Shown: piece after piece, positions 1-64,000 of the stretch
Position numbering within the stretch: the stretch's first letter is position 1
Layout: each line of letters opens with the position of its first letter
From: Nannocystis punicea
GTDB taxonomy: Bacteria; Myxococcota_A; Polyangia; Nannocystales; Nannocystaceae
Assembly (NCBI RefSeq): GCF_026965555.1
Contig: NZ_CP114040.1
Coordinates: 8,964,001-9,028,000, forward strand
Reading direction: 5' to 3'
DNA length: 64,000 nucleotides
Program-made: the position numbers and the translations under genes
Notes under the pieces: model-generated
What the model was told of the DNA's origin: nothing
Databases searched by the model: none
Seen by the model: the letters and a program-made list of their open reading frames with translations, nothing else

Positions 1-790
1 GCTCGAGCTCGCGGTTGCTGCGCTCGAGCTGCTGCATGTAGTCGCGCAGCTGCTGCTCCGCGTAGCGCTTGGCCTCCTCGGCCTGCCGCTCCTGGGTGAC
101 GTTGCGGGTGATCAGCACGACGCCGATCGAGCGGTCGCCCTCCATGATCGGACCGAGGCGGCTGGCGTAGTTCTCCTTGCGGCCGTCGGGGTACATCGCG
201 ACCGTCTCGTACGCGATGAGCTTGCCCGTCTCGCGCACCTCGTCGTAGCGGGCGCGCATCGGCTCCTGCTCCTCCGGCGCGGCGAACGCCAGCATCGGCG
301 TGCCGATCGTCTGGGCCACGGTGAGGCCCGGCGGGACCCGATTCACGCCGTTGAGCACGCCGTGCTCGTCGGTCGTGAAGACGATGTCGTGCATCGTCTC
401 GAACACCGCCGCCAGCCGGCGCCGGGCGTCGTCCCGCTGGTGCCGCAGCTCGTCGAGGTCGGTGAGCTCGCGGACCGCGATCACCAGCAGCTCGAGCGAA
501 CGGTCGCGGCCGCACCGCAGCGTCACCGCGCGATAGCTGGCCCCGGCGCAGCGCAGTCGGCACGTCAGCTCGACGGTGATCCCGTCCTCGTTCGCCCGCT
601 TCAGCCCGGTCGACACCCGCTCCCGGTCGTCGGGATGGACCTGATCGGCCAGCGATTGGCCGAGCAGCTGGGCGCTCGTGCTCTCGAGAAATTGCGCCGC
701 GGCTTGATTGACCACGGCGAGCCGGCCCTCCCTATCAAGGCAGATGAACGGCTCGTGGGCGAGAGCAAACAGCGCAGGATAGTCGGGCAA
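1..790 (-). CDS. PAS-domain sensor protein, C-terminus cut by window edge
   Basis: The frame is open from a TTG at 790 (GAGGGGG lies 5 nt upstream) to the window edge, giving 263 codons of an incomplete protein. The first about 100 residues read as a PAS fold (PALFALAHEPFICLDREGRL, VNQAAAQFLE, VHPDDRERV). A second PAS unit follows after a short charged helix (FETMHDIVFTTDEHGVLNGV, then YPDGRKENYASRLGPIMEGD). A coiled-coil linker begins at the edge (EEAKRYAEQQLRDYMQQLE). This arrangement normally precedes a histidine kinase, GGDEF or further PAS module, but the effector is outside the window. No transmembrane segment is seen, so it is probably a cytoplasmic sensor. It lies downstream of the P450 gene on the same strand, separated by 145 bp, so co-transcription is possible but unproven. 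Confidence 0.8.
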   Translation of the reverse strand, partial: MPDYPALFALAHEPFICLDREGRLAVVNQAAAQFLESTSAQLLGQSLADQVHPDDRERVSTGLKRANEDGITVELTCRLRCAGASYRAVTLRCGRDRSLELLVIAVRELTDLDELRHQRDDARRRLAAVFETMHDIVFTTDEHGVLNGVNRVPPGLTVAQTIGTPMLAFAAPEEQEPMRARYDEVRETGKLIAYETVAMYPDGRKENYASRLGPIMEGDRSIGVVLITRNVTQERQAEEAKRYAEQQLRDYMQQLERSNRELE

Positions 791-935
791 CTAATCCCCC
801 TCGGGTTCCGTCCTCTATACCAGCGTTCCGCGGGGCCGAGAAGCGCCGAACCGACGTACTCGAGTGCGGTGGGTCGCAGCGCCTCAGCGCGCTTGCGACG
901 ACCCTGACCTCCGCCGGCCGCGCGGCTCAGAGCGC

Positions 936-2327
936 TCAGCGACCCGCGCCGCGCAAGCGCGCGTAGATCGGACGATCGGGGTGCACCGTCGCGGTCGGGC
1001 GGATTCCGACGTGCTGATCCGGCAGCACGTCGATTCGAAATCGGGACAGGATCAGGACCAGCGCGGTGCTCAGCTCGTAAATCGCGTAACGCTTGCCGAT
1101 GCACGCGCGCGCCCCCGCACTGAATGGGATGTGTGCATACCGGTGGCGAGCCCGCACCTTCTCCGGCGCGAATCGTTCAGGGCGGAAAGCCTCCGGCTCG
1201 TCCCAGAACGCGGGGTGATGGTGGCAGAAATACGCCGAGAACATGATGAAGCTGCCCGCCGGGATCCGCCGCGCGAGCAGGACGTCGTCCTCGCGCACCT
1301 CCCGAGTCTGCGCCCATATCGGCGGCCGCAGACGCATGACCTCGTCGAAGACCATTCGCGTGTACGTGAGACGATCGAGGTCCTCGATGGTGGGCACGCC
1401 CGTCAGCCCGAGCCCCGCGATCTCTTCGCACACCTTCGCGTACACGTCCGGATGCTGGCCGAGCAGCCAGAACGTCCAGGTGAGGATCAGCGCCGTCGTC
1501 TCGTGGCCGGCGACGTACTGCGTGACGATCTCGTCGCGCAGCTGCCGGTCGCTCATGCCGTCGCCGGTGCCGTCGTCGCGCGCCTCCATCAGCAGCCGCA
1601 GCAGCGTCGGCTGCGACTCGGGCCCGGCCTTCCGCGCGTGACCGATGATGTCGTAGACGATGCCGTCGAGGGTCCGCAGCGCCCGACGAAAGCGCAGATT
1701 CGCCGGCGTCGGCACCGACAGCGGCAGCGCCATCGCCCCCCGGTTCATCCGCTGTCCGGCGATCTCGAGGCTCTCGGTGACCGCCCGCGACGAGGCCCCC
1801 TCGCGATCGCTGAGGTCCATGCCGAAGAGGGTAAAGCCGACGATGCGCTGGGTGAGGTGCATGATCTCCGCGTGCAGATCGAGCACCGCGTCGTCGCGCC
1901 GGCGCGCCTCCCACTCGACGAGCATGTCGTCGACGCAGCGCGCCATCACCGGCACCATTCGCCGCAGGTTGTCCATGTGGAACGCCGGCTGGGTCAGCTT
2001 GCGCTGGCGGACCCAGAAGTCGCCGGTGCTGGTGACGAGGCCGTTGCCGAGCAGCGGACGGATCGGGTCGTAGCCCTTGCCCTTGTAGTAATTGTCGACC
2101 CGCGTGTGGAGGATCCGCTCGATCGCGTCGGGGTGGGCGGTGAAGATGATCCGGCTGCGACCGCCGGTGGGGATCTGGAAGAAATCGCCGTACTCTCGCC
2201 AGCAGCGCTCGACGTACTCGAAGATGCCTTCGCGCAGGATGGCAGGGAGGGCGCCGACCAGCGGATAGCCGGCAGGCCCGGGCAACCGGAGCAGCTGCTC
2301 CGCTCGTGGATGGAGGAGTGTATTCAT
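936..2327 (-). CDS. Cytochrome P450 of the terpenoid operon
   Basis: 463-residue P450. Hallmarks are visible: I-helix AGHETT near residue 274, ExxR as EVMR near 330, and the heme-ligand loop FSAGARACIG with Cys near 410. The N-terminus (LPGPAGYPLVGALP, then GNGLVTSTGDFWVRQRKL) resembles CYP102/CYP4-like or bacterial class E enzymes rather than the short CYP105 type. No membrane anchor is present, so it should be cytosolic. Its ATG at 2327 follows the terpene synthase stop directly, indicating translational coupling, so its likely job is hydroxylating the cyclised terpene. No ferredoxin or reductase gene is adjacent; redox partners must come from elsewhere, possibly the ferredoxin at 41.6 kb. 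The family assignment is firm; the substrate is inferred from the operon. Confidence 0.93.
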   Translation of the reverse strand: MNTLLHPRAEQLLRLPGPAGYPLVGALPAILREGIFEYVERCWREYGDFFQIPTGGRSRIIFTAHPDAIERILHTRVDNYYKGKGYDPIRPLLGNGLVTSTGDFWVRQRKLTQPAFHMDNLRRMVPVMARCVDDMLVEWEARRRDDAVLDLHAEIMHLTQRIVGFTLFGMDLSDREGASSRAVTESLEIAGQRMNRGAMALPLSVPTPANLRFRRALRTLDGIVYDIIGHARKAGPESQPTLLRLLMEARDDGTGDGMSDRQLRDEIVTQYVAGHETTALILTWTFWLLGQHPDVYAKVCEEIAGLGLTGVPTIEDLDRLTYTRMVFDEVMRLRPPIWAQTREVREDDVLLARRIPAGSFIMFSAYFCHHHPAFWDEPEAFRPERFAPEKVRARHRYAHIPFSAGARACIGKRYAIYELSTALVLILSRFRIDVLPDQHVGIRPTATVHPDRPIYARLRGAGR

Positions 2328-2328
2328 G

Positions 2329-3210
2329 TCACCTCGCTAGGTCCGTCTCGAAGCGGAGCGGACCGGTGGCGTACCATCGATGAATGCAACGAACGAGTCG
2401 GGACAGCGTGGCCGCGAACGGATCGCGGGCCCCGAGGCGATCGAGGTTGTGCTGCAAGAGCCGCTCGTAGCCCTGCCGCTGCGCCTCGACGAACGCGCGC
2501 GCCTGCGCGGGCGAGAGGTCGCGCTCCAGCAGGAGGACCGCGTTCGACACGCGCCCGGCGTGCCCCTCGCGGCGCTCCTTCTCGGCACTCTGGAGGTCGT
2601 TGAGCAGCCGCTGCGAGAGGTAGAGGTAGCGCTCGACGTTGGCGATCCGCGGGTCGTCGTGCCGCCGCGGCCGATCGAGCCGGCGCACCAGATAGGCGGC
2701 GGTGAGGATGCTCGGCAAGGTGGTGCTGTGCGCGCCCGTCTCGATGCACTCGACCAGCGAGCGCGCCTCGGCGTCGCGCGACATCCGCTCCTCGGCGAAC
2801 ATGGCCCGGAACACCTTGGCCGAGCCGACGCGGAACCATCGGTGCTCGTCGCGGCTGCCCGCGAGCGGCGCGAGCAGGTCGCACAGGCGCTGAAAGAAGC
2901 GGACCTCCGGCGTGTCGGCGCCGCCGCGCGGCGGCTCGTCCTCGCCGTACGCGATCAGCGTGTCCCAGTCGACCGGCGTCTGCTGCTCGCGCAGGAACTT
3001 GTCGCTGCGATCGTCGAACCAGAACCAGTAGGCGCTGACGAGGGCGATGAGGAACACCTCCTCGCGGCCGTCGACCTGGGGGTCGACGCAGGCCTCGGCG
3101 ACGTACAAGCCGTCGGCCGCGTGGTGCACTGCGAAGTCCTCGAAGTCGGCGGCCCACGCCATGATGCGGGCCAGCAAGACCTGGTCGACGGCGGCGGCGA
3201 TCCGGCTCAT
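2329..3210 (-). CDS. Class I terpene synthase
   Basis: 293-residue class I (ionisation-dependent) terpene cyclase. The Asp-rich Mg-binding motif is DDRSD at residues 66-70, preceded by the aromatic run YWFWF. The NSE motif is NDLQSAEKE at residues 204-212. A C-terminal HRWYATGPLRF matches the product-capping region of bacterial terpene synthases. Enzymes of this family abstract diphosphate with three Mg ions and cyclise the carbocation. The gene starts 1 bp after the class II cyclase stop and ends 1 bp before the P450 start. In such operons the class I enzyme usually acts on the product of the class II enzyme. The length is slightly short for the family (about 300-350), with both metal motifs intact. 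Confidence 0.88.
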   Translation of the reverse strand: MSRIAAAVDQVLLARIMAWAADFEDFAVHHAADGLYVAEACVDPQVDGREEVFLIALVSAYWFWFDDRSDKFLREQQTPVDWDTLIAYGEDEPPRGGADTPEVRFFQRLCDLLAPLAGSRDEHRWFRVGSAKVFRAMFAEERMSRDAEARSLVECIETGAHSTTLPSILTAAYLVRRLDRPRRHDDPRIANVERYLYLSQRLLNDLQSAEKERREGHAGRVSNAVLLLERDLSPAQARAFVEAQRQGYERLLQHNLDRLGARDPFAATLSRLVRCIHRWYATGPLRFETDLAR

Positions 3211-3211
3211 G

Positions 3212-4861
3212 TCACGCGGCTCCTTCCGGCACTGCGGCGACGCGGACCGGCCACGGCCAGTTGCGGCGCAGCGCCGCCCGGATCCCGCCGACCACGAAGG
3301 CCTGGGTGTGGGTGATGAAGTGGCTGAGCAGCGGCCGCGGTCCGAACATGTCCGGAGTGCCAGGCCAGGTCCCGTCGGCCCGCTGGGCGTCGACCAGGTA
3401 TTGCAAGGCCCGATCGACGCGCCCCGGGTGGCGATCGACGATCGCCTGCAGCGCCAGACCGGTCGCGCTCGCAGTGCTCGCCCCGCCGGCCTCCGGCGAC
3501 CAGCCGCCGTCGTCGTTCTGCCGCGCCGCCAGGGCGTCGACGCCGCGGCGCGTCAGCGGGTGGTCCGGCCCGAGCGCGCGCCCGATCTCCGCCACCGCGT
3601 ACGGCACCCCGCGGTACCAGCTGGCCGACCACACGCCGCGCCGCTCGACCTCCTCCGCCAACCATTGCCGCGCCGTCCCCACCGCGAGCCGGTGGCGCCC
3701 GCGATACGCGTCGAGCGCCGACAACACGTGCGCGACGACGTCCTCCACGGGCGGATCGTCGCGGAATTGCCAGGTCCGCCACAGGCCGTTCGCCATCTGC
3801 ACCCGCGCGAGGTAAGCCAGCGCCCGGTCCTTCGTGCGCTCGCCCTGCATGGTGCCGTGCAGCGCCAGCATCACCGCGCCGGTGCTGTCGTTGTCGGATT
3901 CGACGCCCGAGCGGAAGGGCCACCCGCCGTCGACGTTCTGCGTCGCCTGCAAGAAGTCCAGCGCCGGCTGCAGCGCAGTCTGCACGAATGTGGGGTGCCC
4001 GGCGAAAGCGCGGACGATCAGCGAGGTGTCCCAGACGTCGCTGGTACAAAAGCGCCAGCTGCCGTCGGCCTGTTGATGGTCGAGCAGCTGCGATCGAAGC
4101 ACGAACCACGGGTCGGAGGTCGGCGCCGCGATGCACAGGGCGATGTAGGCCAGGGCCGTGCTGATCGGGTTGAAGAAGAAGCCGGAGCGCGGCGCCTGCA
4201 CGTGCACCAGGTCGAAGCCCGCCGCCTCGACCGCGGTCTGCCGACCGGCGCGCGCCTGCAGCAGAATGTGGAGGGCGATCAGCTCGACCTTGCTCCACTG
4301 CTTGTGCTTGGCCTGCGTGCAGCGCTCGTACTCCCGCGCGACCAGCTCCCGCAATTCGTCCTCGGACCGGCGCGCCCGCACCTCGAGCCCGGCGTGCAGG
4401 GCCAGCGTGTGCAGCAGCATCGTCCGGCTGGCCAGCACCGGCCCGTCGAGCTCGGGCGCGGTCAGGTCGACCACCCCGCCGGCGCCGACGAGGATCCGCC
4501 GCAGCGTATCCTCCAATAGAAAGGACACCGGGTGATGATCCTGCGGCGCCGCCGATTCGACCCACGCCCGCGCCCGCGCCACCGCCCGCCGATCGAGCCG
4601 ACCCGGCGTGTGGGCCAGGGCGTACCCCGCCAGCGCGGTCTCGAAGATCCGCCCGTCCGGCGCCACCTCCCACGATCCGTCGGGCCGCTGCAGCGAGATG
4701 CAATGCTCGACCGCCAGGCCCAGGCACGCCGCCACCCGCTCGGCCAGCGGGTGAACGAGCCGCGATGATGATGATGATAATAACCCCTCGCCGTTCCGTT
4801 CGGCGGAAGGAGATTCGTGCCGAATGGCGCTGCCGCGAGGACTCCGCGCTTTTATTGTCAC
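3212..4861 (-). CDS. Class II terpene cyclase (prenyl-diphosphate cyclase, squalene-hopene-cyclase fold)
   Basis: 549 residues starting at GTG 4861. Repeated QW-type motifs (QRPDGSW, QQADGSW, QNVDGGW, QNDDGGW, QRADGTW) mark the alpha/alpha-barrel beta-gamma fold of class II cyclases. The VWDT segment (276-279) aligns with SHC VWDT, and the acid motif that follows aligns with SHC DVDDT but reads DNDST (residues 323-327): the middle catalytic Asp is kept and the third Asp is Ser. The size fits bacterial copalyl-diphosphate-type cyclases rather than SHC (about 630). The likely reaction is protonation-initiated cyclisation of GGPP or FPP, keeping the diphosphate for the class I enzyme encoded 1 bp downstream. 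The first 35 residues are low-complexity (a Ser run encoded by TCA/TCG), so the true start could be later. No prenyl synthase is nearby. Confidence 0.87.
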   Translation of the reverse strand: MTIKARSPRGSAIRHESPSAERNGEGLLSSSSSRLVHPLAERVAACLGLAVEHCISLQRPDGSWEVAPDGRIFETALAGYALAHTPGRLDRRAVARARAWVESAAPQDHHPVSFLLEDTLRRILVGAGGVVDLTAPELDGPVLASRTMLLHTLALHAGLEVRARRSEDELRELVAREYERCTQAKHKQWSKVELIALHILLQARAGRQTAVEAAGFDLVHVQAPRSGFFFNPISTALAYIALCIAAPTSDPWFVLRSQLLDHQQADGSWRFCTSDVWDTSLIVRAFAGHPTFVQTALQPALDFLQATQNVDGGWPFRSGVESDNDSTGAVMLALHGTMQGERTKDRALAYLARVQMANGLWRTWQFRDDPPVEDVVAHVLSALDAYRGRHRLAVGTARQWLAEEVERRGVWSASWYRGVPYAVAEIGRALGPDHPLTRRGVDALAARQNDDGGWSPEAGGASTASATGLALQAIVDRHPGRVDRALQYLVDAQRADGTWPGTPDMFGPRPLLSHFITHTQAFVVGGIRAALRRNWPWPVRVAAVPEGAA

Positions 4862-4869
4862 GTGATTGT

Positions 4870-4899
4870 CCTATCGCATGGGTGGTTCGGAGCTGTCAA
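4870..4899 (-). promoter_or_regulatory. Candidate promoter of the terpenoid operon, possibly leaderless
   Basis: On the minus strand TTGACA (4899-4894) is followed after 18 nt by GATAGG (4875-4870), a weak -10 that matches TATAAT at three positions. A start about 7 nt further would fall within 2-3 nt of the GTG at 4861, which predicts a leaderless transcript. The only Shine-Dalgarno-like sequence (AGGA) overlaps the -10. The surrounding DNA is less GC-rich than the genes. Confidence 0.35.
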
Positions 4900-6040
4900 G
4901 CAATTCGCCTCAGTCGTCGAGCGAGTGCAATGTTTGTTGCGTAACGAGTCCAAACGCTATGCTTCACTCCAGCGCAGCGGCACGGCGAGTCGCATCGACC
5001 CGCCCCACCCTCCGCACACTCTTGATAGTGATCCAAATGTCGCCACGGATCACGTCCCGTCGAACAATTTTTTGTCGTCCCACGAATACAGCGCCAACGC
5101 CGCGCGAGCAGAGAGATTCGCGGTCGCCCGCCACGGGCGTGAACCATGTCCTATGAACAATGTTCGAATGACGTTCATCTGCACCGCGCCGCGATCCGGC
5201 GATTGCTCGGCGAGGCCTCGACGCGGCGGCGCTCGCCCCGCGATGGCAGATGTCGGCTGACGTCATTCATGATGCCAATCCCCGCGGCTGCACCTCCGTC
5301 TACAGGGACTGCCCGATCCTCGCCCGCGAGTCGAATCTCGCCGCAAGCCTCGTGCTCCATGTAGAATGAATCGTCGGGCATCCAGCGGAGCCTGATGCCG
5401 ACTCGGGTTCACCCGCGAGAACCTTTGTCGAGCCCCCGCCCGTCACCCCGTCAGACCTGCCGCAGACCGCCCTGCGAGGCCCGTGAAAATCGCGCACTTT
5501 GCGGGTAGTCGCGGTGCATCCAGGTCGCGAACCACTCGCCGGCGGTCCGCGATCGTACGCCGTTCACAACGGCGGAAGCATTGATCAATCGTACTGTGCG
5601 CATTCACCGTCGGAGGGCCGGCCCGGCCCTGACCGAGTGGGGAGCCGTTCGCTGCTTCCGCACGGTGAGATCTGGGAGCCGGCGAATCGACGGCGGCTCC
5701 CCTTCCGATCCGACCCGGACCTCCGAGGGGGACGCCGGGTGACATCGAGGGAGTCGTCAATCAGGGACTGCGTCGAGCCGGAGGAGTCTGCCGAGGATCG
5801 GCGCAGACCCGGGCGGCGGGGCAGACTGCGAGTACGCCGTCGCAGGTCCGCTCGCGGGGAGGTGCGCCGGCGAGATCGCAACCGCGTCCGTCTGTCGCGC
5901 CCGCGACGGCGTCGCGCGCCGGTCCGCGTGCGAGCGGCGGAACCAACGGCGCCCCGACAAGCTTGCACGCCGCATGACATCTTGGACATGTGCTGCTCGC
6001 TGCGGGCGGCGGTCGGCACGCGCGTGTATCGTCACACGCC
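4900..6040. other. 1.1 kb without a recognisable gene
   Basis: This is the divergent spacer between the terpenoid operon and the antiporter. The first 250 bp are visibly lower in GC than the coding DNA, as expected for a promoter zone. Short open frames exist on both strands (the longest about 200 codons, from 5499), but they are Arg/Pro/Ser-rich translations typical of GC-rich non-coding DNA and carry no motif. I see no RNA gene or repeat here. Confidence 0.5.
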
Positions 6041-8134
6041 ATGGCGGCCGACCTCGTGCACTACGTCCGTGATCTCAGCATCATCCTCGGCACGGCCGCC
6101 GCGACGGGGCTGATCTCCCAGTCTCTGCGACAACCGCCGGTGCTCGGCTACCTGATCGCCGGAATGCTCATCGGCCCGCACGTGCCGGGCATCGTGCTCG
6201 GCGGGCCCGACAGCCTCGAGATGACCCAGGACCTGTCGGAGTTCGGGGTCATCCTGCTGATGTTCAGCGTCGGGCTCGAGTTCAGCCTGCGAAAGATCGC
6301 CCGCATCGGCCCGGGCGCGGGCCTGACCGCGGTGTTCGAGATCGGGCTGATGATGACTCTGGGGTTTTTGGTCAGCGCGCTGCTCGGCTGGAGCACGATC
6401 GAGAGCCTGTTCCTCGCCGGTTGCATCTGCAGCTCGTCGACCATGATCGCCGCCAAGGCCTTCGAGGAGCGGAAGCTCCGCGGCGGGTTCGTCGAGCTGA
6501 CGTTCGCCATCCTGGTGTTCGACGACATGACGACCATCCTGGTGTTCGCGGTGCTGACCGCGATCGCGTCCGGGGCAGGCCTGGGGCCGGGGGAGTTCGC
6601 GCTGTCGGTCGGCCAGCTGTTCGGCTTCTTGCTCGCCCTGCTCGCCGGCGGCCTGTTCGTGGTGCCGCGCGCGCTGCGGGCGGTGGTCCGACGCGAGCGC
6701 GACGAGCTGACGCTGCTCGCCGCGATCGCGGCCTGCTTCGGGATGGCGTCGCTGGCGGCGATGGCCGGCTACTCGGTGGCGCTGGGGGCCTTCATCGCCG
6801 GGATCCTGGTGTCGGAGTCGGGCGAGGGCGGGCGGATCGAGCCGCTGGTGCTGCCGGTCCGCAACATCTTCGCGGCGATCTTCTTCGTCGCCATCGGCAT
6901 GCAGATCGATCCGCTGCAGATCGTCGCCAACTGGCCGCTGGTGCTGATCTTCACCGCGGTGGTGCTGGTCGGCAAGGTCCTCGGCGTGTCCCTCGGCGCG
7001 TTCCTGTCGGGCAACGGCTTCAAGGCGTCGGTGCGCGCCGGCATGAGCTGCGCGCACAACGGCGAGTTCTCGTTCATCATGGCCTCGTTCGCCATCTCGA
7101 AGGGGATCCTCGGCGACTTCGTGTTCCCGGTGGCCGTCGGGGTGTCGGTGCTGACGCAGCTGACCGCGCCGATGATGATCGGCCGCTCGGAGTCGGTGGC
7201 GCTCGCGCTCGAGCAGCGGCTGCCGGCGAAGCTGCAGACGTTCATCACGTTCTACCAGTCGTGGATCGAGCAATTGCGCTCGGCGCCCCGCACAGTCTCG
7301 GTGTGGTCGCAGATCCGCGGCGACGCGGTGGTGCTGGCGCTCGACGCGGCGCTGCTGTGGGCCGTGCTCGCCGGCTCGAACCTGGTCCACTGGTGGGTCG
7401 TCACCGAGCTCACCGAGCGGTTCACGCTGCCGCCGTGGCTGGTCGAGTTGACGTGGCTCGGCGGCACGCTGCTGCTCGCGGCGATCTTCCTGCTCGGCGT
7501 GCTCCGGCGCGCGGCGGCGCTGGCCCGCAGGCTGGCCGAGATCGTGATCCCGGTCCGCGGCGGCAAGCTCGACCTCGGCTCCGCGCCGCGCCGCGTGTTC
7601 GTGGTGGCGCTCGAGCTGGCGCTCTGCCTGGTGGTCGGTCTGCCGCTGGTCGCGCTGGTCCAGCCGTTCCTGCCGCTGAGCTCGGCGCCGCTGGCGTTGC
7701 TGGTGGTGGTCGTCGCCCTGATGATCAGCGGGTGGCGAAACATCGCGCACCTGCAGGGGCACGTGCGTGCCGGCACCGAGCTGATCGTCGAGGTGCTGGC
7801 GAAGCAGAGCCGCGAGGGCGACGCGACGGTCCAGGCCTCGCTCGACGACGTCCAGGCGTTGCTGCCGGGGTTCCCGGACATGACTCCGGTGCGGCTGCAG
7901 GACGGGAGCGCGGCGGTCGGCCTGACCCTGGCGCAGATCAACCTGCGCGTGCGCACCGGGGCGACGGTGCTGGCGCTCAGCCGCGACGGCGCCGGCGCCG
8001 AGGTGCCGTCCCCGCGAGACACGCTGCGCCCGGGCGACATCCTGACGTTGACGGGCTCGGAGGCGGCGATCGCCGTGGCGAGGACGCTGCTCCACGAGGG
8101 CCCGGCGGCCGACCCCGTGCAGGTCGAATCATAG
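6041..8134 (+). CDS. CPA2-family cation:proton antiporter with C-terminal RCK_C domain
   Basis: About 697 residues. The N-terminal about 400 residues are a Na+/H+-exchanger-type membrane domain (KefB/KefC/RosB group), with starting motif LRQPPVLGYLIAGMLIGPH, then LMFSVGLEFSL and the ion-site neighbourhood AILVFDDMTTILVFAVL. Two or three extra hydrophobic segments follow (residues about 450-590). The C-terminus is a TrkA-C/RCK_C domain (GLTLAQINLRVRTGATVLALSRDG, LRPGDILTLTGSEAAI). The nucleotide-binding TrkA-N domain found in KefC is absent. The start is placed at ATG 6041 (MAADLVHYVRDLS); the frame is open 17 codons further upstream but that part is not protein-like. Probable role: K+ or Na+ efflux and pH homeostasis in the inner membrane. 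It ends convergent with an SDR gene. Confidence 0.9.
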   Translation: MAADLVHYVRDLSIILGTAAATGLISQSLRQPPVLGYLIAGMLIGPHVPGIVLGGPDSLEMTQDLSEFGVILLMFSVGLEFSLRKIARIGPGAGLTAVFEIGLMMTLGFLVSALLGWSTIESLFLAGCICSSSTMIAAKAFEERKLRGGFVELTFAILVFDDMTTILVFAVLTAIASGAGLGPGEFALSVGQLFGFLLALLAGGLFVVPRALRAVVRRERDELTLLAAIAACFGMASLAAMAGYSVALGAFIAGILVSESGEGGRIEPLVLPVRNIFAAIFFVAIGMQIDPLQIVANWPLVLIFTAVVLVGKVLGVSLGAFLSGNGFKASVRAGMSCAHNGEFSFIMASFAISKGILGDFVFPVAVGVSVLTQLTAPMMIGRSESVALALEQRLPAKLQTFITFYQSWIEQLRSAPRTVSVWSQIRGDAVVLALDAALLWAVLAGSNLVHWWVVTELTERFTLPPWLVELTWLGGTLLLAAIFLLGVLRRAAALARRLAEIVIPVRGGKLDLGSAPRRVFVVALELALCLVVGLPLVALVQPFLPLSSAPLALLVVVVALMISGWRNIAHLQGHVRAGTELIVEVLAKQSREGDATVQASLDDVQALLPGFPDMTPVRLQDGSAAVGLTLAQINLRVRTGATVLALSRDGAGAEVPSPRDTLRPGDILTLTGSEAAIAVARTLLHEGPAADPVQVES

Positions 8135-8170
8135 GACTCTTTACAAGTCGGCGTCGCGGCGCTTCGGCGC

Positions 8171-8192
8171 GCGATTCCTATGAGGGAATCGC
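8171..8192. terminator. Hairpin between convergent genes
   Basis: A perfect 8-bp stem GCGATTCC/GGAATCGC with loop TATGAG lies between the antiporter stop and the SDR stop. There is no T-tract on either side, so it may serve as a bidirectional 3'-end structure or Rho-assisted terminator rather than a classical intrinsic terminator. Confidence 0.5.
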
Positions 8193-8243
8193 CGTGGCGA
8201 GCCGTACCGCCGAATGTCGACAGTCCGACACGACCGGCGCAGC

Positions 8244-9077
8244 TCACCCGGCGAAGCCTCGCACCGCGGCGACCTCGCGCCACTGCGCCAGCTCGGCGGC
8301 CACGGCGGCGTTCTTGCTCTCGACGCGGGCGAAGGCGTCGGCGCCGACCGGCACGCGCACGGGCGGCTGCTCGGCCGCGACCACCTTCAACATCACCTGC
8401 GCGAGCTGCTTCGGGTCGCCGGGCTGCTCGCCGTCGTGGCCGTCGGCGAACTCCCGCACTGTGCCCACGGTCGCGGCGTAGTCGGCGATCTCGCGCTTCA
8501 CCCGGCCGAGCGAGCCGCCGGCGAGGAACTCGGTGCGGAAGAAGCCGGGCTCGATGACGGTGGCGTGAACGCCGAGCGGCGCGAGCTCCTGCGCGAGGGC
8601 CTCGGTGATGCCCTCGACCGCGAACTTGGTGGCGCAATACAGGCCCCAACCCTGGCCCGAGGCGTAGCCGCCGAGCGAGGACATGTTGAGCACGTGGCCC
8701 GAACGCTGGCGTCGCATGTGCGGCAGGACTGCGCGCGTCACTGCCAGCAGGCCGAACACGTTGGTGCGGAACAGCGCCTCGACCTCGTCGGCGGCGCCTT
8801 CTTCGACGGCGCCGAGGAGGCCGTAGCCGGCGTTGTTGACCAGCACGTCGATGCGACCGAAGCGCTCGACCGCGGCCGCGGCGGCCGCCTGCGCCTGCGC
8901 CTCGTCGCGCACGTCGAGCTTGACGAACATCCGCCGCGGGTGCTCGGCCATCGCCGCGGCCGCCCGCTCCGGGTCGCGCACGGCCGCCACGACGATGTCG
9001 CCGGCCGCCAGCGCCGCCTCGGCGATCTCCAGCCCAAGTCCCCGCGAAGCCCCAGTGATGAACCAAACTTTCGCCAT
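8244..9077 (-). CDS. Short-chain dehydrogenase/reductase (SDR), classical type
   Basis: 277 residues from ATG 9077, preceded by GAGGAG at a good distance. Rossmann motif TGASRGLG near residue 8, NNAGYG near 85, catalytic Ser in MSSLGGYAS and YCATK (Tyr-x-x-x-Lys) are intact. The EPGFFRTEF segment is typical of the short-chain oxidoreductases often annotated as 'oxidoreductase, retinol dehydrogenase-like'. It should be a cytosolic NAD(P)(H)-dependent alcohol/ketone oxidoreductase of unknown substrate. It is divergent from the Tat-SDR gene across a 460 bp spacer containing a palindrome. Confidence 0.92.
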   Translation of the reverse strand: MAKVWFITGASRGLGLEIAEAALAAGDIVVAAVRDPERAAAAMAEHPRRMFVKLDVRDEAQAQAAAAAAVERFGRIDVLVNNAGYGLLGAVEEGAADEVEALFRTNVFGLLAVTRAVLPHMRRQRSGHVLNMSSLGGYASGQGWGLYCATKFAVEGITEALAQELAPLGVHATVIEPGFFRTEFLAGGSLGRVKREIADYAATVGTVREFADGHDGEQPGDPKQLAQVMLKVVAAEQPPVRVPVGADAFARVESKNAAVAAELAQWREVAAVRGFAG

Positions 9078-9539
9078 GATCCTGCTCCTCTTTGCGGCCG
9101 GCGCCCGCCCCGTGCGGGCGCCTCGTTGGCCGCTCACGTCGAGGAATATGGGGGCTTCCCGCGTGAAGAAAAATGGGCTTATCATTCTCGGACTGTGAAT
9201 CAAGGCTTCACAATCGATTCGACCAATCCGGCCCGCCCAGCGCACGAGCTGTCGACATCGGCGGTGCCCCCGAGCGTCCTCCTGGTGGGTCGCGCGACTG
9301 TTCTGCCGCTGGACCGGGCGGGTCTGGTCGGGACTCTCGAGCAAGGTCGTGCAGCAGTGGAGACCGCGGCCGTGCGCTCGTGACAGCGGCGCCCAGCCGC
9401 CGCCGCGCCGCCGTCTGCGCCGCACGCTGCACGCCGCACGCTCGGCCGACCCGGCCGTCGTGCCGCGAGCCGCCGGCGTTCGCCTCTGCCGCGAACTGGC
9501 ACCGCGAGCCGACGGGTCCATCCTTGCGCGCGGAGACGC
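9078..9539. other. 460 bp divergent spacer between two SDR genes
   Basis: The spacer contains an AT-richer patch at about 9140-9230 with the inverted repeat described separately; no gene is recognised. It must hold both promoters. Confidence 0.5.
9194..9212. promoter_or_regulatory. Operator-like inverted repeat
   Basis: TGTGAA and TTCACA form a perfect 6+6 bp inverted repeat separated by 7 bp, in the divergent spacer of two SDR genes. It looks like a dimeric-regulator site. The half-sites resemble CRP boxes, but the spacing is too long (9 bp between TGTGA and TCACA instead of 6). Confidence 0.4.
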
Positions 9540-10556
9540 ATGAAACCGAAGGACAGCGACAGGATCACCCGGCGTCAAATGGTCGGCACGATGGGCGTCG
9601 GGCTCGCGGCGGCCACCGTCGCTGGCTCGGCCCCTGCTACCGCCGCGCCCGCGGGCGCCGGCGAATCCGCGACGACGGCCCGACTGCAGAACCCGACCAC
9701 GCAGTACCCGCGCCCGCCGTTCCCGGCGCAGCAGCAGCCGTGGCCAGGGTTGGCCAGCAAAATGACGCCACGGCCGGACCACGGCGAGATGAGCTACCGC
9801 GGGTCCGGCAGGTTGGCCGGGCGCAAGGCGCTGCTGACCGGCGGCGACTCCGGGATAGGCCGCGCCGCGGCGATCGCCTTCGCGCGCGAGGGTGCCGACG
9901 TCGCCATCAACTATTTGCCGGTCGAGGAGTCGGACGCGCAGGAGGTGATCGCGTTGATCCAGGCCGAGGGGCGCAAGGCCGTCGCTGTCCCCGGGGACAT
10001 CCGCGACGAGGCGTTTTGCAAGCAGCTGGTCGCGGCCGCCGTCGAGCAGCTCGGCGGGCTCGACATCCTGGTCAACAACGCGGCCCGGCAGCAACAGCGC
10101 AAGTCGATCCTCGAGCTGACCACCGAGGACTTCGACGCCACCTTCAAGACCAACGTGTACGCGATGTTCTGGATCACCAAGGCCGCGCTGCCGCACCTGT
10201 CGGCCGGCGCGTCGATCATCAACACGGCGTCGGTCCAGGCCGTCGATCCGTCGGCCCACCTGCTCGACTATGCGCAGACGAAGGCGGCGATCGTCGCCTT
10301 CTCCAAGTCGCTGGCCAAGCAGCTCGCACCGCAGGGGATCCGCGTCAACGCGATCGCGCCCGGGCCGTTCTGGACGCCGCTGCAGCCGAGCGGCGGCCAG
10401 CCTCCGGACAAGCTGGTGAACTTCGGCGGCGACACCCCGCTCGGCCGCCCGGGCCAGCCGGCGGAGATCGCCCCGCTATACGTGCTGCTCGCGTCGGAGG
10501 AGTCCAGCTATTGCACCGGGCAGGTGCTCGGCGCCTCGGGCGGGACCGGAAAGTAG
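9540..10556 (+). CDS. SDR family oxidoreductase with Tat-like leader (YghA/glucose-dehydrogenase-like)
   Basis: 338 residues; ATG 9540 with GGAG just upstream. The N-terminus has the twin-arginine pattern TRRQMVG followed by a hydrophobic stretch and an Ala-rich region (about residues 10-40), then a Pro/Gln-rich linker. From about residue 75 it is an [30 protein letters not shown], catalytic Ser in INTASVQ, DYAQTK (Tyr-x-x-x-Lys), and a C-terminal [14 protein letters not shown]. The linker with [15 protein letters not shown] is characteristic of the YghA/YhxC-type 'SDR family oxidoreductase'. The NAD(P)-binding fold plus a Tat leader suggests folded, cofactor-loaded export. Alternatively the leader may be vestigial. 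Confidence 0.88.
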
Positions 10557-11409
10557 TTTTTTAAAAATTTGGCCCGGCGCGAGCCGGCAAGTCCGTCGTC
10601 GGAGGTCTCGGCCGCTCGGTCGTCGACCGCGCGCCCGCCCGGCGAGAGCGGCCGCAGAGCGCGGTGCGAGTCGATCGTCGCGAGCGCCGGGGTCCGCGGA
10701 CTTGAAGGTCTCCTACGAGTGCTCGAGCTCGCCGTTCGATTGCGGGTAGCCGGGTGAGATGCGATCTCGAGGCCGACCCGTGCATCGAGAGGGACACCTC
10801 GGCGCTGGAGGCGGGACACGCGGGTCGCTACATTCACCGAGACAATGAGCCTTCAACGTGCATTCGTACGACCGCGAACGGACGCTTCATCGAGGCCCTC
10901 GATGCGACGGGCCATCATCAGAGCAGCGGACGTCGACCGCGAGCGGCCGCCCGAGAATGCACCCGGCAAAACGGCCGCGACGACGCGATTCTCCCGAGGG
11001 GTCGGCGTCGCCCGCCGTTCATCGGCCGCACATCGGGCGCCGCGGACGATGCGGACTGCGCCACACCTTTCGCGACGCGACCGCCTTCTGCGCGCTCTTG
11101 CAGCTCTCCTCGGCGAGGAAGCGCTGCAAGAGGTCGTCCGGCGCGCCGCGCGAGCGAGCCCACGTCGTTCACGCGCGGGGCCGATGCCCGGCCGAGCGAG
11201 CCCACGTCGTTCACGTGCGGGGCGCGGGCTCACGACGAGCGCGCGCGGGCGTGGGCGAGCGTGGTGACGCGCGCAAGGACGCGGACGAACGTACGTGCGG
11301 CCCGACGGCGACCTGCAGGTCGCGCCGCGGCCCCCGCGCCGGCGACGCCATCGCCGCACCTCGAACGCGCCCCACCGAGCCCGGGTTGGGGTACAAAGCC
11401 GCCCGCACG
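10557..11409. other. 850 bp spacer without a convincing gene
   Basis: Immediately after the SDR stop there is an unusually AT-rich run (TTTTTTAAAAATTT). The rest is GC-rich and noncoding in appearance apart from a 42-bp-period duplication at 11151-11222. On the minus strand a short protein-like stretch (DDLLQRFLAEESCK, about 11060-11145) may be a gene relic, but no start or domain can be assigned. Confidence 0.45.
11151..11222. repeat. Tandem duplication, 30-bp core, 42-bp period
   Basis: Two copies of a 30-bp segment starting CGAGCGAGCCCACGTCGTTC (11151-11180 and 11193-11222) differ at one position (C to T near the end), separated by 12 bp. The minus strand would read VNDVGSL twice, but no gene context supports translation. 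Confidence 0.7.
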
Positions 11410-12711
11410 ATGCCAACCAGCGCACCCAGAGTCGGGATCGACTTCGGCACCTCGAGCTCCGCGCTCGCCCTCGTCGACGCCGAGGGTCGGGTCCGCTTCG
11501 CCCAGCTGCCGACGCTCGGGGTGCTCGGGCCGAGCTGGCGGACGCTGCTGTTCTTCGACCCCGACGATCAGGAGGTCCAGCAGCCGCTCCAGTACACCGC
11601 CGGGGGCGAGGGCATCGAGGCCTACCTCGAGTGCATGGGCGAGGGCCGCCTGCTGCAGTCGTTCAAGACCCACCTGACCACCGAGTCGATGGGTCGCACG
11701 CAGGTCGCCCACCACGCGATCGGGCTCGACGACATGATCGCGCTGTTCCTGCAGCGGCTGCGCGAGCGCGCCGAGCAGCACCTGGGAGTCGCGCTCGACG
11801 CGGCCACGATCGGCCGGCCGGTGCACTTCGCCGGCGGGACCACGCCCGAGGCCGACGCGCTCGCGGCCGAGCGCCTGCTGGCCGCCGCGCGTCGGGCCGG
11901 CTTCCGCGACGCCCGCCTCGAGCTCGAGCCCGTCGGCGCCGCGCATCACTACGAGCGCACGCTGACGCGCCCCGAGCTGGCGCTGGTCGCCGACTTCGGC
12001 GCCGGCACCACCGACTTCTGCCTGATGCGCATGGGCCCGACCGGCCACGGCAGCACGCGCGCGCGCGACATCATCGGCACGGGCGGCGTCGGTGCGGCCG
12101 GCGACGACCTCGACGCCGCCCTCATCGAGCACCTCGTGTGCCCTGCCCTCGGCAAGGGCGACACCTACGTCGAGATGGGCGTCGAGCGCCAGATCCCCGG
12201 CTCCTACTATTATAAATTGGCGCGCTGGCATCACCTGCCGTTCCTCGCCGGCGCCCGCGTGCGCGCCGAGCTCGAGCGCCTGCGCCGCGGCGCGCGGCAC
12301 CCCGAGCGGATCGCCAAGCTCATGCACATCATCGCCACCAACGGCGCGTTCCACCTGCACAAGGCGGTCGAGCGCACCAAGGTCGAGCTGTCGGGCCGCA
12401 AGCAGGCCACCTTCGACTTCAGCGACGGCGAGATCGACATCCACGCCGCCGTGTCGCGCCGCGACTTCGAGCGCTGGATCGCCCCGATCACCGCCTCGAT
12501 CGCGGCCTGCCTCGACGACACCCTCGCCCGCGCCGGCGTGACCGCGGGCGAGGTCGACTGCGTGTTCATGACCGGCGGCACCGCGTTCGTGCCGGTCGTC
12601 CGCGCGCTGTTCGAGGCCCGCTTCGGCGCCGCGAAGCTGCGCAGCGGCGACGAGCTGATGTCGATCGCGTCCGGGCTGGCCCTGCGCGCGGCGGCGCCCG
12701 ACGGGGGTTGA
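11410..12711 (+). CDS. Hsp70/actin-fold ATPase, YegD-like
   Basis: 433 residues from ATG 11410. The phosphate-1 loop is VGIDFGTSSSALALVD at the N-terminus, phosphate-2 is VADFGAGTTDFCLMR near residue 195, and a C-terminal adenosine-type motif is VFMTGGTAFVPVVR. The protein lacks an Hsp70 substrate-binding domain and matches the short Hsp70-like proteins such as E. coli YegD. A cytosolic chaperone-like or scaffold ATPase is expected; the substrate is unknown. The frame is open for 184 codons upstream, but that region is not protein-like and the DFGTSSS motif normally lies close to the start. It converges on the giant kinase gene, with the repeat array between. Confidence 0.85.
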   Translation: MPTSAPRVGIDFGTSSSALALVDAEGRVRFAQLPTLGVLGPSWRTLLFFDPDDQEVQQPLQYTAGGEGIEAYLECMGEGRLLQSFKTHLTTESMGRTQVAHHAIGLDDMIALFLQRLRERAEQHLGVALDAATIGRPVHFAGGTTPEADALAAERLLAAARRAGFRDARLELEPVGAAHHYERTLTRPELALVADFGAGTTDFCLMRMGPTGHGSTRARDIIGTGGVGAAGDDLDAALIEHLVCPALGKGDTYVEMGVERQIPGSYYYKLARWHHLPFLAGARVRAELERLRRGARHPERIAKLMHIIATNGAFHLHKAVERTKVELSGRKQATFDFSDGEIDIHAAVSRRDFERWIAPITASIAACLDDTLARAGVTAGEVDCVFMTGGTAFVPVVRALFEARFGAAKLRSGDELMSIASGLALRAAAPDGG

Positions 12712-12755
12712 CCGCCGGCGTCGCCCGCTGCAGGGTCTATCGGACATGCCCTCCT

Positions 12756-12779
12756 GGACATGTTTAATTGAACATGTCT
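12756..12779. repeat. GGACATGTT...AACATGTC hairpin
   Basis: GGACATGTT (12756-12764), a 6-nt loop TAATTG and AACATGTCT (12771-12779) form an 8-9 bp stem. The same stem with a different 6-nt loop occurs at 53598-53621, again beyond the 3' end of a TPR-kinase gene. It lies 45 bp after the Hsp70-like gene stop and could end both convergent transcripts. Confidence 0.7.
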
Positions 12780-12782
12780 GAT

Positions 12783-13041
12783 GTGACATTCCCGAAGAGA
12801 CATTCTCTGTTCGACCCCCCGTCTCGCCGGGTGTATCGCTGAATTCGCCGCGCCGTTATTTCAGCCGGATGCGCGGCCAGCCGGCCGCGGACGGCGGTCC
12901 GATTGGACATGTCCGAAGAGACATTCTCGGCCCTCCGCCCGGGCTCCGGCCGCTGTCGCTGAAGTCGGCGAGCCGCGGGCATCGTCCTGCCCGGGCAGAC
13001 GTCCGATGGGACATGTCCGAAGAGACATTCTCTCTTCGACC
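12783..13041. repeat. Array of three related 100-125 bp units carrying a decayed kinase 3' end
   Basis: The core GAAGAGACATTCTC occurs at about 12793, 12915 and 13019, in the last two preceded by GGACATGTCC. The first and third units remain alignable for about 110 bp: core, then TTCGACC(C/T)CCG(T/C)CTCGCC, then a segment matching the real kinase 3' end. On the minus strand 12856-12900 would read TAVRGRLAAHPAE against the kinase tail STVRSWLAAHPPK. The array is therefore a degenerate tandem duplication of the kinase 3' end plus its downstream element. Confidence 0.75.
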
Positions 13042-13083
13042 CTCCGCCTCGCCCGGCCTCTCGCGGAACCCGCCGCGCCCGCG

Positions 13084-16000
13084 CTATTTCGGGGGATGCG
13101 CGGCCAGCCAGCTGCGGACGGTGGACTGCTCGGGCAGGTAGGCGGGCCCGAGGCCTTGCAGGACGCGCAGGGCCTGCTCGACGAGCTCGCGATCGACGGG
13201 CCCGAGGACGCCGGACTCCGTCGTGCGGGCGCGGGCGAGGCCGAAGCGGGCGAGCGCGAGCTCGAGGGTGTCGTGGTCGCTCAGCACGCTGTAGATGGCG
13301 ACGGCGCGCTGGAAGTGATCGCGGGCGGCGGCGAGGTCGTTGCGCGCGAGGGCGAGGTCGCCGAGGCGGAGGCGGATCAGGGCCGCCTCGGCGCTCTGGA
13401 CCGTCGAGCCGCGCTCGCGCAGGCTCTGGGCCTGCTGCAGGGCCTTCGCCGCCTCGTCGAGGCGGCCGGCGATCCGGTGGACCTCGGCGATCCGGCGCAG
13501 CGAGTCGGCCAGCAGCGGCGCGCCGGCGGGCAGGCGCGTCTGGCGGATCTCCAGGCCGCGCTGGTACTGCACCAGCGCCGCGTCGGCGTCCCCGGCGCGC
13601 AGCAGCATGTCGCCGTGCAGATCGTCGATCTCGGCGCTGCGCAGCTCGTCGGCGCCGAAGCTCTGCTCGGCGATCCGGTGCACGTGCTCGAAGTGGCGCC
13701 GGGCAGCGGCGAAGTCGCCCCGGCAGGTCGCGACCTTCCCGAGGCCGAGCAGGGCGTTGATGGCCGCGGGGTCGAGCGAGGTCTCGCTCGCGCCCAGCAC
13801 CTGCAAGGCGCGGCGGTAGTGGGCGTCGGCGTCGTTGCAGCGGCGCTGGTCGACCGCCAGGTCGCCCGTGGCCGTGAGCACCCAGTGCAGGTCGGCGGCG
13901 TCGGGCCCGAGCAGCTCGCTCTGCAGGGCCAGCGCGCGCTGGAAGTAACCGGCGGCCTCGCCGAAGCGGTGCAGCCCGGTGAGGCCGATGCCGAGGTTGA
14001 TCGCCAGCAGGGCCACGTGCGGGTGTTTGGGGCCGAGGCTCGACTCGGCGGCGGTGAAGGCGGTCCGTAATTGGCGGACGCCCTCGGGCGCGTCGCCGCC
14101 GCTGAGCAGCACCAGGCCGAGGTTGCCGAGCGCGTACACGACCTGCGGGTGCTCCTCGCCGAGGACCGCCCGGCGGGCCTCGATCGAGGCGACGAAGTAC
14201 TCGCGCGCCGCCGGGAACTCGCCGAGCACCGCGTGGGCGATGCCGAGGTTGTTGAGGTGATCGCCGCGCAGCTCGCGACCCTCGCGGGTCGACTCGACGC
14301 GCGCGACCAGGCCGTCGATCAGCGGGGCGTCGGTGAGGACCTCGCGGCTCTGCTGCAAGCGGGCCGCGCGGACGAAGTCGCGGCGGGTGGCGATGGCCGC
14401 GGCGACGACGTCGTGGCCGCTGGCGAGCGCGACCTGCAGGGCCTCGGTGAGCTCGCGGAGGGCCTCCGGGTGGCGACCGGCCTCGCTGAGCAGGCTGCCG
14501 CGTCGCAGGCCGATCTCGGCGACCAGGGGCGAATAGGCGAGCTCGCCCAGCTCGAGGCCCTCGACCAGGGCGAGGCCCCGGGTGAACTGACCGGCGAGCT
14601 CGTGGGCCTGGGCCTCGGCCAGGACGCCGCGCAGGCCGGCGACGCGGGCGGCGCTGGCGGGGTCGTCGGGCGGCGGGACGGCCTCCGTCAGCGCCCGCGT
14701 GTCGTCGCAGCCGGCCAGCGCGGGCAGGTTGGCGGCGGCGGCCCCCGCGTTGCCGACGACCTCGACGTCGGCGCGCTGGAGGATCGCCACGAACGCGGCC
14801 AGGCTCTCGCGCCGCTGGTCGAGGCACGCGGTCCGCAGGTCGAACAGGCGCGTGGAGGCGCGGCCCTGCTGGTGGGCCCGGCAGGCGTCGACGCGCATGC
14901 CGACGAGCTCGCCGGCGTACGCGTCCAGGCGGGCCTTCACGCGCGTCCACGTGTCCTCGGCGAAGGGCACGCCCGTCTTCAGCAGGCCGTCGCGCGCGGC
15001 GACGGCGGCGGGCGCGTCCCACAGGCCGGCGAGCTCGTTGCCGGCGCCCTCGCAGGCGTCGCCGGTCGGGTAATACGAGGCTGCAGCGAAGCCGGCGGCC
15101 GTGAGCATCCCGGCCATGCCGAGGGTCGCGAACCACGGGGCGCGCCGGCGCTCGAGGGTGCGCTCGAGCTCGGCCAGGAGGGCGGGCATCGACGGGAACC
15201 GGCGCTGCGGATCGACGGCGAGGCCGCGCGTGATGACGTGCAGCACCGCGGCGGGGACGTGGCTGCCCGACGGCGGCTCGCGGACCGCCCCGTGGGTCAC
15301 CGAGTCGGTGAGCGCCAGCAAGCTGCTGGTGTCGAACGGCGAGGCGTCGTAGAGCGCCTCGTAGAGAGTGACGCAGAAGCTGAACTGATCGCTCTTCGCG
15401 GTCGCCGACCCGCCCATGAGCTGCTCGGGGGCCATGTACGCCGGCGTCCCGACGATCGCGCCGGTGAGCGTGATCTGGTGGTCGAGGGAGCTGATCAGCG
15501 TGCTGCGCAGCGCCGGCGCCTCCTCCTCGACCTCGCGGTCGACGGCGCGGGCGAGGCCGAAGTCGAGGACCTTGACCACGCCGTCGCTGCCGACGAGCAC
15601 GTTGGCGGGCTTGAAGTCGCGGTGGACCAGACCGGCGGCGTGGGCCACCGCGAGGCCGCGGCCGGCCTGCAGCAGGGTCTCGACGCGGGCCCGCCACGGC
15701 CGCGCCGCCGTCAGCCAGTTGGCCAGGGTCTGCCCGCGCACGAACTCCATGGCGACGAACACCTCGCCGTCGTGGTAGCCGACCTCGTGGACCGCGACGA
15801 TGTTGGGATGCGAGACCCGGGCCATGGCCTGGGCCTCGCGCAGCAGGCGTTCACGGGCCTGCGGCTCGCGCCGGCTGAAGTCGTTGCGCAGGACCTTGAC
15901 CGCGACCTTGCGGTCGAGCTGGTCGTCGTACGCGGCGTAGACGATGCCCATCGCGCCCTCGCCGAGCCGCTCGAGGATGGTGAAGCGGCCGATGTGGGCC

Positions 16001-16233
16001 AGGAGCGAGGGGATCGCGGCGACGGCCGACGGCGGCGGCTGCTCGCGGCTCGCCGCATCGCCGACCCTCACGGTCGCGGTCATGTCCCGCCCCGCGTGTT
16101 CGAGGGGCCCGCGCGACTCGGGCGGGGCGACCAGAGTGGGCGGGGGCGCGAGGGCGGTTCGATCGAGTGCGGTCTTTGGCGTCGCCATGAAGGGCTGGCG
16201 CCGGCGGGCGCGTCCCGAGGATAAGTGGCGCAT
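13084..16233 (-). CDS. Ser/Thr protein kinase with long TPR tail (giant kinase 1)
   Basis: 1049 residues. The Hanks-type kinase domain spans about 85-355: G-loop GEGAMG (91-96), VAVK Lys about 114, HRDFKPAN (catalytic loop, 204-211), DFG (224-226), YMAPEQ. One transmembrane helix follows (about 367-388, WFATLGMAGMLTAAGF). The extracytoplasmic or C-terminal half holds a Cys-containing region with FDLRTACLDQRR and then many TPRs (NNLGIAHAVLGEFPAAREYF, LGNLGLVLLSGGD and others). HRDFKPAN instead of HRDLKPEN is usual for this myxobacterial kinase-TPR family. Likely a membrane signalling kinase whose TPR part binds partners. The start is at ATG 16233; ATG 16188 (MATPKTALDR) is equally plausible, and neither has a clear Shine-Dalgarno. 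A paralogue lies at 53.6-56.7 kb. Confidence 0.93.
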   Translation of the reverse strand: MRHLSSGRARRRQPFMATPKTALDRTALAPPPTLVAPPESRGPLEHAGRDMTATVRVGDAASREQPPPSAVAAIPSLLAHIGRFTILERLGEGAMGIVYAAYDDQLDRKVAVKVLRNDFSRREPQARERLLREAQAMARVSHPNIVAVHEVGYHDGEVFVAMEFVRGQTLANWLTAARPWRARVETLLQAGRGLAVAHAAGLVHRDFKPANVLVGSDGVVKVLDFGLARAVDREVEEEAPALRSTLISSLDHQITLTGAIVGTPAYMAPEQLMGGSATAKSDQFSFCVTLYEALYDASPFDTSSLLALTDSVTHGAVREPPSGSHVPAAVLHVITRGLAVDPQRRFPSMPALLAELERTLERRRAPWFATLGMAGMLTAAGFAAASYYPTGDACEGAGNELAGLWDAPAAVAARDGLLKTGVPFAEDTWTRVKARLDAYAGELVGMRVDACRAHQQGRASTRLFDLRTACLDQRRESLAAFVAILQRADVEVVGNAGAAAANLPALAGCDDTRALTEAVPPPDDPASAARVAGLRGVLAEAQAHELAGQFTRGLALVEGLELGELAYSPLVAEIGLRRGSLLSEAGRHPEALRELTEALQVALASGHDVVAAAIATRRDFVRAARLQQSREVLTDAPLIDGLVARVESTREGRELRGDHLNNLGIAHAVLGEFPAAREYFVASIEARRAVLGEEHPQVVYALGNLGLVLLSGGDAPEGVRQLRTAFTAAESSLGPKHPHVALLAINLGIGLTGLHRFGEAAGYFQRALALQSELLGPDAADLHWVLTATGDLAVDQRRCNDADAHYRRALQVLGASETSLDPAAINALLGLGKVATCRGDFAAARRHFEHVHRIAEQSFGADELRSAEIDDLHGDMLLRAGDADAALVQYQRGLEIRQTRLPAGAPLLADSLRRIAEVHRIAGRLDEAAKALQQAQSLRERGSTVQSAEAALIRLRLGDLALARNDLAAARDHFQRAVAIYSVLSDHDTLELALARFGLARARTTESGVLGPVDRELVEQALRVLQGLGPAYLPEQSTVRSWLAAHPPK

Positions 16234-16244
16234 GGTTGATGAAT

Positions 16245-16400
16245 CGGCAACGATTTACAGGCAACTCACCGTGTAATGCAGAGAGCATTTTCGCACCCGT
16301 CAAATTCTTCTAAAAATAAAGTTATTTTCAGAAGTTAAACCTAAAATACCCATGAACATAAAGTAACAATTATCCTCTTTCTGCTCAAAAAATATCATCT
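16245..16400. promoter_or_regulatory. AT-rich divergent promoter island
   Basis: A sharply AT-rich stretch (TTCTTCTAAAAATAAAGTTATTTTC, broken here only by base order, and AAAAAATATCATC) lies between the giant kinase and the ADYC lipoprotein, in otherwise very GC-rich DNA. It is the only plausible promoter location for both genes. The two TTCT.../...AGAA arms around 16306-16336 (TTCTAAAAATAAAG and TTTTCAGAA) could form an imperfect inverted repeat. Sigma-factor boxes cannot be assigned with confidence. Confidence 0.45.
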
Positions 16401-16502
16401 TTGAAAGTATTCGAGAAATCGACGTCGGGGCGCCAAATTTCGCTGGCCGGACCCGGAGGAGGCCCCATGCACAGACCACGAGCCCCGATTCGGAGAACCC
16501 CC

Positions 16503-17510
16503 ATGAACGTCCGCGACCTTGTTCCCTTCGTGATCTTGAGCCTCGGTTTCGTGCCCGCCTGTGACGAGCTGGACGAGTTCGACGCCGTCGATGAGGACCT
16601 CGGCGCGGTCATGCTGCGCCCCGGCAGCGGGACCTCCGGCGGCGTGTGGCTGAATACCAGCACGATCGGCGCCACCCCGTTCTCCGAGCTCGACCTCTCG
16701 GGCCAGGTGCACGCGGGGGTCCAGTTCACGGGGGCCCAGCTGCTGCGGCCCGGCAACGCGTGGCTGGACGTCACCAGCGGCGCGGTCAACCAGGGCACGC
16801 TCGAGGCGAAGGTCGGCAGCACGATCTACAAGGGCGCCGACCTGGTCGGCTCGCGCTGGCAGTTCACCCTCTTCAACGCCGACACCGACGGCGACGGCGA
16901 CCACGACGCGGACGACGACCCGGAGGTGCCGGTCGAGATCTGGATCGCCTCGTACCAGCAGATCTCGCCGAAGGAGGCCCACTACACCTTCGAGACCTAC
17001 GACGACGACGGCAACGTCGTCCCGGTGTGCGAGGCCGACGCGGCGGGCAGCCGCGCGATGGTGCCGATCAAGGACATCACGGTGAACGAGGTCACCGGGA
17101 AGATGACCAAGCGCAGCAACACGCTCTACCTCGCGTGTACCTCGGGCGCGGTCGGCAAGGCGGTGCAGTGGGGCTATCGCCCGTGGGAGCGGTCGCTCGA
17201 GGACTTCGAGGTGGCCACCCGCATGGTCCGCGCCGACTACTGCTTCACCGGCCACTCCTTCACCCAGAACGGCACCCACCTGCAGGTCCAGGACCGCTAC
17301 AACATCAACACCTTCCTGCACTCGGACGACGCGACCGAGGCGGTGTGGTCCAAGTCCGGGGTCCGCTGCCTCAACACGCCCCGCAACGCGACCTACACCG
17401 CGCCGCAGGTGCAATGCAACGGCCAGACCCTGCCGACCTGCCCGACCAATACCACCATGACGACCTACTCCGACACCCTGTTCTGGACCAAGATCGACGC
17501 GGCGATCTGA
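16503..17510 (+). CDS. ADYC-motif secreted lipoprotein
   Basis: 335 residues from ATG 16503, with GGAG 7 nt upstream. A signal peptide (NVRDLVPFVILSLGFVPAC) ends at a lipobox-like Cys, so it is probably lipid-anchored. An acidic segment follows (DELDEFDAVDEDLG), then a beta-rich region with a Ca-binding-like DTDGDGDHDADDD stretch. The C-terminal half contains GYRPWE and RADYCFTGHSF, the pattern that names the ADYC domain of myxobacterial surface proteins. The function of that domain is not known to me. It is divergent from the giant kinase across the AT-rich island, so shared regulation is possible. Confidence 0.75.
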   Translation: MNVRDLVPFVILSLGFVPACDELDEFDAVDEDLGAVMLRPGSGTSGGVWLNTSTIGATPFSELDLSGQVHAGVQFTGAQLLRPGNAWLDVTSGAVNQGTLEAKVGSTIYKGADLVGSRWQFTLFNADTDGDGDHDADDDPEVPVEIWIASYQQISPKEAHYTFETYDDDGNVVPVCEADAAGSRAMVPIKDITVNEVTGKMTKRSNTLYLACTSGAVGKAVQWGYRPWERSLEDFEVATRMVRADYCFTGHSFTQNGTHLQVQDRYNINTFLHSDDATEAVWSKSGVRCLNTPRNATYTAPQVQCNGQTLPTCPTNTTMTTYSDTLFWTKIDAAI

Positions 17511-18046
17511 CGCCCGTGCGAGCAGTCGCGCGGCCCTCCGCGAGACCCTCGCTGTTCACGCCGCCCGGGGCGCTGGTCCGGGACCCCTTATAAAAACTAA
17601 AATAATCGATGTTGGCCTCGGGGCGCTCCCCCGCGACGATGCGCGCGCTCGGCACGAGACAATGCGTCCGATGAGAATGTGCGCACCCCGTCGGATCACG
17701 CATTCGGCGATTCTCTCGACGATCGGCACGAGCTCGTCGCAGGGCCCGCAATGGACGTCCCCCACGGCGCCGACGCAAATTCGCCGGTGGCATCTTCGCC
17801 CCGCGTGAATGCGCACAGTTCAATTCGAAGATGCGACGCCGAGGCGTTCCCCAGGATCGGCCGACGCGCGAGCGGGGGCGCCTTCTGCGACCCTTCATCA
17901 CGGTCGTCGAGCACGGCGCCGGGCCCCGTCTCGCGGCCGCGCGCTCGTCTCATCGTCACGCCGCAGGCCATCCCGCGCCGATCGCGCCTCCCGCGCCCGC
18001 GGACGGAGTCGTGAAGCGAACCGCGCACTGTCAGGGTGGCGCCGCG
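17511..18046. other. 535 bp spacer, no gene recognised
   Basis: It contains a short AT-rich run about 80 bp after the ADYC stop (TTATAAAAACTAAAATAATC), which could be a promoter or 3'-end element. Frames on both strands are open but not protein-like. Confidence 0.45.
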
Positions 18047-18673
18047 ATGGCCGTCGACAGGCGCCGGGCGAGCGCCTGGGCCTCCCTTCGCCTGCGCCCC
18101 GCGCTTGACAAGGCCGAGCACGCGCGCTCTCATCGACACGTGATCGGGAAAGCGCTCGTCTTCACCCTCGTCCCGCTCGTCCTCGCCTCCGCGGGCACGA
18201 TCCGCGAGAACGCGCTCCAATGGCTGCGGGTGAAGTCGAATGTCCATGGCTCGATCGTCGCGGACAATCAAAACACCGACGAATTCAGCCCGAACGTCTG
18301 GCAATATACGATCACGACGTCCTCGGAGTGCACCCTGGTCGTGACCCGGCTGGCGGGGAAGCTGTACACGCCGCGCGAGAACTGGCTGAAGAGCGAGATC
18401 ATCGTCCCGCTCGGGAAGCTGTCGCCGCGCGACACGGCGCTCGTGCCGTTCATCTTGCCGCACAATTTCCAGTACGTTCACAACACCGAGGGGTGGTGCG
18501 TCCGGATCGAGAGCCCCAGCCAGGAGATCGTCGGGCGAATGGGCGAGAGCGAATGGAACAAGTACTCCGACGAGATCTGCTTCGGCAGCAAAGACATTGC
18601 GACGCGGAGCATCCCTGCATTGCAAGATGCAGCCCGCGCCTGCGGGGCGGTCGACCTCGCGGACAATTACTGA
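18047..18673 (+). CDS. Unknown protein with one N-terminal transmembrane/signal segment
   Basis: 208 residues from ATG 18047; GTG 18011 in the same frame is an alternative start. After a basic N-terminus (about 35 residues) there is one hydrophobic helix (VIGKALVFTLVPLVLASAG), so the rest should be exported or membrane-anchored. The C-terminal part is protein-like and contains four Cys (SSECTLV, GWCVRIE, EICFGSK, ARACGAV), which could form disulfides outside the cytoplasm. I do not recognise a family. The stop is 43 bp from the convergent acyltransferase stop. Coding status is supported by amino-acid content and reduced Arg/Pro bias compared with neighbouring spacer frames. Confidence 0.6.
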   Translation: MAVDRRRASAWASLRLRPALDKAEHARSHRHVIGKALVFTLVPLVLASAGTIRENALQWLRVKSNVHGSIVADNQNTDEFSPNVWQYTITTSSECTLVVTRLAGKLYTPRENWLKSEIIVPLGKLSPRDTALVPFILPHNFQYVHNTEGWCVRIESPSQEIVGRMGESEWNKYSDEICFGSKDIATRSIPALQDAARACGAVDLADNY

Positions 18674-18716
18674 GAGCGACCGCGCCGTGAACAGCCCGCC
18701 GCCGCGCCGAGGCGTC

Positions 18717-20036
18717 CTAGACGGCCTTCAGCACGTCGCTGCACGTGATCGTCGCCCGCGCGGCCGGCATGCCCGGCCCCGCCCCGGGCTTCGCCGGGTG
18801 CCCTTCGTTCGTCGCGGACTCGCACTCGGTCAGGGTGCCTGAATGCGACGACACGCGCCCGAGGGCCGGGCCGCGGAACAGGTCGTACGATTCGCAGGCT
18901 CCGGCGCTGCAGGTCGCCGGCATCGGCCGCGTATCCGCCGCTCGGGCGGCGGCGTGCGGGACGACGTCGGGGGCTCGGCGCGGCTTCGGAAGCTCTTGGA
19001 AGGCGGAGGCCCTGCGGACCACGAGCGACTCGATCCGGCGCTCGGCGTTGGCGAACGAATACTTGTACGGCTCATTCCCGCGGAGAAAGTCGTAACGCAC
19101 GAAGCCGAGCTCGATGGCGGCGCGGATCGAGTGGGCGTGGAGCAGCATGCCCGGAGAGGCGTCCTCGGCGGCGGGATCGCGGGCGCCGAGCTGGAACATC
19201 ATCTCGCGCTTCTCGCGGTCCATCATGCAGGCGGCCCCGCCGATCGGCGTGTCGCCGCGCCAGAGGATCGGCAAGAACAAGGTATCGTTCGCCAGAGCGT
19301 CGGCCAGCTCCTCGCGCGAGCTGCTGAGGATCACCTCGAGGCGGTCGCCCTTGCGAGACGCCCATCGCTCGCGCCACATCCCCAGCAGGATCTCGATGTC
19401 ACGCTTCAGCGTCGACGCGTCGGCGTGCGTGATCCGGAGCGTCGTGCCGTCGAGCGTTCGCATCAACCGGCGCAGCCGCTGGCGAGTGTTCGCGCTCAGC
19501 TGGGCGAGGTAGCCGTCCCAACTGTCGGGCAGATCGGCGTAGGGGCAGATCGCGTTGTCGACGCCCGACGACATCACCATCGGCTCGCGGGCGATGCCGA
19601 ACCGGCGGGCCGCGAAGACGCTCAAGAGCCCGCGCATCCGCTGCGCGGACGCCCGGAGGCACTCGAGGCTCAACACCTGCCAGTCGAGCCCCAGGAGGTA
19701 CGCCGCGAACGCGTGCCCGGCTCGCTCGTCGTGGCCGGGTTCACAGATGAAGCCGGTGTAGTCGGCCGCACCGCGGCCCGCCATCATCAGCTCGGTATGG
19801 GTGTGGCCGTGGCGGTCGGTCCGGGGCCGCGGCCGGATGGGGAAGAACGCGACCGGCGCGGCGTCGGCGGTGGGGCGGGCCACGAGCACGATCCAGCCGG
19901 GGCGACGCTCGAGGCGCTTCGACATCCACGGCCACGAGAGAAAGAACTGCCCCTCTGGATCGGCCGCATACACCCGCGTCCAGTCGGCCTGGAGCTCGTG
20001 GAGCGCAGAGAGGCTACGGACGACATCGACCTGCAT
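18717..20036 (-). CDS. FemAB/CelD-like acyltransferase (GNAT fold)
   Basis: 439 residues from ATG 20036. The sequence carries the pattern of GNAT-type 'cellulose biosynthesis CelD/BcsL-like' enzymes: LSANTRQRLRRLMR in the middle, then GDTPIGGAACMMD, then SPGMLLHAHSIRAAIELG followed by YDFLRGNEPYKYSFA. These proteins transfer acyl or aminoacyl groups in envelope polysaccharide or peptidoglycan assembly and are cytosolic or membrane-associated. The last about 85 residues (after RRIESLVV) are Ala/Pro/Arg-rich and do not look like the family. They may be a disordered tail, or the true stop may have been lost. No glycan operon surrounds it. Confidence 0.82.
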   Translation of the reverse strand: MQVDVVRSLSALHELQADWTRVYAADPEGQFFLSWPWMSKRLERRPGWIVLVARPTADAAPVAFFPIRPRPRTDRHGHTHTELMMAGRGAADYTGFICEPGHDERAGHAFAAYLLGLDWQVLSLECLRASAQRMRGLLSVFAARRFGIAREPMVMSSGVDNAICPYADLPDSWDGYLAQLSANTRQRLRRLMRTLDGTTLRITHADASTLKRDIEILLGMWRERWASRKGDRLEVILSSSREELADALANDTLFLPILWRGDTPIGGAACMMDREKREMMFQLGARDPAAEDASPGMLLHAHSIRAAIELGFVRYDFLRGNEPYKYSFANAERRIESLVVRRASAFQELPKPRRAPDVVPHAAARAADTRPMPATCSAGACESYDLFRGPALGRVSSHSGTLTECESATNEGHPAKPGAGPGMPAARATITCSDVLKAV

Positions 20037-20780
20037 GCGGATTTTTGTACGCCAACCTCCAAAACGTGCCACACAGCGGGGCTGCGTGAGAGGGTGCCGC
20101 GCACACACCCGAGACGGCACGGCCTCCCGGGAGGGACCACCGATTGCCGAAGAAGCCGACCTGTGATCGCCGCGACACCGCGGCCTCGGCGACCACGCTC
20201 GACGAGGGCGGTCGGCCTGTCGAGGCGCCGCGCCCCGTGCTGCAGCGCGGTGAACGAAATCGACCGTCCTTGGCGATGCCGCCATCACCGGTGACAGGCG
20301 AACACGCTCGACGCTCGGTCTGTCGCCGCGCCGCGCCCCGGGATGTCGAACATTGTGAACCAGGAGCTCGAAGGCCCTCGATTCGCCCCCGTCCTCGCGA
20401 GTGACGGACATCGCACCGGCGGCGGGCCGCGGAGGCGCCTGGGCATGAGCGACTATTACGAATCTCCAATCATGGGTGTCTCACGACGACGCGGCCGTAT
20501 GCGCCGAGGAGATGGGCCATTACACCGAGCTGCTCCCCTGCCCCGCGGATCGACGAAGGCTCGCATGACCACCTCGACGAGGTGCCCGTGTGCGAGAAAA
20601 CCAAGCTGCAGCCGAGCGTGTTCCATGGCTGGCAGCGGGCGCTGTTCGAGCGCCCGCCGCAGGTGTTCGTCGAATCCCGCGCGACGCCGGCGGAGACCGT
20701 GACGAGCAAGCACGCGAGGACTCGGCCCGGCGTGGTGGGGATCGGGCTCGCCCGCCGGCACCCGACGCCGCGGGCCGGCC
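20037..20780. other. 740 bp spacer holding a transposase relic
   Basis: Apart from the relic at 20564-20690 no gene is recognised. ATG 20343 opens a plus-strand frame beginning MSNIVNQELEGPRF, but it degenerates into Arg-rich sequence. Confidence 0.45.
20564..20690 (+). pseudogene. Transposase orfA relic (IS3-like helix-turn-helix part)
   Basis: The frame reads HDHLDEVPVCEKTKLQPSVF then HGWQRALFERPPQVFVESR. This matches the form '...LLEKVPVSELC...LQPS-x-FY-x-WQ-x-x-LFE' at the N-terminus of many IS3-type orfA transposases. Upstream and downstream parts of the gene are missing, no orfB or terminal inverted repeats are seen, and the frame runs on into non-homologous sequence. It is a decayed insertion-sequence remnant next to the group II intron locus. 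Confidence 0.55.
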
Positions 20781-21350
20781 TCAACCGGACGTTCGCAGCG
20801 CCGCCAGCGTGAGCTGCACCCGTCGCCGCAGCGCCGCCTGGGACGGCAGCGTGTGCGCGTCGCTCAGCGCGCCGATGCAGAAGGCCGCCAGCTCGGGCGG
20901 CGGGATGTCCTCGCGCACCAGCCCCTCCTCGATCGCGTCGACCAGCAGCGCTTGCAGGAGCGAGTTCAGCTGGATAAACCCGCGCGCCACCGCCTCGGTG
21001 TGCCGCATCCGGGCCACCAGCTCCGAGCCGTGCTCGGCGTGGGCCAGCCGCGCGTAGGTCTCCAGCACGCGCTCCAGCCGCTGCCAGCGCGTGCCCTGGC
21101 GCTCGCGCGCGGCCTCCAGCTCGGCCAGGTGGCTCGCCACGTCGCGCTCGTGGAGCGCCACCAGCACCGCGTCCAGCTCGCGGAAGTACTTGTAGAGCGT
21201 CGCTCGACCGATGCCCGCGCGCTCGGCGATGGCCAGCATCGTCGTCGCCCCCAGCCCCTGCTCGGCGATCAGCGCAGCCGTCGCGTCGAGGATCGCCGCG
21301 CGCATGTCACGCCGGTGCAGCGCGATCGTGTCCGTCCAGATCTTCGGCAC
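20781..21350 (-). CDS. TetR-family regulator with start codon abutting a group II intron
   Basis: 189 residues from GTG 21350. The N-terminus PKIWTDTIALHRRDMRAAIL and the HTH (MLAIAERAGIGRATLYKYF) are intact, and the start agrees with the N-terminus I recall for this TetR subfamily (MPKLW...). The GTG is 2 nt from the inferred 3' splice site of the intron, so the intron sits in the 5' leader. AGGA in intron domain VI, 7 nt before GTG, could act as a Shine-Dalgarno in unspliced RNA. Beyond the intron is a divergent EthD gene with a palindromic operator, its probable target. The ligand is unknown. Confidence 0.88.
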   Translation of the reverse strand: MPKIWTDTIALHRRDMRAAILDATAALIAEQGLGATTMLAIAERAGIGRATLYKYFRELDAVLVALHERDVASHLAELEAARERQGTRWQRLERVLETYARLAHAEHGSELVARMRHTEAVARGFIQLNSLLQALLVDAIEEGLVREDIPPPELAAFCIGALSDAHTLPSQAALRRRVQLTLAALRTSG

Positions 21351-21424
21351 TGGTAGATCCTACCCTTCCTTCGGTCTTGCCGAGTACGGCTGTTGCCCCG
21401 GAGGAAGGGCAGGACCCCCGTTCA

Positions 21425-21456
21425 AACCGTGCATGCGGATTTCCCGCACACGGCTT
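21425..21456 (-). ncRNA. Group II intron domain V
   Basis: The minus strand reads AGCCGTGTGCGG, GAAA tetraloop, then TCCGCATGCACGGTT: a long stem with the conserved AGC catalytic triad at its base and a GAAA tetraloop. This is the most conserved part of group II ribozymes and shows the element is an intron rather than a retron or DGR. Confidence 0.88.
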
Positions 21457-21481
21457 ACCGGTGGACTTTCGGGCCGTTGCA

Positions 21482-22909
21482 TTACGCTGCCTCCGGGTAC
21501 TGCACGGTCCCCCGCAGACGATGGAGGCCGTGGTTGTGGAAGAAGTCGCGTGTCCAGACCTCGGCCTCCCCCGCGTGGAGATGTCGACCTTTGCTCTTCA
21601 CCATGAAGGCGCGGAGTCGACTCCATACGTAGGTGTCGATCTGGTTGAACTTCGCGGCGGCGTTCCCGGTGAGGAAGTAGTTGGCCCAGCCGCGCAGCAC
21701 CGGATTGATGTCGCGGATGATCACCCGCACATCTTTGACCCCGTGGCGGTTACGACCGGTCAGCTCCTTCACACGCTGTCGCACCCGCGTCAAGCTGCGC
21801 GTCGAAGGCCAGCGCTGGAGGAAGTACGCCCTGCGGCGTTCCTTCTCCCAGATCAGACCGGACATGCGCTTACGCAGGTGACAGCCGAGGAAGTCGAAGC
21901 CTTGCCGTCCCCGGCTCAGCTCGACGCGCCTCGTCTTCTCCGGATGCAGCTCGAGTCGAAGTCGACGCAGGATCTCGCGGACCCTGACCTCGGCCTCCTC
22001 GCACGCCTTCCTGGTCCTGCACAGGATCACGAAGTCATCGCAGTAGCGCACGAGCTCGCCCAGGTGGGCGTGCCGTCGCTGCCACAACTTGTCGAGGACG
22101 CCGAGGTAGATGTTCGACAGCAGCGGTGAGATGACCCCGCCCTGGGGTGTCCCCGAGAGCATCGCCGTCACCTCGCCGTCTTCCATCACGCCGGCTTCGA
22201 GCCATTGCCGCACCAGCTTGAGGACCCTTCGATCCGAGATCCGCATCTCGACGAGCTTCATCAGTCGCTCGTGATCGATGCTGCCGAAGTAGTCGCGGAT
22301 GTCGGCGTCGAGCACATGGTTTCCACCTCGCGCTCCCAACACGCGCAGTCGCTCGAGCGCCTGCGTCGCGCTGCGCTTCGGCCGGAAGCCGTACGAGCAC
22401 GGAAGGAAGTCCGCCTCGAATATCGGCTCCAGCACCAGCTTCGCCGCCATCTGCACCACTCGGTCCCGGACTGTCGGGATCCCCAGCGGCCGCTTCTTCC
22501 CGTCCGCCTTCGGGATGTACCGCCGCATGACCGCGCTCGGCCGGTACGTCCCCGCCTCGAGCTCTGCACCGATCGCTTCGAGGAAGCGATCGACGCCGAG
22601 CTCTTCCACCTCGGCCAGCGTCTGGGCATCGATGCCCGCTGACCCCCTGTTCTTCTTCACCCGCTTCCACGCCTCCTTCAGGACGTCACGCCTGAAGATG
22701 CGGTCGTACAGCGCATGGAAGCGTCTACCCGGATGCCGCTTGGCTGCGGCCCACAGTCGGCGTCGAAGTTCTCGCACTTTGTCACGCGGCCTGCGCCGCG
22801 CGGGGTTGTTGGGACCTGTCCTGCAGGCCATGCCCTCGCGCTTACCTTCTTCTCCGACACGACCACCCCAGGGGCCCTTCCCTCCGGCGGCGTTGTTCTG
22901 CGCCGCCAT
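21482..22909 (-). CDS. ltrA: Group II intron-encoded reverse transcriptase/maturase
   Basis: About 475 residues from ATG 22909 (MAAQNNAAGGKGPWGG); the frame is open further upstream into the ribozyme, so the start is uncertain. RT domains are in order: RFHALYDRIFR (RT0/1), RRYIPKADGKKRPLGIPT (RT2), DADIRDYFGSIDH (RT3), GTPQGGVISPLLSNIYL (RT4), RYCDDFVILC (RT5, YCDD at 289-292 where YADD is usual), and LELHPEKTRRV/GFDFLGCHL (RT6/7). The maturase X region follows (NPVLRGWANYFLTG). There is no HNH endonuclease domain; the protein ends at GTVQYPEAA. It should splice and mobilise the intron by retrohoming without second-strand cleavage. The Cys in YCDD is found in some active members, so activity is plausible. 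Confidence 0.92.
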   Translation of the reverse strand: MAAQNNAAGGKGPWGGRVGEEGKREGMACRTGPNNPARRRPRDKVRELRRRLWAAAKRHPGRRFHALYDRIFRRDVLKEAWKRVKKNRGSAGIDAQTLAEVEELGVDRFLEAIGAELEAGTYRPSAVMRRYIPKADGKKRPLGIPTVRDRVVQMAAKLVLEPIFEADFLPCSYGFRPKRSATQALERLRVLGARGGNHVLDADIRDYFGSIDHERLMKLVEMRISDRRVLKLVRQWLEAGVMEDGEVTAMLSGTPQGGVISPLLSNIYLGVLDKLWQRRHAHLGELVRYCDDFVILCRTRKACEEAEVRVREILRRLRLELHPEKTRRVELSRGRQGFDFLGCHLRKRMSGLIWEKERRRAYFLQRWPSTRSLTRVRQRVKELTGRNRHGVKDVRVIIRDINPVLRGWANYFLTGNAAAKFNQIDTYVWSRLRAFMVKSKGRHLHAGEAEVWTRDFFHNHGLHRLRGTVQYPEAA

Positions 22910-23442
22910 CGCCGGTACTACGACCCCCTCGGACTCCCGCTGCACAGCGCTCGACTTCGCCTTCGGCTTATACGAGCCACCTTGCCCCGACACGGACCGT
23001 GCAGACGGGCCTCTCCTGTTCCGCATCGCTCCTTGAACGCGTGCTGCGCCCCGTACCCCGGGAGGACCCATCGCGCTTTCTGTTCCGGACTCGTGCGCGG
23101 TGGACGTGGCCTTCGCCGCGAAGTGATCGGCTCGGCTCCCCCATTGTTTCTCTGACGAGGCTGCAGGCTTCACTTGATGTTGCGGCCCGCGTTCTTGCTC
23201 CCTCCGTAGAGGCTCTTGACGCCCCGCTCGGGCCACGAGGATCTCTCCTCGCGCCTGGGGCCTGCTACCGGGCGCTCCGGCGCTTACCCGGACGGGACTT
23301 TCACCCGCTGGAACGGTGCAGCATGACGCGGCCGACCCGCCCCCTCCGGGGTCCTGCTCGTCCGTGTCTTCAGGACGCACCACCGGCGCAGCATATCGCA
23401 GCCGCCGCCGGACGGTCCGGCATCTTCGTACACAGAGTGAAT

Positions 23443-23470
23443 TTGACAGTAGACACTGTGTCTTGATAAA
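23443..23470 (+). promoter_or_regulatory. EthD promoter with TetR-type operator in its spacer
   Basis: TTGACA (23443-23448) and GATAAA (23465-23470) are 16 bp apart, a plausible sigma-70-type promoter. The spacer contains AGACACTGTGTCT (23451-23463), a perfect 6-1-6 palindrome. Occupancy by the divergent TetR would block the promoter. The start would leave about a 35-nt leader before the EthD ATG, whose AGGAG is well placed. Confidence 0.6.
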
Positions 23471-23510
23471 CGATCGCCCGCGGCGCTCCGGGCCGCGAGG
23501 AGACCTCTTC

Positions 23511-23861
23511 ATGCTCACGATCATGGCGTTCCTGGCCAAGCGGCCCGACCTCACGACCGAGGCGTTCATCGACCACTACGAGAACCACCACGTGCCGCTG
23601 ATCTGCCGGCTGGTCGGACCGCCGCCGGTCTACCGCCGCAGCTACCTGCGCCGCGACCACGCGGTGCTGCCCGGCGCGGCGATCGGCTTCGACGTCGTCA
23701 CCGAGCAGAAATTCGCCGACCGCGAAGCGCTGGACGCGTGGCTGGCCGCGGTGTCCCGGCCCGAGGTGGCCGCGCAGGTGCGCGCCGACGAGGAGCGCTT
23801 CCTCGACCACCGGCACTACTTCGCCTACGTCGTCGAGGAGCACGTCACGACCGGCACCTGA
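23511..23861 (+). CDS. EthD-domain protein
   Basis: 116 residues from ATG 23511, with AGGAG upstream. MLTIMAFLAKRPDLTTEAFI and DHYENHHVPLI match the ferredoxin-like dimeric alpha/beta barrel fold of EthD proteins, and the C-terminal DHRHYFAYVVEEH is typical. EthD-type proteins accompany oxidative degradation pathways and some act as isomerases or cyclases; the substrate is unknown here. It sits alone, divergent from the tetR gene (via the intron), and is probably TetR-controlled. Confidence 0.85.
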   Translation: MLTIMAFLAKRPDLTTEAFIDHYENHHVPLICRLVGPPPVYRRSYLRRDHAVLPGAAIGFDVVTEQKFADREALDAWLAAVSRPEVAAQVRADEERFLDHRHYFAYVVEEHVTTGT

Positions 23862-23862
23862 C

Positions 23863-23939
23863 AAGGTCGACGGGGTCACGCTCGGGCTCGTCGAAGAAAT
23901 GGCGGCGCAGGGGTTTCACGTCAACATCTCGAAACTCTG
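23863..23939 (+). pseudogene. Orphan 3' coding fragment
   Basis: Immediately after the EthD stop, in another frame, the sequence reads DKVDGVTLGLVEEMAAQGFH then VNISKL and a stop. The content looks like the C-terminus of a real protein, but no start or upstream part is present. It could be a deletion remnant or a chance frame; I do not recognise the parent family. Confidence 0.3.
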
Positions 23940-24133
23940 AACGCTGCGCCTCGGCGCGCTGACGGCCGCCACGAGCCCTCGCCCGGGGCGGCCGTTCGCC
24001 GTCCGCACCCGACCTAGGGTCCGCCTCCGCGTCGCGCCCGTCATGATTCGGGGGACAGGCGAGCGTCCCCTCGAATCCACGAAGACGACGCGACGACCGA
24101 GGCCGACGCGCCGCCGCGCCGCGGGAGCCCGCG

Positions 24134-25690
24134 TCACTGCAGGCGGATCAGGCGAATGTCCTCTTCGGCGACGTTCACCCACACGATCGCGTGAATTTCT
24201 GGGAAATACTCGAGCTTGGTCTCGGTGTTGCCATTCACCACTGCGGGGTAGTCACCCGCGATCTCGGCGCGCTCGAGCGTCCACGTGTTCTCGTCGATCC
24301 ACGCCCACAGCATGCCCTCGCCGCTCGCCTCGAGGTTGGCCAGGTACTGGCCGGTCTCGGCCACGTGCGCGAGGGTCCTGCCGTCGAACCCCGACTGCGG
24401 ATCGAACTCCAACGCCATCGCCGACGGGCCGTAGGTCAGCTCGTGGCCGACGATCTCGCGGGTGTCGAGGTCGGTCACCAGCATCGAGGCCGGGCGCCCG
24501 GCGTCGTATTGCAGGGTGTGCAGGGTCTGCCCGCGTTGATCCATCGCGTTGCTGAGCGCGGCCCACCCGCCGCTCGGGTAGCCGCCCTCCCAGCGGAAAT
24601 CGGTGCCGCCGGCCAGCACCGACCAGGTCTGCGCGGCGTTGTAGTTCTGGGTGGCCGACATGTAATAGCGGCCCTCGGCGGCGTTCCACCACCCGTGCAT
24701 GTTCTCGCCGGCGTAGCCGGTCTCACCGGAGTAATTCGCCGCGGCGTCGAAGGGGAACTTCGGCAGCGACCAGGTCGCGGTCTCGACGTCGTACTCCCAG
24801 TAGCGGCGGCAACCCATGAGGATCTTGCCCGCATTGCCGAGCTCGGGCACGAACACGGTCGAGCCGTAGGTGTGGCGCGAGGTCGGGGTGCGCGACGAGA
24901 TGTCCGGGTTGTCGGGGTCGAAGAACTCGTCGCTGTACACGCCCTCGGGGTTCTCGGGGTTGTTCTCGTAGTACTCGACGGCCGGGTTGAAGTTGGTGAA
25001 GTTCGCGCTGTACGCCTCGGGCCACTTCGAGCTGTCGCTGGGCAGCCGCTCGATGCTCCACTTCATCGCCCGCAGGTCGAGCTTGTACACGCCGTCGTTC
25101 GACGAGCCGTCGTGGCCGCCGCCGACGGTGACCCAGCCGCGCTCGCTGCCCTTGCGCGTGTCCCAGGCCATGCCGACCCAGTCCGCGAGCACGCCGTGCC
25201 AGTCCTCGTTGCCGCGGTCGCTCCAGCCGGGGATCGCTGCCTTGACCTCGGCGTCGAGCGCGTCGAGCCGGGTTCCGACCACGCGCACCCAGCGATTCAG
25301 CGGCACTGTCTGCCACGAGACGCAGTTGACCCGGCCGTCGCCGTCGCGCCCCGGCGTCCACGCGTCGCCTTCGAGCACGCCGACGTCGTCGCCCATGCCC
25401 CAGGCGCTGTCGAGCTCGGCGTCGCAGTCGAAGCCCGGCGTGCCGGTGGTCCCGGTGGTCGTGTCGCCGCCGTCGGTGGTGCTCGTGGTCGGGACGCCGG
25501 TGGTGACGCTGCTCGCCGTCTCGCCGGCGCCGCCGGTCGGGTCGGTGCCCGCTGTCTCGCTGGCGCCGCCGGTCGTGTCGGTGCCCGACGTCGACGTGCT
25601 GCTGTCGGTCGCCGTGGTCGATCCGCCGCCGCCACCGCACGCAGCCACCAGGACCAAACTCCACACACCCATCCTCGTCCCTGTCGTCAT
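24134..25690 (-). CDS. Secreted kelch/beta-propeller-like lipoprotein
   Basis: 518 residues from ATG 25690, with GGAGGAG upstream. The signal peptide MTTGTRMGVWSLVLVAAC ends at a lipobox Cys, followed by a poly-Gly and Thr/Ser-rich linker (about residues 19-85) that lifts the domain off the membrane. The rest has repeated GG-x-H/W and YDV.T.TWS motifs (GWVTVGGGHDGSSNDGVYKL, RYWEYDVETATWSLPKFPF, AGENMHGWWNAAEGRYYM) compatible with a kelch or galactose-oxidase-like propeller. No enzyme motif is seen, so a surface binding role is only a guess. It is a single gene. Confidence 0.78.
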   Translation of the reverse strand: MTTGTRMGVWSLVLVAACGGGGGSTTATDSSTSTSGTDTTGGASETAGTDPTGGAGETASSVTTGVPTTSTTDGGDTTTGTTGTPGFDCDAELDSAWGMGDDVGVLEGDAWTPGRDGDGRVNCVSWQTVPLNRWVRVVGTRLDALDAEVKAAIPGWSDRGNEDWHGVLADWVGMAWDTRKGSERGWVTVGGGHDGSSNDGVYKLDLRAMKWSIERLPSDSSKWPEAYSANFTNFNPAVEYYENNPENPEGVYSDEFFDPDNPDISSRTPTSRHTYGSTVFVPELGNAGKILMGCRRYWEYDVETATWSLPKFPFDAAANYSGETGYAGENMHGWWNAAEGRYYMSATQNYNAAQTWSVLAGGTDFRWEGGYPSGGWAALSNAMDQRGQTLHTLQYDAGRPASMLVTDLDTREIVGHELTYGPSAMALEFDPQSGFDGRTLAHVAETGQYLANLEASGEGMLWAWIDENTWTLERAEIAGDYPAVVNGNTETKLEYFPEIHAIVWVNVAEEDIRLIRLQ

Positions 25691-26204
25691 GCCGGCGACT
25701 CTCCTCCAAGTGCACGCCGGTGGTGCGCGGCGTCGGCGTTGGCCTGCGCGGGGGCCTACGACCCCGCGCGTGCGCCTGCGCCAGGCTCTCGGTCGCGCGG
25801 GGCGGCGCATTCGTGGGAGTCCCGAGGGCGAAGGCGAACCCCGGTCCGAGACGCAATACGGCGCTCGTTCGTCGCTGTATTGTCGCTCGCTCGCGGACAA
25901 TCGTTCGTCGGCGATCCACGGGGGCTGGTTCGAGCATTCGTCGCGAGCGTCACCCGGCGACGACGCATCATTTCGCGCCAGGGCGAGCGAGGAGAACAAT
26001 CGAAGGAGTGCTCCGACGCTCACACTCGAGCTCGTCGAGCCGGTGGCTCCGCTCCGGCGATCCACGCACCCCGATCTCGCGCTCGCCGTGAGCGTGTCGT
26101 CGCGCCGGCAGATCGGCCGCACTCGACGGCGCGTCGCCGAAGCGACGCCGCGAAGGCTGCGGCGCGCCGTCGGCGATCCGCGGCATGAGTTGCGAGAGCT
26201 CGAG
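25691..26204. other. 510 bp spacer, nothing recognised
   Basis: GC-rich sequence between two minus-strand genes. Frames on both strands give Arg/Ser/Pro-rich translations without motifs. It must contain the promoter of the kelch-like gene at its left side. Confidence 0.45.
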
Positions 26205-27467
26205 TCACGACGCGATCCGCGGTGCGGACGCGATCGCCGGGCGCCAGAGACCGGCCAGCGAAGGCGCGCGCAGCACCAGCGCTGCGGCCGCGGCCGCCGC
26301 GGCGAGGCCGAACACCCCGCTCACCCCCGCGTGCTCGAGCAGCAGGCCACCGAGCGCGGAGCCGGTCGCCATGCCGATGAACACCACGGTGAAGAAGGTC
26401 GCGTTGAGCCGGCTGCGGGCGGCGGGGTCGAGGCTGTAAACGAGGGTCTGGTGCGCGATCAGGGAGGCCTGCACGCCGAGGTCGAAGCCGACGGCCGCGA
26501 GCGCCACCAGCCACAGGCCAGCGGTGCGGCCGAGCAGCGGCAAGGCCAGCAAGGCGAGGAACGAGACCAGCACGAGCGCCGCGCCGCGCCGCGTCACGCC
26601 GTCGGGGCCGTGACGGTCGGACAGGCGCCCGGCCAGCGGTGCCGCCAGCGCCCCGGCCGCGCCGGCGAGGCCGAAAGCGCCGGCCGCGGTGCTGCCGAGG
26701 TGGAACGGCGCCGCGTGCAGCCACACCGCCAGGGTCGACCAGAAGGCGCTGAAGGCCACCGACAGCAGGCCCTGGGCGAACGCCGCGCGGCGCAGCGTGG
26801 GATGGCTGCGCCACAGGGTTCGTAGCGAACCGAGCAGCGCGGGGTACGGCAAGCGGGTCGTCGGCGCGAACCGGGGCAGCCGCCAGCGCAGCGCCAGGGC
26901 GACCAGCGAGAGCGCCGCCGCGGCCAGGGCGAACATCAGCCGCCAGCCGAGCTGCTCGGCCACCGCGCCGCTGACCACCCGCGACAGCAGGATGCCGAGG
27001 AGCAGCCCGGTCATCACCGAGCCGACGGCGCGACCGCGACGCGCGTCGGGAGCGAGCGTCGCGACCGCGGGCACGATGTCCTGCGCGGCGGTGGCGACCA
27101 CGCCCACCGCGAGGCTGGCCGCCAGCAGCAGCGGCAGGTCGGGCGCGAGGCTGCTCGCCAGCAGCGCGGCCGCGAGGAGCAGGACCTTGACGACGATGAC
27201 CCGCCGGCGGTCGAAGCGGTCGCCGAGCGGCGTCAGCAACAAGATGCCGAGCGCATAGCCGAGCTGCGTCAGCGTCGGCACCAGGCCCACCGCCGACGGC
27301 GTGGCGTCCAGAGTCTCGGCCAGCAGCGCCAGCATCGGCTGCGCGTAGTAGATCGAGGCCACGGTCAGGCCGGTGCTTGCGGCCATCAAGCCGAGCAGCG
27401 GGGCGGACAGGCGGTTGTCGGCGGGAGGATTCGCGAGCGCCGTGGGGTCGAGCGGGAGGTCGTGCAT
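26205..27467 (-). CDS. MFS transporter
   Basis: 420 residues from ATG 27467; 12 hydrophobic segments are apparent. The signature between TM2 and TM3 is LGDRFDRRRVIV (G-x-x-x-D-R-x-x-R-R type), and a second copy occurs in the second half (AGRLSDRHGPDGV). TM1 reads GLTVASIYYAQPMLALLAE, typical of bacterial multidrug or metabolite exporters of the DHA/CynX-like group. It is an inner-membrane H+-coupled exporter of unknown substrate. It is divergent from a LysR gene with a 96 bp gap, so it is probably its target. Confidence 0.9.
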   Translation of the reverse strand: MHDLPLDPTALANPPADNRLSAPLLGLMAASTGLTVASIYYAQPMLALLAETLDATPSAVGLVPTLTQLGYALGILLLTPLGDRFDRRRVIVVKVLLLAAALLASSLAPDLPLLLAASLAVGVVATAAQDIVPAVATLAPDARRGRAVGSVMTGLLLGILLSRVVSGAVAEQLGWRLMFALAAAALSLVALALRWRLPRFAPTTRLPYPALLGSLRTLWRSHPTLRRAAFAQGLLSVAFSAFWSTLAVWLHAAPFHLGSTAAGAFGLAGAAGALAAPLAGRLSDRHGPDGVTRRGAALVLVSFLALLALPLLGRTAGLWLVALAAVGFDLGVQASLIAHQTLVYSLDPAARSRLNATFFTVVFIGMATGSALGGLLLEHAGVSGVFGLAAAAAAAALVLRAPSLAGLWRPAIASAPRIAS

Positions 27468-27563
27468 GCGAGGTCCTGCGGGGAGGATCGGTGTCGTCAC
27501 TGTGCAGGACGGGCCCGGCGCGGTGTAGGCGCCCGCGCGACACAACTGTTATACGCTCGCCGC

Positions 27564-28478
27564 ATGACCGCGGAGCCGACCTCGACCGACCGGATCGCGC
27601 TGATGCAGACGTTCGTGCGCATCGTCGAGGCCGGCAGCCTGTCGGCCGCGGCGGCCCAGCTGCAGACGACGCAGCCGACCATCAGCCGCCGCCTGCAGGC
27701 GCTCGAGCGCTTCTTCGGCGTGCAGCTGCTGCAGCGCTCGACGCACGCGATGAAGCTCACCGAGGACGGCGAGCGCTGCTACGAGCAGGCCAGGGCGCTG
27801 CTCGAGAGCTGGGCCGCGTTCGAGTCGCACCTGCGCGGGGCGAAGGACGAGGCCGAGGGCCTGCTGCGGGTGGTGGCGCCGCACGCGTTCGGCCAGCTGC
27901 AGCTGGTCGAGCCGCTGCTCCGGTTCCTGCAGCGGCACCCGCGGGTGGACGTCGAGTGGCTGCTGCGCGACGACTTCCGCGACCTCATCGGCGGCGGGGT
28001 CGATTGCGCGATCCAGGCCGGTGAGGTGCGCGACCCGTCGCTGGTGGCGCTGCGCTTGACGGAGATCCCGCGCATCGTGGTGGCCGCGCCGGCGCTGGTC
28101 GCCGCGGGCCCGCCGGCGGACGACCCCGCCGCCCTGGCCGAGCTCCCGTGGCTGGCGTTCAGCACGTTCTACCGCCGCGAAGTGGCGCTGACGCACCGCA
28201 CCACCGGCGAGACCCGCCGCCTGCCGATCCGCCCGCGCCTGGCCACCGACAGCCTGTTCCCGCTGCGCCAGGCGGCGCTGGCCGGCACCGGCGCGGCCAT
28301 CGTCTCGACCTGGCTGGTCGAGGAGGACCTCGCCGCCGGTCGACTGGTGCACCTCGTGCCTTCGTGGCGCGCCGTGCCGCTGCCGCTGTGGCTGGTGTAC
28401 CCGTACGCGCAGTTCTACCCGGCGCGGCTGCGGCGCTTCGTCGAGGCGGTCAAGGAGTGGGCCGAGCAGCCGCGCTGA
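27564..28478 (+). CDS. LysR-family regulator
   Basis: 304 residues from ATG 27564. N-terminal winged HTH: FVRIVEAGSLSAAAAQLQ then TTQPTISRRLQALERFFGVQ, followed by the linker helix and a periplasmic-binding-like effector domain (LRVVAPHAFGQLQLVEPLLR). This is the CrgA/YafC-type subgroup. The 96-bp divergent spacer to the MFS gene contains AACTGTT near its middle, a possible small dyad. It likely autoregulates and controls the exporter in response to a small ligand. Confidence 0.92.
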   Translation: MTAEPTSTDRIALMQTFVRIVEAGSLSAAAAQLQTTQPTISRRLQALERFFGVQLLQRSTHAMKLTEDGERCYEQARALLESWAAFESHLRGAKDEAEGLLRVVAPHAFGQLQLVEPLLRFLQRHPRVDVEWLLRDDFRDLIGGGVDCAIQAGEVRDPSLVALRLTEIPRIVVAAPALVAAGPPADDPAALAELPWLAFSTFYRREVALTHRTTGETRRLPIRPRLATDSLFPLRQAALAGTGAAIVSTWLVEEDLAAGRLVHLVPSWRAVPLPLWLVYPYAQFYPARLRRFVEAVKEWAEQPR

Positions 28479-28507
28479 TTCCCAATCATCGCAAGCGATC
28501 GACGGTC

Positions 28508-28860
28508 TCACGAATCTTCGAGGACGAATTCACTCTTGTCCCTCGGCCAATCCCGCCACGCGACGTCCGGCTCGTCGAGCGCCTGGCCGCGCTGGGCCAG
28601 GAACTCGCGCAACAGCTGAAAGAACGTCACGAGGTTGTTCTGACTGCCGTCCCCGGCCTCGATGTGGCCCGCCCAATCCAGGTCCGCAAGCCGCCCCTCG
28701 CTCCTCGCCCTCTCTGCGAGCCACGCCTCGAATTGCGGCAGGAGCGAATCCTCGCCGGCGCCGAAGGCAGGAGCCCCGAGATCGCGCCGACATGCGGCGA
28801 TCCCTCAAGGCCTCGAGCTCGCGGAACTGCGACCCGGGCGAGGACCCCAACGCGAACAGC
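28508..28860 (-). pseudogene. Frameshifted remnant of an unidentified gene
   Basis: The minus strand shows protein-like sequence in two frames. Upstream: LFALGSSPGSQFRELEALRD then RRMSA (about 28860-28790). Then, after a shift, RDLGAPAFGAGEDSLLPQFE followed by AWLAERARSEGRLADLDWAG, later NNLVTFFQLLREFLAQRGQA and a stop at 28508. No single frame joins the two, so a frameshift in the genome or a sequencing error is likely. No domain is recognised. It is convergent with LysR, 30 bp away. Confidence 0.45.
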
Positions 28861-28958
28861 CCGCGCCCGCGCGATCCCGACGCCGAGCAGGCCCCGATTG
28901 AGTGAGTTCTTCGAGAAGAACCCGCGGGGCCGGCGGCCCGGACAGCCGATCGCCACGA

Positions 28959-29519
28959 TCAGGGGGCGGGTGCCACGGGGGGCGCGGCCGGGATGCGCTT
29001 GAGCGTCACGACCTCACGCCCGTCGGCGGCGGGCTCCATCGTCGTCGGCCGCGGCTCGTTCGGATAGGTCAGGCTCAAGAACAACCGGTCGCCGTCCACG
29101 ACGATGATGCCGACGCGATCCCACCCCTTCGCGTCGCTGGCCTGTCTGAGGTCGATGGCCTGCGGGCTGGTGCCGGGCGGCAGCGTGATGATCTTGGTCG
29201 TGGTATGCGCGATCGGCTGGCCGTGCATGTCGTTCCAATACTCCGTATAGACGAATCGATCGCCGTCAATGCTCACGGTCTGACCGACGAGGGCCGCGAA
29301 CACGCCGCCGTCCTGATCTCGGACCGAAGACGAGAGCACCTTCCAGCTCCCCTGGATCCGCCGCTCGATCGGCGGCTCGGGGTCCCGCTCGGGCGGTGTG
29401 GCCGGCGCGGCCACCTCGGGCGGGGCCTCCGCGGTGGTCGGCGTGCAGCGCACCGCGAGCAGGGCGCTCGCCACGGACATCACGGCACGCACGAAGGTGT
29501 TCGACGGGGCGCTCGGCAT
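28959..29519 (-). CDS. Small lipoprotein, TIGR03067-like
   Basis: 186 residues from ATG 29519 (MPSAPSNTFVRAV); ATGs upstream (GTG 29603) and downstream (MSVASALLAVRC) are alternatives. A signal peptide ends at VRC, followed by a Pro/Ala/Glu-rich linker, then IQGSWKVLSSSVRDQDGG and FVYTEYWND. The 'x-Q-G-x-W-K-V' opening and size resemble the TIGR03067 uncharacterised extracytoplasmic family. The function is unknown. It is in the same direction as the next small gene but separated by 147 bp. Confidence 0.65.
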   Translation of the reverse strand: MPSAPSNTFVRAVMSVASALLAVRCTPTTAEAPPEVAAPATPPERDPEPPIERRIQGSWKVLSSSVRDQDGGVFAALVGQTVSIDGDRFVYTEYWNDMHGQPIAHTTTKIITLPPGTSPQAIDLRQASDAKGWDRVGIIVVDGDRLFLSLTYPNEPRPTTMEPAADGREVVTLKRIPAAPPVAPAP

Positions 29520-29666
29520 CGCGGCGCCGAAGATAGCAGAGCGCCCGGCCTCTCGCAGGTCACTCTCAAAGGCGTGCGCATTCACGCCGAGCGAAGCTGC
29601 CACCGGTGGGCGCGGCCGTGGCCGATCGGGGACTCGCTTCGCCGCGGCGCGGTCGGATGAGGTCGG

Positions 29667-29996
29667 TCAGGCGACGTCGAACGAGTAGTTCAACCCGTAG
29701 CGGCTGTCCCACGCCGAGCAGCCGGTCTGGTCGGTGTTGTGGAACCACACCTCGACCCTGGTGGTGCTCGCCGGGATCGTGAACTCCGCGGGCCCGGTCG
29801 AGACCGCGGCGGACTGGACCTGCTCGTCGGGGTAGAAGCGAACATACGCGGCGATGCTCCACGCGGCCTGGCCGTAGCGCTCGGACCGGCAGCAGGTGAG
29901 TCGGCCGACGTCGTATTCGATGCGCAGCGTCCCGCCGGGCCGCAAAGGGCTGTCCTGCTCGTGCTTCCATTGGGGCAGGAATCTTACTGTGGTCAT
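29667..29996 (-). CDS. Small beta-sandwich protein, DUF6209-like
   Basis: 109 residues from ATG 29996, with GGAGGA upstream. The sequence includes LRIEYDVGRLTCCRSERYGQ, AAWSIAAYVRFYPDEQ and TTRVEVWFHNTDQTGCSAWD. I recall this pattern from proteins labelled DUF6209, a beta-rich family often found in myxobacteria. There is no signal peptide, so it is probably cytosolic or released by another route. The role is unknown. Conserved Cys and Trp positions suggest a folded domain rather than a spurious frame. Confidence 0.65.
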   Translation of the reverse strand: MTTVRFLPQWKHEQDSPLRPGGTLRIEYDVGRLTCCRSERYGQAAWSIAAYVRFYPDEQVQSAAVSTGPAEFTIPASTTRVEVWFHNTDQTGCSAWDSRYGLNYSFDVA

Positions 29997-30187
29997 TAGC
30001 GTGGTTCCTCCGCGGGGACTTTACTCGCGCCGCGAGCACCCTGTCAACGCGGGGCGCCCGGCGTCATTCGACCGACCCGAAGGGCGCGCTCATGCGTCGA
30101 TTCTCACTCGAATGCTCGACGCGCGACGAGGGACGTCAGAGTCCCTTCTCGCGCGGATGCCGTCGGCTCGGAAATGAAACGTGGAGG

Positions 30188-31108
30188 TCATGAGTCGCCT
30201 GTTTGCTCGACACGCGGTCCCGACGATTGCCCTCGGCCCGCGAGCGCGGCGCGGCCGATTCGGGCGCCCCGCTCGAGCGTCTCGGCGCCCGCGAGGACGG
30301 CGCGGCGCGCCGCGTCGCCGTCCGCATACCCCGACAGGAAGAAGTCCCAGGCCGCCGCATAGAAGGCCGCACACGCCGCGGCCAGCGCGTCCTCGCCGAG
30401 CGCCTCGAGGCGCCGCACCGCGCTCGAGCGGTTCCCGCCCCACGCCTCCGCGTACGGCACGCCCAGCGCGCTGAGGGCCCGATAGCTGGTCGGCGACACG
30501 CGCCACGACAGCTCGCGCAGGCGGCCCCACAAAAACTTCGCGGGCGTGTCCACCACCGCCCACGGCAACTTCGCAACGTATCCCTCGTGCTCGAGGAGCG
30601 AGGCGGCGTCGATGCGGCGGATGCTCTCGGCGTCCAGCGCGGTCGTCGTCGGATATGGCTCGCCGAGCAGCACGCGGACGGTGCTCGCCACCGACGGCAC
30701 GTACCACGGCTGCTCCTTCAACCCGTTCAGCGCGAGCAGCTGCGGGCGCGGCACGTGGAGCGGCCCCGGGAAGCGCTCGAAGTACAACCTCTCGGCGCGC
30801 GCCTGCAGATCGAGCGCGCCGCGCAGGCCGCCGAGGCTCGCCTCGAGGCGCGCCGGGTCGTGCACGAGGACATGCAGGTCCACGTCGCTGAGCTCCGGCA
30901 CGTAGTCCAGCGGGGCGTCCCACGGCTTCACCGCGGAGCCCTTGGCGTAGAGGCCGATGATCTGCTCGCGCGGCACGCGTTCGACGAGCGCGGCGACGTA
31001 CGCGCTCGTCATGCCCTCGACCTCGGCGCGGACGCGGGCCGGATCGGGGTATGGGGCGTCCCAGGTCACGGCGTCACTGTACCGCGACCGCCCGACGCGT
31101 GTGGCCAT
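30188..31108 (-). CDS. Nucleotidyltransferase-fold protein (Pol-beta superfamily)
   Basis: 306 residues from ATG 31108 (MATRVGRSRY); GTG 31069 (VTWDAPYPDP) is an alternative start. The NTase signature is IIGLYAKGSAVKPWD (G-S, near residue 58) followed by ELSDVDLHVLV (D-x-D, near 75). Helical C-terminal sequence follows. The spacing between GS and DxD is longer than the usual 8-12 residues because of a loop (APLDYVP). The family includes aminoglycoside adenylyltransferases, MNT-type antitoxins and many uncharacterised enzymes. No HEPN toxin partner is adjacent, so a stand-alone enzyme is more likely. It ends 191 bp from the DUF6209-like start. Confidence 0.72.
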   Translation of the reverse strand: MATRVGRSRYSDAVTWDAPYPDPARVRAEVEGMTSAYVAALVERVPREQIIGLYAKGSAVKPWDAPLDYVPELSDVDLHVLVHDPARLEASLGGLRGALDLQARAERLYFERFPGPLHVPRPQLLALNGLKEQPWYVPSVASTVRVLLGEPYPTTTALDAESIRRIDAASLLEHEGYVAKLPWAVVDTPAKFLWGRLRELSWRVSPTSYRALSALGVPYAEAWGGNRSSAVRRLEALGEDALAAACAAFYAAAWDFFLSGYADGDAARRAVLAGAETLERGARIGRAALAGRGQSSGPRVEQTGDS

Positions 31109-31247
31109 TTCCCGGGCCGGGCGAGCTCGTCGCGGCGCGCTCTCGGGCATCGGTCTCCGCAAGGACATCCCGACCCGCCGTCCTGGCAGGTCGCCCCGCG
31201 AGCGCCGCGGAGGCGGGCCGCCGGCGCGCTCGCGCCGCGTCACGTCC

Positions 31248-31261
31248 TGTCCGAAGGGACA
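31248..31261. repeat. TGTCC-GAAG-GGACA hairpin
   Basis: A perfect 5-bp stem with a 4-nt loop lies 81 bp beyond the 3' end of the alcohol dehydrogenase gene; ATGTCG follows. It belongs to the same interspersed family as the hairpins at 12.9-13.0, 53.6 and 63.95 kb. Confidence 0.6.
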
Positions 31262-31342
31262 TGTCGACTTCGGCCGGGACCTTTCAGCGCCCCGCAGGTC
31301 CGCGGAGCCGATCCGCCGGCTCGCGCCCTCGACGCGAGCGGC

Positions 31343-32401
31343 TCACGTCGCCGCGCTCTCGAGGCTGGCCATGTCGATGACGAAGCGGTAGCGCACGTCG
31401 TTCGCCAGCAGGCGCTCGTAGGCCGCGTCGATCTGCTGGATCGGGATGAGCTCGATGTCGGAGGCGATGCCGTGCGCGGCGCAGTAGTCGAGCATCTCCT
31501 GCGTCTCGATCATGCCGCCGATCGCCGAGCCGGCCAGGCGCTTGTTCCCCCAGATCAGCGACATGGCGGCCACGGGCGCCGGCTCCGGCGGCACGCCGAC
31601 GAGCACCATCGTGCCGCCGATCCGCAGCGTCCCGAGGTACTTGTTGTAGTCGTGCGGAGCCGAGACGGTGTCGATGATGAGGTCGAAGCGGCCGGCGAGC
31701 CTGGTGAAGGTCGACTCGTCCTTCGTGACCGCGAAGGCGTGCGCGCCGAGCCGCCGCGCGTCGGCCTCCTTCGAGGGCGAGGTGCTGAGCAGCGTCACCT
31801 CGGCGCCCATCGACGCGGCCAGCTTGACCGCCATGTGACCGAGGCCGCCGAGGCCGACCACCGCCACGCGATCGCCCTGCTTGCAATTGTACTGGCGCAG
31901 CGGCGAGTACGTGGTGATGCCGGCGCACAGGAGCGGCGCCGCGGCGGCGGCGTCGAGGCCGGCCGGGATCTTGAGGGCGAAGCGCTCGGCGACCACGATC
32001 CGCTTCGAGTAGCCGCCGTAGGTGGGCGTCTTGCGGTCCATCTCGGTGCTGTTGTAGGTCAGCGCCGAGCCCTTCTCGCAGAACTCCTCGAGGTCGCGGC
32101 GGCACGCGTCGCACTCGCGGCACGAGTCGACGACGCAGCCGACGCCCGCGAGGTCGCCGACGGCGAGCTTCGTCACCTTCGCGCCGACGCGAGTGACCCG
32201 GCCGACGATCTCGTGGCCCGGCACCATCGGGAAGATGGCGCCGCCCCACTCGTCGCGCGCCTGATGCAGGTCGGAGTGGCAGACGCCGCAGTAGAGAATG
32301 TCGATGAGCACGTCGTGCGGGCCGGGCTCGCGCCGCTCGATCGTGAACGGGACCAGCGGCGCGTGCGCGTGGGCGGCCGCGTAGGCGGGGGTCTTCAGCA
32401 T
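31343..32401 (-). CDS. Zinc-dependent alcohol dehydrogenase, CAD/YahK type
   Basis: 352 residues from ATG 32401, preceded by AGGAG. Catalytic Zn site: GVCHSD (Cys, His) and PGHEIVG (His-Glu). Structural Zn: four Cys in CRECDACRRDLEEFC. NAD(P) loop: VVGLGGLGHMAVKLA. The segment LTYNSTEMDRKTPTYGGYSK and the lack of an acidic residue after the Rossmann loop (LLSTSPSK) indicate NADP preference and the cinnamyl-alcohol-dehydrogenase/YahK subgroup, i.e. broad aldehyde reductases. It is divergent from the LysR gene by 93 bp; this is a very common arrangement in which LysR controls the reductase. Confidence 0.95.
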   Translation of the reverse strand: MLKTPAYAAAHAHAPLVPFTIERREPGPHDVLIDILYCGVCHSDLHQARDEWGGAIFPMVPGHEIVGRVTRVGAKVTKLAVGDLAGVGCVVDSCRECDACRRDLEEFCEKGSALTYNSTEMDRKTPTYGGYSKRIVVAERFALKIPAGLDAAAAAPLLCAGITTYSPLRQYNCKQGDRVAVVGLGGLGHMAVKLAASMGAEVTLLSTSPSKEADARRLGAHAFAVTKDESTFTRLAGRFDLIIDTVSAPHDYNKYLGTLRIGGTMVLVGVPPEPAPVAAMSLIWGNKRLAGSAIGGMIETQEMLDYCAAHGIASDIELIPIQQIDAAYERLLANDVRYRFVIDMASLESAAT

Positions 32402-32494
32402 TGGTTTTTCCTCTCCTCGGGCGGCAAGACTAGGCGCCGGACCGCGGGCGGGGAACGAGTAGAATGCGAACACGCCATGTAGTAAATCTTCACA

Positions 32495-33424
32495 ATGGCC
32501 TTCACCCCTCTGAACTCCCTGAACACCTTCCTCGCGGTGGCGCGGCGCCGGAGCTTCGCCGCCGCCGCGACGGAGCTCGGGATCTCGCCGTCGGCGCTGA
32601 GCCAGTCGGTGCGCCAGCTCGAGGAGCGGCTCGGGGTGGCGCTGCTGTCGCGGACCACGCGGAGCGTCGCGCTCACCGACGCGGGCCGGCGGCTGTTCGA
32701 GCAGGCGGGGCCGGGGGTCGAACAGGCGCTCGAGGCGCTCAAGTCGGCGTCGGCCCAGGCGGACGAGGTCACGGGCAAGGTGCGCCTCACTGTGCCCGCC
32801 ATGGCCGTGCCGTTCGTGATCACGCCGGTGTTGCCGCGGTTCGTCGCCAGCTATCCGAAGGTCGAGGTGGAGGTCCAGGTCGAGGACCTGCGGCGCGACA
32901 TCGTCGCCGAGGGCTTCGACGCCGGCGTCCGCCTCGAGGAGTACATCGAGCGCGACATGGTCCAGGTCCGCCTGACCCAGGCCTCGCGCTTCGTCGTCGC
33001 CGGCGCACCGTCCTACCTCAAGCGGCGGGGCACCCCGGAGGCCCCGAAGGACCTGCTCGCGCACGACTGCATCACCTGCCGCTCGGCCACCACCCAGGCG
33101 CTCTACGCCTGGGAGCTCGAGCGGGGCAAGAAGAGCTGGCGGATCCCCGTGCACGGCAACGTCATCACCAACGACGAGGGCCTGATGGTCGCCATGGCCG
33201 AGGCGGGCCTCGGCCTCATCTACGCGTTCGAGCCGTCGGTCCAGCCGCTGCTGAAGCGCGGCAGCCTGCGCCTGGTCCTCGAGCCCTACGCCGCCGCGGT
33301 GCCCGGGCTGTTCCTCTACTTCCCCAATCGCGCGCAGGTCTCCCCTGCCCTCCGCGCCTTCATCGACACTGCCCGCGAGGTGACCGCCTCGCTCCGCACG
33401 CGGGCGCCGAAGTCCCAAGATTGA
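32495..33424 (+). CDS. LysR-family regulator of the aldehyde reductase
   Basis: 309 residues from ATG 32495. HTH: FLAVARRRSFAAAATELG then ISPSALSQSVRQLEERLGVA; effector domain from about residue 95 (VRLTVPAMAVPFVITPVLPR). It belongs to the large DsdC/CrgA-like LysR group typically divergent from SDR or ADH genes. The 93-bp spacer holds the AT-richer stretch TGTAGTAAATCTTCACAA, probably including promoter and LysR box (T-N11-A type). No ligand can be predicted. Confidence 0.92.
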   Translation: MAFTPLNSLNTFLAVARRRSFAAAATELGISPSALSQSVRQLEERLGVALLSRTTRSVALTDAGRRLFEQAGPGVEQALEALKSASAQADEVTGKVRLTVPAMAVPFVITPVLPRFVASYPKVEVEVQVEDLRRDIVAEGFDAGVRLEEYIERDMVQVRLTQASRFVVAGAPSYLKRRGTPEAPKDLLAHDCITCRSATTQALYAWELERGKKSWRIPVHGNVITNDEGLMVAMAEAGLGLIYAFEPSVQPLLKRGSLRLVLEPYAAAVPGLFLYFPNRAQVSPALRAFIDTAREVTASLRTRAPKSQD

Positions 33425-33448
33425 AGCGCCACCACCGCCCGGCGCAAA

Positions 33449-33838
33449 TCACCGGATCACGAGCACGTCGATGCGCACCCACACCGGCTGCTGCGAGGTA
33501 ATCTCGAGCCAGACCTCGATCTGCCCCTGCACCGGGGCGACGTTGTAGATCGCCGTACGTACGGGGCTCAGCACGACCGGCTCGCCGTTCTCACCCGAGA
33601 GCTGGCAGATCGTCGCAAACACCGCGTCGCTCGGACGGATGTGCTGGTAGGTCAGACGCAGAGGGATGATGATGCCGTTCTGCATCAACGAGAACGACAC
33701 CTTGTAGGCCCGCGCGGACCGCCTCGCCTCCGGCGGCAGCGGCTCGCCCGACAGCGTGCGCACCGAGCCCGGTATCAGGGTCGGGGCAATCGTCTTGGTG
33801 ATAGGATTGTCATGGGCCTCGGACATGACATTCAGCAT
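33449..33838 (-). CDS. Unknown small protein
   Basis: 129 residues from 33838, or 125 from ATG 33826 (MSEAHDNPITK). No signal peptide or membrane segment. Content is balanced and beta-rich (VSFSLMQNGIIIPLRLTYQH, PVWVRIDVLVIR), and its composition clearly differs from spurious frames. I do not recognise the family. Its stop is 24 bp from the convergent LysR stop. It is similar in size and setting to the DUF6209-like protein, but there is no evident sequence match. Confidence 0.55.
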   Translation of the reverse strand: MLNVMSEAHDNPITKTIAPTLIPGSVRTLSGEPLPPEARRSARAYKVSFSLMQNGIIIPLRLTYQHIRPSDAVFATICQLSGENGEPVVLSPVRTAIYNVAPVQGQIEVWLEITSQQPVWVRIDVLVIR

Positions 33839-33964
33839 TGGGCGGGGCCCGGCGATTTCAATCGATTCGGGTCACGTTACCGCCGGCCGCACAACTCGAG
33901 GGCGCGGCCGCCCTCGTCCCGCCGCACCGCCCGCCTCGATCGACGGCGGCCCCCTGGCCCGTGC

Positions 33965-35392
<1,428 letters not shown>

Positions 35393-35585
35393 GGCCGGGG
35401 CGCATCATAACTTCGCAGGCCTCGCGGGTGAGGAGAACCCGTTCGACGGCGCAGGGAGCGGCCCTCACGAGCTTTCGCTGGGGGTCCTCCGGAGGATGCG
35501 ACCTCGCGGCCGGAGATCTCGCATGACTTGCGAGACACGAAGAGATGCCTCGCCGCCGCTCGTCGCCCGGGAATGCGACGACGCT

Positions 35586-37085
35586 TCAGGCGCGGCGTGC
35601 CGCGACCCGACGCAGCCGCGGCGGCCACGGGGCGGCCCGCGCCGCGGTCATCAGTACCCGCGCCAGGCGACCGCGCGGCGGCAGCGGCTGCACCAGCGCC
35701 CGCGGCCGGCCCTCGCGGGCCCACACCGCCTCGGCCGCGCCCCAGCCCGAGGCCGCGGCGCTCTCCATCGACGACGGCAGGCCGGTGCGCGTCCAGTCGC
35801 CGGCGAGCAGCAGCCCGTCGATGGCGGTGAGCGTCGACGGTCGGCGGGCCTCGAAGCCGGGCAGCGGGGCCTGCACTGCCAGCGGGATCCGGTGGACCGC
35901 CGCGTGGCGCAGCCTCGCAGTCCGCGCCGCCGGCAGGTTCTCCGCCAGCTCGCGCCGCGTCCGCTCGACGATCGCCGAATCGCTCCAGTCGGCCACCCGA
36001 TCGGCGTCGATGATGTTGCTGCCGATCAAGGACGGCCGGCCGGTCCAGCCGAAATAGATGTTGGCGTAATCATAAAAGTCGCAATTGAGATCGTCGGGTG
36101 CATAGGCCCGGGCCCAGAATTGCCGGGCGGTGATTCGCCGGTCGAACCACAAATACACGCTGACGTACGCCACCGCCGAGAACCATCGCAGCGCGGCGAA
36201 CTCCGCCCGGCCCTGCCACGATTCGGGCAGCAGCGCCGCGAGGTCGCGCGGCGGCAGCGTGCTGACGACGTGGCGCGCGCGGAGGATCCGGCCGTCGGCG
36301 AGGCGGACCCCGGTCGCGCGCGCGTCGGTCCCGAGGATCTCCGCCGCCGCGGTGTTCGTCCACACCGGGTGGCCCGCCGATTCGACGGCGGCCCGGGCTG
36401 CGGGCGCGAACAGGTCGCCCAGCCCGACGCCGGGGAAGCCGACCCGCACCGCGTCGCGGGTGATCGCGTGATGGAAGGCGCGGAACAACGAGCCGGCCGA
36501 GCAGCGCCCCAGCGGCGTGTTCAGGATCGACATCGCCGCGAACTGCCAGTAGCGGCGCTGCATCGCCGGCCGCACGCCGAGGGCGGTCAGCGCCGCGCGG
36601 CCGTCGAGGCCGTCGAGGCGGAGCACGTCCTGCTCGTCGATGCCGAGCGCCACCCGGGCCGGCGCGCCGTTCGAGGCCAGGTCGAGCAGCCCGAGCGACG
36701 GATCGGCGCGCAGGCTCGCCAGCAGCTGCACCGGCGGCGGCAACCACGAGCGGCGCAGGTCGATCGCCCGCTCGCCGTCGAACATGGTGTAGAGCAGCGA
36801 CTCGGGCTCCCACACCACGCGGTCCGCCGTGCCCAGGCGTTCGAGGAGGCGGAAGAAGTTCGCATAACAATCGGTGACGATGTGCGGCCCGATGTGCACC
36901 GGGTCGCCGGTGATCGGGTCGGTCCAGCTGCGCGCGCGGCCGCCGAGCAGGTCGTCGCGCTCGACGACGGCGAGGCGCAGACCGGCGTCGAGCAGGCCGA
37001 CCGCGCAGGTCAAGCCGGCGATACCGCCGCCGAGGATCACCACATCGAACTCGAGCGGCGCGTGCACCGGCGCCAAGCGTCGCAC
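35586..37085 (-). CDS. FAD-dependent desaturase/dehydroxylase, HpnE-like
   Basis: 499 residues from GTG 37085. FAD-binding Rossmann motif VVILGGGIAGLTCAVGLLDA, then the GG motif LGGRARSW, and a C-terminal LLLAGDWTRTGLPSSMESAA. The latter, with TGLP-x-x-MESA, is the pattern of HpnE (hydroxysqualene dehydroxylase) and related phytoene/zeta-carotene desaturases. Length is typical (about 430-500). Predicted to be a membrane-associated flavoenzyme on a polyisoprenoid substrate. The HpnC/HpnD squalene-synthase partners are not in the window. A terminal Arg/Pro-rich tail is atypical. It is divergent from an SRPBCC gene with a 58-bp spacer. Confidence 0.83.
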   Translation of the reverse strand: MRRLAPVHAPLEFDVVILGGGIAGLTCAVGLLDAGLRLAVVERDDLLGGRARSWTDPITGDPVHIGPHIVTDCYANFFRLLERLGTADRVVWEPESLLYTMFDGERAIDLRRSWLPPPVQLLASLRADPSLGLLDLASNGAPARVALGIDEQDVLRLDGLDGRAALTALGVRPAMQRRYWQFAAMSILNTPLGRCSAGSLFRAFHHAITRDAVRVGFPGVGLGDLFAPAARAAVESAGHPVWTNTAAAEILGTDARATGVRLADGRILRARHVVSTLPPRDLAALLPESWQGRAEFAALRWFSAVAYVSVYLWFDRRITARQFWARAYAPDDLNCDFYDYANIYFGWTGRPSLIGSNIIDADRVADWSDSAIVERTRRELAENLPAARTARLRHAAVHRIPLAVQAPLPGFEARRPSTLTAIDGLLLAGDWTRTGLPSSMESAAASGWGAAEAVWAREGRPRALVQPLPPRGRLARVLMTAARAAPWPPRLRRVAARRA

Positions 37086-37143
37086 CGCGCCCCGCGCCCG
37101 TCAAACCGCGCCGCCCGGATCGCGTCTGCTAGCTTCCTGGCGC

Positions 37144-37590
37144 ATGCCCGCGTTTCACCTCCGCAGCGAATGGACGTTCCTCGCGCCACCCGCGACGCTG
37201 TGGCCGGTGCTCGCCGATTCGCCCGGCTACCCGCGCTGGTGGCCCGGCTTCGAGCGGGCTGAGCCGCTCGACGACGCCGGCGACGTCGTCGATTGTCGCG
37301 TCCGCGGCGACCTCGGCCTCACCCTCGAGTTCGTCCAGCACGTCGTGGTACGCGAGCCGCCCGCGCGGCTCGAGTTCCGCGCCGCCGGCGACCTCATCGG
37401 TCGCGGCACCTGGACGCTCGCACCCCACGACGGCGGCGCGCGCGTGGTCATGCTCTGGGAGGTCGACCTCGGCCGCCGCTGGCTGCGCGCGCTGAGCCGG
37501 CTGCCGCCCGTCAAGCGATGGATGGCGCGCAGCCACCATCGAGTGATGGAGCAGGGCCGGCGCAGCCTCGCGGCGATGTTCGGCGAATGA
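37144..37590 (+). CDS. SRPBCC-family (START/polyketide-cyclase fold) protein
   Basis: 148 residues from ATG 37144. AFHLRSEWTFLAPPATLWPV, then YPRWWPGFERAE and GRGTWTLAPHDGGARVVM are the usual opening, omega-loop and middle strands of the hydrophobic-ligand-binding SRPBCC fold; the C-terminal helix carries MEQGRRSLAAMF. Proteins of this fold bind lipids or polyketides or act as cyclases. It shares a 58-bp divergent promoter with the HpnE-like gene, so a carrier or binding role for an isoprenoid is a reasonable inference but unproven. Confidence 0.85.
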   Translation: MPAFHLRSEWTFLAPPATLWPVLADSPGYPRWWPGFERAEPLDDAGDVVDCRVRGDLGLTLEFVQHVVVREPPARLEFRAAGDLIGRGTWTLAPHDGGARVVMLWEVDLGRRWLRALSRLPPVKRWMARSHHRVMEQGRRSLAAMFGE

Positions 37591-37697
37591 TCGCCGCGGC
37601 ACGACGAGGAGCCAGCGAGCGCTACAGGACGCAGATGCGAGCCGAATGGCGCGATCGCCTGGGCTCGCAGTCCGCGCGGCGAGATCCAGTTCGCCGG

Positions 37698-38087
37698 CTA
37701 CTTCACGTGCTGGTAGATCTGGATCAGATTCCCGCAGGTGTCGGCGAAGATCGCCACGGTGACCTGGCCGGTGTCGGTCGGCTCCATCGTGAACACCACG
37801 CCGTGCTTCTTCAGCCGCTCGTATTCTGCGCGGATGTCGTCGACCTCGAACGCGGTCAGCGGAATGCCCTGCTGGAACAGCTCCTCCTGGTACCTCTTCG
37901 CCGCCGGATTCGCGTTCGGCTCGAGCGAGAGCTCGACATCGGCCGGGCCTTCCGGCGAGACGACGGTCAGCCAGCGGAACTCGCCGACCGGGATCTCCTT
38001 GCTTTTGACGAAGCCGAGCACCTCCGTATAGAAGCGCAGGGCCTTGTCCTGGTTGTCGACGACGATGCTGTTGAGCTTGATGCGCAT
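37698..38087 (-). CDS. VOC-family (glyoxalase/dioxygenase fold) protein
   Basis: 129 residues from ATG 38087, with a perfect AGGAGG 4 nt upstream. The opening IKLNSIVVDNQDKALRFYTE then VLGFVKSKE and the C-terminal FADTCGNLIQIYQH are classic for single-domain VOC proteins annotated 'glyoxalase superfamily'. One potential metal ligand is visible in ADVELSLE. It is probably cytosolic and dimeric. It follows an AraC-type gene on the same strand with a 60-bp gap, so they likely form an operon. Confidence 0.9.
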   Translation of the reverse strand: MRIKLNSIVVDNQDKALRFYTEVLGFVKSKEIPVGEFRWLTVVSPEGPADVELSLEPNANPAAKRYQEELFQQGIPLTAFEVDDIRAEYERLKKHGVVFTMEPTDTGQVTVAIFADTCGNLIQIYQHVK

Positions 38088-38147
38088 GAGACCTCCTGGA
38101 TGAATCGGCGCGGTGGCCGTCGCGCGAGAGTCTGACAGCTTCGCCGC

Positions 38148-38582
38148 TCAGTGCTTCTTGAAAATTGCGGGGGCCAGCGCCGCCTCGCCGCACATCAACA
38201 GCAGGCACCCCGGAATCAGCGCCCGCGGCAGCGAACCCGCCCGCGAGGGCACCTGCCAGCGCCGACGGTACATCGACGGCGCCACGCCGACGCGCCGCGA
38301 GAACAGATCGCTGAAGCTGCCGAGGCTCTCGAAGCCGACCTCGAAGCAGACGTCGGTGACCGAGTGATTGCCGAGCGCGAGCAGCCGCTTCGCCTGCTCG
38401 AGCCGCGCCTCGATACGATACTGATGCGGCGTCGCGCCGAACACCGCGGCGAACTGGCGGATGAAGTGATACGGCGACAGCCCGGCTTCGCGGGCGATCT
38501 CGGCGATCGGTGCCCGACCATCGGTCTCCCGCAGGCGGTCGCGCGCGCGGCACAGGCGGATCAGCGCATCGTGCGTCAGCAT
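38148..38582 (-). CDS. AraC-type regulator, DNA-binding domain only
   Basis: 144 residues from ATG 38582. Two HTHs: PIAEIAREAGLSPYHFIRQF and VTDVCFEVGFESLGSFSDLF. The ligand-binding N-terminal half of ordinary AraC proteins is missing, so it resembles the short stand-alone regulators (SoxS-size, but with an extra C-terminal hydrophobic tail ALIPGCLLLMCGEAAL). It likely controls the VOC gene immediately downstream, a pairing found in many genomes. Confidence 0.88.
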   Translation of the reverse strand: MLTHDALIRLCRARDRLRETDGRAPIAEIAREAGLSPYHFIRQFAAVFGATPHQYRIEARLEQAKRLLALGNHSVTDVCFEVGFESLGSFSDLFSRRVGVAPSMYRRRWQVPSRAGSLPRALIPGCLLLMCGEAALAPAIFKKH

Positions 38583-38912
38583 GGTCGAGGCCTCGCGACC
38601 GGGAGTGTAGCGCGGGACGCGGCTCGCAATCACAGCGCGGACCGAGGTCGCCGTGTCTGAAAGGTTGCGACCTGTCGCCCTGGTCGGCGGCGGAGGCGTC
38701 GGTCGACGTCGAAACCCTCCGCGCCGTCCGCTCGGGACATGCTCCGTTCGGCCTCGCGTTCCGCGCGTAGCACTCCTCACGCTCGTGTCGCGGTCCTCGC
38801 GCCGACGCCTCCATGAGCCCGGGCGCCCACGATCGCGAGGCGAGCCGTGTTGCGAGGGCCGGGCTGGACGCGAGGCCGCGGCTCCCAGGAAGCTGCAGTC
38901 GACCGCGGACCG
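38583..38912. other. 330 bp spacer, nothing recognised
   Basis: GC-rich sequence between AraC and the DUF6892-like gene. No motif-bearing frame or structure was found. Confidence 0.4.
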
Positions 38913-39422
38913 TCAGCCCTGCGGCGGCGGCAGCGGCCGCGCCGACTTCGGCACCGCGTCCATGCCCTCGACGATCACCTCCACCTTGCGCGCCCGCAGC
39001 TCGGCGAGCACCGCGGACTTCGCCTGCCCGCCCGCGAGCAGCAGCCGGGCCCACCGGAGCTCAGGCAGCTGCTGCAGCGGCTGCAGGTCCGCGTCGGTCG
39101 CCAGGGTCAGCTTCCTGAGCCCCGCGAGCCCCTCGATCCCCGCGAGCGAATGCACGTAGAACGTGTCGTCCTCGCCGTGCCACAGCGGCCACACCTGGTG
39201 CTGCACCTTGTGCCCGCCGCCCTCCCACCACAGCTCGTGGAGCCCCGCGAGCGCCCTGTCCGGCACCGCGAGCGACACGAGCGCTTGCAGAGTCTTGGTG
39301 TTGACGCGGTCCTGGCCGGTCGCCTTTGGGATCTTCCCGAGGTCGAGCTTGCCCGCCCTGCTCAGCGTCTCGACGACGGCGAGGCGGAGCGCGGGGTCTC
39401 GCAGCGCTTCGAACTTGCTCAT
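38913..39422 (-). CDS. DUF6892-like protein
   Basis: 169 residues from ATG 39422 (MSKFEALRDPALRLAVVE). I recall DUF6892 proteins as beginning with 'FKDF-x-FKLAVI' and containing 'DGG...WDGEDD-x-F-x-I-x-S...L..FPNLK'. Here the parallel segments are LRLAVVETLS, LHELWWEGGGHKVQHQVWP, LWHGEDDTFYVHSLAGIEGL and LRKLTLATDAD. The family appears to be an immunity- or LRR-like small cytosolic protein, but no function is established to my knowledge. It stands alone. Confidence 0.6.
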   Translation of the reverse strand: MSKFEALRDPALRLAVVETLSRAGKLDLGKIPKATGQDRVNTKTLQALVSLAVPDRALAGLHELWWEGGGHKVQHQVWPLWHGEDDTFYVHSLAGIEGLAGLRKLTLATDADLQPLQQLPELRWARLLLAGGQAKSAVLAELRARKVEVIVEGMDAVPKSARPLPPPQG

Positions 39423-39557
39423 GCCGCGACGATGCCCGCCGCGCCCGCCCACCACAAGCCCGGTCGATCACCAGCGGCCGGAGCCCGATGAATCACACCT
39501 TGCACATGCATCGCGTCAGGCGGATCGACGCTCGCGCCCGACGAGCGACTCGAGCGA

Positions 39558-40145
39558 CTACCTGGCGGCGCGCTTGGGGCCGGGGTGGCCGAGCAGGCGC
39601 CTGCCGACCGCGAGCAGGTTCTGGCGCAGCGTGTCGTCGTCGAGGTTCGCGTACTCGGGGGCGCCGCCGGCCATCGCCAGCCCTGTGAACACCACGTGCA
39701 CGGAGATCGCCTCGGCGAGGCTGGGATGGTCGCCGGCGAGGACCTTACGCATGCGGGTCCGGATGTCCTCGCCGCGCGGCGCCTGGAACGTCCTGTCGAC
39801 GACTCGGCGCATCCCCGGGTCGCCGTTGTACAGGCCGAGCAGCAGGCGCTGGCGCATGATGAGCTCGACGAATCCGCTCAGCACGTGATCGATCTGCGCA
39901 CTGCGGTTCGGCTTCGTCCGCGCCGCCTCGATGATCTGCTCGAGCTCGTGCAGCGTGGGCGCCGCGACCGCCTCGGCGATCTCGTCCTTCGTCTTGAAGT
40001 AGTAGTAAACCGCCGCCTTCGTCACGCCGAGCTCGTCGGCGATCATCTGCAGCGACGTGCCCTCCACGCCGTGCTCGCTGAACAGCTTCAGCGCGGTGTC
40101 GAGCAGTCGCGATCGGGTGTCGTTGGCGGCGGTGTTGGCGGTCAT
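39558..40145 (-). CDS. TetR regulator divergent from P450/ferredoxin
   Basis: 195 residues from ATG 40145. HTH: LQMIADELGVTKAAVYYYF, preceded by LLDTALKLFSEHGVEGTS; a C-terminal ligand domain typical of TetR_C families. The 186-bp divergent region toward the P450 gene contains two copies of the palindrome GCCGATCGGC 23 bp apart, likely operators. It probably represses the P450-ferredoxin operon and itself until the P450 substrate or a related ligand binds. Confidence 0.9.
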   Translation of the reverse strand: MTANTAANDTRSRLLDTALKLFSEHGVEGTSLQMIADELGVTKAAVYYYFKTKDEIAEAVAAPTLHELEQIIEAARTKPNRSAQIDHVLSGFVELIMRQRLLLGLYNGDPGMRRVVDRTFQAPRGEDIRTRMRKVLAGDHPSLAEAISVHVVFTGLAMAGGAPEYANLDDDTLRQNLLAVGRRLLGHPGPKRAAR

Positions 40146-40235
40146 CTGTCCTCCTCACGGAGAGCGACACAGTACCGCGCTCCTCGCCGTCGGGCGATGT
40201 CCGAGGATCGGCGCGCCGGCAACAAACCACACACT

Positions 40236-40272
40236 TGCCGATCGGCTTGCACGCCACTAGCCGATCGGCTAG
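40236..40272. promoter_or_regulatory. Tandem palindromic operators for the P450 TetR
   Basis: GCCGATCGGC occurs at 40237-40246 and again within the perfect 16-bp palindrome CTAGCCGATCGGCTAG at 40257-40272; the centres are 23 bp apart, about two helical turns. The position between divergent TetR and P450 genes fits cooperative binding of two dimers. Confidence 0.7.
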
Positions 40273-40331
40273 CCTGGAGCCGGCTCGCGGAAAGGGCACA
40301 CTTTCCGCATTGGGACCGAACCGAGGTAGAC

Positions 40332-41531
40332 ATGTCGTCCGAGCTCATTTCGCCGCTTTCCATGACCCGAACCTGCCCGTACGCGCCGCCCGCCGAGCAT
40401 CGCCGGCTCCGCGAAGAGGCGCCCATCGCCAAGGTGAAGCTGCCCAATGGCAGGACAACGTGGGCAGTGACCAAACACGAGCACATCCGGGCGATCCTGT
40501 CCGATCCGCGGTTCAGCTCGAACCGGCGCGATCCCGGCTTTCCCTCGCTGTCCCGTGAGCCTCCGCCCGCGAGCGACCTCAAGAAGCTGCTGCTCGAGCT
40601 CGACCCGCCCGAGCACGGGCAGGCGCGCCGGACGGTGCTCGGCGAGTTCACGGTCCAGCGGACGCAGGCGCTGGGGCCGCGGATCCAGCAGATCGTGGAC
40701 CAGCACATCGACGCGATGCTGGCCGGCCCGCGCCCGGTCGATCTGGTGCAGGCGTTCTCCCTGCCGGTGCCCTCTCTGGTGATTTGCGAGCTGCTCGGCG
40801 TGCCCTACGCCGATCACGAGTTCTTCCAGACCCGCTCCGGCACGCTCGTCAATCAGAAGAGCACGGCCGAGGAGGTCGCGCGGGCGACCGGCGAGCTCAT
40901 GATGTATCTGGGCAAGCTGGTGGCCGCCAAGGCGCAGGAGCCCACCGACGATCTGCTGGGCCGCCAGATCGCCAAGCAGCGCGAGACCGGCGAGGTCGAC
41001 TTCGGGGACCTGGTCGCCATGGCGTTCCTCCTGCTGATCGCCGGGCACGAGACCACCGCGAACATGATCTCCCTCAGCACCCTGGTCCTGCTGCAGCAGC
41101 CGGAGAAGCTGGCCGCCCTCCGCCAGGACCCCGCGAAGACCCTGGCCGCCGTCGAGGAGCTGCTGCGCTACTTCACCATCGCCGAGCAGGCGCTCGGCCG
41201 GGTCGCGCGCGAGGACGTGGAGCTGGGCGGCGTGCAGATCCGGGCCGGAGAGGGCGTCCTCTTGCTGGCCAACACGGGCAACCGAGATCCGCAGGTGTTC
41301 GAGAACGCGGACGAGCTCGACCTCGACCGCGGCTCCCGCAACCACCTCGCGTTCGGCTTCGGCCCGCACCAGTGCCTCGGCCAGAACCTCGCCCGCCTCG
41401 AGCTGCAGATCGTCATCGACACCCTGTTCCGGCGGATCCCCGAGCTGCGGTCCGCGGTGCCCGTGGACGAGCTCTCGTTCAAGACCGACGCCACGGTCTA
41501 CGGCATCCGCGAGTTCCCCGTCACCTGGTGA
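40332..41531 (+). CDS. Cytochrome P450, CYP105-like class I
   Basis: 399 residues from ATG 40332 (GAGG upstream). Motifs: I-helix LLIAGHETTAN, ExxR as EELLR, and heme loop FGFGPHQCLGQNLARLE with Cys348. TCPYAPPAEHRRLREEAP at the N-terminus and the size are typical of actinobacterial/myxobacterial CYP105 and CYP107-type soluble enzymes. A 3Fe-4S ferredoxin gene starts 19 bp after its stop, giving the immediate electron donor; a ferredoxin reductase is not nearby. The substrate is unknown; control by the divergent TetR suggests a xenobiotic or secondary-metabolite role. Confidence 0.95.
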   Translation: MSSELISPLSMTRTCPYAPPAEHRRLREEAPIAKVKLPNGRTTWAVTKHEHIRAILSDPRFSSNRRDPGFPSLSREPPPASDLKKLLLELDPPEHGQARRTVLGEFTVQRTQALGPRIQQIVDQHIDAMLAGPRPVDLVQAFSLPVPSLVICELLGVPYADHEFFQTRSGTLVNQKSTAEEVARATGELMMYLGKLVAAKAQEPTDDLLGRQIAKQRETGEVDFGDLVAMAFLLLIAGHETTANMISLSTLVLLQQPEKLAALRQDPAKTLAAVEELLRYFTIAEQALGRVAREDVELGGVQIRAGEGVLLLANTGNRDPQVFENADELDLDRGSRNHLAFGFGPHQCLGQNLARLELQIVIDTLFRRIPELRSAVPVDELSFKTDATVYGIREFPVTW

Positions 41532-41550
41532 GCAGAGAGGAAGAAGAATC

Positions 41551-41742
41551 ATGCGAGTCCTTGTCGACGAGAACAAGTGCTGCGGCGCCGGTCAATGCGT
41601 GATGATCGCGCCGCGAGTGTTCGACCAGCGGGACGACGGCATCGTGATCCTGCTCGACGAATCGCCGCCGAAGGAGCTGCACCCGGCAGTCCGCGAGGCG
41701 GCGTGCGTGTGCCCCGGCGCCGCGATCGTGCTGGAAGAGTGA
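41551..41742 (+). CDS. [3Fe-4S]-type ferredoxin partner of P450
   Basis: 63 residues from ATG 41551, with GAGGAAG upstream. The cluster ligands follow the P450-ferredoxin pattern C-x2-A-x2-C (CCGAGQC, residues 10-16) and a distal CxCP-like pair (ACVCPGAAI), where the missing second Cys of a 4Fe motif makes a 3Fe-4S cluster likely. VFDQRDDGIV is typical. It shuttles electrons from a reductase to the upstream P450. Confidence 0.95.
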   Translation: MRVLVDENKCCGAGQCVMIAPRVFDQRDDGIVILLDESPPKELHPAVREAACVCPGAAIVLEE

Positions 41743-41966
41743 ACGCGGCGCTCCGCGCCTGCCACGATTCTCGCCTGCTACGATTCGCGATCACCGCGAT
41801 CGCCGGGGCCCTCTCGGGCCGCGGCGGGTGCCCTCGGCCGTTCGCGCCGACCACCAGCCGTCTCGCGGGTCGCGCAGGGCCCCCGGCGGTCGGCCGCGGG
41901 CCAAATCCCCCGGGGTGACGCCGCCGGCCCGATCGCCCACGGCCAGGCGCTGGCGCTCTTCGGCGT

Positions 41967-43526
41967 CTAGAGGGGCTGCCGGGCGCCGGCGAAAGTGGGC
42001 TTGTCCGTGGCGATCGGCTGCATGAAGAAGTCGAACCGGGGATCCCCTTCCTCCCACATCGCCTTGTCTTCAAGGGGGCCGTTCTTGGGGGTATACACGT
42101 CTTCCACCGGCGCGTTGAACCACTCGGTCATGACATTATTGACATCGTCCTCGTCGACCGCCTCGTACATCACACTGTGCTGGAAGGTGAGCCCTTGGCC
42201 GCATTCCGAGTCGACGAACTCGGCGACTCCGACGACGGCAGAGTTTCGCACCAGGACTTCATGCATATCCCCGTTACACGCGAACGTCGAAACGCCATTA
42301 ATCAGTCGATTTCGCGCGATGGTCGAGTACGTGATGAGAGCTTTGGCGCCATTGAGGAAGTGGAACGCGGGCTGCTGCGCCCCCTGAGCACCGCTGTCGA
42401 GGATGAAGCTGTTCTCGATCCAAAGATTTCCGCCCGACAACTTTAACCCCGCCCCACACCGCGCGATTCTTGCGCGATGAATAGACACATCACAGGACGA
42501 CGCATCGATCGCCAGCGCGTTATTGATATTATTTCCTTCCCAGAAAGTATCATGGGCGTAGAACCTCCCCGCCGTACACTTGACCAGCGAGATTGAAGCG
42601 AAGCGGAGCTTTACGGATGACAGATACAATCGGCTATTGGAAACCGTCAGGGTCGGGCCAATAATGTTGGCGCCGTTGATCTCGGGCGTCAACGATTTGT
42701 GCTTGACGATGGCCACCGCCTTCCCTTCGTCAATCGACAGCCCCCCGGGAGCTTGAGTGCCGGAGATCAGGCGGATCGTGACCTTCGGCAGCTCGGAGGG
42801 CACATCCGTCAATTTGCAGAACGCCGAATCCTCGCTCAGGCCGGTCTTCGCCTGACAATCGACATTGCTGCCTTGTACGTAGACGACCGCCTCCGGTTCG
42901 TCCGGAAAACAGGCCCCCTCCAGGATGTCGCACGCCGAGTCGGGGCACTGCGCGTGTTCGGTGCACGGGACACACTTGTTCGTCAGGGGATCGCAGGCCG
43001 GCGTGTCACCGCTGCACAACTGCGCGTCGTCCGGCGTGCACTCGACGCACTTGTCGCTCGCGGCGTCGCACACGGGAGCCAGCGCATCGACGGCGGCGCA
43101 GGGCGTTTCGGCCGGCAACGACGTGCACCCGACGCACTGGCCGGCGACGCAGTACAGATCTCCGCAAGCCAGGTCTTTCGGGTTGTTCGGGTCACACTCG
43201 GGACCGCCCGCGGAGGACGAGCTCGAGCTCGCCTCGGTGGCCGACTCCGACTCGCTGCCGGCCGAGGAGCTCGTCGTCGTGCTCGTCGTCGTGCCCGTCG
43301 TCGCGCTCGTCGTCGTGCTCGACGTGAGCGCAGAGGGTTCGGTGTCCGAGCTCGGAGCGTCGGTGGTGTCGATCGCGGACGTCGAGCCCGGCTTGTCCTG
43401 CAACGTCGGGTTGTAGAAGCAACCGAGCGCGAGAGAAGCCGCCATCACCCACGGCGCCGCGGCCCACCGGGCTCCTCTGCGCAGAATCACGGCTCCATGG
43501 AGCAGACGTCTCGGTGGCGAAGACAC
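41967..43526 (-). CDS. Secreted Cys-rich beta-helix lipoprotein
   Basis: 519 residues from GTG 43526 (AAGGAG 6 nt upstream). A signal peptide with lipobox-like ASLALGC is followed by a very Ser/Thr-rich linker, then a Cys-rich region of at least ten Cys with repeats of the form C-V-x-C-T-x-D/E-x-x-x-C (CVECTPDDAQLC, CVPCTEHAQC). The C-terminal about 300 residues form a right-handed parallel beta-helix-like repeat (SNSRLYLSSVKLRFASISLV, SSCDVSIHRARIARCGAGLK). The codon usage is visibly less GC-biased in the helix part (42.1-42.7 kb), suggesting relaxed selection or transfer. Likely surface adhesin or structural protein; it follows the TPR-like gene by 16 bp in one operon. Confidence 0.82.
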   Translation of the reverse strand: MSSPPRRLLHGAVILRRGARWAAAPWVMAASLALGCFYNPTLQDKPGSTSAIDTTDAPSSDTEPSALTSSTTTSATTGTTTSTTTSSSAGSESESATEASSSSSSAGGPECDPNNPKDLACGDLYCVAGQCVGCTSLPAETPCAAVDALAPVCDAASDKCVECTPDDAQLCSGDTPACDPLTNKCVPCTEHAQCPDSACDILEGACFPDEPEAVVYVQGSNVDCQAKTGLSEDSAFCKLTDVPSELPKVTIRLISGTQAPGGLSIDEGKAVAIVKHKSLTPEINGANIIGPTLTVSNSRLYLSSVKLRFASISLVKCTAGRFYAHDTFWEGNNINNALAIDASSCDVSIHRARIARCGAGLKLSGGNLWIENSFILDSGAQGAQQPAFHFLNGAKALITYSTIARNRLINGVSTFACNGDMHEVLVRNSAVVGVAEFVDSECGQGLTFQHSVMYEAVDEDDVNNVMTEWFNAPVEDVYTPKNGPLEDKAMWEEGDPRFDFFMQPIATDKPTFAGARQPL

Positions 43527-43542
43527 GGCGAGCTCCTTCGAA

Positions 43543-44412
43543 TCAGAAATGAAACGACCAGACGAAACCGGCCGTGTTCCGGCCGAGGACCGGGGCGGCC
43601 TTGCCCGCGGCGCGGCGACGAGCCGCCACGGCGAGCAACGCCGCGCCTGCTCCGACGAGCAGCGGGCCGACGACCAGCCCGGCGACCGCGAGGTTGTTCG
43701 CCGCCCGTCCCCTGTCATCGATCTCCGCGCAGAGCCCCTCGGGCGGTCGATAGCAACCGTTGGCGGGGTCTTCGATCTGGCGCTCGACGACGTCGGCCCG
43801 CGCGACGCCCGCGGCGAACAGCGCCAACATGCCGACGCCGCCCCCCAGCGAGACCCCGCCGGCCGCTGCGAGCCCCTTCCAGGGCTTCACGGGTCGCGGG
43901 CTCGGAGGCGGCGATGCGACCGCTGGCGCCGGTACGTACAATTTCGCGGCCTCCTCGGCCTGACGCCGCGCATCGTACGCGTCGACCATGATGCGATACC
44001 TGTCGCGCAACTCTCGGACCGCGTCGGGCAGCGGCGTCGGCCCGTAGGCCTCTGCCAGCTGCGCGGCATAGCGGTCGAACACGGCCAGCGCTTCGCGGAT
44101 GACGTCCTCCTTGACCCCGTTCGGCTCGGCGCGCCGATAGGCGTCGGCGATGTACTCGTAGAAGCTCCTCCGCTGCGCCCGGGTCTCTTGCGTCTCCGGA
44201 ACCATCTCGACCGCGTCCGTCCATGTCCGCGCCGCCGGCAGGAACTTTCCCGCGTCGTAGAGGGTTTGCGCCGCGAGGTGCGCGGCGTCGAGGGCGGCCG
44301 CCGCCGAATCGATCTTCGGAGGCGGCCCGGCAGCCGCCGCCGGAATCGGCGCAAGAACGGCCAGTGAGATCGAAAGGCCGAAGCCGATGACGCGATTTCT
44401 CAAAGAGGGCAC
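43543..44412 (-). CDS. Secreted/membrane alpha-helical protein of kinase-linked operon
   Basis: 289 residues from GTG 44412 (VPSLRNRVIGFGLSISLAVL signal sequence); ATG 44475 is an alternative. After the signal peptide comes a TPR-like helical region (AAQTLYDAGKFLPAARTWTD, SFYEYIADAYRRAE), a Pro-rich spacer (PPPSPRPVKPWKG), then two C-terminal hydrophobic helices (AAAGGVSLGGGVGMLALFAA and VAGLVVGPLLVGAGAALL). This build is common in myxobacterial proteins encoded next to Ser/Thr kinases. It is divergent from the kinase at 44631 and co-oriented with the beta-helix lipoprotein gene, whose Shine-Dalgarno lies directly after its stop. Confidence 0.75.
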   Translation of the reverse strand: MPSLRNRVIGFGLSISLAVLAPIPAAAAGPPPKIDSAAAALDAAHLAAQTLYDAGKFLPAARTWTDAVEMVPETQETRAQRRSFYEYIADAYRRAEPNGVKEDVIREALAVFDRYAAQLAEAYGPTPLPDAVRELRDRYRIMVDAYDARRQAEEAAKLYVPAPAVASPPPSPRPVKPWKGLAAAGGVSLGGGVGMLALFAAGVARADVVERQIEDPANGCYRPPEGLCAEIDDRGRAANNLAVAGLVVGPLLVGAGAALLAVAARRRAAGKAAPVLGRNTAGFVWSFHF

Positions 44413-44630
44413 AGCATCCCATGGCCCCAAATGAGCACTTGTCAGCCATCGCGCGAACACGAGGCAATCTATCATGGGACGGCGCCCGCGAGCAACGAGC
44501 GCTTGTGCGCCGATCCGTCGTTCGTTCGCCGGCGCGACATCGTCCCTGGCCGCCCGCTCGAATCGGCGCACTCGTCCGCGCGGCGGAATGGTTGCAGGCA
44601 TACGAGCGACAGGTGTAAAAAAGATCGGGC

Positions 44631-46193
44631 GTGGACGCCGAAATCGCGCCAGATCCTCTCATTGGGGTGTTGTTCGACGGACGGTATCGGGTCGTCCGCC
44701 GGCTCGGCGGGGGCGGCATGGGCAGCGTGTACCTCGCCGAAGAGACCCGCTTGCGCCGACAGTGCGCGCTCAAGGCGCTCCACCCGCATTTGGCCCGAGA
44801 GCGCTCGCACGTCGACCGATTCCTGCGGGAGGCCCAGATCATGGCCCAGCTCTCGCATCCCAATATCGTGAGCATCTTCGCCTATGGCGAGGAGCCGGCC
44901 GGCGTGTTCTTCGTGATGGAGTTCCTCGCGGGGGAGGACCTCGATACGCGGATGCGCGCCCGCGTCGAACGCCCCTATGGCCTGCATGAATGTCTGTCCT
45001 GGGCGATTCAACTCGCCCGCGCCCTGAATCAGGTCCACCGGGCCGGCCTCGTCCACCGCGACCTGAAGCCCCCGAACGTCTTCCTCGCGCGGCAAGACGG
45101 CGGCGAGGTCGTCAAGCTGCTCGACTTCGGCATCGCCCGGCCGGTGGATGGCTCCGAGCTGACGGGGACGGGGGTCACTCTGGGTACTCCGAGTTACATG
45201 GCGCCCGAGCAGATCCTCGACGGGTCGGTCGATCATCGCGCGGATGTCTATTCTTTCGGGGTCTTGCTGTTCAAGATGCTCACCGGGCGGCTCCCGTTCC
45301 GCGGCGATGCGGTTCAGGTGACGACCCATCACTGCATGACTCCTCCGCCGCCTCCGTCGACGCTCGCCCCCGAGGCCGGGATCACGCCGGCGCTCGAGGC
45401 GATCGTCCTCAAGGCGCTGGCGAAGCGACCCGAGGAGCGCTTTCAGTCGATGCTGGAGATCGAGCAAGCCCTGAACAGCGCGCTCCACGGCCGGAGCAAC
45501 GAGCACGATTCGACCGATCCGACGATTCGGTGGACCGGCAAGGCGGTGGAATCAGGCGCCCACGCCAGGACGACCGAGCTGACGGCGGCGCTGGTGAGCC
45601 TCCCGGGAGCGCCACCGAGAGCGCCTGATTCGCCGGAGAGAGCCGGTGCCTCGCGGCGAATCAGGACTCTCGTCGGCGTCGGCGGGGTCGTCCTCGCGGG
45701 CGCCCTCGTGGCCGTGATGTTCGCCCGACCAGACGAGGGCGCGTCGGCCTCTCCGTCGTCCGCGGAGACGCTCGTGCCCCCTCCTCCCGAGGTCGAGCGA
45801 GTCCCGATCGACCCGTCGCCCGACCCGGTCCAGGCCGCGCCGGAGCCCCCGGTCGCACCGCCGGTGCTCGAACCGCCGGCGCCGCCGGGGGTCGAGGCAG
45901 TCGCCGAGCCGCGGAAACAGCAGACTCGGAAGCTCGGCGCGAAACCGGCGAAGTCCGACACCTCGGCCGGTCCCACCGCCCGAATCAACAAAGACGCCGC
46001 GGGCTGTCGCCGTAAGTTCAACGCCGAGGGCGGCGCGAAGATCACGATCGATTATGCAGTCGGGATCGATGGAAAGGTCAATCGCTCGATCCCTTCCGTC
46101 CACGACCCACTCGGTCGCTGCCTCGCGGACGCCGTCCGGAGCGCGGCCTTCCCCTCCGGACGGGCCAGGTACGGGGAGAAGATGCATCTCTAG
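44631..46193 (+). CDS. Ser/Thr protein kinase with AgmX/TonB-like C-terminal domain
   Basis: 520 residues from GTG 44631. The kinase domain spans about 18-285: G-loop GGGGMG (26-31), ALK Lys about 48, HRDLKPPN (143-150), DFG (165-167), YMAPEQ, DVYSFGV. One transmembrane helix is near 345-365 (LVGVGGVVLAGALVAVMFA), then a long Pro/Glu/Ala-rich periplasmic linker and a small C-terminal domain (GCRRKFNAEGGAKITIDYAV, GRCLADAVRSAAFPSG) that resembles the TonB/AgmX-type C-terminal module. This implies a receptor kinase reaching across the periplasm. It is divergent from the secreted-protein operon at 41.9-44.4 kb, suggesting a functional unit. Confidence 0.92.
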   Translation: MDAEIAPDPLIGVLFDGRYRVVRRLGGGGMGSVYLAEETRLRRQCALKALHPHLARERSHVDRFLREAQIMAQLSHPNIVSIFAYGEEPAGVFFVMEFLAGEDLDTRMRARVERPYGLHECLSWAIQLARALNQVHRAGLVHRDLKPPNVFLARQDGGEVVKLLDFGIARPVDGSELTGTGVTLGTPSYMAPEQILDGSVDHRADVYSFGVLLFKMLTGRLPFRGDAVQVTTHHCMTPPPPPSTLAPEAGITPALEAIVLKALAKRPEERFQSMLEIEQALNSALHGRSNEHDSTDPTIRWTGKAVESGAHARTTELTAALVSLPGAPPRAPDSPERAGASRRIRTLVGVGGVVLAGALVAVMFARPDEGASASPSSAETLVPPPPEVERVPIDPSPDPVQAAPEPPVAPPVLEPPAPPGVEAVAEPRKQQTRKLGAKPAKSDTSAGPTARINKDAAGCRRKFNAEGGAKITIDYAVGIDGKVNRSIPSVHDPLGRCLADAVRSAAFPSGRARYGEKMHL

Positions 46194-46268
46194 CCGCCTC
46201 CGACTCGTGGCCGCGAGGCGCCGATCGACCTGCTCGGCCCGGGCCGCGCCCGCCGCCGAGCTGCGTCG

Positions 46269-46919
46269 TCAGCTCGTGGTCGGCGGGCAGCCGCCGTAGA
46301 TCGCCGCCAGCCAGATCTCGAGCAGCACGTCCACCACCCGCGCCTCGTCGATCATCGGCGCGTGGCCGGCGAAGCCTGCGTGGAGCACCCTCTCGTTCAT
46401 CCAGTTCAGCGCGACCGCGAGGTCTCGCGCCGGTACCTCGCTGCGGGCAGCGCCGCGCGCTCGCTCGGCCTCGATCGCGGCGGCGGTCTCCTCGACGAGG
46501 CCCGTCATGACCTGCGACCACAGCGCGCGGACCTCGGGGTTGGTCACTCGCGCGTCCGCGGCCGCCACGCTGACGGCCCGGTGGGCGCGGAAGATCCGGT
46601 AGTACGTCTCGATCGCCGCTCGCCACGCGCGGGCCGGGTCGCCTGCCGCCTCGGCGAGCGCCGCGTCGCGTTCGGCTCGCGCCTGCTCGACCATCCGATC
46701 GAGCAGCGACAGCAGCACCGCGTCCTTCGACGGGAAGTAGAAATAGAACGTCGGCCGCGAGATGCCGGCGCCGCGGGCGATGTCGTCGATCGAGATCTCG
46801 GGCAGCGCTCGCCGCTCGAGCAATTCCTCGAAGCTGGCCAGGATCGCCTGTTCGCGGTCGTCGCCGCTCGTGCGGCGGGCCCGGCGTGCGCGCGACGGGC
46901 GGTCCTTGCCCTCGCTCAT
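46269..46919 (-). CDS. EthR-like TetR regulator
   Basis: 216 residues from ATG 46919. It closely follows the M. tuberculosis EthR sequence as I recall it: TSGDDREQAILASFEELLE, ISIDDIARGAGISRPTFYFY, FPSKDAVLLSLLDR, and C-terminal ALNWMNERVLHAGFAG. Its ATG overlaps the SDR stop by 4 bp, so SDR and regulator form one operon. The EthA-like monooxygenase is divergent from that operon, across an operator-like region. Expected role: repression of both transcripts, relieved by a hydrophobic ketone-like ligand. Confidence 0.9.
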   Translation of the reverse strand: MSEGKDRPSRARRARRTSGDDREQAILASFEELLERRALPEISIDDIARGAGISRPTFYFYFPSKDAVLLSLLDRMVEQARAERDAALAEAAGDPARAWRAAIETYYRIFRAHRAVSVAAADARVTNPEVRALWSQVMTGLVEETAAAIEAERARGAARSEVPARDLAVALNWMNERVLHAGFAGHAPMIDEARVVDVLLEIWLAAIYGGCPPTTS

Positions 46920-47776
46920 CGCGGGCCCCGCACCGCCGCGGTCAGCCGGCGACCGAGCGCCACCGCGGCGCGCTGATAGGCGACGGGGAACGCCCGCACC
47001 AGGACATCGACCACGCGCGCGTCGTTGCCGACCAGCACCCGCGCCTGGTCGCGCGCCACGCCGGCGAGGATCGTCTCGGCCGCGCGGTCGGGGCTCAGCG
47101 TCAGCAACTTCTCGTTGTACATCCGCTCGCGCGCCTCGTCTTCGCCGGTCACCGCGCGCCCCGCCGCCCGGGCCCGCGCGAGCGCGGCGCTGGCGATGTT
47201 GGTCTTCACGCCGCCAGGATGCACGACGGTGACGCACACCGGCAACCCCGCCGCCAGCATCTCGATCCGCAGCGACTCGGTGAAGCCGCGGACCGCGAAC
47301 TTCGCGGCGCAGTAGTGGCTCATCTGGCCCTGCGCCATGAAGCCGTTGAGGCTCGAGATGTTGACGACGTGCCCGTCGCCCGACGCCACGAGGTGCGGCA
47401 GGAAGGCCCGCGTCCCGTGGATGACGCCCCACAGGTTGACCGCGAGCACTCGCTCGTAGTCCTCGCTCGTCGAGTCGATCACCGAGCGAGAGAACGCGAT
47501 CCCGGCGTTGTTGTAGATCTGATGCACCGCGCCGAAGCGGGCCGCGACCGCGGTCGCGTACGCCTTCACCGCCTCGCCGTCGCTGACGTCGAGCCGCGCC
47601 GCGTCGACCTCGGCCGCGAGCGTGCGGGCGACGCGGGCGGTCTCGGCGAGCCCGACCTCGTCGACGTCCGACAGCGCCAGCCGCGCCCCCCGTCGCGCCA
47701 GGCCCAGCGCCAGCGCCCGCCCGATGCCCGACCCCGCTCCGGTCACCGCCGCCACTTTCCCGTGAAACGTGCTCAT
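46916..47776 (-). CDS. SDR family oxidoreductase in the EthA/EthR locus
   Basis: 286 residues from ATG 47776. Rossmann motif VTGAGSGIGRALALG, IYNNAGIAF, catalytic Ser in NISSLNGFMAQ, and HYCAAKFAVRG (Tyr-x-x-x-Lys) are intact. HPGGVKTNIA and the C-terminal PVAYQRAAVALGRRL are typical of the SDR group that accompanies Baeyer-Villiger monooxygenases in cyclic- or fatty-ketone degradation. It probably oxidises a secondary alcohol to the ketone used by the divergent monooxygenase. Its stop overlaps the EthR-like start. Confidence 0.93.
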   Translation of the reverse strand: MSTFHGKVAAVTGAGSGIGRALALGLARRGARLALSDVDEVGLAETARVARTLAAEVDAARLDVSDGEAVKAYATAVAARFGAVHQIYNNAGIAFSRSVIDSTSEDYERVLAVNLWGVIHGTRAFLPHLVASGDGHVVNISSLNGFMAQGQMSHYCAAKFAVRGFTESLRIEMLAAGLPVCVTVVHPGGVKTNIASAALARARAAGRAVTGEDEARERMYNEKLLTLSPDRAAETILAGVARDQARVLVGNDARVVDVLVRAFPVAYQRAAVALGRRLTAAVRGPR

Positions 47777-47798
47777 GGCGGTCATTCTGGGCCATCTC

Positions 47799-47857
47799 GG
47801 GTCGACAATCAACACCATGTTGACAGACTCGACACGGTGTCGAAGAATGTCGAGGTC
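47799..47857. promoter_or_regulatory. EthR-type operator region
   Basis: The 81 bp between the SDR and monooxygenase starts carry repeated TCGACA/TTGACA half-sites: GGTCGACAATC, ATGTTGACAGAC, the perfect palindrome TCGACAC-G-GTGTCGA (47829-47843), and ATGTCGAGG. This matches the repeat structure of the mycobacterial ethA-ethR intergenic operator, which has multiple GTGTCGA/TTGACG half-sites and binds several EthR dimers. Both promoters must lie here too. Confidence 0.7.
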
Positions 47858-49321
47858 ATGACGCGCGAACACCTCGACGTGCTGATCATCGGCGCCGGCC
47901 TGTCCGGCATCGGCGCCGCCTACCACTTGCAGCACGGGTGCCCGGGCAAGCGCTTCGCGCTGCTCGAGGGCCGGGCCGACCTCGGCGGCACGTGGGACCT
48001 GTTCCGTTACCCCGGCGTCCGCTCCGACTCGGACATGCACACTCTCGGCTACAGCTTCCGCCCGTGGACCGAGGCGCGGGCGATCGCCGACGGCCCGTCG
48101 ATCCTGCGGTACCTGCGGGACACCGCGGCCGAGTACGGCATCGACCGCAAGATCCGCTTCCACCACCGCGTCGTCGCCGCTCGCTACTCCTCGCCCGACG
48201 CGCGCTGGACCGTCGACGTCGTCCGCAGCGACACCGGCGAGGAGCTCCAGCTCACCTGCGACTTCCTGCTCGGCTGCACCGGCTACTACCGCTACGACGA
48301 GGGCTACACCCCGCGCTTCGCCGGCACCGAGCGCTTCGAGGGTCGCATCGTCCACCCGCAGCACTGGCCGGCCGACCTCGACCACGCCGGCAAGCGCGTC
48401 GTCGTCATCGGCAGCGGCGCGACCGCGGTCACGCTCGTCCCGGCGCTGGCCGAGACCGCCGAGCACGTGACGATGCTGCAGCGCTCGCCGACGTGGATCT
48501 CCAGCCTGCCGACCCACGATCGCATCGCCGGCTCGCTGCGCCGCTGGCTGCCGGAGAGCGCCGCCGCGGCCGCGGTGCGCTGGAAGAACATCCTCTTCCA
48601 GCTCGGCATCTATCAGACCTCGCGCCGCCGCCCCGAGGTGATCAAGCGGTTGCTGCGGCGGGCGCTCGAGCGCCAGCTGCCGGCCGGTTACGACATCGAT
48701 CGTCACTTCACCCCGCGCTACGACCCGTGGGACCAGCGGCTGTGCCTCGCGCCCGACGGCGATTTTTTCAAGGCGATCCGCCGCGGCCGGGCGTCGGTGG
48801 TCACCGACGAGCTCGAGACCTTCACCGAGCACGGCCTGCGCCTGAAGTCCGGGGCCGAGCTCGCGGCCGACATCATCGTCACCGCGACCGGCCTCAACCT
48901 GCTGCTGTTCGGCGGGATCCGCATGTTCGTCGACGGCGAGGAGGTCCAGGTCTCCGCGCGCAAGGCCTACAAGGGTCTGATGCTCGAGGGCGTGCCCAAC
49001 TTCGCGTTCGCGATCGGCTACACCAACGCCTCGTGGACGCTCAAGGCCGACCTGACCGGCGAGTACGTCTGCCGCCTGCTCAAGCACATGGACGCCCGCG
49101 GCCACCGCCAGTGCGTGCCGATCAACGACGACGCGACCATGAGCGAGCGGCCGCTGCTCGACTTCGGCGCCGGCTACGTGCTCCGCTCGCTGGCGATGCT
49201 GCCGAAGCAGGGCGAGCGCGCGCCGTGGCGCCTGCGGATGAACTACCCGACCGACCTCCTCGCCCTGCGCCTCGGGCCGGTGACCGACAAGGCGATGCGT
49301 TTCTCGAGCCCGCCCGCGTGA
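47858..49321 (+). CDS. EthA-like Baeyer-Villiger monooxygenase (flavin-dependent)
   Basis: 487 residues from ATG 47858. N-terminal FAD motif LIIGAGLSGIGAAYHL, then GTWDLFRYPGVRSDSDM, which is nearly identical to M. tuberculosis EthA as I recall it. The BVMO fingerprint F-x-G-x3-H-x3-WP is FEGRIVHPQHWP (160-171), and a second NADPH Rossmann is VVVIGSGATAVTLVPAL. The C-terminus keeps IGYTNASWTLKADL and YVLRSL. Length equals EthA (489). It inserts oxygen next to ketones and in mycobacteria activates thioamide prodrugs. A cytosolic FAD/NADPH enzyme; with the SDR it could form a ketone-to-ester module. Confidence 0.95.
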   Translation: MTREHLDVLIIGAGLSGIGAAYHLQHGCPGKRFALLEGRADLGGTWDLFRYPGVRSDSDMHTLGYSFRPWTEARAIADGPSILRYLRDTAAEYGIDRKIRFHHRVVAARYSSPDARWTVDVVRSDTGEELQLTCDFLLGCTGYYRYDEGYTPRFAGTERFEGRIVHPQHWPADLDHAGKRVVVIGSGATAVTLVPALAETAEHVTMLQRSPTWISSLPTHDRIAGSLRRWLPESAAAAAVRWKNILFQLGIYQTSRRRPEVIKRLLRRALERQLPAGYDIDRHFTPRYDPWDQRLCLAPDGDFFKAIRRGRASVVTDELETFTEHGLRLKSGAELAADIIVTATGLNLLLFGGIRMFVDGEEVQVSARKAYKGLMLEGVPNFAFAIGYTNASWTLKADLTGEYVCRLLKHMDARGHRQCVPINDDATMSERPLLDFGAGYVLRSLAMLPKQGERAPWRLRMNYPTDLLALRLGPVTDKAMRFSSPPA

Positions 49322-49399
49322 AGGCCCGAATCGGCCGCAACGAACGCGACCCCCTCCGCGACACGAAGCTCCGACGCGCGTATCACCGAAGCGCTCGCT

Positions 49400-50248
49400 C
49401 TATCCGTTCCCCGGTCCGGGGTAGAGCCGCTGCAGCTCGGCGATCGTGTGCGACCGCCCGGGGTGGCCCTCGGGGAAGCGGTCGATCACCACGATCAGCG
49501 CGCGGACGGCCTCCTCGATCGCCGCCGCCGGCTGCCCGTTGCTCGCCAGACACGCCAGGTGCACCGGCCCGATCTGCAGCGCGTGCTCCCACAGCTGGCC
49601 CGCCAGGGCCGCCTGCCACGCCTGCGCGCTGAACCGCAGCGCGTCCGCGGGGCGCTGCACGCGACGGAGGCACAGCTGCGCGAGCATCCCGAGCGCCGGG
49701 ATCGTCTCGACGTTGGCGGGGGTGCCGTGCAGGCGCTCGCCGAGCTCGACCTTGCGGTGCCAGGCTTCTTCGGCCTGGGCGTACTGCCCGAGGTTCACGT
49801 GCACCATCGCCAGGGCCTGCAGCGTCGGGCCCGCGTCCGCCGGCCACTCCGTCCCGGTCGCGCGATGCAGCGCCTCGAGGCTCGCGTGGAACACCTTCAT
49901 GGCCTCCTCGAACTTCCCCTGGCGCGCGAGCGCTTCGCCCAGGCCGTGGAGCGAGTTGGCGACCGCCTCGTGCGCGGGCCCGCCGAGGACCTCGACCTTC
50001 ACGTCGACGCTCTCGCGCAGGATCGTCTCCGCCTCCTCGAGCTTGCCCTGCTGCACCAGCGCGATCGCCAACAGGTCGAGGCTCTCGGCGACGCTCGCAT
50101 GTCGCCGGGTGCCGAGCCCCTGGACCCAGGCGTCGATGCACGAGCGCAGCGCCGCCTCGGCCGCGGTGTAATTGCCTTCCGACAGGTACGCGCGGCTGAT
50201 GGTCTCGAGCGCGAGGGCGACCTGGGACGCTTCGGCGGAATCTGTCAT
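49400..50248 (-). CDS. TPR-repeat protein
   Basis: 282 residues from ATG 50248, without signal peptide. Repeated 42-residue TPR units of the Nephrocystin/kinesin-light-chain type: ISRAYLSEGNYTAAEAALRS, LAIALVQQGKLEEAETILRE, LGEALARQGKFEEAMKVFHA, VHVNLGQYAQAEEAWHRK. The content matches the TPR tails of the giant kinases in this window but no kinase domain is attached. Cytosolic scaffold; it may be a derivative of such a tail. It is convergent with EthA. Confidence 0.85.
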   Translation of the reverse strand: MTDSAEASQVALALETISRAYLSEGNYTAAEAALRSCIDAWVQGLGTRRHASVAESLDLLAIALVQQGKLEEAETILRESVDVKVEVLGGPAHEAVANSLHGLGEALARQGKFEEAMKVFHASLEALHRATGTEWPADAGPTLQALAMVHVNLGQYAQAEEAWHRKVELGERLHGTPANVETIPALGMLAQLCLRRVQRPADALRFSAQAWQAALAGQLWEHALQIGPVHLACLASNGQPAAAIEEAVRALIVVIDRFPEGHPGRSHTIAELQRLYPGPGNG

Positions 50249-50353
50249 GGTACCTGGCTACCACAGGTGAAATCGCCCGCCGAGTCCTCGGCCAACCCCT
50301 GGATCGCCTCGACTTCCCTCTCGGCGCGTCGTGGGCCATCCTCGACGGCGAGG

Positions 50354-51028
50354 ATGGCTCTGCTTCGCGCTCGCCTGTCGGTCGGGATGTTCATGGCGCT
50401 GGTCGGCTGCGCCGGCTCACGACCGCCCGATCGACAGCCACCTCGAATCGACCGACTCGCGTCGTTGGCCGCGGAGACGGACCGGCTCAGCCAGCAATGC
50501 GTGGTCGCCGACGAGGAGACCGTCGCAAGCGTGAAGCAGCGTTGCTCCCACGGAGAGTCGTCGGAGCAGGGGACCCCGACGCCCTCGCTCCGGGCGGAGC
50601 TCGTACCGGAGCGCGTGGTGGTCCCCTCGGGGGCCCTCGCGCGTTTCGCCGTGCGCCTCACCAATGCCGGCCAGCGACGGGTTCGGCTGATCTTGAACTG
50701 CTCGTTGCGACATCACGTGCGCGCCGCGGACGGGACCTCGACCCTCCCGCCCGAGGTCGAGGGCGAATCGGTCTGTCCGGCCGAAGGTCTCGCGGTCGAC
50801 CTCGAACCCGGGGCGACGCTCCGGTTCGAGGAGGAGCTCGAGGCGCGGCGGTGGGTGCCGATGGATCCCGGGCCGGACGCGAACGGCTTCAGGTGGGTGA
50901 CTCATACCCCGTGGGAGCCGGGCCCTGCCTTGCCGCCGGGCCCCTATGCTCTCGAGGTCGACCTGCCGGGGATCCCCACCGCCGACGGATCCTCGATGAC
51001 GGTCCGCGGCGTGCTGCAGGTCGAGTAG
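50354..51028 (+). CDS. Small secreted lipoprotein
   Basis: 224 residues from ATG 50354; signal peptide ALLRARLSVGMFMALVGC with a lipobox Cys. The mature part has a charged N-terminal helix and a beta-rich Ig-like region (ARFAVRLTNAGQRRVRLILN then CSLRHH, and YALEVDLPGIPTADGSSMTV). I do not recognise a family; the pattern resembles BsuPI/'intracellular proteinase inhibitor'-like beta sandwiches seen in myxobacterial lipoproteins, without certainty. It starts about 100 bp from the divergent TPR gene. Confidence 0.7.
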   Translation: MALLRARLSVGMFMALVGCAGSRPPDRQPPRIDRLASLAAETDRLSQQCVVADEETVASVKQRCSHGESSEQGTPTPSLRAELVPERVVVPSGALARFAVRLTNAGQRRVRLILNCSLRHHVRAADGTSTLPPEVEGESVCPAEGLAVDLEPGATLRFEEELEARRWVPMDPGPDANGFRWVTHTPWEPGPALPPGPYALEVDLPGIPTADGSSMTVRGVLQVE

Positions 51029-51189
51029 CGCGGACCGCAGCGAATCGCGGTCGAGCTCGGTCGCAGAGCGACCTCCGACGCGCGGTGACGGACGCATGCG
51101 AACTCGGGGCGCCACTGCCAAGCCTGGGCGACGAGGGTCTTCCCCGCATCACCGCTCGCGGCGCATCATGTCCGCGAGCGGGACGACGC

Positions 51190-52644
51190 ATGAAGGCCAC
51201 GATCCACCGCACCTGGACCTCCCTCCTCCCGGAGGACGACGCCCACCCCTATCGCACCGGCGCCTGGCGACCGCAGTTGAACGAGTGGGACGCCGACGAC
51301 CTCGACGTCGTAGAGGGCGCGATCCCGGACGACCTCGCCGGCCTCTACGTCCGCAACACCGAGAACCCGCTCGTCCCTGCCTTCGAGCGCTACCACCCGT
51401 TCGACGGCGACGGCATGCTCCACGCGATCCGCTTCGCCGGCGGCCGCGCCCGCTACCGTAACCGGATGGTCCCGACCCGCGCGCTCGCCCAGGAGCTCGC
51501 GGCCGGCGGCCCGCAGTACGCCGGCATCGCCGAGGACCCGCGCCTGTCCCGGCACCCCGGCTGGGGCGCGCGCGGCGGCATGAAGGACGCCTCGAGCACC
51601 GACGTGATCGTCCACCGCGGCCGCGTCCTCTCGACCCATTACCAGTGCGGTGACGCCTACGCCTTCGACGCCGAGACGATGGAGCACCTCGGCGCCGAGC
51701 CGTGGGTCCCGCAGGACACCGGCATCTCGGCGCACCCGAAGGTCTGCGCGCGGACCGGCGAGCTCCACTACTTCCGCTACGGCAAGGCCGCGCCCTACCT
51801 GCATTACGGCGTCGTCGACGCTCACGGCGAGCGCGTGCACGACGTCGCGGTCCCGCTGCCCGGCCCGCGCCTGCCGCACGACATGGCCCTGTCGGAGCGC
51901 TTCGTCGTCTTCGGCGACTTCCCGATCTTCTGGGACCCCGCGCTCCTGCCCCGCGGGATCCACCGCCCGCGCTGGGACCCCGCCATGCCCTCGCGCTTCG
52001 CAGTGCTGCCGCGGCGCGGCCGCACGGACGAGGTGCGATGGTTCGAGGCCGCCGCCACCTACGTCCTCCACTTCGTCAACGCCCACGAGGACGGCGACGA
52101 GCTCGTGCTCGACGGCTACGCCCAGCGCGACCCGATGCCGCGCCCGCAGCCCGAGCTGCACGGCGAGTACGCCTGGCTGATGCGCCAGGTCGACATCGCC
52201 AGCCTGCGGCCGTCGCTGCGGCGCTGGCGGATGAACCTCGTCACCGGCGCCTGCCGCGAGGAGGACCTCTCGCCGACCCTGACCGAGTTCCCGTCGATCG
52301 ACCCGCGCGTCGCCGGCGTCCGTCACCGCCACGTCTGGTCGATGACCGGCCGGCCCGGGTGGTTCCTGTTCGACGGCATCCTCCACACCGACCTCGTCAC
52401 CGGCCGCGAGCGCCGCTTCGGCTTCGAGGACGGCGTCTACGCCAGCGAGGTCGCAGTCGCCCCGCGCCCCGGCGCCGCCGGCGAGGACGACGCCTGGATC
52501 GTCACCTTCGTCAGCGACACGATCCGCGACGTCTCCGAGTGCCAGATCTTCGCCGCCCACGACGTCGCCGCCGGCCCGGTCGCCCGCGTGCGCCTGCCCG
52601 AACGGATCGCCAGCGGCACGCACGCGACCTGGAGCGCGGCCTGA
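51190..52644 (+). CDS. Carotenoid oxygenase (RPE65/lignostilbene-dioxygenase family)
   Basis: 484 residues from ATG 51190. The four iron-binding His of this seven-bladed propeller family can be placed: His182 (ISAHPK), His230 (LPHDMAL), His294 (VLHFVNAHED) and His478 (GTHATW). Segment LVRNTENP-type opening (LYVRNTENPLVPAFERYHPF) and FDGDGMLHAI are classical. It is a non-heme Fe(II) dioxygenase cleaving C=C bonds of carotenoids, apocarotenoids or stilbenoids; cytosolic or membrane-bound. The length fits the family. It stands next to unrelated lipoprotein genes, so the substrate cannot be inferred. Confidence 0.95.
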   Translation: MKATIHRTWTSLLPEDDAHPYRTGAWRPQLNEWDADDLDVVEGAIPDDLAGLYVRNTENPLVPAFERYHPFDGDGMLHAIRFAGGRARYRNRMVPTRALAQELAAGGPQYAGIAEDPRLSRHPGWGARGGMKDASSTDVIVHRGRVLSTHYQCGDAYAFDAETMEHLGAEPWVPQDTGISAHPKVCARTGELHYFRYGKAAPYLHYGVVDAHGERVHDVAVPLPGPRLPHDMALSERFVVFGDFPIFWDPALLPRGIHRPRWDPAMPSRFAVLPRRGRTDEVRWFEAAATYVLHFVNAHEDGDELVLDGYAQRDPMPRPQPELHGEYAWLMRQVDIASLRPSLRRWRMNLVTGACREEDLSPTLTEFPSIDPRVAGVRHRHVWSMTGRPGWFLFDGILHTDLVTGRERRFGFEDGVYASEVAVAPRPGAAGEDDAWIVTFVSDTIRDVSECQIFAAHDVAAGPVARVRLPERIASGTHATWSAA

Positions 52645-52692
52645 TCTTCCGCCGTGCGTCACCGGTCGAGCCGGCGACGGATCACGCAGGCG

Positions 52693-53427
52693 TCACTCCT
52701 GGTGCTGGCCGGGCAGGTCGCGCTCCACCTCGTCGAGGAAGCGGAGGATCTCCGCCCACGCGGCCTCGTCGAGGTGTTCCTCGTCGGGTGTCGGAAGCTC
52801 GAGCACACGCAGCGGGACCGCCGTGTCGTTCGCGATCACGTGTCGCCGCGGCGCTCCGGACCCCGTGAGGACGATCGCCGCCTGGACCCCGAACGGAGGA
52901 CGTGCGCGCAGCACCGCGAGGGCTTCGGCGACGTCGCGATCGTCGAGCATGAACACGGTCATGACGGCCTGCCTCGCGGCGCCTTGCTCGATCCGCTGGC
53001 GATGACCCAGGCCCTTGTCGTTGGCGATCATCGCCGCCACGTCGACGCGGAGGGCGAGCGGCCGCGGCGAAGGCTCCACGAGGGCGTGGTTCAAACCTGC
53101 GTCGAGGAAGCGGTTGGCGACCTCGGCCAGCTCCGGGGGCATCGAGGAGCTCGCCGGGAACACGACGACCACGCCGCGGGGATCGACGCCCGAGCGCCAC
53201 GACGCGACGAGCCTCACCTGTTCGGACGCGTGGGAGACGCCGCGATCGGCGACGATGAGCGATCGGGCTCGGTCCACCGCGCTCGACTCCGTGTCTGGCG
53301 GCTCTGCGCCGATCTGCTGCCCGGGAGCGTCCGTTTCGGCAGGAGCGGCGCGGCACGCCACGAGCACGGCGACCGCCACGAGCGACCGAATCGGGCCGGT
53401 CCATGCGTCTCGTGCTGCTCTGGCCAC
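52693..53427 (-). CDS. Secreted alpha/beta protein, possibly a degenerate hydrolase
   Basis: 244 residues from GTG 53427, giving a signal peptide ARDAWTGPIRSLVAVAVLVAC with lipobox. The start is uncertain; the frame is open to 53631. The mature part has alternating hydrophobic strands (GVVVVFPASSSMPPELAEVA, AVMTVFMLDDRDVAEALAVL, VQAAIVLTGSGAPRRHVI) suggestive of a Rossmann-like or alpha/beta-hydrolase fold. No G-x-S-x-G nucleophile elbow is visible, so if it derives from a dienelactone-hydrolase-like enzyme it has lost catalysis. It is convergent with the carotenoid oxygenase (48 bp). Confidence 0.6.
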   Translation of the reverse strand: MARAARDAWTGPIRSLVAVAVLVACRAAPAETDAPGQQIGAEPPDTESSAVDRARSLIVADRGVSHASEQVRLVASWRSGVDPRGVVVVFPASSSMPPELAEVANRFLDAGLNHALVEPSPRPLALRVDVAAMIANDKGLGHRQRIEQGAARQAVMTVFMLDDRDVAEALAVLRARPPFGVQAAIVLTGSGAPRRHVIANDTAVPLRVLELPTPDEEHLDEAAWAEILRFLDEVERDLPGQHQE

Positions 53428-53597
53428 GAACGAGTCATAGCACCGACGGATCGACTTCTCATCCTGGTTCAACGCCCCGACCGCGCAGCGCAGTCGAGGG
53501 AGCCTGTCGCACCGCGCACGACCGCTCAACCTTCGCGAGGTACAGGGCGCGAGCTCTCGCACCGCGACCTCGAACGAGTCGACCATCCAATATTTTA

Positions 53598-53630
53598 GGA
53601 CATGTTCGAACAAACATGTCCAAAAGGACA
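53598..53630. repeat. GGACATGTT...AACATGTCC hairpin plus TGTCC-AAAA-GGACA hairpin
   Basis: A perfect 9-bp stem GGACATGTT/AACATGTCC with loop CGAACA (53598-53621) overlaps a second hairpin TGTCC-AAAA-GGACA (617-630). The pair begins 4 bp beyond the stop of giant kinase 2. The two structures share an arm and are mutually exclusive. The big stem is the same as at 12756-12779. A short AT run (TAAAATATTGG on the minus strand) follows, so it may terminate the kinase transcript. Confidence 0.75.
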
Positions 53631-53634
53631 ACCC

Positions 53635-56600
53635 TCACCGCCCCGACGCGGCCGGCGGGTGCGCGGCGAGCCAGCTCAGCGAGCGCTGGACGTCCTCGGT
53701 CCGCGACTTGGCGCGCCAGATCGCCAGCGCCGCCTCCGCCTCCGCCCGCGCCTCTGCCGGGGCCGCGGTCGCCTCCCCGGTCAGCGCCTGCGCGCGGGCG
53801 AAGCGGGCCCGGGCCACCGGCAGGTGATCGGGCTCGGCGACTGCGGCGTACATCGCCAGCGCCTGGGCGGCGAGGTCGGTCGCGTCCTCGAAGCGGCGGC
53901 GGGTCAGCGACAGCTCGGCGAGCGCGAGCAGGTTGCGGGCGATCTTCAGGTTGCCCGGCGGGACGACGCGCTCGTAACTCGTGAGCGCCCGCCGGAGGTC
54001 GGCCTCGGCCTCGTCGAGCAGGCCGAGCTTGTGCCGCAGCTCGCCGAGCAGCAGCGACACGTCCGCGATGTCGATCGTCCGCTCGGTCGGGGTCAGCGCC
54101 GCGAGCCGCTCCTCCAGCGGCGCCAGCGCCTCGGCCGTGCGCCCGAGCGCGTCGAGGGCCCGCGCGCGGTTGTACAGCAAGCAGGGGTACTGGCGGCCGA
54201 GCGGGTCGGGCGGCGCGGGCAGCCGCGCCAGCGCGCGGTCGTACTCGAGCTGCATCCCGGCCGCATCGCCCTCGACCCCGAGCAGGTGCACGCGCTCGCA
54301 CAGCACCTCGTCGAACACCCACGACGTCTCGGGCACTTCCTTGTACGCACGGTCGAGGTGCTCGCGCGCGGCCGCCAGCTGGCCCTCGTCGATCTCGAGC
54401 ATCGCCAGCTTGTGCAGGAACATCCCGTGCACGTAGTCGTTGCCGACCGGGCTGAAGCGCCGCTCGAGCTCGATCAAGCGCCGGATCGCCTCGCGCGGCC
54501 GCCCGAGCTTCCCGAGGCCGCCCGCGAGGTAGAACGCGCGGCGCATGTGCACCGCGTGGTGCGGCCCGAGGAGCCGCTCGGACAGCGCCGCGGTGCGCGT
54601 GTAAATCGCGATCATGTCCTCGTCGCGGCGCTCGGCATCGGCCAGCCAGCCGAGGTTGGCCTGGGTGTTGAGGCTCTGGATCGTCTCGCCGCGGCCGTGG
54701 CTCTCGAGCAGCGCCACGGCCTCCTCCCAGTGCTGGCGGGCCGCGGCCAGCTCGTGGCCGGTGGCCTCGACCGCGCCGAGGTTGGTGAGGAACTCGGCGT
54801 ACAGGTCGACCTCGCGGCGCACGCGGAGGTTGAGCGCGGTCGCCAGCGGGAGCTCGGCCCGCGCCTGGGCGAGCTGGTTCAGCGGCACCGCGCGCAGGAA
54901 GGCGTGCTTCGAGCTGGCGACCGCGGCGACCGCGTCGTGATCGGAGCCGAGGGCCGCCAGCATCGCGCTGGAGAACGCCTGCTCGGCCGCCGCGTGATCG
55001 CCCGCCTCCATCGCCAGGCTGCCCGCGCGCAGCAGCGCCTCGGCGCGCAGCGGCTCGTAGACCAGCGTAGAGCTGTCCGCGAGGACATCTTCGACCAGGG
55101 TCCGGCCGAGCGCGTACTGCCCGGCGTCCTCGCGGACCTGCGCGCGCGCGAGGGTCTCGCGGTGGGCCTGGACGCGCAGGCTCAGCCGCGGATCGTCGGG
55201 CGGCGGGATGTCGGCGGTCAGCGCCTCCACGTCGGCGCAGCGGTCGAGCACGGGTAGCTCGGCGCTCGCCTGCACGACGCTGTCGAGACCGGCGGCGTCG
55301 ACCTGCGTGAGCGCGGCGGCCAGCGCGTCGAGGCCGGCGCGGCGCTGGTCGAGGCAGGCGGTGCGGAGGTCGAACATCGGCGCCGACTGCCGCGCCTCGG
55401 CGTGGGTGAGGCAGGCCTCGTTGCGCATCGCTACCCACGCCGCCGCGTAGGCGTCCATCCGCGGCAGCACGGTCGCCAGCGCGTCCGCGGCCGCCGGGGT
55501 GTCGATGGCCGAGAGCGCCGCGCGGACGGCCGTCGCGCGGGCGTCGTCCCACACGCCCGCGAGCTCGGCCGACGCGTCGGGGCAGCGCTGCGTCTCGACG
55601 CCGCCGCGGTCCGCGGCGAAGAAGCCGGCGACCGCGGTGACCGCCGCAGTGACCGCCAGCGCGATCCATCGGCGGTAGGCCGCGCCCGGGTCGCGCTCGA
55701 GCGCGGCGAGCAGCGCGGTCATCGACGGGAAGCGGTCCTCCGGCGCGAGCGACAGGCCGCGGCGGATCGCTCGATGGACCCACGCCGGCACCGGCGTGCC
55801 CGCGGGCGGCGGCGCCACCCGGCCGCGGCGCAGGTCGGCGAGCAGCGTCGCCAGCGACGTCGTGTCGAACGGCGGCGCGCCGTAGAGGCACTGGTACAGC
55901 GACACGCAGAAGCTGAACTGGTCGCTCGCCGCGGTCGACGACTCGCCGCGATGCGCCTCCGGGGACATATACGCCGGCGTGCCGAGGACCGTCCCCGTGC
56001 GCGTGAGCGGGGCCAGGTGCGAGTCGCTCTGCGCGATGTGCCGCGGCAGGTCGGACGGCGCCTGCGCGACGTCGTCGGCCGCGCGCGCCAGGCCGAAGTC
56101 CAGCACCTTGACCGCGCCGTCGTCGCCGACCATCACGTTGGCGGGCTTGAAGTCGCGGTGGATGAGGCCCGCCCGGTGGGCGGCCTCGAGGCCGCGGCCG
56201 GCGCGGACGAAGGTGGCCAGGACCTCGCGCCAGGGGCGGTCCTGCTGCGCCCACGCCTCGAGCGTGGTCCCGCGGACGAACTCCATGGCCACGAACACCT
56301 GGCCGTTGTCCTGCCCGACCTCGTGGACAGTGACGATGCTGGCGTGGGACAGCCGCGCCATCGCCTGCGCCTCGCGCATCAGTCGATTGCGGGCCAGCAC
56401 CGGATCGCGGGCCGAGTCCGCGAGCAGCACCTTGACCGCGACCTTTCGGTCGAGCTGGTCGTCATAGGCCGCGTAGACGACGCCCATGCCGCCGCGGCCG
56501 ACGAGGCTCAGGATCTGGAAGCGACCGATCTGGACCGGCGTGGTCCGGCGCGGGAACAGGGCCCGCTTGACCAGCTTCTTGTCGAGCGGGTCTTCGTCCT

Positions 56601-56709
56601 GCTTCAGCGACGCCATCGCGCGCGGCAGCGTGTCGCTGTCGCCGCGGACCGCGGGCGTACGCTCGCTGGATCCCTCGACCTCGTCGCGGGTACCTTCGTC
56701 GCTGGCCAA
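53635..56709 (-). CDS. Ser/Thr protein kinase with long TPR tail (giant kinase 2)
   Basis: 1024 residues from TTG 56709; ATG 56616 (MASLKQDEDPLDKK) is a plausible alternative. The kinase domain begins near residue 62: G-loop GRGGMG (71-76), VAVK Lys about 94, HRDFKPAN (185-192), DFG (204-206), YMSPEA. One transmembrane helix is near 345-365 (WIALAVTAAVTAVAGFFAA). The C-terminal half has a Cys region with FDLRTACLDQRR, then TPRs (LGWLADAERRDEDMIAIYTR, LAMLEIDEGQLAAAREHLDR). It is a clear paralogue of the kinase at 13.1-16.2 kb (same DLRTACLDQRR, ELAGxWD and LSWLAAHPP-type C-terminus). Role: membrane signalling; partners unknown. Confidence 0.93.
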   Translation of the reverse strand: MASDEGTRDEVEGSSERTPAVRGDSDTLPRAMASLKQDEDPLDKKLVKRALFPRRTTPVQIGRFQILSLVGRGGMGVVYAAYDDQLDRKVAVKVLLADSARDPVLARNRLMREAQAMARLSHASIVTVHEVGQDNGQVFVAMEFVRGTTLEAWAQQDRPWREVLATFVRAGRGLEAAHRAGLIHRDFKPANVMVGDDGAVKVLDFGLARAADDVAQAPSDLPRHIAQSDSHLAPLTRTGTVLGTPAYMSPEAHRGESSTAASDQFSFCVSLYQCLYGAPPFDTTSLATLLADLRRGRVAPPPAGTPVPAWVHRAIRRGLSLAPEDRFPSMTALLAALERDPGAAYRRWIALAVTAAVTAVAGFFAADRGGVETQRCPDASAELAGVWDDARATAVRAALSAIDTPAAADALATVLPRMDAYAAAWVAMRNEACLTHAEARQSAPMFDLRTACLDQRRAGLDALAAALTQVDAAGLDSVVQASAELPVLDRCADVEALTADIPPPDDPRLSLRVQAHRETLARAQVREDAGQYALGRTLVEDVLADSSTLVYEPLRAEALLRAGSLAMEAGDHAAAEQAFSSAMLAALGSDHDAVAAVASSKHAFLRAVPLNQLAQARAELPLATALNLRVRREVDLYAEFLTNLGAVEATGHELAAARQHWEEAVALLESHGRGETIQSLNTQANLGWLADAERRDEDMIAIYTRTAALSERLLGPHHAVHMRRAFYLAGGLGKLGRPREAIRRLIELERRFSPVGNDYVHGMFLHKLAMLEIDEGQLAAAREHLDRAYKEVPETSWVFDEVLCERVHLLGVEGDAAGMQLEYDRALARLPAPPDPLGRQYPCLLYNRARALDALGRTAEALAPLEERLAALTPTERTIDIADVSLLLGELRHKLGLLDEAEADLRRALTSYERVVPPGNLKIARNLLALAELSLTRRRFEDATDLAAQALAMYAAVAEPDHLPVARARFARAQALTGEATAAPAEARAEAEAALAIWRAKSRTEDVQRSLSWLAAHPPAASGR

Positions 56710-57147
56710 GGAAGGTCGACTCCGCCGGTTAGTGTGGCCGAATCACGGTGGGTCCGCCGGATCGAGGGCACCCGGCGCTCGCTCGCGCCTCGTGCGTCAG
56801 CGCGCGTGAGGCATCGATCGAAGCCGTGACGGAAACCCGGGCGCGCGGTGCCTCACCACCCATCACGATCACCCGCCCGCGCCGGGATTCGACCGGCGAG
56901 CCCGCGTGGCCGCCCGCGGTTCGTGGCGGCCACGCTCACGCCTCGAGCGCCCGCCCGACCGCCATCACTCCTGCATTGGATCCGAGCGCCGGACCGGCGC
57001 GCGCCTGCGAGGTTCGTCGGCGATCGCGGGTGATTCGCCGCCCGTGCCCCGTCGGTTTCGGTTCGAGGGGGTTCGGCGAAAAAACTCGAGCCGGCGAAAT
57101 TGATCCGCGGCCCGCGATCACCTCCCCGATGTAGTTCGGGCACTACC
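56710..57147. other. 440 bp divergent spacer, nothing recognised
   Basis: GC-rich spacer between giant kinase 2 and a lipoprotein gene. No gene or strong structure was found. It must hold the two divergent promoters. Confidence 0.4.
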
Positions 57148-58254
57148 ATGAGCACCACGACACACAGACTCTCTCTCCTCCTCGCTTCCACGTTCACCCT
57201 CGGCGTCGCCTGCGATGACGCTCTCGGGCCGGAGTTCGCCGCCGACGGCGACGGCGCCGTCGCCTTCCGGGACTGCGACCCGTCCTGCCCTCCGCCCATC
57301 GAAAACACCTCGAAGATCGGCGACCACTACGTCAGCAACCTGGCGATGACCCGCAACCTGGCGGCCGACAACGCGACCTCCGACGTGCGGATCGAGGGCA
57401 TCGTCGCCGACTTCGGCGGGACGCTCGAGTCGGTCGATCAGTACGTGGTCGGCGACAACGGCGAGCTCCGGCTGCAGGGGTCGGTGTCCAACACGGTGAT
57501 CTCCGGCGAGGCGGTCGAGGGCGCGACCTTCTTCATCTACGTCCGCCCTCACGACTCCGAGCGGCCGCAGATCGCCGCCGAGCTGAAGATCGCCGACGTC
57601 GAGTGCGAGCCCGGCCTCTACGAGTCCTCGCTCTCGATCTGCCGCTACGTGTTCCTCACCAACATCGTGCCGCCGGACACCGACACCTATCCGGAGAGCG
57701 AGGCGCTCGACGACTGGTACCACACCTGCCCGAACGAGAACGAAGGCGGCGAGCTCGGCGTCGATTACAAGTTCAGCTCCGTGCTGAGCCCCAACGTCGT
57801 GCTCGACCTCAGCGGCGGCACGCCGAGCATCGAGCTCGCCGCGGGCAAGTTCATCAACGGCTGCCTCAACGGCGCCGTGTCGAAGGGCCAGTACCGCCTC
57901 AACGCGTTCTACGACGCGACCGTCACCCGCGGCCTCGACCCGAGCCAGCGCACGCCGATGCTGCTCATGTGGATGGCCTGGTACGACGGCGCCTCGCGCA
58001 CGGTCCCCGGCCAGCAGATCTCGCCCCACGACCCGATCGGCGGCCTCTTCACCTGGACCTCCGACAGTCACTGGGACATCGAGGCCGGCTACGGCGAGGA
58101 GGGCGCGGCCTGCCGCGGCGGCCCGCTGACGACCGGCCTCCACCGCTACGTGGTCGACCCGGTGCTCACCCTGCTCGGCTGGGACGATCTGCCGCACTGC
58201 GACGAGACGGACCTCGACGACTACGCCGTGCTCGGCGTCAAGGTCCAGAACTGA
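57148..58254 (+). CDS. Secreted lipoprotein of unknown family
   Basis: 368 residues from ATG 57148. Signal peptide TTTHRLSLLLASTFTLGVAC ends at a lipobox Cys; then an acidic stretch and CDPSCPP. The mature protein is beta-rich with about ten Cys (CEPGLYESSLSICRY, HTCPNENEGGE, NGCLNGAVSKGQYRL, CRGGPLTT, HCDETDLDDYA). The layout (acidic N-terminus, Cys pairs, C-x-N-G-A-x-x-K near the end of the middle domain) resembles the ADYC lipoprotein at 16.5 kb, but the ADYC motif itself is absent. It is divergent from giant kinase 2, exactly as the ADYC gene is divergent from giant kinase 1. Confidence 0.75.
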   Translation: MSTTTHRLSLLLASTFTLGVACDDALGPEFAADGDGAVAFRDCDPSCPPPIENTSKIGDHYVSNLAMTRNLAADNATSDVRIEGIVADFGGTLESVDQYVVGDNGELRLQGSVSNTVISGEAVEGATFFIYVRPHDSERPQIAAELKIADVECEPGLYESSLSICRYVFLTNIVPPDTDTYPESEALDDWYHTCPNENEGGELGVDYKFSSVLSPNVVLDLSGGTPSIELAAGKFINGCLNGAVSKGQYRLNAFYDATVTRGLDPSQRTPMLLMWMAWYDGASRTVPGQQISPHDPIGGLFTWTSDSHWDIEAGYGEEGAACRGGPLTTGLHRYVVDPVLTLLGWDDLPHCDETDLDDYAVLGVKVQN

Positions 58255-58447
58255 CGCGTCGCGCCCGGCGAGGGTGACGACCTCTTCGTGCGCGGCGAAG
58301 TTCCGCGCGGACGAGGTCGTTCACCCGCGCGATCGCAGCGGCCTCTTCAACCTGCACCCGCACCCGCGCGCGTGACCGCGGAGCATCCTCGTGCGCCCGC
58401 GGCCGCGCGCGTGACACTCCGCGGCGGAGCCGGTAGAGTCGGGCGTC

Positions 58448-59941
58448 ATGCAGCATCCTGGCCGCATCGCCCTCCTCGTCCTCACCCTCGCGGCCTGCGG
58501 GGGCGACCCGGCGGCGTCGGCGAGCGACGGCGGAGCGGGCACGACGAAGGCGGCCACGAACGACGCCACGAGCACGAGCCCGACGAGCGGCGACGACACG
58601 GGCCCGGTCCCCACGGGTACGACCGCGACGGGCGGCGACGTCACGAGCACCGCCGCCACGGACGCGACCACCGACGAGCCCACTGGCGAGTGGCAGTTCG
58701 TCACGCTCGCGGAGCAGGCCTTCCCCCTCAACAACACCGAGGTCACGGTCGAGTTCATCCGCGCCGAGCGTCCGGACGGCGGCCGCTCGTACCTGCTCTA
58801 CCAGCACGGGCCGGCCGCCAGGGCGCCGCTCGTCATCCAGACCCAGCCGTACGCCGGGATCGACTGGACCGGCGAGGAGGTCGACGAGCGCTGGGCTGCC
58901 ATGGGCGACGGCGCCCACCCGGACGTCGACGCCCCCAATTACAACGACCAGGACAGCGTCGCCTACCAGTTGCAAGATCCAGCGGAGGCGGTCGGCTCCA
59001 ACAACGTGTGGGCGTTCAACGGCTTCGCGGCCATTCACGCGTATGGCCGCTTCTACGCCGGCGGCACCCTCGCGGACGACGTCCTCGACGCGGTCGCGCC
59101 CTACGCGTTCGCCCGCACGCGGCCCGACGAGATCGACCTCGAGCGGATCGGCGCGTTCGGCTCGAGCTGGGGCGGGATGATGGCGCTGTTCGGCGCGAGC
59201 CAGGCCCCGCCGGACGCCGCCCCGCGGACGGTCGTGCCGATCTCCGCGCCCTCGGACTTCGTCGACCTCTGGACCTGGTCGACCGACACCTTTCTGATGG
59301 CCTCGGCGAACCCCGGCATGGTGACGGGCTTCTATTCGCCGTACTGGCGGCGCGCGACCCCGATTCTCGGTACCCCGCCCGACGGCGCGCCCGCCGGGCC
59401 GTACACCCACGCCGGCCTGTGTCCGGGCCTGCCGGGTACGATCATTGTCCCGCACGACACCTGGGACGCGATCATCCCGGTCACGCAGACGCAGGGCCTC
59501 GCGGCCGCGTGCGCGAACGTCGAGCCGATCTACTGGCCGCGCGCCACGCCGCTCGACCTCGGGAAGGCGACGATGACCCACGGCCCCTTCGCCGGCGAGG
59601 GCCTGGTCCCGAGCGTCCTCATCTACACCTACGCCGCCCTGGCCCTCTCGCTCGCGCCGCCCGAGGCCACGAACGTCTATTCGCTGACGAGCGGGCCCTC
59701 GCTGGTCCTCCACCTCCAGCTCGTCCTCGCCGAGCAGAAGGCGGGCAAGGACGTCGCGTGGATCGTCCCGCGCCTGCGCGAGCTCGCCGACCCGCGCCTC
59801 CAGACGCTGGTCGCCGAGACCAACCAGCTCCAGCCGAGCGCCGACGTCCTGGCGACCGCCGTCAACGAGGTCTGGAGCACCGCCTTCGACGCGAACAGCC
59901 TGCGCACGCAGCTCGAGACCGGCCTCCCCGACCCGCCGTGA
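58448..59941 (+). CDS. Secreted alpha/beta-hydrolase lipoprotein
   Basis: 497 residues from ATG 58448. Signal peptide MQHPGRIALLVLTLAAC with lipobox, then a Thr/Ser/Gly/Asp-rich linker (about 18-80). The hydrolase domain has a nucleophile elbow IGAFGSSWGGMMAL (G-x-S-x-G-G, Ser about 240), with candidate His in ATMTHGPFAGEG and acidic partner uncertain. LIYTYAALALSLAP follows. The fold and Ser context suggest an acyl or peptidase-like (S9/PET-hydrolase-like) enzyme acting at the surface. Substrate unknown. It lies in a run of secreted-protein genes. Confidence 0.83.
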   Translation: MQHPGRIALLVLTLAACGGDPAASASDGGAGTTKAATNDATSTSPTSGDDTGPVPTGTTATGGDVTSTAATDATTDEPTGEWQFVTLAEQAFPLNNTEVTVEFIRAERPDGGRSYLLYQHGPAARAPLVIQTQPYAGIDWTGEEVDERWAAMGDGAHPDVDAPNYNDQDSVAYQLQDPAEAVGSNNVWAFNGFAAIHAYGRFYAGGTLADDVLDAVAPYAFARTRPDEIDLERIGAFGSSWGGMMALFGASQAPPDAAPRTVVPISAPSDFVDLWTWSTDTFLMASANPGMVTGFYSPYWRRATPILGTPPDGAPAGPYTHAGLCPGLPGTIIVPHDTWDAIIPVTQTQGLAAACANVEPIYWPRATPLDLGKATMTHGPFAGEGLVPSVLIYTYAALALSLAPPEATNVYSLTSGPSLVLHLQLVLAEQKAGKDVAWIVPRLRELADPRLQTLVAETNQLQPSADVLATAVNEVWSTAFDANSLRTQLETGLPDPP

Positions 59942-60025
59942 GATCGCGGCCCGTCGCAGAGCCCCAGGCTCGACCCGTCACCGCCGACGAGCGCGGCGGC
60001 GACGGGGGTGACCGAGCGACGACCG

Positions 60026-61531
60026 TCAGATCGTGAACATGCGGATGAGCATGATGAACCCGTCGCCGACGCCGCTGAAGCTCGAGTCGTGCGCACCGGC
60101 GGTCGCCAGGCCGTCGCCGCCCACGCCGGCGACCGCCGCGTGCGCGAACGTGCCGGCGACGCCCCCTGCGCGGTCGAAGGACGTCTCGTCATCGCTGGCG
60201 ATGTACGTGGCGAAGAACGCGTCGCCGTCGCTCGCGTCGAGGGCGACGAACATGGCGTCGTTGGTCCCGCCGAAGTCGGTCCAGAACGCGTCGGGCGTCG
60301 AGATCAGGTCCTCCGAGGTCGTGTCACCGCTGAGCAGCACCGCGCCCCCCTCGACCTCGAGGTCCCAGAACATGTCGATGTTGGAGCCGATCGAGGACGA
60401 ACCGCCGTAATAGCGGCCCCACACCCGGTCGAGGTTGGTGTCGAACTTGGCCACGAACCCGTCCCGTTCGTCCTGGAGCGACGTCCCGATCGTGTCGATC
60501 AGGTCGAGGTTGGTGTCGGGCGACTCTGTATAACCGGCGATGTACACATTGCCGCTGGCGTCGAGGTCGATCGCGTGGCCGGCGTCCTCCTCGGTGCCGC
60601 CGTAATAGGTCGCCTCCAGGAGGAACCCGTTGGTGGTGAACTTGGCGAGGAACGCGTCGCCGCCGCCCGAGTTGGTGTTGTCCCAGCCGCTCTTGGCGAT
60701 CCCCATGGTCGCGGAGGTATCGCCGACGACGTAGATGTTGTGCGAAGAATCGACGACACAGCCGTGCGCGACGGTGCTGCCGCCGGTGCCGCCGTAATAG
60801 GTGAACCACAGCGGAGTGCCGCTGCTCGAGATCTTGGCGATGAAGGCGTCCGTGCTGCCGACCAGGTCCTCCTGATGCGACGAGGTCGCCGTCGGCAGAT
60901 CGGTGGAGGTCGTCGAGCCGACGACGTAGATCGTGCCCGTCGATCCGACGCACACCCCGTTCCCGTGGTCGACGCCGTTGCCGCCGACGTAGGAGCCCCA
61001 CGCGCGCGAGCCGTTCGCGTTGAACTTCACGAGCATCCCGTCGATGAAGCCGCCGAAGGTCGTATCGTTGACGGTCGCGATCACGTTGTTGGTGTTGCTC
61101 GACGTGGTGTCGCCGAACGCGATGACGTTGTTGCTGCCGTCGACCGCGACCCTGTTGAAGAAGTCCAGCCCGGCGCCGCCGTAGTAGGTGCCCCACTGCC
61201 GCGCCCCGGAGAAGTCCAACTTGGTGACGAACCCGTCCTGTAGGGTCCCGCCGCCGAACGTCGAGTCATGAATGACGTTGCCGGGCGAATTTCCGGCGAT
61301 CCCGCCAGTCGCCCAGGTGGCGCCGACGTTGACGAGCGCGCTGTTGCTGTCGAACGCGACGTCGGAGGCCCCGGTGGCATCGGGGCCATCGCCGTAATAG
61401 GTGCTCCAGAGCAGCGTCGGATCGGCCCGGGCCTCCGTCGCGGCCGCGGCCGCGACCGCGACGCCGAGCCCGAGCGCGAGGCGGAGAGACAGGCCTTTGT
61501 GCACGAGAATAAGCTTCATGTTCGTCTTCAT
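60026..61531 (-). CDS. Secreted SBBP-repeat beta-propeller protein
   Basis: 501 residues from ATG 61531 (AAGGA upstream). Cleavable signal peptide (GLSLRLALGLGVAVAAAAAT then EARA). The mature protein is made of about seven repeats of the SBBP form: W-x-T/S-YYGG ... A/V-x-VD-x-S/G-x-N-I/V-Y-V-x-G-x-T, e.g. LWFTYYGGTGG then VVDSSHNIYVVGDTSA; LLEATYYGGTEED then IDLDASGNVYIAGYTES. SBBP repeats build propellers in secreted proteins of Bacteroidetes and myxobacteria. Probably a surface or released binding protein. It is convergent with the hydrolase gene (84 bp). Confidence 0.9.
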   Translation of the reverse strand: MKTNMKLILVHKGLSLRLALGLGVAVAAAAATEARADPTLLWSTYYGDGPDATGASDVAFDSNSALVNVGATWATGGIAGNSPGNVIHDSTFGGGTLQDGFVTKLDFSGARQWGTYYGGAGLDFFNRVAVDGSNNVIAFGDTTSSNTNNVIATVNDTTFGGFIDGMLVKFNANGSRAWGSYVGGNGVDHGNGVCVGSTGTIYVVGSTTSTDLPTATSSHQEDLVGSTDAFIAKISSSGTPLWFTYYGGTGGSTVAHGCVVDSSHNIYVVGDTSATMGIAKSGWDNTNSGGGDAFLAKFTTNGFLLEATYYGGTEEDAGHAIDLDASGNVYIAGYTESPDTNLDLIDTIGTSLQDERDGFVAKFDTNLDRVWGRYYGGSSSIGSNIDMFWDLEVEGGAVLLSGDTTSEDLISTPDAFWTDFGGTNDAMFVALDASDGDAFFATYIASDDETSFDRAGGVAGTFAHAAVAGVGGDGLATAGAHDSSFSGVGDGFIMLIRMFTI

Positions 61532-61827
61532 GGTGTGTCCTTGGGGCGAAATGCATCGACGAACCCGCAGGCGCGTGACTCGGCGATGGTTCGTCGCCGG
61601 GCGCATCAGCAACCGATGTGCCGCGAGTTTCTCGTGCAGTTCCGGCGTGCCGGCGGCGATGTGGCGGCGCCTGACCGCAGGTCGGCCCCGGGGCGCCCCA
61701 TGGGGCCGCGAAGGGCGAGCGAAGCCGCTTCCGCGGCCCCATGGACCGGCCCTGAAACCTGGCGCAGTGGGCGTGGAGTCCAACCCACTGCCTCGCCGGC
61801 GCGCCGCCCCGACGCGGTCCCCAATCG
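61532..61827. other. 300 bp divergent spacer
   Basis: Spacer between the SBBP gene and the S9 peptidase gene. GC-rich, with no gene recognised. It must contain both promoters. Confidence 0.4.
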
Positions 61828-63924
61828 ATGTCCTCCCGCACGCATCTCCTGCTCACCTCGCTCGCTCTGACCGCCCTCGCCTGCGCCCCGCGTCCCGGCC
61901 CCGTCGCGAGCGAACCCGAGGAGTCGCCGGCCGAGCCCACGGCCGCGGCCCCGACCGCGAGGCCCGACGCCACCCTCGTCCCGCGCGCCGTGCTGTTCGG
62001 CAACCCCGACCGCGAGGCCCCGGAGCTCAGCCCCGACGGCCAGCGGCTGCTGTACCTCGCGCCGGTCGACGGCGTGCTCAACGTCTGGGTCGGCCCCGCC
62101 GGGCAACCCGACGCCGCCAGGCCGATCACCCAGGACCGCCTCCGCGGCATCTACGAGGCCACGTGGAGCGCCGACGGCGAGCGCGTGCTCTACCTGCAGG
62201 ACCGGGCCGGCGACGAGAACTGGCACGTCCACGCCGTCGACCCGGCGAGCGGCGAGTCGAAGGACCTCAGCCCCTACCCCGGCGTCCGCGCCCAGATCGT
62301 CGGCATCAGCCCCCGCCGGCCCAGAGAGCTCCTCGTCGGCATGAACGACCGCGATCCGGCCTGGTACGACCTCTACCGCGTCGACCTGCGGACCGGCGCG
62401 CGCACCCTGGTCCACCGCAACGAACAACGGCTCGGCCGCTACATCGCCGACGACGGGTACAGGCTCCGCTTCGCCACCCGCGCGCTCGCCGACGGCAGCA
62501 GCGAGCTGCTCGCCCCCAGGGGCAAGGACTGGCAGCGAGTGTTCGTAATCGGCCTCGCCGACGCGATGACGACCAAGCCGATCGGCGTCGACGCGGCCGG
62601 CGAGACGCTGTACCTGCTCGACAGTCGCGACCGCGAGACCGAGGCGCTGGTCGCCCGCGACGTCCGCACCGGCAAGCAGCAGGTGCTCGCCGAGAACGCC
62701 AAGGCCGGCGTCGGCACCGTCCTCACCGAGCCCCGCACCCACCGCCCGCTCGCAGTCACCTTCACGCACACGCGCCAGCAGTGGCAGGCGCTCGACCCCG
62801 CGGTCGAGGCCGACCTCGCCGCGCTGCGCCAGGTCCGCGACGGCGACTTCACGATCACCAGCCAGACCCTCGACGGCAAGCAGTGGATCGTCGCCTACAG
62901 CGTCGACACCGGCCCGAACCGCTACTACCGCTACGACCGCGCGACCCGCCGGGCCGACCTGCTGTTCGTCGCCGACGCCGAGCTCGCCGCCCTCACGCTC
63001 AGCAAGATGCACCCGGTCGTCATCCCCGCGCGCGACGGCCTCGAGCTGGTCAGCTACTACACCCTCCCCCTGGCCGCCGACCCCGACGGCGACGGCGTCC
63101 CGAGCGCCCCCGTCCCGCTGGTCCTGCGGGTCCACGGCGGCCCGTGGTTCCGCGACCATTGGGGCTTCGACCCCGTGCATCAGTGGCTCGCCAATCGCGG
63201 CTACGCGGTGATGAGCGTCAACTTCCGCGGCTCGACCGGCTTCACCAAGCGCCACCTCAACGCCGGCGACCACGAGTGGGCCGGCAAGATGCACGACGAC
63301 CTGCTCGACGCCGTCGCCTGGGCCAACGCCAACAAGATCAGCGACCCCGCCCGCGTCGCAATCATGGGCGGCAGCTACGGCGGCTACGCCACGCTGGTCG
63401 GCATGACCTTCACGCCGGACGCGTTCGCCTGCGGCGTCGACGTCGTCGGCCCGTCGAACCTCGAGACGCTGCTGCGCAGCTTCCCGCCGTACTGGGCCGC
63501 CAACGCGGCGCGGTGGGCCGCGCGCGTCGGCGACGTCGCCACCGAGGAGGGCCGCGCGCTGCTGCGCGACCGCTCGCCGCTCCATCGCGTCGACAAGATC
63601 CAGCGCCCGCTGCTGATCGGCCAGGGCGCGAACGACCCGCGGGTCAAGCAGGCCGAGTCCGACCAGATCGTCGCGGCAATGCAGGCGAAGGGCCTGCCGG
63701 TGACCTACGTGCTCTACCCGGACGAGGGCCACGGCTTCCAGCGGCCGGCCAACGAGATCTCGTTCAATGCCATCACCGAGGCGTTCCTCGCCCGCTGCCT
63801 CGGCGGCACCTACCAGCCGATCGGCGACGATTTTAATAATAATAATGGCGCGAGCCTGGAGGTCCGGGCCGGCGCGGAGCACGTGCCCGGGCTCGCGGAG
63901 GCGCTGCAGGCGCGCGGTCGCTGA
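61828..63924 (+). CDS. Secreted S9-family prolyl-oligopeptidase-like peptidase, lipoprotein
   Basis: 698 residues from ATG 61828. Signal peptide [19 protein letters not shown] with lipobox, Pro/Glu/Ala linker to about residue 50, a beta-propeller ([38 protein letters not shown]), then the catalytic domain: GGSYGGY (Ser516), GANDPRV (Asp603), DEGHGF (His635), and [13 protein letters not shown]. It belongs to the S9 (AAP/DPP-like) peptidases and acts on oligopeptides outside the cytoplasm. Near the end, GDDF is followed by four Asn encoded as (AAT)4, an AT-rich insertion in a GC-rich gene. A hairpin terminator follows 27 bp after the stop. Confidence 0.95.
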
Positions 63925-63950
63925 CGCGAGAACGAGCCCGCGATCGAAGC

Positions 63951-63971
63951 CTGTCCGAATGGACAGCTTTT
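63951..63971 (+). terminator. CTGTCC-GAAT-GGACAG hairpin with T-run
   Basis: A perfect 6-bp stem CTGTCC/GGACAG with a 4-nt loop is followed by CTTTT: an intrinsic-terminator-like structure 27 bp beyond the S9 peptidase stop. It is the same hairpin type as the interspersed family at 13.0, 31.25 and 53.6 kb. Confidence 0.7.
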
Positions 63972-64000
63972 AAATTGTCCGGGATGCGCCGACGGCAGCC

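Follow-up and report, generated by a model that had tools for sequence, protein, structure and literature searches.

In this study we describe a compact terpenoid operon of the soil myxobacterium Nannocystis punicea, in which three genes on the minus strand encode a class II terpene cyclase, a class I terpene synthase and a cytochrome P450. Its two cyclases probably act one after the other, after which the P450 would oxidize the product; sequential protonation and bicyclization, ionization and oxidation is the most economical reading of the locus. Judged by its sequence, the class II gene represents a little-known branch, whose nearest relative is a C15 (drimane) cyclase. The operon lies near one end of the window (the whole stretch of 64,000 nucleotides that was analysed; contig NZ_CP114040.1, positions 8,964,001 to 9,028,000), and its features, in window coordinates, are as follows:

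936..2327, minus strand: cytochrome P450 of 463 aa, gene 3 (PF00067, E 8.8e-82)
1095..1124, minus strand: FSAGARACIG, haem-binding loop characteristic of P450s
1332-1343, minus strand: EVMR, the ExxR motif of P450s
1494-1511, minus strand: AGHETT, the I-helix AGxxT motif of P450s
2329..3210, minus strand: class I terpene synthase of 293 aa, gene 2, an alpha-domain protein that is kaurene-synthase-like by Terpene_syn_C_2 domain, profile, fold and tree
2575..2601, minus strand: NDLQSAEKE, intact NSE metal-binding motif
3001..3015, minus strand: DDRSD, intact DDxxD metal-binding motif
3212..4861, minus strand: class II terpene cyclase of 549 aa, gene 1, of the beta-gamma didomain type (SQHop_cyclase Pfam domains, SsDMS as best PDB relative, member of a clade of 12 rows)
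3728..3742, minus strand: DVVAH (D374 and H378), matching in the alignment the D-xxx-H pair seen in several squalene-hopene cyclases
3881..3895, minus strand: DNDST (DNDTT in orthologs), a DxDTT-type form of the DxDD motif of class II cyclases
5028..5053, no strand: inverted repeat GTGATCC-N12-GGATCAC, a second candidate regulatory site
5155..5165, no strand: near-palindrome GAACAATGTTC upstream of the operon, a candidate operator

All three open reading frames (4861..3212, 3210..2329 and 2327..936) are intact. The sequence TGA-c-ATG occurs at both junctions, which confirms the 1-bp gaps of the original prediction, and the purine runs AAGGAG and GAGGTGA, resembling ribosome-binding sites, precede the starts of genes 2 and 3. 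The class II gene starts with GTG at position 4861, with AGGA 8 nt upstream. Pfam matches were all above the gathering cut-offs (SQHop_cyclase C and N in gene 1, Terpene_syn_C_2 in gene 2, p450 in gene 3), and domains and motifs agree with the predicted set of two cyclases and a P450. The attribution to a myxobacterium was also correct, the organism being a Nannocystis. Four comparisons gave dN/dS values of 0.13-0.41 across the three genes, which indicates purifying selection, and we therefore consider these to be real coding genes. Scans for sigma-70 promoters and terminators found none. The arms of GAACAATGTTC are identical in the window and in four Nannocystis assemblies, with a variable central base, and the element is absent from a divergent metagenome-assembled genome (MAG; L044).

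Five further Nannocystis assemblies contain the same three genes, with identities of 55-94%. The class II protein has orthologs with 90-93% identity in N. exedens, N. pusilla and Nannocystis sp. RBIL2 and one with 69% in a Nannocystis MAG, in each case with all three genes in the same order. In one of the five assemblies (L045) the reading frames of genes 1 and 3 are interrupted, probably as a result of sequencing errors. Both cyclases are present in six of the seven Nannocystis genomes searched, the seventh (G379) containing neither member of this pair. In four assemblies the operon belongs to a collinear block (~89-90%) that extends from ~3.7 kb past the left end of the window to position 5463. 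On the same strand, the operon is followed downstream by PAS histidine kinase and response-regulator/kinase genes (window 1-790; L038:2348-6791), and these are likewise collinear in four Nannocystis assemblies.

The relationships of the class II protein were examined by profile, structure and phylogeny. When a profile of eight relatives was compared with the PDB, the drimenyl diphosphate synthase of Streptomyces showdoensis, SsDMS (7xq4), was placed first (E 8e-32), followed by squalene-hopene cyclase (SHC; 6e-26, mainly over the C-terminal part), and the GGPP cyclases PtmT2 (3.7e-8), Rv3377c (5.4e-6) and Tpn2 (9e-4) gave weak matches. The predicted model is of moderate quality (pLDDT 68.3). 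With this model the top nine Foldseek matches were all SsDMS entries (E 1.4e-14, nearly full length), and the beta-gamma double-barrel fold is evident from 523 columns aligned to SsDMS, with TM scores of 0.60/0.68. In a tree computed without the GGPP cyclases (PtmT2, Tpn2, Rv3377c), the wrongly chosen ORF L120 and the very long row L040, 12 Polyangia proteins form one clade (support 100/100), whose sister, among the sequences compared, is the clade holding SsDMS. Kin outside the Myxococcota were sought by one pattern-based scan with a single-protein query, which detects close relatives.

In all 12 members of this clade DxDD is replaced by DxD(T/S): the window protein has DNDST, its orthologs have DNDTT, and DTDTT, DNDTS and DNDTA are found as well. 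Residues D323 and D325 are invariant in the alignment, and the fourth DxDD position is occupied by Ser in the window protein. On the basis of this motif D325, the middle Asp, is expected to be the general acid. D374 and H378 are also invariant in the class II alignment, and the pair is absent from SsDMS; H378 would presumably assist the catalytic Asp in the manner known from SHC. Since it falls outside the SsDMS clade and has no DxDD, the window protein cannot be classed as an SsDMS-type enzyme. The original prediction of a class II enzyme was correct, and it missed the replacement of DxDD by DNDST. Motifs of the DxDTT type are already known from Rv3377c, AstC and AsDMS, and in AsDMS the middle Asp is essential (PMC5024094, PMC9128629). 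The class II enzyme is predicted to cyclize a prenyl diphosphate, and its product would keep the diphosphate. We also considered that a class I partner might always go together with loss of Tyr505 of SsDMS, and dropped this idea because L173 has both the Tyr and a partner, and L174, which has no partner, carries Ser. A HAD-fused drimenol synthase was rejected as well, no N-terminal HAD domain being found in gene 1 by Pfam.

A best match of gene 1 to SHC had been named beforehand as the outcome that would count against the terpenoid reading. The Pfam names, the presence of SHC among the matches and the retained SHC-like D-xxx-H pair are what would favour a squalene-hopene-type triterpene cyclase with unrelated neighbours. 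We regard this as highly improbable: SsDMS is the best solved relative, SHCs fall outside the clade and form the outgroup of the tree, the scores are far below SHC cut-offs (63.7 bits against 431.1 for the SHC equivalog TIGR01507), the motif reads DNDSTG and not DxDDTA, and the protein has 549 residues against 631.

The class I enzyme gave a different picture. Its profile identified the ent-kaurene synthase of Bradyrhizobium, BjKS (4w4r), as the best solved relative (E 9e-12; next family 4.5e-4). Using a good AlphaFold model (pLDDT 83.9), Foldseek also placed BjKS first; LrdC was among the top matches, and general class I synthases followed closely. A 100/100 branch of the class I tree separates the other class I synthases of the genome from the window protein, BjKS and the partners found elsewhere, the exact position of BjKS being unsure because it is a long row. 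Gene 2 therefore looks like a kaurene-synthase-like class I enzyme, which by its likeness to BjKS may use a bicyclic diphosphate. The N. punicea genome has twelve matches to PF19086 among its class I terpene synthases, and two of these are double-domain ORFs of 762-783 aa. In another genome (G223) simple scans found no class II partner near the kaurene-synthase-like class I genes.

The nearest curated families of the P450 are albaflavenone and pentalenene (sesquiterpene) oxygenases. These scores are far below the cut-offs, and the sequence of the protein therefore suggests a relative of terpene-oxidizing P450s, and no more than that. A crude scan of ORFs and motifs saw no P450 near the class II/class I pair in the two other genera in which it recurs; the P450 thus looks like a Nannocystis addition outside the conserved core, a point that the original prediction had missed. 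Elsewhere in the genome (L184; G000:C1:8742-8761 kb) an SsDMS-like class II gene (DADDTS) has in its vicinity a P450 that shares 35% identity with that of the operon.

Conservation of the cyclase pair is a direct observation, as are the gene identities, the motifs and the structure of the operon. The pair recurs in two genera besides Nannocystis, in tandem or convergent arrangement: the class II gene is directly followed by the class I gene on the same strand in G236, G327 and G482, and the two are convergent, ~0.5 kb apart, in G514. Of 152 genera, the class I gene is present in 4, the class II gene likewise in 4 and the two together in 3, for which our own arithmetic, treating genera as independent, gives a hypergeometric estimate of ~3e-5. 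Unpaired genes also occur, G449 having the class II gene alone and G554 the class I gene alone; in the latter genome the kaurene-synthase-like class I gene, with no class II partner of this clade, adjoins a gene with a methyltransferase domain (L175:8895-10843). A paralogous DNDTT class II gene of N. punicea is flanked on either side by a P450 gene and has no class I neighbour (L035:7312-12395; G000:C1:9588 kb), and the same arrangement is found in G384 (L176). Therefore the product of a class II enzyme of this kind can probably be used otherwise than by a class I partner.

Outside the window, the same genome encodes a 1,321-aa ORF (G000:C1:8548452-8552414; L112:8453-12418) in which three domains are fused: class I terpene synthase, SsDMS-like class II cyclase (DVDTT) and FAD oxidase of the BBE/EncM-like kind. 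G379 has an intact ortholog (95% identity, DVDTA) and G384 a broken match; a search of 318 genomes of the class gave no others. Its order, class I-class II-oxidase, is unlike that of the published gamma-beta-alpha fusions.

The original prediction derived the precursor from elsewhere in the genome, and this is borne out. There is no PF00348 prenyl synthase in the window, and four matches occur in the rest of the genome (13.2 Mb, one contig). According to our reading of the residues preceding the first Asp-rich motif, the match with HAYSLVHDDLPAMDND looks like an FPP synthase, that with HCASLVYDDLPCFDDA like a CrtE-type GGPP synthase and that with HTATLLHDDVID like a long-chain synthase; the fourth is divergent.

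In the pathway that we consider probable, FPP or GGPP would be supplied by these synthases from elsewhere in the genome. D325 of the class II enzyme would protonate the terminal alkene of the linear prenyl diphosphate, and the enzyme would close a bicyclic skeleton (drimane- or labdane-like) with the diphosphate retained. The class I enzyme would then hold this bicyclic diphosphate through Mg2+ at DDRSD and NDLQSAEKE, ionize it, and close or quench a further carbocation, and the P450 would hydroxylate the resulting hydrocarbon or alcohol. The action of both cyclases on one substrate, the order of the steps and the substrate of the P450 are inferred. The pathway is supported by the motifs and families, by the proximity of gene 1 to SsDMS (profile and fold), by the kinship of gene 2 with BjKS, which takes a class II product (profile, fold and tree), by the genetic linkage of the pair and by the FPP-type and CrtE-type genes in the genome. 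What speaks against sequential action is the Ser at the fourth DxDD position, the unpaired genes of G449 and G554, the paralog between two P450s, and the fact that similarity does not fix substrate length, the two enzymes pointing to different lengths. Independent cyclases, with a host phosphatase removing the diphosphate of the class II product and the class I enzyme using linear FPP or GGPP, would suit that partnerless paralog and also the cav cluster, in which a class I cyclase without a demonstrated role accompanies a drimenyl diphosphate synthase (PMC11035983). Such independence appears improbable to us, given a linkage kept in three genera and two gene orientations and a class I protein that groups with BjKS, apart from the ordinary sesquiterpene synthases of the genome.

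As to the length of the chain, the class II sequence favours FPP where that of the class I enzyme favours a C20 bicyclic diphosphate. Since the nearest characterized relative of the class II enzyme cyclizes FPP, we rate a C15 pathway as no less likely than a C20 one; we estimate the chances of FPP as about even, those of GGPP as rather below even and those of any other precursor as small. Formation of drimanyl or albicanyl diphosphate from FPP, which the class I enzyme would ionize so as to yield a sesquiterpene hydrocarbon or alcohol derived from drimane, comes close to an even chance in our judgement. It accords with SsDMS as nearest solved relative in sequence and fold, with the sister position of the SsDMS clade (in a tree without GGPP class II cyclases), with the FPP-synthase-like gene and with an operon in which Pfam identified no Nudix or HAD gene; yet the fold neighbours of the class I enzyme are C20 enzymes first, and a search of the open-access literature found no class I synthase acting on drimanyl diphosphate. 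The alternative, a copalyl-type (labdane or rearranged) diphosphate made from GGPP and converted into a kaurane-, pimarane- or biformene-like diterpene, agrees with the original prediction, and we would give it somewhat less than an even chance. It would explain the proximity of gene 2 to BjKS and of its fold to the biformene synthase LrdC, the CrtE-like gene is at hand, and a DxDTT motif is known from Rv3377c, a diterpene cyclase (PMC5024094), but the class II enzyme is far closer to SsDMS than to PtmT2, Rv3377c or Tpn2, by the E values given above. The predicted logic of bicyclization followed by ionization is well supported, whereas the label labdane-type is not established, SsDMS being a cyclase of FPP. 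With one enzyme nearest to a C15 cyclase and the other to a C20 type, the product cannot be read from known pathways; that it is not evident from the sequence had been stated in the original prediction.

The open-access literature (searched for Nannocystis diterpenes and myxobacterial class II cyclases, subscription papers lying outside this scope) yielded no product or characterization of this gene set. Sequential action of the pair would mean that Polyangia possess a distinct class II branch with a class I partner of its own, and that three genes of about 3.9 kb offer a small target for heterologous expression with an unpredictable product. The opposing kinships of the two enzymes, C15 and C20, also make the question of the substrate testable. 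Tentatively, we propose a C15 counterpart of labdane biosynthesis, in which a DxD(T/S) class II enzyme would form a drimanyl-type diphosphate from FPP and a kaurene-synthase-like class I enzyme would ionize this bicyclic C15 diphosphate. If true, this would give a class of sesquiterpene skeletons beyond the known drimane pathways, in which a Nudix or HAD enzyme removes the diphosphate (PMC11035983, PMC9128629).

Several characterized systems share parts of this organization. SsDMS and CavC of the cav cluster (PMC11035983) are likewise beta-gamma class II cyclases of similar length, with a C-terminal GPRP motif in common with the window protein; SsDMS differs in having DxDD and no D374/H378 pair, and the identity in structural alignment is ~22-23%. 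The SsDMS and cav loci contain a Nudix hydrolase (PMC11035983), where the Nannocystis operon has a kaurene-synthase-like class I enzyme instead. The bifunctional drimenol synthases AsDMS and AstC (PMC9128629, PMC5024094) share the DxDTT-type motif, but carry an N-terminal HAD domain, for which Pfam gave no match in the window protein, and their beta domain is only distantly similar. BjKS (4w4r, 4xlx), like gene 2, is a single alpha domain of ~300 aa with class I metal-binding motifs; the two are ~20% identical, the class II partner of gene 2 comes from another branch, and the substrate of gene 2 is a predicted one. The combination of class II and class I enzymes, separate or fused, is known in bacteria for diterpenes (PMC9814783, PMC11469919), and the fused gamma-beta-alpha cyclase/synthases (PMC11469919) follow the same logic as the operon, in one polypeptide with DxDD as against two genes with DxD(S/T). 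As far as the open-access literature shows, a class I enzyme replacing the Nudix or HAD step of a drimane route would be new.
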